A stretch of DNA of 24,845 nucleotides from positions 1 to 24,845 of IMG/VR virus record IMGVR_UViG_3300028490_000029; one strand, given 5' to 3'. This document shows positions 1 through 24,845 of the stretch, one piece after another. This stretch comes from a virus. The notes under the pieces are model-generated. The model saw only the letters and a program-made list of their open reading frames with translations, searched no databases and was not told the origin of the DNA. Position 1 is the stretch's first letter, and each line of letters starts with the position of its first letter. The position numbers and the translations under genes are program-made.

Positions 1-2
1 AG

Positions 3-386
3 AGTATTACTCCTATTGTAATGGATATGATAGAAGATGGAGAGTTTGATAAGATAGGAGATACTGAATGGTATCTAAATATGAACCCAGGAGACAGTAT
101 AGAACCAGAGGGGGGAAGAAGGGGGGGAGAGGGGGAGAGTAAAGGAGAGGTAATAGCAGAGGTAATATCTTTTCTAAAAAATAAAGACATACTACAATCT
201 TTTCTTAATGATACTTTTCATGGAGGAGTAGATGTAAAGAGGATAAGAGATATTCTAGACTTCATTAACCCAGACAGAGTATTTGAAAGAGATGTTATAT
301 TATTCTATTCAAAACAGATAAGTAATATATCATGGGGAGATGTAGATAAGCAATGGAAGGAAGAGAGGAGAAGTCATGAACAGTAA
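3..386 (+). CDS. Partial unknown protein (5' end outside window)
   Basis: The frame is open back to the left edge, and the first ATG inside the window (position 21) has no ribosome binding site, so the gene probably starts upstream. The visible part is acidic and hydrophilic, with a short Gly/Glu/Arg-rich low-complexity stretch encoded by a polypurine run, followed by predicted helices (residues near EVISFLKNKDILQSFLND). No signal peptide, membrane segment or family motif was recognised. Its stop overlaps the start of the 53-residue membrane protein by 11 bases, which suggests one operon with the lysis genes. Function unknown. Confidence 0.55.
   Translation, partial: SITPIVMDMIEDGEFDKIGDTEWYLNMNPGDSIEPEGGRRGGEGESKGEVIAEVISFLKNKDILQSFLNDTFHGGVDVKRIRDILDFINPDRVFERDVILFYSKQISNISWGDVDKQWKEERRSHEQ
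107..139 (+). repeat. 33-nt polypurine tract with long G runs
   Basis: Every base from 107 to 139 is A or G, with G runs of 6, 7 and 5. It lies inside the first coding frame and encodes a Gly/Arg/Glu stretch. Such runs can slip during replication or form unusual structures; no such role is shown here. Confidence 0.7.
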
Positions 387-537
387 TAGAAAAAAGGTTG
401 GAGTCATTGGAGCAGTACTTAAGAAGATGAACTGGAAGAACAGGAGAGGCCACTGGGTCTGGGATGAGGTTAAGTTTGATCTTACTCTACTTATTGCAGG
501 AGCTATCCTGCTCTGGATGCTTAATACAGTCCAGTAG
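376..537 (+). CDS. Small membrane protein (53 aa), possible holin-like
   Basis: This short frame begins at ATG 376, five bases after a good GAGGAG ribosome binding site. It encodes 53 residues: a basic N-terminal half (MNSNRKKVGVIGAVLKKMNW, then KNRRGHW) and one C-terminal hydrophobic segment (residues about 35-50, LTLLIAGAILLWML). This predicts a single-span inner-membrane protein. It overlaps the preceding gene and sits about 160 bases before the lipoprotein and endolysin genes, so a holin or other lysis accessory is plausible from context. No specific holin family was recognised. The role is inference; the frame and its ribosome binding site are visible. Confidence 0.6.
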   Translation: MNSNRKKVGVIGAVLKKMNWKNRRGHWVWDEVKFDLTLLIAGAILLWMLNTVQ

Positions 538-540
538 TGA

Positions 541-641
541 TTAAGGGCATAAGGCATTAAGGTCACAAGGTCACAAGGCCATAGGGCATTAAGGGCATTA
601 AGGTCATTAAGCCATAAGGTCATTAAGCCATAAGGTCATTT
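541..641 (+). repeat. Degenerate short tandem repeat array
   Basis: About 100 bp built from variants of (g)gcattaa, gcataa and gtcacaa, each followed by GG. The right part is a regular 16-bp repeat, TAAGGTCATTAAGCCA, present about 2.6 times from 599 to 640. It lies in the gap between the membrane protein and the lipoprotein, is not coding on the + strand, and resembles an iteron or minisatellite. Function unknown. Confidence 0.75.
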
Positions 642-675
642 TATCGTAAGGTTTTCGATGAGGTTATGTTTAGGA

Positions 676-681
676 TATAAT
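676..681 (+). promoter_or_regulatory. Perfect TATAAT hexamer, possible -10 box
   Basis: TATAAT lies just before the lipoprotein gene. No good -35 hexamer is seen 16-18 bases upstream. The expected transcription start would fall close to the lipoprotein ribosome binding site, leaving almost no leader. It may therefore be chance. Confidence 0.25.
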
Positions 682-698
682 ATTTGGAAAGGATTATC

Positions 699-1019
699 AT
701 GCTAAGACCCAGTATCTTTATTGCATCTGCCACCGCACTTACTATCAGTGGATGTTCTATAACATCTTTCCTGGGGGAGGCCAGAAGCTCAAACCCTATG
801 TATGTTATCAGTATTCCACCTAACCGGGTAGGGTATGGAGGACATATGAACCAGGAGGACAGAGAGCTTCTATTGAACCTAACCAGGGCAATGCTATCCA
901 AACCATACCAGGACTACTCATATAAATATCCTATAGGGGTAGGGATCAAAATACACAGCACCTCAGATTCCACTACCAGGTTCAGTGGTTCAACCAGGAT
1001 ATCAAAAGAAGGAATATGA
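699..1019 (+). CDS. Small lipoprotein (106 aa), possible outer-membrane spanin
   Basis: The start chosen is ATG 699, six bases after a GGAAAGG ribosome binding site; an in-frame TTG at 684 would overlap that site. The N-terminus is a lipoprotein signal: a hydrophobic stretch ending in the lipobox I-S-G-C, with the lipidated Cys at residue 19. The mature part of about 87 residues is soluble and polar, with no second membrane span, so it is not a T1-type unimolecular spanin. It is adjacent to the endolysin (stop TGA at 1017-1019, endolysin ATG at 1020), so an outer-membrane spanin or lysis accessory is plausible. No sequence family was recognised. Confidence 0.65.
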   Translation: MLRPSIFIASATALTISGCSITSFLGEARSSNPMYVISIPPNRVGYGGHMNQEDRELLLNLTRAMLSKPYQDYSYKYPIGVGIKIHSTSDSTTRFSGSTRISKEGI

Positions 1020-1754
1020 ATGAGATATACAATAATATTAGCACTACTACTAGGGGGATGCTCTGCTACTCCTCCAGACCCAGTACCCACCACAGATCCA
1101 GAAACAACTTCATGCCAGGTATACTATTCAGAGGCAAAGCTAAAGCTTATTTTCCCTACAGCTACAGAAAAAACAGTGGGGGACTTTTATAGGGGGTATC
1201 TATACTCATGTGAGTTCAACATCAAGGATAAGCAACATGAGGCAATGTACCTAGCCACAGTCCTAACAGAGGTGGGAACAGATCTCATAGGGGTTAGAGA
1301 GAGTCTTAACTATTCATGCGAAGCACTGCCCTCTATATTTTCTTACTACAAAGAGAATGGAGGATATGACACAGATGGGAGATGTAATGGCCATGATGCA
1401 GATCAGTACACTATAGGGAGCAAGGCCTATGCTAACAGGCTAGGAAATGGATCTGTATCCAGTGGGGATGGATATACATATAGGGGAGGAGGCTATGCAC
1501 AAACGACCGGATATTATAACTACAGCGTAATAGTGTCTGGAGTTAACTCACATATAAAGACATCCTTCACTACCAGGGACTTTGCAGACAACATTACAAA
1601 TACATACATAGCAAACCTTGGAGGGATGGGATACTGGCTACAGGTTGGGGCAGGAGACTGTCCCTCTATGGATTGTGTTACTACTCTATGGAATAAATAC
1701 ACAGACTCTAGATCCCAAAGAGAATATAATTACAGCAAAATTATGGAGCTGTAA
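1020..1754 (+). CDS. GH19-type endolysin with lipoprotein signal
   Basis: This is a predicted peptidoglycan-degrading endolysin of the glycoside hydrolase 19 (chitinase-like) fold. Residues 75-110 match the phage GH19 core: LATVLTEVG with the likely catalytic Glu84 (the usual His-Glu pair is Thr-Glu here), then ESLNYSCE around 94-101. Residues 137-168 carry the hallmark YANRLGNG, SGDG, YRGGGYAQTTG and YNY pattern. Unusually, the protein starts with MRYTIILALLLGGC, a lipoprotein signal with lipobox L-G-G-C (Cys14), followed by a Pro/Thr linker. It also has several Cys residues that fit disulfides in the periplasm. A Sec-exported endolysin would not need a large-hole holin. A ribosome binding site (AGAAGGA) precedes ATG 1020. 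The assignment to GH19 is firm; membrane anchoring is inferred. Confidence 0.85.
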   Translation: MRYTIILALLLGGCSATPPDPVPTTDPETTSCQVYYSEAKLKLIFPTATEKTVGDFYRGYLYSCEFNIKDKQHEAMYLATVLTEVGTDLIGVRESLNYSCEALPSIFSYYKENGGYDTDGRCNGHDADQYTIGSKAYANRLGNGSVSSGDGYTYRGGGYAQTTGYYNYSVIVSGVNSHIKTSFTTRDFADNITNTYIANLGGMGYWLQVGAGDCPSMDCVTTLWNKYTDSRSQREYNYSKIMEL

Positions 1755-1815
1755 TGAAGATAGGATCAGTTAAGACACAGATGATCTCACACAATAAGAG
1801 ATAGGAGGAAGATTA

Positions 1816-2457
1816 ATGACTATAGAGATAACCGGGGCAGGGATGGTGACTTCAAGGCTAAGAAACATGTTTAAGCAGGTTCCATACGCGACACAGAGGA
1901 CACTTAATGACATTGCCTTCCTAATAAGAGGAGAGCTTAATAAGGACATAGGGGATGCACTGAGAACAAAGAAGGCCACAGAGAATGCCTTCCTAGTAAA
2001 GAAGGCCACTAAGGCAAACCTAGAGTCACTAGTATACATGAAGCACGACTGGCATTACATAGCATTACAGCACCACTACAGCGGGGGGAATGCACTGCAG
2101 ATAGAGTTCGAGAAGAAGATGATATCAATGGGGTATATGAGTTCAAACAGCTCTGCTATCCCTATAAAAAAGATATCCAAAGCGATATACAACAAGATGT
2201 CAAGTGGTATTGCAACCTCCAGAGGAAGTGGAAGATCAAAGTACTTTGTAGTAAAAGAGAATGATAGAAGTTCTCACACAAAACATTTACCTCCGGGGGT
2301 ATACCTAAGACTAAAGACAAAGGTACGGCCTGTAGTTTTATTCACAAGAGAAGCTACATACAGGAAGAGACTGGAGATACTCAAACCGGCTAAGTATATA
2401 GTACGGAAAGAGTTTGAGAAACTATTCTTTCAGAACTTGAAGAAGGCAATGACATGA
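1816..2457 (+). CDS. Minor tail protein Z-like (tail completion)
   Basis: The start ATG 1816 has a strong AGGAGG seven bases upstream. The 213-residue basic protein resembles lambda gpZ-type tail completion proteins: an N-terminal helix with VPYATQRTLNDIA (compare the 'ALNR...A' segment of that family), a Lys-rich middle, and a C-terminal PPGVYLRLK / PVVLFTREATYRKRL / EFEKLF pattern typical of these proteins. In lambda, gpZ acts at the top of the finished tail before it joins the head. Here the gene is displaced: it lies upstream of the terminase genes and next to the lysis genes rather than between the head-joining and tail-terminator genes. Assigned by pattern recognition only. Confidence 0.6.
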   Translation: MTIEITGAGMVTSRLRNMFKQVPYATQRTLNDIAFLIRGELNKDIGDALRTKKATENAFLVKKATKANLESLVYMKHDWHYIALQHHYSGGNALQIEFEKKMISMGYMSSNSSAIPIKKISKAIYNKMSSGIATSRGSGRSKYFVVKENDRSSHTKHLPPGVYLRLKTKVRPVVLFTREATYRKRLEILKPAKYIVRKEFEKLFFQNLKKAMT

Positions 2458-2696
2458 TCTGGTATATAGCCGTATTAAAAAAAAGGTACTCTACAGAATT
2501 TGAAAGCTACGAGGGTAATGCTGACTCCGAGAAAAATATAGTTTCACCTTTTAAGACTTGGTTCATCTTTTTGAGTGGCCTCAGTAGGCTACGCCTAAGA
2601 ATTTCAGAAAAGATAGAAATCTTAAAATTCACGATAATTCACGAAAATTCACGAAAATTCACGAAAATTCACAGGAGGGTTAATCTTTGGAATTAA
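2454..2696 (+). CDS. Doubtful small ORF (80 aa)
   Basis: The frame overlaps the previous stop in an ATGA arrangement and has a GAAGAAGG about six bases upstream, so translational coupling is possible. However, the second half reads through hairpins and the 10-bp direct repeats, giving a repetitive basic tail (IIHENSRKFTKIH), and its end overlaps the start of the terminase small subunit. No family is recognised. It is more likely a leader or intergenic region that happens to be open than a functional protein. Confidence 0.25.
   Translation: MIWYIAVLKKRYSTEFESYEGNADSEKNIVSPFKTWFIFLSGLSRLRLRISEKIEILKFTIIHENSRKFTKIHRRVNLWN
2585..2597 (+). promoter_or_regulatory. Small perfect hairpin upstream of terminase genes
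   Basis: TAGGC-TAC-GCCTA forms a perfect 5-bp stem with a 3-base loop. An alternative overlapping stem is GCCT-CAGT-AGGC just before it. No T run follows, so a simple intrinsic terminator is unlikely; mutually exclusive stems would suit attenuation or a processing site. The role is inferred. Confidence 0.35.
2626..2675 (+). repeat. Five 10-bp direct repeats (AATTCACGAA)
   Basis: AATTCACGAT, three exact AATTCACGAA and a final AATTCACAGG run head to tail with a 10-bp period, about one helical turn. The last unit merges into the AGGAGGG ribosome binding site of the terminase small subunit. The constant core AATTCAC would present one face of the helix to a DNA-binding protein. A late-gene operator or a terminase/regulator binding site is possible; neither is shown. 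Confidence 0.8.
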
Positions 2697-3337
2697 TAAC
2701 AGCAAAAGCAGTTGTAGGAAAACTGAAAAAAGGTGGGACTATGACGATCTCTGAGGCCTATTTCTCAAAGATGGTTAGAACAGGAGTGGTTCCTTATGCA
2801 TCCACCCCAGGGAAGAAAAGGAGACTTTTTGACTATGAAGTAGCAAAAGAGGCACTTCTGGAGGCAAAAGACCCCTCCAGGGAGCCACAGAGAGAGGCAA
2901 ATAAGAGGAGAAGAGAAGGACTCCCTACTCAGACATCAAAGAAGGTAGGAGACATGACTGCAGAGGAAGCTATAGAGTATAACGCTCTTCTGGAAGCAGA
3001 ACAAGACAAACTCTCAAAAGATAGAGACACTGCAAAAGGAAAAGGAGCAGATGTAAAACTGGAGACCATGCCAAATTCTCTGAACAAGGTTAAAATTTTT
3101 AGGGAGCTATACCAGGGTAAAATAGCGCAATTAGACTACAAAAAAAAGAATGAAGAACTGGTAGAAAAAAGTGAAGTAGAGAGAGATGGTTTTGAATCTG
3201 GAAGACTAATCAGAGATAACCTACAAAACATACCCCATAAAGTTTCAGTATTGATTGCCGGGATAAGTGATCCAAAGAAGATAGAGTCAATAATAGCCAA
3301 AGAGATCCAGGAAGTTCTGGAAAATATAAGCAAATAG
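2687..3337 (+). CDS. Terminase small subunit (Nu1-like)
   Basis: A TTG start at 2687 sits seven bases after a near-perfect AGGAGGG, which decides the start. The 216-residue protein has a winged-helix-like DNA-reading N-terminus (ISEAYFSKMVRTGVVPYAS, then KKRRLFDYEVAKEALLEAKD, residues about 18-62), a charged linker, a helical LNKVKIFRELYQGKIAQLDY region, and a C-terminal segment (RLIRDNLQNIPHKVSVLIAG) typical of Nu1-type small subunits that contact the large subunit. It would recognise the packaging site and recruit TerL. It heads the operon containing the large subunit 1.2 kb downstream. Confidence 0.75.
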   Translation: MELITAKAVVGKLKKGGTMTISEAYFSKMVRTGVVPYASTPGKKRRLFDYEVAKEALLEAKDPSREPQREANKRRREGLPTQTSKKVGDMTAEEAIEYNALLEAEQDKLSKDRDTAKGKGADVKLETMPNSLNKVKIFRELYQGKIAQLDYKKKNEELVEKSEVERDGFESGRLIRDNLQNIPHKVSVLIAGISDPKKIESIIAKEIQEVLENISK

Positions 3338-3348
3338 GTAGGAAAAAA

Positions 3349-4500
3349 ATGAAAATAGTAAATATTAGAACAGTAGACCTGGTTCCTTTTGAGAACAATT
3401 CCAGGACACACGATCTGGAGCAGATACTAAAAATTGTAGATAGCATTAATGAGTTTGGTTTTACAAACCCTATTTTGATAGATTCAAATAATGGCATTAT
3501 TGCAGGACATGGGAGAGTCCTGGCCGCAACCAGGTTGGAACTAGAAAAGGTTCCATGTATTGTGCTTCCTAACCTATCCCCAGAGCAAAAGAGAGCTTAT
3601 GTCATTGCAGACAATAGGCTAGCTCTTGATGCCGGGTGGGATGAGTCTATCCTAGCATATGAACTAAAGGCTCTTATGGATTTGGACTACTCAGTAGAGC
3701 TTACTGGGTTTGATTTTGATGAGATAGACAAACTGCTAGAAAATGTTCTGGGGGAAGATGATCCAACCCCAGTAGAGGAGACAGGAGAAGTAGATGAGCC
3801 GGAATACATAGTAATATCAAAAGGGGACATAATAGAACTTGAAGGACATAGGCTCTTATGTGGTGACAGTTCAGATATCGAGTCCATAGAAAAGCTAACA
3901 GAAGGGGGAAATGTGAACCTAGTTTTGGCCTCCCCTGCAAAAGATCCTGGAGATATTTCAGATGCTATATCCCAGAGCAGAAGATGGGTTGAAACATCCA
4001 TTGGACTGCTAGGATCTGGAGGGGTCTGGTTTTGTTGGGGGAGTGACTCTTTTGTACTTAGTCTGTATTCAGATATATTGTCTAATAAAAATAAGTTCCC
4101 AGGACTCTCTGTTTCTGGAATAGTAACCTGGGACGATGGCCTGGACGCTACCCCTCCAAAAGGTATAGTAATGGCTACAGGAGATGCAGTAGCACAACCA
4201 GAAAGCTTTATCTGGAGAGTCCCTGGGAAAGTAGGAGCAGATACCACAGAGAAGCCTCTGGAAATACTAAGCATGGCCATAGAAAGTAGTTCAGAGATGG
4301 GAGGTATTGTCTTTGATCCCTTCCTTGGATCTGGAGCCTCTTTGATTTCTGCAGACAGTTCTGGAAGGAAGTTGTATGGTATCGAGTCTAATCCAAAAAG
4401 AATGCAAATGGCTATCCAGAGGTGGTGCGACTTCACCCAGACAGAGGATATAAAAATAAATGGAAATGACGCTCTATGGAGCGAATATAAGGATAAGTAG
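3349..4500 (+). CDS. ParB-domain / DNA methyltransferase fusion, catalytic motif lost
   Basis: The N-terminal domain (residues 1-110) is ParB/Srx-like, with the nucleotide-pocket motif AGHGRVLAA at 52-60. The C-terminal domain (about 165-365) follows the beta-class adenine methyltransferase pattern: GHRLLCGDSSD, EKP, and the SAM-binding FDPFLGSGASLISA (motif I) followed by GRKLYGIESNPKR. The catalytic motif IV, normally (D/N)PPY in a context such as 'TDPPYG', is replaced by LVLASPAKDP at 191-200. The SAM site therefore looks intact but the amino-methyl transfer site does not. Fusions of this kind are often found between terminase subunits in phages. The protein may be an inactive DNA- or SAM-binding relic, or have a changed activity. 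Its stop codon overlaps the GTG start of TerL. Confidence 0.8.
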   Translation: MKIVNIRTVDLVPFENNSRTHDLEQILKIVDSINEFGFTNPILIDSNNGIIAGHGRVLAATRLELEKVPCIVLPNLSPEQKRAYVIADNRLALDAGWDESILAYELKALMDLDYSVELTGFDFDEIDKLLENVLGEDDPTPVEETGEVDEPEYIVISKGDIIELEGHRLLCGDSSDIESIEKLTEGGNVNLVLASPAKDPGDISDAISQSRRWVETSIGLLGSGGVWFCWGSDSFVLSLYSDILSNKNKFPGLSVSGIVTWDDGLDATPPKGIVMATGDAVAQPESFIWRVPGKVGADTTEKPLEILSMAIESSSEMGGIVFDPFLGSGASLISADSSGRKLYGIESNPKRMQMAIQRWCDFTQTEDIKINGNDALWSEYKDK

Positions 4501-6314
4501 TGGGAGTTTTTTTAAATTCTTTCAGAAGTGGACTAAAGCCGGATCCAAAAATAAGTATAGTTGAATGGTCTGATACATACAGAATCCTTCCCTCTGAGTC
4601 AAGTGCAGAGCCGGGTAGGTACAGAACATCCAGGATGCCATATCTTAAAGAGATAGCAACACACCTATCCCCAGAATCCCCAGTAGAGAAGGTGACTGTA
4701 ATAAAAGGGACACAGCTAGGTCTTACTGAACTCGCAAACAACATGCTCTTTACCTATGCAGATCTTTACCCCTGCCCTATGCTATTAGTTCTCCCCACAG
4801 AAACCCTGGCAATGACTCATGCATCTGATAAACTGTGGCCTTCTGTAGAAAAGACAGAGAGGCTAAAGGATAAAATATACCCCAGGAAAAAAGATGGTGG
4901 ATCTAAAATACTAGATGTTAGATTCCCAGGTGGAAATATAAAAATAGGGTACAGCTTTACTACAGCAACATTTGCCTCTGTCTCCAGAAGGATTGTGATA
5001 AAAGACGACCTGGACAGATGGCCGGATGATGTAAAGGGAGAGGGGAACCCCTCTGATCTATGTAATAAAAGAACAGATGCATTCCCAAACAGAAAGATAT
5101 ACGCAAACAGTTCTCCTACCAGAAGTGGAACATCAAAGATACAAAAAGAATATGATAATAGCTCTATGGCCTCTTTTAAAATGCCCTGCAACTCCTGCAA
5201 CAATTTCTTTTCATTCGAGTTTGATTATTTCAAATTTGACTATGACAAAGAGAAGTATATGCTAAAAGGATCTGTCTCTGTAGCATGCCCGGAATGTGGA
5301 ACCCTTACAGATGAATCATCAAAGGTTAAAATGATGTCTTCTGGAGAGTGGATGCATGAACATCCAGAGAAGGCGCACAAAGGGTACAGGATACCTTCAT
5401 ATTACTCTCCATTCTTAAGGTGGGATGAAATTTTTCAAGAGTTTCTAGATGCAAAAAAAGCAATGAAGAAGGGGGATGTTACAAGCATGGTAGTCTGGAA
5501 GAACACAAGAGACGCTACCACCTGGGAGGAGGAATATGATGTAGTAGAACTTAATGATATTTCAAGTAGAATAGAAGAATACCCTGCAGAGGTTCCAGAT
5601 GGAGTATTTGTAATCACAGCAGGAGTGGACACACAGGATGACAGATACGAGGTAGAAGTTCTAGGACATGGGAAAGATGGAGAAACTTGGAGTATTGATT
5701 TTAATGTCATCCAGGGAGATCCAAAAGATAAGAATACTGAATCTGCTCTGGATGCATACCTCCAGAAAACATTCAAAACAGAAAATGGAGCAGAGATGAA
5801 AATATTTGCCACCGCAATAGATACAGGAGGACACAGAACAAAAGTTGTATATGATTTCTGTAAAAAAAGAGGAGCCAGAAGAGTATACGCAATAAAAGGG
5901 GCAAAACCAATAGATGCCCCTCTGGTAAACAAAAGAGCAACCACCACAAACCTATCCAGAGTACAGTTATTCGCGGTAGGGGTTAATGTGGCCAAAGATG
6001 ACATCCTCTCCAAAATTGTAATAGAGGAACCGGGGCCAGGATTTATGCACTTTCCTAAAAAACCCATTTACAATAAAAACTATTTCGACCAGTTAACAGC
6101 GGAAAAAAGAGGGAAAGATGGAAGATGGATCAACCCTTCAAAAAAAAGGAATGAGGCATTAGATTGTAGAGTTTATGCAATCGCCGCTCTCGTAATATCC
6201 TCTGTATCTATTGACAAAATGAAAAGTCCATTATTATATATAGGGGCAAAACAGGAAAAAGCTAAACCCAAAAAAGCAGAGAGAAGACAAACAAGTCATC
6301 TTGACGAATTTTAA
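4500..6314 (+). CDS. terL: Terminase large subunit (GpA family)
   Basis: This is the ATPase-nuclease motor that packages DNA into the prohead. The GTG start at 4500 shares its G with the previous TAG stop and has AAGG about seven bases upstream. The ATPase region shows a P-loop of the lambda gpA type, KGTQLGLTE (residues 69-77), where the lysine precedes the loop. Walker B is VIKDDLD (166-172), with Asp where the catalytic Glu is usual. A CxxC...CxxC zinc-like pair lies at 230-233 and 263-266. The nuclease domain begins at AGVDTQDDRYEVEV (about 374-387), with a further acidic residue in AIDTGGHR (441) and the family signature NEALDCRVYA near the C-terminus. The 604-residue length suits the family. 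Confidence 0.93.
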   Translation: MGVFLNSFRSGLKPDPKISIVEWSDTYRILPSESSAEPGRYRTSRMPYLKEIATHLSPESPVEKVTVIKGTQLGLTELANNMLFTYADLYPCPMLLVLPTETLAMTHASDKLWPSVEKTERLKDKIYPRKKDGGSKILDVRFPGGNIKIGYSFTTATFASVSRRIVIKDDLDRWPDDVKGEGNPSDLCNKRTDAFPNRKIYANSSPTRSGTSKIQKEYDNSSMASFKMPCNSCNNFFSFEFDYFKFDYDKEKYMLKGSVSVACPECGTLTDESSKVKMMSSGEWMHEHPEKAHKGYRIPSYYSPFLRWDEIFQEFLDAKKAMKKGDVTSMVVWKNTRDATTWEEEYDVVELNDISSRIEEYPAEVPDGVFVITAGVDTQDDRYEVEVLGHGKDGETWSIDFNVIQGDPKDKNTESALDAYLQKTFKTENGAEMKIFATAIDTGGHRTKVVYDFCKKRGARRVYAIKGAKPIDAPLVNKRATTTNLSRVQLFAVGVNVAKDDILSKIVIEEPGPGFMHFPKKPIYNKNYFDQLTAEKRGKDGRWINPSKKRNEALDCRVYAIAALVISSVSIDKMKSPLLYIGAKQEKAKPKKAERRQTSHLDEF

Positions 6315-6327
6315 AAAAAGGAAAAAA

Positions 6328-6525
6328 ATGAGAAATGCAAAATCTATATGGGAGTGTCATATCACTATCCACTATTCCATAAAAGAAAAAATGAACTCAG
6401 TATTATTGAATATAGCCAGAGAAGAGAAGACAGCAAAATCAAGGGTAGTTCAAGATCTATTGGAGACTCACCCAAAGTATTTGAAGGTAAAAAAAGAGAT
6501 GGAAAAAGAGGGATACTTTATATAA
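6328..6525 (+). CDS. Small ribbon-helix-helix-like protein (65 aa)
   Basis: ATG 6328 is preceded by AAAGGA with five bases of spacing; an in-frame TTG at 6301 lies inside the end of TerL and is less likely. The sequence has an N-terminal strand (CHITIHYSI), a helix (EKMNSVLLNIAREEK) and a second helix after a turn (TAKSRVVQDLLE), the layout of CopG/Arc-type ribbon-helix-helix DNA-binding proteins. Its TAA stop is the first three bases of the 275-bp repeated element, so regulation of that element by this protein is an attractive but untested idea. Confidence 0.6.
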   Translation: MRNAKSIWECHITIHYSIKEKMNSVLLNIAREEKTAKSRVVQDLLETHPKYLKVKKEMEKEGYFI

Positions 6526-6526
6526 G

Positions 6527-6535
6527 TTATTCACA
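6527..6535 (+). promoter_or_regulatory. DnaA-box-like nonamer TTATTCACA (copy 1, left end)
   Basis: TTATTCACA fits the bacterial DnaA box consensus TTATNCACA exactly. It is oriented opposite to the three boxes at the right end of the same element. Confidence 0.5.
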
Positions 6536-6548
6536 CAAAAGGTAAAAA

Positions 6549-6590
6549 ATGGGGAAAAAGTGGAAAATCGCGAAACGATACACTCCCCAT
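6549..6590 (+). other. Nested stem-loop inside repeat element (copy 1)
   Basis: ATGGGGA (6549-6555) can pair with TCCCCAT (6584-6590), GTG (6560-6562) with CAC (6581-6583), and ATCG (6567-6570) with CGAT (6576-6579) around a CGAAA loop. This gives one long arm with bulges. No T tract follows, so it is not a simple terminator; it could be a structured RNA leader or a protein site. Confidence 0.55.
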
Positions 6591-6717
6591 ACCATTGTAT
6601 TACTGCAACAGTTTTGTCCAAAATGGCCACATTCTGTGCTTTTAAACAGTATAAAAAAATGAAAGTTGTAAAAAAGGTGTAAAATCGGATGTTTTTGCCT
6701 ACTCACAAAAAACAGCA

Positions 6718-6750
6718 TGTGAATAACATGTGAATAACTTATGTGAATAA
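6718..6750 (-). promoter_or_regulatory. Three DnaA-box-like nonamers (copy 1, right end)
   Basis: TGTGAATAA occurs at 6718-6726, 6729-6737 and 6742-6750, the reverse complement of TTATTCACA, with 11- and 13-bp spacing. Clustering of exact consensus nonamers is unlike random AT-rich sequence. Confidence 0.55.
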
Positions 6751-6824
6751 CTTTCCTTAGTCTACTTAAATAAAACAACCAAAGATGTAAAAATACAGGT
6801 AATATAACCTATAAAGGCAAAAAT

Positions 6825-7061
6825 ATGGCAGGGCAATTAAAGACAGTTAGAGAGCAACTAATAGAAGTTCAAGAGGCAATATCTGCTGTAATGAACTCTC
6901 AAAAATATGATGTCGCAGGAAGATCACTAACTAGAGCAGACCTTGGAGATCTACAGGATAGGGAAGAGTGGCTACTTAAAAAAGCAAATGCAGGACAGCT
7001 AGATAAGATCCCTGGGGCTGGAGTTTCAAAGGGTGCATATGGAGTTAGTTTTGGGGCTTAA
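6825..7061 (+). CDS. gpW / DUF6148-like head-tail joining protein
   Basis: This 78-residue protein lies between terminase and portal, the place of lambda gpW. An N-terminal helix (REQLIEVQEAISAVMNSQKY) is followed by the motif VAGRSLTRADLGDLQDREEWL, which matches small phage joining proteins of the gpW/DUF6148 type (a loop with 'R-x-L-T-R-A-D-L' then a helix). These proteins help stabilise the filled head and prepare it for the tail. An AAAGG ribosome binding site precedes ATG 6825. It is the first gene after the repeated element, and its end overlaps the portal start. Confidence 0.65.
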   Translation: MAGQLKTVREQLIEVQEAISAVMNSQKYDVAGRSLTRADLGDLQDREEWLLKKANAGQLDKIPGAGVSKGAYGVSFGA

Positions 7062-8322
7062 TAAATTTCAGAAATTCCTTTTAAGAACTTTTTTTGAGGG
7101 TGCAAAAAGGACTACTGCAACCAGAGATTTTATAAATGCCTCTGATCAAAATTTTGAAGAGCTAGCAAAAAATGATAGAGACACTCTGAGAGCAAGAGCA
7201 AGATGGCTATCTGCAAACAATCCAGTAATGTCAAATATTGACAGCACTATCATAAATAATGTTGTTGGTAAAGGGATCCAGGTTCAGACAGATGATGAGA
7301 TCCAGAAGGCCTTTGATCTCTGGCAGAAAAAATGTGATCTTACAGGGCGTAGAACTTTTTATGACATGCAGAGACTAATTCTCCAATCAAGAATGGTTGA
7401 CGGGGAAGTGTACATATATAAAAAGGCCACAAAAAATGGACTTAAGTTACAGCTACTAGAAGCAGATCAAATAGATACATATGCAGGAGAGTCCGGATTA
7501 GAACTAGATTCAGATGGTAAAGTCACAGGCTATTATTTCAAGGCTAAAGGCGGAACCGTAAAAATTGATGCAAAGTACATAATCAATTATTACAAGGGTA
7601 ATAGAATATCTCAGTATAGAGGGGTATCTGAATACAGCAGATCAATCATAGACATAAAAAACTTCCAGGGATTCACTACTGCAACTATTCAGTCTTTGAG
7701 AGCTAGAGCAAACATTGCATATGTGGTAGAGGGAACAGACGTAAACCCAGAGGATTATGGGGTTACAGGTGGAAAGGACGATCAACTACAGGAGATAAAT
7801 AACTCTTTTGTATTTTACTTAAATCAAGGAGAGAGTATAAAGGCTATGGACAGCTCTACTACTCCAGTGAACTATGCAGAGTTTGTAGAGTCCACAGTAA
7901 GAATGATAGCCACAGGAAGGAATATATCTTACGAGCTTGCTTTTAGAGATTTCTCCAGAGTTAACTTTTCGAGTGCTAGAGCCTCAATAATCCAGGATAA
8001 CAAGAGATTCGATTCAGAGCAACAGCACATGATTACATATGTCATAGAGGACATATTTAAGACCTGGTATGAATATGAGATGCTAAACGGTAAAGAGGTA
8101 GTAGACCTCCCTGTAGTTTCATATGTCCTCCCAGTTAGAGAGTGGGTGCAACCAGACAAGGATTTAAAAGTTCTGTTAAGTATGGTTGAAAATAACTTGA
8201 TGACTTTCACAGAGGCCGCGAAGTCTAGAGGTAAAGTGTATGAGGATATCTTGATCCAGAGACAAAAAGAAGAAGAGCTTTTAAAAAAATACGGACTAAA
8301 GGAAGACAATGAAACTGAATAA
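7039..8322 (+). CDS. Portal protein (lambda gpB family)
   Basis: The portal is the dodecameric ring through which DNA enters and leaves the head. ATG 7039 is preferred over GTG 7033 because AAAGGG lies five bases before it. Family features include LRARARWLSANNPVMSNIDSTI near the N-terminus (in pieces: RARARWL, NNPVMSNI), VVGKGIQVQT, RMVDGEVYI, LLEADQID, QYRGVSEYSRSI, the tunnel-region segment TGRNISYELAFRDFSRVNFSSARA (in pieces: SYELAFRDFS, NFSSARAS) and a C-terminal EWVQPDKDLK. The length (about 427 residues) is slightly shorter than lambda gpB. The gene overlaps the protease gene by 14 bases, as is usual for co-translated head genes. Confidence 0.92.
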   Translation: MELVLGLNKFQKFLLRTFFEGAKRTTATRDFINASDQNFEELAKNDRDTLRARARWLSANNPVMSNIDSTIINNVVGKGIQVQTDDEIQKAFDLWQKKCDLTGRRTFYDMQRLILQSRMVDGEVYIYKKATKNGLKLQLLEADQIDTYAGESGLELDSDGKVTGYYFKAKGGTVKIDAKYIINYYKGNRISQYRGVSEYSRSIIDIKNFQGFTTATIQSLRARANIAYVVEGTDVNPEDYGVTGGKDDQLQEINNSFVFYLNQGESIKAMDSSTTPVNYAEFVESTVRMIATGRNISYELAFRDFSRVNFSSARASIIQDNKRFDSEQQHMITYVIEDIFKTWYEYEMLNGKEVVDLPVVSYVLPVREWVQPDKDLKVLLSMVENNLMTFTEAAKSRGKVYEDILIQRQKEEELLKKYGLKEDNETE

Positions 8323-8887
8323 AAGAGAGGCCTTAGTTGGGGCAGTAAAGACGAGAGAAGGCGTTAGAGCAGAAGTTGTAGAGAATGAAGAGCTTCTTGA
8401 TTTTGTCATAGTCTCAAAAAATAATGAGGGGATTCGATACTCCTGGGATATGGGTGGATTCTATATAGAGAGATTGTCAATAGAAGGGGCAAACCTAGAT
8501 AAGCTTAACACCTTCTTTAAAGATCATAAGCGCGGAGTAGATGATGCTATAGGGCATGTCTCTCGTAAGTCGGTCGATGAAGTAGTGAGGGCGTCTGTCT
8601 TATTCGATGAAGATGGAAGTAGTGTAAAGAGAAAATATCTTAACAAAACACTTACTGATGTTTCTATAGGGTACTCTATAAACAAGTACGAAGTAGAAGA
8701 GAGAGAGACGGAGCCGGACATAGTGACTGTTACAGACTATGACATCATAGAGCTAAGTGCAGTTGGAGTGGGGTTCGACCCAGAGGCAAAACACGACCAA
8801 ATCGGTCGCAGTGCAGATGTTAGCGCAGAGGACATTTCAGAACGTCTTTCTGAGCTTGAGAAAAAATTTAAAAAGGATACAAAATGA
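8309..8887 (+). CDS. HK97-type prohead protease
   Basis: This is a maturation protease that cleaves the capsid N-terminal domain during head assembly. The 192-residue protein shows the herpes/HK97 (S78/U35) pattern: the catalytic His in FFKDHKRG (His73) followed by IGHV, and the catalytic Ser in LTDVSIGYS (Ser119). Both strands around these residues match the family. The C-terminus (ISERLSELEKKFK) is a charged helix that may contact scaffold. It is placed directly between portal and major capsid and overlaps both genes. Confidence 0.88.
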   Translation: MKLNKREALVGAVKTREGVRAEVVENEELLDFVIVSKNNEGIRYSWDMGGFYIERLSIEGANLDKLNTFFKDHKRGVDDAIGHVSRKSVDEVVRASVLFDEDGSSVKRKYLNKTLTDVSIGYSINKYEVEERETEPDIVTVTDYDIIELSAVGVGFDPEAKHDQIGRSADVSAEDISERLSELEKKFKKDTK

Positions 8888-10260
8888 ATGAACTAGAAAA
8901 ACTTTTGAAAAGAACAAAAGATCTTGAGAAAATAGCAGAGCGCACAAAAGATCAAGAGAAAGAGCTAGTAATAGCAATGGGTAGAGTTTCTGAGCTTGAA
9001 AAAGAAAGAGATCTTAACAGTAACAAAGCAGAAGTAAAAATGGCAGAGATGGAGAGAAATCTACAGATCAGAGAAGCCGGAGACAAATTCGATGCAGGAT
9101 CAGAGATGATTAGAAAGTTTGTTGATGATACAACTAAGACAGTTCAAGATTTCAAAGATGCTCTTTTGGCAGAAAGAATGGCTACACCAAACATTCCTGC
9201 AAACGTAATGTCTGAGAATGGATCAAAAGATATCGTTAGAGACATTGAAGATTCTATGGTTTTAAGATTGGGCGGTAATTTGGAAAATGTTAGAGCCGGA
9301 GCTATGAAGTTCTCAAATGCAACTTTGTCTGATATGGCCAGAGCTATGTTCAACATTGATTCTTTTGATAAAGAGGTTATTGCAGAGAGAGCTATGAAGA
9401 CTGCAGATTTCCCTAACTTGCTACTAAGTGCAGGTAACAGAGTACTTAATGCAGAGTTTGAGAGCGCATTCGCATCTTACAGAACATTTGCCACAGCTAT
9501 CGACGTACCAGATTTCAGAGAAAACTCTGACATTACAAGAGGTATGGGAGGAAGATTAGATAAGTACTATGAAACTGGAGAGCTAAAAGAAAAACATCTT
9601 GGAGAAGCTTCTGAGAAGTGGTCTTTGGAGTCATATGGTAACAAGTTTGTACTTACCAGAAAAATGATTATCAATGATGATCTAGGAGCATTTACTGACA
9701 TGTTATCACTCTTTGGAGAGATGGCCGCACTTACAGCGAATGGTCTAGTTTTCGACATGATCCAGGGAAGAGGAGAATTTGCTAATTACAAAATGTCTGA
9801 CGGCAAACCTATCTTTGACAATGCACACAAGAACAAGGGTAACTCTGCACTCGATGCAACATCTTTGGCGGGTGGAAGATCTGCTATGAGAAAGCATAAA
9901 GGATTAGATGGTGAGACAGCGTTGAATATCGCGCCTAAATATCTAATTGTAGGGCCAGATCTAGAGCAGACAGCATATGAACTTATCAACTCTACAGGAA
10001 AAGTAGAGAATGAGAAGTCAAGTGGCGTTGTTAACTTCCACCAGGGAGCTATGGAGGTCATTGTTGATGCAGAGATCCCAGGAGACTCATGGTTCCTATC
10101 TGCAGACAGAAGAGGTATCAAGGTTGGATATCTAGCAGGAACAGGAAGACGTCCAGTGCTTAAGCTGAATGAAACTACTTTGACTCAGACTACATTCGAG
10201 GGAATCTTTGATTTTGGAGTAGTTCCAGTTGACTATAGAGGCCTTTACCAGGGGAAATAA
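8884..10260 (+). CDS. Major capsid protein with scaffold-like N-terminal domain
   Basis: Residues 1-70 are a Glu/Lys-rich coiled coil (starting MNELEKLLKRTKDLEKIAER), the delta/scaffold domain expected to be removed by the upstream protease, probably somewhere near residues 100-112. From about residue 115 the sequence follows the HK97-fold capsid type also seen in Mu-like/ClpP-associated capsids: an E-loop region with DFRENSDITRG and GELKEKHLGEA, an RKMIINDDLGAF segment, and a C-terminal PKYLIVGPDLE ... WFLSADRRGIKVGYLAG ... FDFGVVPVDYRGLY. It overlaps the protease stop by four bases. The total of 458 residues is in range for an unprocessed capsid protein. Confidence 0.9.
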   Translation: MNELEKLLKRTKDLEKIAERTKDQEKELVIAMGRVSELEKERDLNSNKAEVKMAEMERNLQIREAGDKFDAGSEMIRKFVDDTTKTVQDFKDALLAERMATPNIPANVMSENGSKDIVRDIEDSMVLRLGGNLENVRAGAMKFSNATLSDMARAMFNIDSFDKEVIAERAMKTADFPNLLLSAGNRVLNAEFESAFASYRTFATAIDVPDFRENSDITRGMGGRLDKYYETGELKEKHLGEASEKWSLESYGNKFVLTRKMIINDDLGAFTDMLSLFGEMAALTANGLVFDMIQGRGEFANYKMSDGKPIFDNAHKNKGNSALDATSLAGGRSAMRKHKGLDGETALNIAPKYLIVGPDLEQTAYELINSTGKVENEKSSGVVNFHQGAMEVIVDAEIPGDSWFLSADRRGIKVGYLAGTGRRPVLKLNETTLTQTTFEGIFDFGVVPVDYRGLYQGK

Positions 10261-10270
10261 TCCCCCCGGT
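10247..10270 (+). terminator. Hairpin over the capsid stop codon
   Basis: GGGGA (10251-10255) pairs with TCCCC (10261-10265) around AATAA, with an outer ACC/GGT stem (10247-10249 and 10268-10270). The stop codon lies in the loop. There is no T tract, so it is more likely a stabilising or partial-termination structure that tunes capsid mRNA than a full terminator. Confidence 0.35.
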
Positions 10271-10299
10271 AAACACAATAAAAATAAAAAGGACACAAC

Positions 10300-10623
10300 A
10301 TGAAAGAAGCAGTAAAGATTCAAGAGGGTGCAGTAGTAGATTATATTGCAACAGCGGTTACAGTAAACGGACAAGTCATTAAACTACCAGAGCAAATCGG
10401 TATTGCATATGATAATGCAGAAGTAGGAGAGACAATCTCTTTGGCTATCGAGGGAGTTTTTGAAATGGAAGCTAAAACAGCAGATGCTTTTGAAATGGGT
10501 ACTCCAGTATTTTGGGATGCATCTGGAAAAAAGATCTCTAAAGCGGGTTCTGCTAAAGCAGGAATTGCAGTTAGCGTAAAAGCTAGTTCTGTAGCAGGAA
10601 TGATCCTGGTAAAAATAGGATAA
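10300..10623 (+). CDS. DUF2190-type capsid decoration protein
   Basis: This 107-residue, all-beta protein directly follows the capsid gene. It matches the DUF2190 pattern: KIQEGAVVDYIATAVTVNG, then IGIAYDNAEVGETISLAIEG, VFEM, GTPVFWDASGKKIS and KAGIAVSVKA. Members of this family are small virion proteins thought to decorate or stabilise the capsid lattice (some database entries carry a mistaken RecA label). AAGGA lies before ATG 10300. It probably plays the part of lambda gpD. Confidence 0.82.
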   Translation: MKEAVKIQEGAVVDYIATAVTVNGQVIKLPEQIGIAYDNAEVGETISLAIEGVFEMEAKTADAFEMGTPVFWDASGKKISKAGSAKAGIAVSVKASSVAGMILVKIG

Positions 10624-10627
10624 CTTG

Positions 10628-10930
10628 ATGACTTTCAAAGAGCAGATGGGTAAGGACATAGATTCTGTTTTTAAAAACTCAGATGAGTTTGCTGTATCTG
10701 CTCTTTTTAATGGAGTCTCAGTCCAGGGTCAACTTGTAGAAAAGTTCTATGATGGCCAGGGAAGCGGTGCGGATGATTTTTATACCCTCTTTTGGTGTAA
10801 ATTTGATGATGTTAAGTCTATATCCAGAGGGGACATATTTATTGTAAAAGGAATCACCTATGGGGTGATAGATTACAATATAGATGACTTTGAAGACGGT
10901 ATCGACATATTCCTAAATGAGGAGCTGTAA
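10628..10930 (+). CDS. Head-tail joining protein (FII-like)
   Basis: ATG 10628 is chosen over the TTG at 10625 because AGGA then has seven bases of spacing. The 100-residue acidic, mostly beta protein contains SVQGQLVEKFYD and a C-terminal FIVKGITYGVIDYNIDD, a layout seen in lambda gpFII-like head-tail connectors (a barrel with 'R-G-D-x-F/V-x-V-x-G-x-x-Y-x-V'). Position, between decoration protein and tail terminator, supports the call. Its stop TAA shares its last base with the next ATG. Confidence 0.65.
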   Translation: MTFKEQMGKDIDSVFKNSDEFAVSALFNGVSVQGQLVEKFYDGQGSGADDFYTLFWCKFDDVKSISRGDIFIVKGITYGVIDYNIDDFEDGIDIFLNEEL

Positions 10931-11241
10931 TGGTATTGAAGACAACAGAAGATCAGTTCCTCCAGGACATAAAAGATATTATTAAGCCTATAGACCCCAT
11001 AGCAAATGTGGTGCCTGTATCGGCCAGAACAAATACCAAATCAACCACCATAAAAACATTTAATGTTGGGATAATCTCAAACACTGAGAAGACAGAAGAG
11101 GTTTTCGATGCGATGCTAGACTTTGCAAAGAAAAATAGATTAGCAGTAGAGTATTTTGGATGGAGCCTGGCTATGGAAGATAAAACTTTCAAGACAGCGG
11201 TTCACGAGATATCTGCTAAAATACATAAAAAAGGATGCTAA
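10930..11241 (+). CDS. Probable tail terminator / minor tail protein (gpU-like position)
   Basis: A 103-residue alpha/beta protein lying between the head-tail joiner and the tail tube gene, where lambda has gpU. Visible features are an N-terminal helix (QFLQDIKDIIK), a strand FNVGIIS, a helix EEVFDAMLDFAKK and a strand AVEYFGWSLAM, then a basic C-terminus. This is compatible with the tail terminator fold, but no diagnostic motif was recognised, so the call rests on position and size. Confidence 0.45.
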   Translation: MVLKTTEDQFLQDIKDIIKPIDPIANVVPVSARTNTKSTTIKTFNVGIISNTEKTEEVFDAMLDFAKKNRLAVEYFGWSLAMEDKTFKTAVHEISAKIHKKGC

Positions 11242-11242
11242 A

Positions 11243-12019
11243 ATGGCACAAACAGATTATATAACACTCTCCGGAGTAGACGGGTTTTGGACTCCATTCG
11301 TAAATGGAAAATTTGAAACAGAAGAAGCTTTTGGATTAATTGATGAGTTTTCACTGAATATCTCAGAAGAAGAGCTACAGCATATTTCTAGATCATGTGG
11401 TTCAGTTGGTCTTGCAGATAAAGTTGTTGTTAAAAAAACAGAAATTCTTGCAGATATTGTAACTCCAGAGATCTCTCCAAAGATGATTTCAAGAGCGTTC
11501 AAGGGAAAACTTACAACTACTAGCGTTCCAGCGGGAACTGTTACTGCAGAAGCTGTGGTACTTACTGTTCTTGATGTAATGTATGCACTAACAGTAGGGA
11601 ATGTCTCTGCAGTTGTTGTTAAGGACGATACAGATGCTACTACCTATGTAGAGAGTACAGATTATGTTGTCAATTACAAGACTGGGGAAATCAAGGCTCT
11701 TACAGGTGGATCAATTACTGCAGGAGATACTGTACATGTTAACTTTGAGAATCACAAGTACGACTCTTGGACAATCGCGGCGTTCACTGAGAAAGCGGCT
11801 ACAGGTAAGTTAAGACTAAAAGCTTGTGCTATTGAGGGTATGGATATCGAATATACATTCGAGAAGATTACTCTTAAACTGAACGGATCTTATTCTGTAG
11901 TATCTGCAGAAGATTTCGCTACAATCGCGTTACAAGGTACAGTATTGGCAGATGATCTCATTACTGATCCTAGCAAGTCAAAACTTGTGAACATCAAGGG
12001 TGATGATCTCTTTGTATAG
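11243..12019 (+). CDS. Major tail tube protein
   Basis: ATG 11243 follows AAGGA. The 258-residue beta-rich protein has an N-terminal tube-like part (residues about 5-100), then an inserted segment (AVVVKDDTDATTYVESTDY, VVNYKTGEIKAL, ITAGDTVHVNFEN) repeatedly seen in phage tail tube proteins, and a terminal strand region (LKACAIEGMDIEYTFEKITL, LNGSYSVVSAEDFATIALQG). It would polymerise as stacked rings around the tape measure. A stem-loop with a T-rich tail after the stop, and its place just before the chaperone genes, fit a highly expressed tube gene. Confidence 0.8.
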   Translation: MAQTDYITLSGVDGFWTPFVNGKFETEEAFGLIDEFSLNISEEELQHISRSCGSVGLADKVVVKKTEILADIVTPEISPKMISRAFKGKLTTTSVPAGTVTAEAVVLTVLDVMYALTVGNVSAVVVKDDTDATTYVESTDYVVNYKTGEIKALTGGSITAGDTVHVNFENHKYDSWTIAAFTEKAATGKLRLKACAIEGMDIEYTFEKITLKLNGSYSVVSAEDFATIALQGTVLADDLITDPSKSKLVNIKGDDLFV

Positions 12020-12041
12020 AGAATATCCCTAGAAAAGATAT

Positions 12042-12071
12042 CTAACGCTTAGGCGTTGGGTATTTATTCTT
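12042..12071 (+). terminator. Stem-loop after the tail tube gene
   Basis: CTAACGC-TTAG-GCGTTGG forms a 7-bp stem (one G-T pair) with a 4-base loop, followed by a T-rich stretch (TATTTATTCTTT). It may act as a partial terminator that lowers expression of the chaperone and downstream genes. Confidence 0.55.
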
Positions 12072-12108
12072 TACTAAAGGAAATTCAACATTAATTTATT
12101 TTAGTAAA
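12070..12108 (+). promoter_or_regulatory. Inverted repeat before the chaperone gene
   Basis: TTTACTAAA (12070-12078) and TTTAGTAAA (12100-12108) are perfect inverted copies separated by 21 bases, just upstream of the AAGGA of the gpG-like gene. This may be an RNA hairpin or an operator. Confidence 0.35.
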
Positions 12109-12125
12109 AAATAAAAGGATATCAC

Positions 12126-12536
12126 TTGACAAACATACCTCGAAGGAGTTTCATTGCGGAAATAGATGGGACTAAGATCAGATGCAGGGAACTTTCCATA
12201 GCATACATAAAAGAGGCTATGGACTCTGGATCAGATAATGCTACTTTGGCCTTTGAGGATTCCCTAGAAAACTTTACCCCAGACACACTAAAACTATTTG
12301 GCAATGAGACTGCAGAAGTACTCTACTCTAAAATTGTTGACTTCACATTTGAGACTACAATCACCACAAAAGAGGGGAAAGAATATGCAAAAAAATTGGG
12401 TCTTACTTTTGAAGAATTTGTAAAACTAGACAGAGACTCAAAAGTTGCTCTAAAGGGTATCCTTGATGCCAGAGACAAAAAGCCAAAAGAAGAGAACTCA
12501 AAAAAAAAGCCTTTTATAGTCGTATCTCCAAAATGA
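12126..12536 (+). CDS. Tail assembly chaperone, gpG-like
   Basis: TTG 12126 is the start, six bases after AAGGA. The 136-residue acidic protein lies just before the tape measure and after the tail tube, the position of lambda gpG. Features are a strand-rich start (RRSFIAEIDGTKIRCRELS), helices (YIKEAMDS, ATLAFEDSLENF), and a Lys-rich end (KKPKEENSKKK) where the frameshift site lies. Like gpG it would bind the tape measure and, with the frameshifted gpGT-like product, deliver tube subunits. Recognised by context and layout rather than by strong sequence similarity. Confidence 0.75.
   Translation: MTNIPRRSFIAEIDGTKIRCRELSIAYIKEAMDSGSDNATLAFEDSLENFTPDTLKLFGNETAEVLYSKIVDFTFETTITTKEGKEYAKKLGLTFEEFVKLDRDSKVALKGILDARDKKPKEENSKKKPFIVVSPK
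12503..12509 (+). other. -1 ribosomal frameshift site A AAA AAG
   Basis: In the gpG frame the codons at 12504-12509 are AAA AAG preceded by A, the classic slippery heptamer also used by E. coli dnaX. Slipping back one base moves ribosomes into the -1 frame, which is open without a stop to 12817. A purine-rich, weak SD-like AAGAAGAG lies about 10 bases upstream. A stem-loop (GCCA/TGGC and CTCG/CGAG, 12546-12571) lies downstream but rather far from the site. Confidence 0.8.
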
Positions 12537-12817
12537 TAAGATGTGGCCACCCTCGCATATTCGAGTATGGCTACAGCTTCTATTCTATATCCTCAGAAGA
12601 GCTTGACAGTAGCGACAGAATAAGCTTCAAAGAGAATGCACTGGCAGTAAGGTTGGCCGGGGCGGATGAGGAAGCCTGGAAAGATTTTTTCGCTAAAATA
12701 GAAAAAGAGAGTAAGACAGGGAGTGGGTCTGCAAAAGAGTCCACAGAGAGAAAAAAACCAAAGACCATGACTGCAGATCAACACAGAGCAGTTATTGCAA
12801 AACTGAGAGGATTATAG
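12509..12817 (+). CDS. -1 frame extension of the tail chaperone (gpT-like)
   Basis: This frame is read after the frameshift, giving a fusion of about 230 residues (128 from gpG plus 102 here), the counterpart of lambda gpGT. An internal ATG at 12533 has no ribosome binding site, supporting expression by frameshift rather than separate initiation. The T part begins AFYSRISKM, then has a beta-rich segment (RIFEYGYSFYSIS), an acidic helix (EEAWKDFFAKIEKESK) and a basic end (HRAVIAKLRGL). In lambda the T domain recruits tail tube subunits. It ends one base before the tape measure start. Confidence 0.78.
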   Translation, partial: AFYSRISKMIRCGHPRIFEYGYSFYSISSEELDSSDRISFKENALAVRLAGADEEAWKDFFAKIEKESKTGSGSAKESTERKKPKTMTADQHRAVIAKLRGL

Positions 12818-12818
12818 T

Positions 12819-15800
12819 ATGACAAATAATGAAATAGACATCAAAATAAATGCTGAACTTGGGGACACAAATAAGCAGATAGCCAAACTCACAAAAGAAC
12901 TTGAAAAGCTACAGAAAAAAGCAAATACTGGGTCTCTGGATAAGACTCAAAAAGGGTTTGATAAGACCTCACAATCTGCAGGGAAACTCACAAAAAGCCT
13001 AACAGCAATGGCTACTGCATATGTATCCCTTACTGGGATGAAAGAACTCGTAAGGATTACTGCAGAGGTGGAAGATGGGTTTATTGGAGTCGCTAAAACT
13101 ACAGGACTTGTGGGGGATGACTTTGAAAGGCTAAAAGAGGGTATTAATGATCTAAGTACTGAACTGGCAGGGATGGATCACTCTGAATTACAGGCCATAG
13201 CAGAGAGTGCAGGACAGTTAGGAATAGAGGGGACAGAGAATATCCTGGCCTTTACTGAGGTTATAGCAAAAGTTGCTTCCACTACAGATCTTTCTGCAGA
13301 GGAAGCTTCCCTGGGAATGCAGAAACTGGCAAACTCATTCAAACTCCCAGGAGAACAAGTAGAAAACTTAGCCTCTGCCATGAATGAACTATCAAATACA
13401 ACCACTGCCACAGTGGGGGAAATAGTTAACTACTCACAGAGAATGGCGGGAGCGGCCTCCTCTTTTGGACTGTCTACACAGGAAGTCCTGGGGTTTGCAT
13501 CAACCTTTACAGACCTTGGTATAAATGCAGAAATAGGGGCTACAGCATTCAGTAAGATACTAGCAAAAATGACAACAGACACAGCACAATTTGCAGAATT
13601 TGTTGGGTTATCTATGTCTGAATTTAAAGACATAATAGACACAGAGCCAGTAGAGGCCATAGAGCTTCTGGCTAAGAAATTTGGAGAGCTAGACAAATAT
13701 ACGGGGAACCAACTTTTAGAGGACTGGAAGCTATCTGGGATAGGTGTAGCTACGGTAATGAGGAAGCTATCTACAAACACTGAACTTTTATCTAAAAACA
13801 TAGACATATCAAACAAGGCCTGGACAGAAAACGTATCGATCCAGAATGAGTACGAAACTGCATCAAAAGGCCTAAATGCGCAACTAACAAAAATGAAAAA
13901 CGGGGTAATTGTACTGGTCTCTAAACTTGGAGGGCCTTTATTGGATGCCCTTAAAGATGTAGTGGACGGAACTATGTCCTGGTATGAATCTCTATCAGAA
14001 GAAGATATCTCTAAAATGACAACGGGGATTCAAGATCTAATAGACGGGTTTACAGACCTTGGAAAAACCCTGGCTACAGTATATGACTGGACATGGCCGG
14101 ATTCATTGACTATGGATGGAGCAGAAGGGTCTGGGGTACTTTCCTTCCTTAACCTCGTAATTAAGAGCTTAGGCGACATTAGCAAAATGAATGGGAAAAT
14201 GTTCGATGTACTTACTCTCTCTGCAGATATAGAGGATGCCACAGAGAAAACGGATACCTTTATTGAAAGCTTAAAAAACCTATCCATAGAGTCTCTTAGT
14301 TATGATGGTGATCTATCTAAGTTGACTAAAGCATATAACGAGAACAAGGAATCGCTAACAGGACTCCTGGTAGAGAATGAGAAACAGCAAAAATGGTTCA
14401 AAAAGCAGGGGGGCAGTGATGACGCCATTCTGGGTCTAAAGAGACTGGGAGAAGAGGAAGTAAAGCTAAAGCAGAAGATTATAGACATAACTAAAGCGTA
14501 TGAAGATAGAACAGCTTCTGCCAGTGATGGTGCTAAAAAGTCCCTAGAGGCAGAGAAAAAATACAATGAAAGTATAAAAGCCTTCTCTGGCAATAATCTA
14601 GACAAATTAAAAGAGAGTAACGACAAAAGAATATCTATGGCAGAAGAGACTCTTGGAAAGCTAAAGTCTGGAGAAGAGAAGTACGCAAGAGAAATAGCTA
14701 AAATACAGGAAGATCTAGCTAAAAAAATAGCAGATATAGATAAGGAACGCGCAAACAAAGTATACTCCCTAGAAAATGAAAAAAAAGATGTAGAGTATGG
14801 ATCATTGGATGAATATGACGCCTACATAAAAAAACAAAGAGATGCAGAAGTTGAACTGGTAAGAGCAAAAGAGGCGTTAAGAAAAGAAGACCTTGCAAAG
14901 TTTGAAACACACATAGCAAGATATAAGTCCCTGGTAACATCTGCAGGATCTAAGGCCATAGAAACAGATGGCAAAATTAGGATAAGTGCAGATAAAGTAA
15001 AGACCTCTAAAATAGACGGTATTACTAAAACACAGGAGGCCTGGGAATCATATTATGATGTAAAAGAGAGAATGGCCACTGACTCTGCAAACAAGGAGGC
15101 CGCAACAGCAGAAGCCTCTTTGAAAAACACCAAAGCACAGATAGATGCACAGATCATATTTCTAGAGGAACTAGGGAAGTTGTACAGCAAACTGTCTGGG
15201 GAAAATATAACCCCAGACGTATCTGGTCTCCAGAAGCTATCTGAGAGTATAGACACAGCAGAAGCAAAGGCTAAAAATCTATCTGAGACTCCTCTAAAAG
15301 TATCTGTTAATACTGCAGAGATAGAGGATGCAAAGTCCTATATAAGTAACCTTGACAATATAGCCACAAATGGTATAACCCTGGACATGTACGCGGATAT
15401 CTCGGATGCCAAAAAAGAGGCAGATCAGATGGTGGAATATTATAATAATATTGATCCAACATCCACCCTCAAAATCGATCCCAGGGAAGCAAAAGAGGGG
15501 ATTGATACCTTTGTTAAGGAAACTGGTAGAGTCCCGGCCATAGTCACAGTAGAGGCCATAGTTAAGGACTTATACGAGAAGATGGAAAAGGCTAGACAGG
15601 ATTCTGCAGTACCTATAGATCAAGTTGTTATTTTTGAAGCAAGAGTAGAGGATCTGAACGCGCAAATGTCAAAACTTGAAGAGCCTATTCATGTGATGGT
15701 AAATATAGAATCTAATATAGATGCTGTAAAGGTTTCACTGGAAGAGCTTAAGATCCCTATATCTACAAACTATCTCTTGACATATAATTTGGATGAACTA

Positions 15801-16448
15801 ATCTCACAGAAGCAGATACTATCGGAGCCTATATCATCAACATTTACAATAGTTGATAATTATGGTGAGATAGAGGGAGACAAAAAGAAGTTAGAGGCGC
15901 CTACTGGATCAAAGCATACAATAAAAGACAATTCTAAGAAGGTTTCTGGGGACATTGATAAGCTAAAGACAGCTACCACTTCAACCCACTCCATAAAAGT
16001 AAATGACTCGGATGCTGTATCCTCTATCAACTCACTAAAGCAACCTACATCAAGTATACACACGGTCACGGTTCAAACAGTAGAGGCCTCTTCAAATGGA
16101 GGGCTTATCTCACAGAAGCTCGCAGGAGGTGGTACATTTACTGGATCTGGGTCGGTGCCTGGGTATGATGCTACAGACTCAGACAAAGTAAATGCCAGAT
16201 TGACAGGTGGTGAGTTTGTGATAAAAAGACAGGCTGTAGATAAATATGGAGTAAACATGCTAAAATCAATAAACGGCATGGAGACTCCAAAGTTTTCAAG
16301 TGGTGGCAAAGTAGGAGATGTTATGCAAAACACAGAAGAGATGAGTGTAGTAAATATCAGTATAGGTGGTAAAACTTTCCAGACAATTACAGGGAAAGAA
16401 ATAGCTGAGAAATTAGCCAGACACATAAACGAAGAGGAGGGGATGTAA
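12819..16448 (+). CDS. Tape measure protein
   Basis: This 1209-residue protein sets tail length and occupies the tail lumen; at roughly 0.15 nm per residue the tail would be about 180 nm (estimate from the general rule). Residues about 1-60 are a coiled coil (DTNKQIAKLTKELEKLQKKA). Residues about 75-400 match the TP901-type tape measure core (ITAEVEDGFIGVAKTTGL, SAGQLGIEG, MQKLANSFKLP, GEIVNYSQRMAG, FASTFTDLGINAEIG). Then come long charged helices (about 580-720). A run of 24-residue repeats occupies about 822-1086. The Gly-rich end has GGEFVIKRQAVDKYG and METPKFSSGG, typical of tape measures. No lytic or peptidase domain was seen. It is adjacent to the chaperones. Confidence 0.92.
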   Translation: MTNNEIDIKINAELGDTNKQIAKLTKELEKLQKKANTGSLDKTQKGFDKTSQSAGKLTKSLTAMATAYVSLTGMKELVRITAEVEDGFIGVAKTTGLVGDDFERLKEGINDLSTELAGMDHSELQAIAESAGQLGIEGTENILAFTEVIAKVASTTDLSAEEASLGMQKLANSFKLPGEQVENLASAMNELSNTTTATVGEIVNYSQRMAGAASSFGLSTQEVLGFASTFTDLGINAEIGATAFSKILAKMTTDTAQFAEFVGLSMSEFKDIIDTEPVEAIELLAKKFGELDKYTGNQLLEDWKLSGIGVATVMRKLSTNTELLSKNIDISNKAWTENVSIQNEYETASKGLNAQLTKMKNGVIVLVSKLGGPLLDALKDVVDGTMSWYESLSEEDISKMTTGIQDLIDGFTDLGKTLATVYDWTWPDSLTMDGAEGSGVLSFLNLVIKSLGDISKMNGKMFDVLTLSADIEDATEKTDTFIESLKNLSIESLSYDGDLSKLTKAYNENKESLTGLLVENEKQQKWFKKQGGSDDAILGLKRLGEEEVKLKQKIIDITKAYEDRTASASDGAKKSLEAEKKYNESIKAFSGNNLDKLKESNDKRISMAEETLGKLKSGEEKYAREIAKIQEDLAKKIADIDKERANKVYSLENEKKDVEYGSLDEYDAYIKKQRDAEVELVRAKEALRKEDLAKFETHIARYKSLVTSAGSKAIETDGKIRISADKVKTSKIDGITKTQEAWESYYDVKERMATDSANKEAATAEASLKNTKAQIDAQIIFLEELGKLYSKLSGENITPDVSGLQKLSESIDTAEAKAKNLSETPLKVSVNTAEIEDAKSYISNLDNIATNGITLDMYADISDAKKEADQMVEYYNNIDPTSTLKIDPREAKEGIDTFVKETGRVPAIVTVEAIVKDLYEKMEKARQDSAVPIDQVVIFEARVEDLNAQMSKLEEPIHVMVNIESNIDAVKVSLEELKIPISTNYLLTYNLDELISQKQILSEPISSTFTIVDNYGEIEGDKKKLEAPTGSKHTIKDNSKKVSGDIDKLKTATTSTHSIKVNDSDAVSSINSLKQPTSSIHTVTVQTVEASSNGGLISQKLAGGGTFTGSGSVPGYDATDSDKVNARLTGGEFVIKRQAVDKYGVNMLKSINGMETPKFSSGGKVGDVMQNTEEMSVVNISIGGKTFQTITGKEIAEKLARHINEEEGM
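15606..16075 (+). repeat. 24-residue tandem repeats in the tape measure C-terminus
   Basis: From codon 930, six contiguous units of exactly 24 codons and a partial seventh follow each other. Each opens with a Pro near position 3 (for example SEPISSTFTIVD, EAPTGSKHTIKD, KTATTSTHSIKV) and closes with a helix ending in Leu (DIDKL, SINSL, SLEEL). Diverged earlier units precede them, including one at codon 822 (SETPLKVSVNT). The pattern suggests a strand-helix repeat. DNA identity between units is low, so the repeats are old. Confidence 0.75.
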
Positions 16449-16822
16449 TGAGTGGAAGATTAGCCGTAAAATTGGGGTCTATAGTTTTTGATGAACCTTT
16501 GTACGTTAGAGAGTATGACAATCCAGATGAAACCCTGGCAGAGATGGGGATGAGTGCAGAAGGTACTCATATCTTCTTTGCCTCTGACATAAAGACGCCT
16601 TACATAACCCTCGAATCAAGAGGAAATGGGTGGCAGAACCAGAACACAGTAGAGGCCATAAAGACTGCCATTAAGAACTATGATCTGGAGTACATACTAG
16701 AGTTCCAGGATGGATCAACAGAGAAGACCAGAATAGCAATAGAGAAGAAGCCTTCTTTTTCTCCATTATTTGACTGCTCTATAATATACAACATTGAACT
16801 AACATTAGCTAAAATACTTTAA
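16448..16822 (+). CDS. Unknown tail protein (124 aa)
   Basis: The ATG overlaps the tape measure stop (TAATG) and GAGGAGGGG lies just upstream. The protein is predicted to be mostly beta, with segments RLAVKLGSIVFDEPLYVREY, HIFFASDIKTPYITLES and LEYILEFQDGS. By position, immediately after the tape measure, it may be a minor tail or tip protein comparable in place to lambda gpM or a distal tail protein. No family motif was recognised, and no signal or membrane segment is present. Confidence 0.6.
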   Translation: MSGRLAVKLGSIVFDEPLYVREYDNPDETLAEMGMSAEGTHIFFASDIKTPYITLESRGNGWQNQNTVEAIKTAIKNYDLEYILEFQDGSTEKTRIAIEKKPSFSPLFDCSIIYNIELTLAKIL

Positions 16823-16832
16823 AGGACTTACT

Positions 16833-17441
16833 ATGGCACTATTAACTTTTTACAAATCAACTACAGAAGATGGGGGAGCAAAAGGACAACAGCTCACAAA
16901 TGGAGGGGTAGATGATCTATACCCTGCTATAGACTCCCAGGATAGACTTAATGGGAAAGTGATCCATAGGAAGATATGGTATCAAACAGACGCCTCTTCT
17001 GTCATCATGTGTACTCTTTCAAACCAGGGACAGTACAACTCATGTTTCTTCAAAACTGCATCTGGAGGAAATGATGTGGTAGGGAGCATAACAGGAAATG
17101 AGGATAGATTCGGGGCATTAGCTATTGTCTCAAATGGAACAGATTCAGTAGTTGTTACTAATAATAAAAAATGGACTTTGGCTAGAGTTGGGGATAAAGC
17201 TCACATTGGAAATGATGTTGTAGGGATCACTGCAATATCTGATAATGGGAATGGAACATCAAACATAACATTTTCCCCTGCTATCCCAGTAGCTATCCAT
17301 GACGGTACTTTTTTTGCCACAGTAATAGAAGAGAATTTCACTGCAGGAACAGCAGTCCCATTCTGGACAGAAATTGATATCCCTGCTCTCTCTTCAATCT
17401 CATCAAACAGAGACAATCATTCATTTATGTCTCTATATTAA
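16833..17441 (+). CDS. Unknown virion-like protein (202 aa)
   Basis: AAGGA precedes ATG 16833. The beta-rich protein has many Asn, Gly, Ser and Thr residues (KSTTEDGGAKGQQLTNGG, NVVGSITGNEDRFG-like segments, VVTNNKKWTLARVGDKAHIG), the composition of exposed structural proteins. The segment KIWYQTDASSVIMCTLSNQG may form a central sheet. It lies in the tail-tip operon. Function cannot be named; a tail-tip or accessory structural role is likely from context. Confidence 0.6.
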   Translation: MALLTFYKSTTEDGGAKGQQLTNGGVDDLYPAIDSQDRLNGKVIHRKIWYQTDASSVIMCTLSNQGQYNSCFFKTASGGNDVVGSITGNEDRFGALAIVSNGTDSVVVTNNKKWTLARVGDKAHIGNDVVGITAISDNGNGTSNITFSPAIPVAIHDGTFFATVIEENFTAGTAVPFWTEIDIPALSSISSNRDNHSFMSLY

Positions 17442-17467
17442 GTCACGATACCAAACAAGGAAAAGAG

Positions 17468-17683
17468 ATGGCAGTATTTATAGAAAAGCAGATATCCCAG
17501 AGCAGTAGCGTAGGAGCCTATAATAAGGTAATTATGGAGCAGGAGTCATATGTGGTGGGGGACAACGCTTCTGTCTTCCTGCAGGCCAGCAGTGTATCTC
17601 TATTAAGCAACTATAAAACATTCTTACAGCTATCAACAGTAAAAGAGGAGCCACAGGCAATTCTTATAAAGAGGATCAATTAA
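17468..17683 (+). CDS. Small unknown tail-operon protein (71 aa)
   Basis: A good AAGGAAAAGAG ribosome binding site precedes ATG 17468. The gene overlaps the next start (TAATG), so the two are probably co-translated. The protein has no membrane segment or recognised motif. The N-terminus MAVFIEKQISQSSSVGAYN and a Ser/Leu/Gln-rich middle suggest a short beta-rich virion component. Function unknown. Confidence 0.6.
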   Translation: MAVFIEKQISQSSSVGAYNKVIMEQESYVVGDNASVFLQASSVSLLSNYKTFLQLSTVKEEPQAILIKRIN

Positions 17684-19461
17684 TGAAAAACATAACACAG
17701 CTTTTTAGAGTCACAGAGAACGGGATAAATATAACATCAAAAATAACTAGCGCGAAACTCTCACAGGGGATGGGAAAACTATACAATGTGGCTTCCTTTA
17801 CCTCCTCTGAAAGGCTAGAAGATCTGAATAATATTGAAATCATCTTTGGGGACACTACTTTTATGGGGTTTGTCCACTCTTCCAGAAGAGTGTCTAAAAA
17901 TACTTTTGAGATAATAGCAAGATCAAATAATGCAAAACTTACTATCCCCTTCTCCCAGAAAGAGGAAGTCCTGGAGGGAACCAAAACATCCACCCTCTTA
18001 TTCCAGAAATACGAGGTGGATTCTGGAGTTGTGATAAGATCATCAAGTGCAGAGCTTGATTTTGGAATAGAATATCTAAGAAAAGGAACAAAGCTAGATG
18101 CAGTAACGGCAATAGCAAATGTTACTGGATCTGAAATATTTGATGATAATACAGCTATTGTAATAAGACCAAAAGAGCAGATAAAAATCAGAGGCAGAGA
18201 CATAAATGGTTCAGATATATTTGACTTTGTAGAGGACTCTCACAGCATAGATAATAATGGCGTAGGTATTATATGGATAGGGGAAAGTGAAAAAGATGGT
18301 GGATCATCCCTGGATAGATCAAAATCTTTCATAAGAGCAGAGATAGACAAAAAGACCGGACAGATAGGGATATATGAAAATCCACTCCAGAATATTGTAC
18401 ATGTTGAAGGGGTACTTACCGGGGGGATAAAGAATTTTAAAGAGATAACAGAAGTAAAGTCCATAAAGTCATCTGAGTTTTTTGCAAAGACTGCAATAAG
18501 CAAGATACTGTCTGTGAAAGTAAATGGGGTAGAAGTAGGGGCTACATTTACCCTAAATACAAACAGAATAGATCTCCTGGAGGAGAGAAGAGGTGAACTG
18601 GAAGTTAAGTACATGGGGTCATATTATCATGGTATTGTATCCACAATCAAGGGAGGGTATTACTCAGTAGATGTAGTTGATCTAAAAGGAGATGTTCACT
18701 ACTACCAGGGGCAAATATCTAGGGGGAGCAGTAAGGATATCGCAACTGTAGGAAATGAGAGCGTTATTATCACTGTACCAGAGGAAGCAAACTATGTAAA
18801 AGGTTTTTTCTTTACAGAAGCAGGAAATATATTTATAGATCCAATTTTTGTAGATGAAGTGGGAACAGTCGTGCCTATGGATAAAGTAATAAGAACTCCA
18901 GTACCTATCACTCTGGCAGAAACACAAAGCACTACAGCAAATGGATGGACGGGGCAAAACATAATTTTATTAATCTCTGAAATATCATCCATTGTAGGGG
19001 TGAAACATGAGGGACTGGAGATACCGTATACAATTTTGGGGCCTAGAGCCATATCAGTAGCTCAAAACTATGATAATGCTGTAGTTACCTATACTACAGT
19101 AGGATTCAAATATGAGATCCAAAGCAAGAATAAACCCGGTAAGGATATAAAGATGCTGATAAGTGAGTTATCATATGATATATACGGATATAACCCAGAT
19201 GACTACAATACTTGGCCTGCAGGTTTTCCACAGCCTGCCAGAATAGATATAGCAACCTCACTGGGGGTTAATGTATCGGATGTACAAGGTTACACAGTAG
19301 ACCTAGTAACCCCCTCTGGAACAACATCTACACTCTCTATAGATAAGTATGGGTTTGTATCTTTTGTAGTAGACATGGCAGGGGACTATAGGCTAGATTG
19401 TGGAACCATGATAAAAGGAGCTAAATTAGTTCTTAAAGTTTCTGGAGGATGTGATGTTTAG
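17683..19461 (+). CDS. Probable baseplate hub / tail-tip protein (592 aa)
   Basis: The N-terminal about 200 residues follow the order seen in tail hub (gp27/VgrG-like) proteins: a first barrel strand pair (ITSKITSAKLSQGMGKLYN), an IEIIFGDTTFMGFVHSS turn, a second region (TFEIIARSNNAKL), a helix-linked 'LFQKYEVDSGVVI' part and TKLDAVTAIANVTGSEIFDD. The C-terminal half is beta-rich, with segments such as IILLISEISSIVGVKHEGLE and a final Ig-like stretch (GYTVDLVTPSGTTSTLSIDK, AGDYRLDCGT). This suggests a hub onto which fibres or tip proteins attach. It lies downstream of the tape measure, as hub proteins normally do. The call is by layout, not by a named motif. Confidence 0.55.
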   Translation: MKNITQLFRVTENGINITSKITSAKLSQGMGKLYNVASFTSSERLEDLNNIEIIFGDTTFMGFVHSSRRVSKNTFEIIARSNNAKLTIPFSQKEEVLEGTKTSTLLFQKYEVDSGVVIRSSSAELDFGIEYLRKGTKLDAVTAIANVTGSEIFDDNTAIVIRPKEQIKIRGRDINGSDIFDFVEDSHSIDNNGVGIIWIGESEKDGGSSLDRSKSFIRAEIDKKTGQIGIYENPLQNIVHVEGVLTGGIKNFKEITEVKSIKSSEFFAKTAISKILSVKVNGVEVGATFTLNTNRIDLLEERRGELEVKYMGSYYHGIVSTIKGGYYSVDVVDLKGDVHYYQGQISRGSSKDIATVGNESVIITVPEEANYVKGFFFTEAGNIFIDPIFVDEVGTVVPMDKVIRTPVPITLAETQSTTANGWTGQNIILLISEISSIVGVKHEGLEIPYTILGPRAISVAQNYDNAVVTYTTVGFKYEIQSKNKPGKDIKMLISELSYDIYGYNPDDYNTWPAGFPQPARIDIATSLGVNVSDVQGYTVDLVTPSGTTSTLSIDKYGFVSFVVDMAGDYRLDCGTMIKGAKLVLKVSGGCDV

Positions 19462-19732
19462 ATTTATTATGGCAAACGGGAAGACAAAAGAGATAGAGAT
19501 CCTGGGTGATTTTTATGGAGATGAAGATGTGGCCAAAGAAAAGGCTATGTCAACTTTTGTAGAGGAAGCATACAGCAAGAGAGTAATAAGCTTCTCTACA
19601 TATTTAACAGACATAAGAATAGGAGAGATAATCTTCATCAATGGCAGATCTTACAAGGTAACTTCAATAGATATAGCAGAAGACCCTGTTAAGATAATTT
19701 CAAGAGTTTCTGGAGAGAGATATGAAAACTAA
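19454..19732 (+). CDS. Unknown tail-operon protein (92 aa)
   Basis: ATG 19454 is preferred over GTG 19451 because GGAGG then sits five bases upstream. The gene overlaps the end of the hub gene by eight bases. It is a compact alpha/beta protein: strand FRFIMANGKTKEIEIL, helix DVAKEKAMSTFVEEAYS, and strands RIGEIIFINGRSYKVTSID and VKIISRVSG. The IIFINGRSYKVTSI stretch looks like a small beta-barrel loop. No family recognised. Confidence 0.6.
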   Translation: MFRFIMANGKTKEIEILGDFYGDEDVAKEKAMSTFVEEAYSKRVISFSTYLTDIRIGEIIFINGRSYKVTSIDIAEDPVKIISRVSGERYEN

Positions 19733-19859
19733 TATTAAGAAAACGCTATACGATGCAGTAAAGTTTGAAGATGATTCAAAAAAGGCTAAAAAAAACTATG
19801 ATGGCAAAAAGAAGAGAACAGCAACAAAGACTTTTACTCTTATGCCAAACTCGGTATAG
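19722..19859 (+). CDS. Very small basic protein (45 aa)
   Basis: ATG 19722 overlaps the end of the previous gene by 11 bases, and a GGAGAGAG ribosome binding site sits four to five bases upstream. The product is strongly basic (about a third Lys/Arg: KKTLYDAVKF, KKAKKNYDGKKKRTATKTFT) and has no hydrophobic segment. It ends three bases before the next gene. It may be a real small tail or nucleic-acid-binding protein, or a coupling peptide that carries ribosomes to the next start, which lacks a clear ribosome binding site of its own. Confidence 0.5.
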   Translation: MKTNIKKTLYDAVKFEDDSKKAKKNYDGKKKRTATKTFTLMPNSV

Positions 19860-19862
19860 ATC

Positions 19863-21263
19863 ATGGGATGTGAATACTCACTATCAGTAGAGTCTGGATG
19901 CTCTTATGAGTTAGAGGTACTAAGCAAGGAAGGATGTACATACTCTCTTGAAGTAGACAGAGGACAAAACCCACCTACTATACCTCCAGGGGAAGTTCCC
20001 ATAATACAATTTGGCTTTACTGAGGTTAAAGATGTAGTAGCAATGGGGGATACTCATATTTGTATCTTAGCAATGTATAGACCAGACCTTATTACTCCTC
20101 CCTATGGAGTAGTGGCAAAGCTAGAATATGTCTCAGACATAATGTTCGGAATGGGAATAGATAGAGTAGTTCACCTGGACGCTATTATAAAACTATCAGA
20201 TCACGGGGCAGATTATGATTACATGGATGGGGTTGAGGTAGCAGAAGCAGGAGACACAAATACTATTATAGCCTTCACATCAAGTTATACCCATTATTAT
20301 TTTGACGGAGAAATAGACTATAAAGGGGATATGAATAAGCTGTATGAGTACCCTTTCCAGGGAAATAACGATACCCCATTTTTTGGATCAACATCATTCC
20401 AGAGTTCAGTAGATGATACTCCTACCCCTATATACATAAAAGACAAAGAGGAGGAGATAAACACCTATGTATCTCCCTCTGATCCAGAGTCTTGGGATGG
20501 AAACTCTTACTCATATGATCTAAAGTCTGGATCCAAAGATGGGTATTACAGCGAAGATCTAGAAGTTCAAACCACAGTCCGGCTATCGGATGGAGCTTCT
20601 GGCCCCTCTGAATACAGCAGGATGCATAGAAGAGAGACCGGGATAATATCTGATAACCTATGTTGCCCCATAAATGAAGTTTGCGACATTACAGACTGTA
20701 CATATTCTACAGTTTGTGAGACTGACGATATAGGAACCAACTTTGAACCTCCCTGGAGTCCAACCTGTACCGGTGATACGTCATGGAGTGTAGCCAGAAG
20801 GGTAGACGCTACAGACTGGACAATAGTTGCCAGATCAGATGATGTGGCATTATATTTCAACTCCCAGTATGGATACTTATTTGGACTATATGAACCAGCA
20901 GAACTACAATGGGTAGAGCAGAATACACTTAAAAATGTATTAATACAAAACACCCCCAAAAATGAAGTTAACTCTATTCGGTATTTATGGAAAAAAGAAA
21001 TCCCAGTATTCAAAAGTATCCCTATCTATAAAGTTTGTCATAGTGTCTATAAATTGTCAAAATGGGGAGGGATCATTGGATGTTCTAATATGTCAAATGG
21101 TTCAGATTCCCTTTTCACGGTAGTAGATACAGATAAAGATATTCAGTACTATTCAAAAAATAGTCACGGTACAATATGCTATGAAATGTTTTATTATTGT
21201 GAGAATGGGAAGCTTAAGCAAAGTCTAATAAGTGACATGTCTGGATCTCCAACATGCGCCTAA
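19863..21263 (+). CDS. Orphan Cys-rich structural protein (466 aa)
   Basis: Not recognised. The N-terminus contains three short similar strands (CEYSLSVESG, CSYELEVLSKEG, CTYSLEVDRG), a Pro-rich hinge (NPPTIPPGEVP), then a beta-rich body with many Tyr, Asp and Ser. A Cys cluster begins at residues 267-268 (LCCPINEVCDITDCTYSTVC) and more Cys follow to the end (GCSN, ICYEMFYYCENG, TCA). No signal peptide or membrane segment was seen. It lies in the tail-tip region, so a fibre, tip or receptor-binding protein is plausible. Its TAA stop is the first codon of the second 275-bp element. A clear ribosome binding site is missing, so translation may depend on the small gene before it. Confidence 0.65.
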   Translation: MGCEYSLSVESGCSYELEVLSKEGCTYSLEVDRGQNPPTIPPGEVPIIQFGFTEVKDVVAMGDTHICILAMYRPDLITPPYGVVAKLEYVSDIMFGMGIDRVVHLDAIIKLSDHGADYDYMDGVEVAEAGDTNTIIAFTSSYTHYYFDGEIDYKGDMNKLYEYPFQGNNDTPFFGSTSFQSSVDDTPTPIYIKDKEEEINTYVSPSDPESWDGNSYSYDLKSGSKDGYYSEDLEVQTTVRLSDGASGPSEYSRMHRRETGIISDNLCCPINEVCDITDCTYSTVCETDDIGTNFEPPWSPTCTGDTSWSVARRVDATDWTIVARSDDVALYFNSQYGYLFGLYEPAELQWVEQNTLKNVLIQNTPKNEVNSIRYLWKKEIPVFKSIPIYKVCHSVYKLSKWGGIIGCSNMSNGSDSLFTVVDTDKDIQYYSKNSHGTICYEMFYYCENGKLKQSLISDMSGSPTCA

Positions 21264-21264
21264 G

Positions 21265-21273
21265 TTATTCACA
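21265..21273 (+). promoter_or_regulatory. DnaA-box-like nonamer TTATTCACA (copy 2, left end)
   Basis: Exact match to TTATNCACA, the counterpart of the site at 6527. Confidence 0.5.
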
Positions 21274-21286
21274 CAAAAGGTAAAAA

Positions 21287-21328
21287 ATGGGGAAAAAGTG
21301 GAAAATCGCGAAACGATACACTCCCCAT
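21287..21328 (+). other. Nested stem-loop inside repeat element (copy 2)
   Basis: Same stem arrangement as in copy 1 (ATGGGGA/TCCCCAT, GTG/CAC, ATCG/CGAT). Confidence 0.55.
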
Positions 21329-21455
21329 ACCATTGTATTACTGCAACAGTTTTGTCCAAAATGGCCACATTCTGTGCTTTTAAACAGTATAAAAAAATGA
21401 AAGTTGTAAAAAAGGTGTAAAATCGGATGTTTTTGCCTACTCACAAAAAACAGCA

Positions 21456-21488
21456 TGTGAATAACATGTGAATAACTTATGTGAATAA
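21456..21488 (-). promoter_or_regulatory. Three DnaA-box-like nonamers (copy 2, right end)
   Basis: TGTGAATAA at 21456, 21467 and 21480, opposite in orientation to the left-end box. Confidence 0.55.
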
Positions 21489-21574
21489 CTTTCCTTAGTC
21501 TACTTAAATAAAACAACCAAAGATGTAAAAATACAAGAATAAACAAAAAAAATAACAATAAAAAAGGGGCCACA

Positions 21575-21850
21575 ATGCCTGCATCAATTACTGGAAAAAC
21601 ACAAAACTGGTTTACACCTAACCCATTAATGTCTAAAACTATCACAGCAGGAGAAAGCATAAAGGTATCTAAGATATCTGCTATTTTTTGTACGGATGCC
21701 TCTGGAACTGGGATAGATGTAAAGGTAACTTTGCAAGGTTTTGGAACACCTTTCCCAATTCCTGCAGGAACCTCTCTTGGAATAGATTCTGCAGTAGATG
21801 AGATCTCAATAGATACTGCATGTACTCTTTTTGCAATGGGTGGAAAATAA
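21575..21850 (+). CDS. Small beta-rich virion-like protein (91 aa)
   Basis: The first gene after the second repeat element; an AAAAAAGGGG-type ribosome binding site lies before ATG 21575. The protein contains strands SKTITAGESIKVSKISAIFC, GIDVKVTLQGFGTPFPI and SIDTACTLFAMGG, resembling a single jelly-roll or Ig-like domain with no signal peptide. Its place just before the giant repeat gene suggests a structural accessory, such as a fibre connector. Function unknown. Confidence 0.6.
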   Translation: MPASITGKTQNWFTPNPLMSKTITAGESIKVSKISAIFCTDASGTGIDVKVTLQGFGTPFPIPAGTSLGIDSAVDEISIDTACTLFAMGGK

Positions 21851-21854
21851 AGCA

Positions 21855-24845
21855 ATGGCTAATATCCTAAAGCCACTAATCCCGCTATTCCCAAACTCCC
21901 CTTCTGGGAGCAGTAAATCATCCCCTTCTCCTATCCCAACAACTCCTCCGAAAGTAATATCCTCTGTAATACTTAACGACAAGAGAGACGGTATACTTGT
22001 CACATGGGACATGAATATGCAGGCTATTGGGGATATACATGACTGGATTAATATAAAAATAAATAGTAATTTCGAGGGTTCTGTTATTGCAGTAACCGTA
22101 AACCCTAGTAATAGGAAGCAGACAGCCTTGGTTCTGGATCGTGAGATATTATATGGGGATGCAGTAGAGTGGATTTATTCCGACGGATCTCTTATTGGTA
22201 GTATAAGAGGAGAGAATGGAATAGAGGCACTCCCTGGGACATATTCTACTGACGTTCAAATACTTCCAGATAAATTTACTGTGGCCATGAGCCAGACAGG
22301 GCAAACTAATCCAACTATGTTTACTGGAGTTAATGCTGATATCCCTTATGATCCAGAAACCTCTCCTACCTGTACAATAAGACCTCCAGGAGAGGGGATC
22401 ACAGTAGGAAGTGTCCTTATAGAGACCAACGATGAGATCACTGGAGTACACTGGAAAGGAAATAATGACATTACTCACATTTATATGTTAAATGCAGAAA
22501 CAGTAACACACTTTGAAAGTGGGAATGGTGCAAACCCAGGATCTGCCCCAACCTGGGCTATCTGTGATAACTGTCTTGAATTGCGAGAGTTCTCATGTGC
22601 AAATGTCTCCCCTGGTATGAAAAGTATTGCCCATGCATGGAAAGGATGTAGAAACCTAACCAGTTTTAACACAGGGTTCCTATCTCATGTAACAGAGGCC
22701 TATAGAGCATGGTATGAGTGCAGGAGGATTGTAGCGTTCAATGCCTCTGGACTCTCTTCCTTGATCTCTGCAGAGGATACCTGGTATGGTAACTTCTATC
22801 TGGAGTCTTTTGATGCCTCTGCAATGACATCATTAGTTATGGCGCAATGGACATGGCAAAACTGTATAGTTATGAAATCTTTTGACGCTTCTGGACTAAC
22901 CTCTGTAACAAATGCTTTTAAGGCGTGGTATGGATGTGTAGAACTCCTAGACTTTGACACTTCTGCGCTGACTAAGGTAACAGACGTCTCTTCTAGTTGG
23001 TTTAGATGCCCCGCATTAAAGTCCTTCAATGCCTCTGGACTAACCTCTATAACAAAAATAGCAAATTCATGGGATGGATGTCATGAACTTATCTGTATCG
23101 GTGGGACTCTTGATACTACATCATGTACAGTCAAGACAAAAGCATTCTTTGAGTGTAATAAACTAACCTCTCCAGATGCATCAACACAAACACAATTAGT
23201 ATCTACAGCAGGACTCTCCTGGACAAACCCAGGGCAGTGTCCCCCTGCACAAAAGAAGTTCAAATCAATAGTCTTTGCCTCTAACCAGGCGGATGCTGTA
23301 CCTACTATGTTCTCTGGAGTAAGTGCAGATGTATCGGTTGATCCTGTCACTACTCCCACAATTTCAATAGCAGATAATGGGGATGGATCTTGGACAGTAG
23401 AGACAGATGATGAGATCACTGGAGTACACTGGATGGGTAAAAACAGTGTTACTAAGATCAACATAGTAAATGCAGAAACAGTGACACACTTTGAAGATTC
23501 AAATATAGGTAATGTTACCCTATGGACTGTATGTATAAACCTACCTTTATTAACTGATTTTGAGTGTAGTAACCTGTCTTCTGAAATGAAGAGTATTTCG
23601 ATGGGATGGAAAAATTGTCCTGCCCTGGAGACATTCTCTATAAAAGGCAGTAATGGTATTATCCAGGCTAAATCGGCCTGGGAAGACTGTATCGGATTAA
23701 CATCATTCGATGCTTCTGCTCTTGGATCTCTAGTGATGGCAGAGAAGGCATGGACTAACTGTAAAGAGTTAACATCATTCGATGCTTCTGCCCTAACCTC
23801 ATTAGTAAATGTAAAAGAAGCATGGATGTCTAACTTCAAGATGGTATCATTCGATGCTTCTGGATTAACCTCCGTAACTCATGCAGACAGCGCATGGAAA
23901 TTCTCCGGGCTTCTATCTTTTGATGCATCCACTATGTCATCATTGCTTATAGCAGTAGATTCCTGGCGCAGTTGTGAGGACATAACATCATTTGATGCTT
24001 CTGGCCTAACTTCACTGGAGAATGCTACCGAATCTTGGTTCGGATGTACAGCATTAACATCATTCGATGCTTCTGGATTAACCTCTGTGACTCATGCAGA
24101 TAGAGCATGGGATGGGTGTATAAAAATGACATCATTCAATGCCTCTGGGTTAACCTCCGTAGAGCATGCATATAGATCGTGGCATGAATGTAAGGCACTA
24201 ATATCATTTGATACCTCTGCATTAACTTTATTAACCTCAGTGGCAGAGACATGGACTCACTGTGATTCACTAACATCATTCGATACCTCTGGTTTAATAC
24301 TGGTAGTAGATGCAGTTTCTGCCTGGTCTTGGTGCGGATCGTTAACATCATTCGATGCCTCTGGATTAAGTGAAGTGGTAAACGTAAAAACTGCCTGGTA
24401 TAACTGCCTGGAACTCATAGACTTTGACACTTCTGCTCTGACTAAGGCTGAGGACATAAATAGCTCATGGGAAGGGTGTACAAAGATGACATCATTCAAT
24501 GCTTCTGGTTTAACTTCCATAAAATCTATGTCCCGTTCTTGGTACAAATGTCATGAACTTATCTGTATCGGTGGGACTCTTGATACTACATCATGTACAG
24601 ACAAGACAAAAGCATTCTTTGAGTGTAATAAACTAACCTCTCCAGATGCATCAACACAAGCACAATTAGTATCTACAGCAGGACTCTCCTGGACAAACCC
24701 AGGGCAGTGTCCTTCTTTACAAAAGAAGTTCAAATCAATAGTCTTTGCCTCTAACCAGGCGGATGCTGTACCTACTATGTTCTCTGGAGTAAGTGCAGAT
24801 GTATCGGTTGATCCTGTCACTACTCCCACAATTTCAATAGCAGAT
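21855..24845 (+). CDS. Giant modular repeat protein, BspA/DUF285-like (3' end outside window)
   Basis: A single frame runs without a stop from ATG 21855 to the window edge: 997 codons. Residues 1-30 are Pro/Ser-rich (PLIPLFPNSPSGSSKSS); about 35-135 is a fibronectin-like or other beta domain (VILNDKRDGILVTWDMNMQA). Then two modules and the start of a third follow. Each module has a head (TMFTGV or TMFSGV, DEITGVHW, NAETVTHFE), a run of 24-residue units of the form SFDASGLTSV-x6-AW-x2-C-x2-L, and a cap (ICIGGTLDTTSCT, KTKAFFECNKLTS, GLSWTNPGQCP). The units resemble BspA/DUF285 leucine-rich-like repeats in which the usual 'MF-x-x-C' is 'xW-x-x-C'. By position it is probably a tail fibre or host-contact adhesin; that role is inferred. 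Confidence 0.85.
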   Translation, partial: MANILKPLIPLFPNSPSGSSKSSPSPIPTTPPKVISSVILNDKRDGILVTWDMNMQAIGDIHDWINIKINSNFEGSVIAVTVNPSNRKQTALVLDREILYGDAVEWIYSDGSLIGSIRGENGIEALPGTYSTDVQILPDKFTVAMSQTGQTNPTMFTGVNADIPYDPETSPTCTIRPPGEGITVGSVLIETNDEITGVHWKGNNDITHIYMLNAETVTHFESGNGANPGSAPTWAICDNCLELREFSCANVSPGMKSIAHAWKGCRNLTSFNTGFLSHVTEAYRAWYECRRIVAFNASGLSSLISAEDTWYGNFYLESFDASAMTSLVMAQWTWQNCIVMKSFDASGLTSVTNAFKAWYGCVELLDFDTSALTKVTDVSSSWFRCPALKSFNASGLTSITKIANSWDGCHELICIGGTLDTTSCTVKTKAFFECNKLTSPDASTQTQLVSTAGLSWTNPGQCPPAQKKFKSIVFASNQADAVPTMFSGVSADVSVDPVTTPTISIADNGDGSWTVETDDEITGVHWMGKNSVTKINIVNAETVTHFEDSNIGNVTLWTVCINLPLLTDFECSNLSSEMKSISMGWKNCPALETFSIKGSNGIIQAKSAWEDCIGLTSFDASALGSLVMAEKAWTNCKELTSFDASALTSLVNVKEAWMSNFKMVSFDASGLTSVTHADSAWKFSGLLSFDASTMSSLLIAVDSWRSCEDITSFDASGLTSLENATESWFGCTALTSFDASGLTSVTHADRAWDGCIKMTSFNASGLTSVEHAYRSWHECKALISFDTSALTLLTSVAETWTHCDSLTSFDTSGLILVVDAVSAWSWCGSLTSFDASGLSEVVNVKTAWYNCLELIDFDTSALTKAEDINSSWEGCTKMTSFNASGLTSIKSMSRSWYKCHELICIGGTLDTTSCTDKTKAFFECNKLTSPDASTQAQLVSTAGLSWTNPGQCPSLQKKFKSIVFASNQADAVPTMFSGVSADVSVDPVTTPTISIAD
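22584..23090 (+). repeat. Repeat array of module 1 (7 units)
   Basis: Seven units, the first of 25 residues and six of 24 (169 codons in all). Conserved positions are F3, S6, L8, a Trp at 18 and Cys at 21 in most units. One unit (AEDTWYGNFYL) lacks the Cys. Confidence 0.85.
23081..23375 (+). repeat. Module junction repeat, copy A
   Basis: 295 bp that recur at 24551-24845 (1,470 bp or 490 codons later) with about six differences. It encodes the end of one module (cap) and the start of the next head. Confidence 0.9.
23553..24560 (+). repeat. Repeat array of module 2 (14 units)
   Basis: Fourteen units: the first 25 residues, one of 23 and twelve of 24 (336 codons). The DNA motif ATCATTCGATGCTTCTG and close variants recur at the start of many units. 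The first and the last two units match the first and last two of module 1, so the extra seven units were gained internally. Confidence 0.85.
24551..24845 (+). repeat. Module junction repeat, copy B
   Basis: Near-identical to 23081-23375; the differences seen change a Val to Asp, a Thr to Ala, and PPA to PSL. The match continues to the window edge, so a third module head follows and the true repeat is longer. Confidence 0.9.

Follow-up and report, generated by a model that had tools for sequence, protein, structure and literature searches.

LRRs of the BspA type are already known in phage proteins, both from the databases and from one paper, in which DUF285 giants were described in Vibrio phage pir03 (ORF200) and their function was left open (PMC7765460). 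PARCELs, the other named repeats to be considered here, are defined by a 25-residue unit encoded in palindromic DNA (PMC2996958). Besides, tail protein I of Klebsiella phage ST16-OXA48phi5.4 (L095:4756-7782) carries a C-terminal BspA-type LRR array fused to a P2 gpI-type domain, and is a natural example of an LRR solenoid on a baseplate/tail protein. A dozen K. pneumoniae phage records of a similar kind gave a match to it as well. In the literature, we found no description of Trp-type LRRs in phages; what is new here is this Trp-type variant as a coherent, widespread, and phage-enriched family that the libraries mostly miss, together with its multi-module form.

The window, i.e., the whole stretch of 24,845 nucleotides analyzed here, is the complete IMG/VR record of a virus (IMGVR_UViG_3300028490_000029) and consists of one contig. 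The LRR protein gene (21855-24845, plus strand) forms a single open frame of 997 codons, with its 3' end missing at the contig end, and the remaining two forward frames contain 94 and 83 stops over the same interval. This agrees with the preliminary description, in which the protein was given at least 997 residues in one frame reaching the window edge. The GC3 of the gene was 0.333, compared with 0.315-0.356 across the other phage genes, and both GC and GC3 were the same as in the rest of the contig. We consider the product most likely to be a virion-borne adhesin or receptor-binding protein. Elsewhere in the window, we observed a tandem array of a 16-bp unit (ATTAAGGCCATAAGGTC-like; 540-640), five copies of AAAATTCACG (10 bp) inside a small ORF (2624-2672), and a 383-aa protein with a ParB-like nuclease domain and then a DNA methyltransferase region (3349-4500), directly before the large terminase gene. 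The features of the LRR gene and of the region preceding it are listed in Table 1.

Table 1. Layout of the LRR gene and of the region preceding it in the window
Feature	Position	Strand	Remarks
466-aa Cys-containing protein, last tail-cluster gene before the LRR cassette	19863..21263	+	No family match; unlike the gene there in G003
275-bp element between tail cluster and LRR cassette	21261..21535	+	Second exact copy of 6523-6797
91-aa ORF directly upstream of LRR gene	21575..21850	+	Weak similarity (33%, E 1.5e-5) to a stretch between G003 tail genes (L100:8118-7927)
N-terminal region, residues ~1-140	21855..22274	+	Pro/Ser linker, then beta-rich stretch; from translation and low-confidence strands in full-length model
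Head domain, module 1	22275..22562	+	98-nt direct repeat with module 2 head
LRR array, module 1, 7 units of 24 residues	22593..23096	+	Full-length model pLDDT ~50-76
Cap, module 1, LICIGGTLDTTSC...WTNPGQCP	23085..23243	+	Similar cap in L014, L019, L049, L074, L079
Head domain, module 2, KSIVFASNQADAVPTMFSGV...VHWMGKNSVTKI	23244..23534	+	Similar head in L014
LRR array, module 2, 14 units	23562..24566	+	AlphaFold2 pLDDT mostly 93-99
Cap, module 2	24555..24713	+	Within 300-nt repeat with module 1
Start of third head	24714..24845	+	Last 127 bases = 23249-23375

The residue autocorrelation of the protein at lag 24 was 0.198, versus 0.067 ± 0.008 (maximum, 0.094) in 1,000 shuffles. Taking Trp as the anchor, we counted 21 units: module 1 (residues 262-406) holds 7 and module 2 (residues 585-896) holds 14, and the units of module 2 were spaced by 24 residues throughout, except for one spacing of 23. 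The unit consensus was F-D-A-S-G-L-T-S-V-x-x-A-x-x-A-W-x-x-C-x-x-L-T-S, in which Trp was present in all 21 units, as was Leu, Met, or Ile at position 22, while Phe1 occurred in 19/21 and Cys19 in 18/21; positions 10, 11, 13, 14, 17, 20, and 21 were variable. Both the invariant Trp and the periodicity thus bear out the 21 units of 24 residues reported earlier. The accompanying statement that each unit has one Cys slightly overstated its occurrence. The head is duplicated in part between modules 1 and 2 (direct repeat of 98 nt, 80%, family D5), and the cap region is duplicated between 23022-23321 and 24492-24791 (300 nt, 91% identical), in line with the earlier view that the modules are duplicated and that each has its own head and cap. 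A third head starts at about 24714, at the window edge. Where two units carry the same residue, the codons differ in 48% of pairs; therefore, the repeats have existed as coding sequence for a long time and are not a fresh DNA expansion, and simple expansion of repeat DNA was ruled out.

AlphaFold2 predicted a confident solenoid for module 2 (pLDDT 85.5; pTM 0.85), so that the modeling of one module suggested in the preliminary description came out in favor of a solenoid. The input was an alignment with 31 relatives in which whole-unit shifts are possible in places, and such shifts should matter little for the prediction of a solenoid. In this model, every unit contributes a single short strand, at S24-F1-D2, and near position 11 a bridge. 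The full-length prediction was weak outside module 2 (pLDDT 65.1), with low confidence in module 1 and the N terminus. The top PDB matches in Foldseek were BspA-like LRR proteins (4fs7, 4gt6, and 4h09), all with a probability of 1.00 and with low global TM-scores (TMq 0.27-0.39), and the sole phmmer match in PDB was TpLRR (6mlx; E 0.0086). Likewise, the best named viral model matches were "bacterial surface protein 26-residue repeat" and BspA-family or leucine-rich proteins of uncultured phages. On the model and the Foldseek matches, the protein is a predicted solenoid of LRR coils and belongs to the BspA-like LRR fold class. Phe1, Leu6, Val9, Ala12, Trp16, Cys19, and Leu22 most likely form its hydrophobic core, and the short S-F-D strand would line one face of the solenoid with a regular ladder.

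The Trp-type repeat was found in many other phages. A tblastn search against phage genomes matched Synechococcus phages S-CBWM1 and S-SKS1, an Ayaqvirus, Sphingomonas phage PAU, Butyrivibrio phage Arian, and unannotated Listeria-labelled contigs; the match in S-CBWM1 is annotated as a "putative tail protein." S-CBWM1, S-SKS1, and the Ayaqvirus carry Trp-type units, as does a Nonlabens phage (P12024S_10), and PAU (gp103) and Arian carry the classic MF..C type. Scanning IMG/VR with a Trp-type protein alignment yielded 300 matched stretches, of which 220 were relatives; the 79 loci kept and the window gave 62 non-redundant proteins, i.e., 61 besides that of the window. Their Trp spacings were exactly 24 in 725/866 cases, and across 728 Trp-type phage units Phe1 was conserved in 98%, Pro2 in 94%, Cys19 in 97%, and Leu22 in 93%. 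Given these 61 other proteins, the Synechococcus, Ayaqvirus, and Nonlabens phages, and the DUF285 giants of pir03, we cannot agree with the preliminary description that such a protein is unusual among phages. The largest multi-module relative that we saw is a phage protein of at least 2229 aa (L049:1-6687) with five caps, three WGDG heads, and 55 W..C units. Another long Trp-type LRR (~1800 aa; L093:4301-9724), on a contig binned as Candidatus Kuenenia, has a signal-peptide-like start and 27 W..C units.

In 84,980 prokaryote genomes, a narrower peptide pattern picked up two relatives; these come from Planctomycetota MAGs, and each has a signal-peptide-like start. Because this pattern is present in 29/61 of the viral relatives, the true prokaryote number is perhaps twice that found, and the rarity in prokaryotes is an estimate, not an absence. 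Thus, the Trp-type variant is strongly phage-enriched and not strictly phage-only. That the two bacterial relatives look secreted indicates that the fold also works on cell surfaces.

The large terminase protein (TerL) of the window was 51% identical to that of its nearest match, Sulfurimonas phage SNW-1, the annotation of which has a contractile-tail gene set. In the window, the portal, protease, major tail protein, and tape measure (12819-16448) genes were recognizable and no tail sheath gene was seen; hence, the phage is probably a siphovirus. The LRR gene closes the tail gene cluster, following the tape measure and downstream tail genes, so that the phage-encoded, tail-end location given in the preliminary description stands. 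A relative of the phage (G003; L099 and L100) is collinear through the tail genes (54% for 16833-17441 and 42% for the tape measure) and has no LRR gene; after the collinear stretch, it has a gene that does not resemble 19863-21263 of the window, followed by an integrase-like gene in the opposite orientation. The LRR gene is therefore accessory and occupies the distal, variable part of the tail cluster, which is the usual site of host-recognition genes.

The two copies of the 275-bp element upstream are both intergenic and each begin at the stop codon of the preceding gene, one before the head genes and the other before the LRR cassette. Each contains one TTATTCACA and three TGTGAATAA sites, which are DnaA-box-like and resemble the Helicobacter type; the repeat could serve in replication or regulation. 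Elsewhere in IMG/VR, no exact match to a 24-base piece of it was found.

The gene for the closest relative (L014) is flanked on one side by that for a 984-aa tail-fibre protein and on the other by a small ORF, after which comes an endolysin gene, and the gene upstream of the homologue in L026 and L059 is a tail fibre or spike. Within two genes, the neighbors of the relatives belong mostly to tail, head-tail, and head families, and DNA-metabolism families are matched less than among the distant genes of the same loci, at six or more genes' distance (counts only). Some relatives lie amid head, connector, or other genes and not fibres (S-SKS1 and Ayaqvirus), the one in S-SKS1 being located between the capsid assembly and prohead protease genes.

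Since the Trp variant occurs in dozens of phages and often near tail genes, the protein is probably a phage attachment protein of an unnamed kind. We favor, as fairly probable, a modular BspA-like LRR protein with head-coils-cap modules that is carried at the tail end of the virion and binds a ligand on the cell surface. The predicted solenoid, the position in the tail cluster, the fibre-adjacent relatives, and the analogous gpI fusion are all consistent with this, although some relatives are not near fibres, G003 lacks the gene, two bacterial relatives look secreted, and the TM-scores are low. The N terminus, which has no obvious signal peptide by eye, would dock on the tail end, and the modules would reach outward to the surface ligand, several of them perhaps giving reach or multivalency. 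Surface residues that are nearly the same from unit to unit and form a ladder might suit a repetitive ligand, e.g., a surface polysaccharide. More tentatively, and on balance with some doubt, the Trp-type LRR may be an unrecognized, phage-enriched receptor-binding scaffold across unrelated tailed phages, in which units and modules are gained or lost as in the variable LRR receptors of animals, here on tails.

The same position in the genome is open to another explanation, namely, that this is a lysogenic-conversion or "moron" gene whose product is displayed on, or secreted from, the host cell and stays outside the virion. In favor of this, a separate 275-bp intergenic element sets the LRR gene off at the structural cluster's outer edge, the collinear relative lacks the gene and has an integrase at about that place, BspA proteins are normally found on cell surfaces, and both Trp-type relatives from bacteria start with what resembles a signal peptide. 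However, no signal peptide is obvious by eye in the N terminus (MANILKPLIPLFPNSPSGSSKSSPSP), and the homologues in L014, L026, and L059 adjoin tail-fibre genes; we regard such a gene as unlikely.

As for family membership, scans of the window protein against Pfam, PHROG, and NCBIfam gave no match: it gave no match at the Pfam cut-offs of LRR_5 (PF13306) and DUF285 (PF03382), as seen in the HMM search that had been proposed in the preliminary description, and it matched neither TIGR02167 nor any known tail-fibre family in PHROG. At 1e-3, DUF285 matched 3/32 and LRR_5 4/32 of the Trp-type proteins or modules, and S-CBWM1 gp93 exceeded the PF03382 cut-off (26.7 versus 25). In hhalign runs with fixed-register unit blocks, the window units scored 99.7% (E 5.5e-26) against the Trp-type phage units and 40% (P 3e-4) against DUF285 units, the Trp-type units scored 82% (P 1e-5) against 24-residue DUF285 units, and column-permuted window profiles used as a control gave near zero against DUF285. 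Palindromic repeat DNA was absent from the window array (0 self-reverse-complement words at 9 nt versus 7.3 in codon shuffles) and from the L018 and L047 arrays, unlike those of PAU (9 nt) and Arian (11 nt), which exceeded all shuffles at one word length each.

These results bear on the proposal that the window protein simply belongs to the named DUF285/PARCEL family. The core pattern is indeed common to both (V-T-x-M-x-x-M-F-x-x-C versus V-T-x-A-x-x-A-W-x-x-C), confirming the earlier remark on a BspA/DUF285 likeness with Trp in place of Met-Phe, and gp93 and the few other DUF285 matches point the same way. Nevertheless, the window protein matches none of the three models, its unit has 24 residues and not the canonical 25 of PARCELs or 25-26, its coding DNA lacks palindromes, and its profile resembles that of DUF285 only weakly. 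Plain membership is thus quite improbable, and we rejected it. The protein has the 24-residue unit with W..C by which the phage Trp-type LRR is defined here, and we place it as a variant within the BspA-like fold class, outside DUF285/PARCEL.

The final 127 bases of the contig (24719-24845) are an exact copy of 23249-23375, and the preceding base differs. When a contig ends in an exact 127-base repeat, this is the mark of de Bruijn graph assembly with k=127. The right edge is therefore technical, and the contig end at 24845 is likely a k=127 assembly junction. The third head may belong to a genuine third module, or it may be the junction as copied by the assembler; more modules beyond the edge are plausible, since the 2229-residue frame of L049 holds five caps. 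Searching IMG/VR with exact DNA patterns taken from the head and from the 275-bp element retrieved no sibling contigs and did not extend the right edge, an IMG/VR peptide-pattern scan with the window protein as the sole query gave no match, and a scan with P0008 gave no relatives. The two exact repeats, of 275 bp and at the contig end, might raise the suspicion that the LRR gene was misjoined to the tail cluster or that the third module is a false copy. We consider this very unlikely, because the alternative pairing at the 275-bp repeat would split TerL from the portal, whereas L010 has TerL and then the portal, as in the contig; besides, the GC and GC3 of the LRR gene match the rest, and multi-module proteins such as L049 occur elsewhere. 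A chimera at the 275-bp repeat was accordingly rejected on L010 synteny and GC3.

A functional disulfide stack or metal-binding array, as suggested in the preliminary description, might be read from the retention of Cys19 in 18/21 window units and in nearly all Trp-type phage units, but it is extremely improbable and was rejected, since this Cys, which follows the invariant Trp at a distance of three residues, corresponds to the conserved Cys in the MF..C repeats of BspA/DUF285 proteins (so that neither disulfides nor metal are needed), is dispensable in 3 units, and has a precedent in the described cysteine ladder of the fold match InlJ. On these grounds, core packing is the best reading of the Cys ladder.

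In many environmental phages, a receptor-binding protein cannot be recognized, and the Trp-type family would give a handle on their choice of host. Only 3 or 4 of the 32 relatives match DUF285 or LRR_5, i.e., current libraries mostly miss the family, and W..C every 24 residues offers annotators a simple signature. With this family, the BspA-like adhesins also gain a phage branch.

Among the known systems closest to the window protein are its Trp-type relatives (S-CBWM1 gp93, S-SKS1, Ayaqvirus S45C18, Nonlabens P12024S_10, and the 61 IMG/VR proteins), which have the same 24-residue Trp/Cys unit. The usual Trp-type consensus, LTSFPLIDTSSGTNF..AW..C, has Pro2, whereas the window protein and L014 (IMGVR_UViG_3300028042_000007) have S-F-D/N-A/T-S-G-L-T-S. 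L014 is 42-46% identical and has the same head-LRR-cap order, with a head and cap that the two share; it has a single module (391 aa) and comes from a different phage type. The units of ST16-OXA48phi5.4 (F..C..L) lack Trp, unlike those of the window. InlJ (3bz5; Foldseek rank 26) is an LRR with a Cys ladder in a solved structure, with an internalin-type unit in a Listeria surface protein. DUF285/TIGR02167/PARCEL proteins (PF03382) share the V-T-x-h-x-x-h-F/W-x-x-C-x-x-L-T-S unit, giant arrays, and occurrence in phages, and differ in having Met-Phe for Trp, units of 25-26 residues, and palindromic coding DNA. Finally, the BspA-like LRR proteins (Pfam LRR_5; TpLRR 6mlx, BACOVA_04585 4fs7, and PcpA 4cp6) have in common with the window protein a short-coil solenoid and the C..L core pattern, whereas the window protein has Trp for the Phe of "AF/MF," a 24-residue unit, and no Pfam match, and is phage-encoded with its own head and cap.
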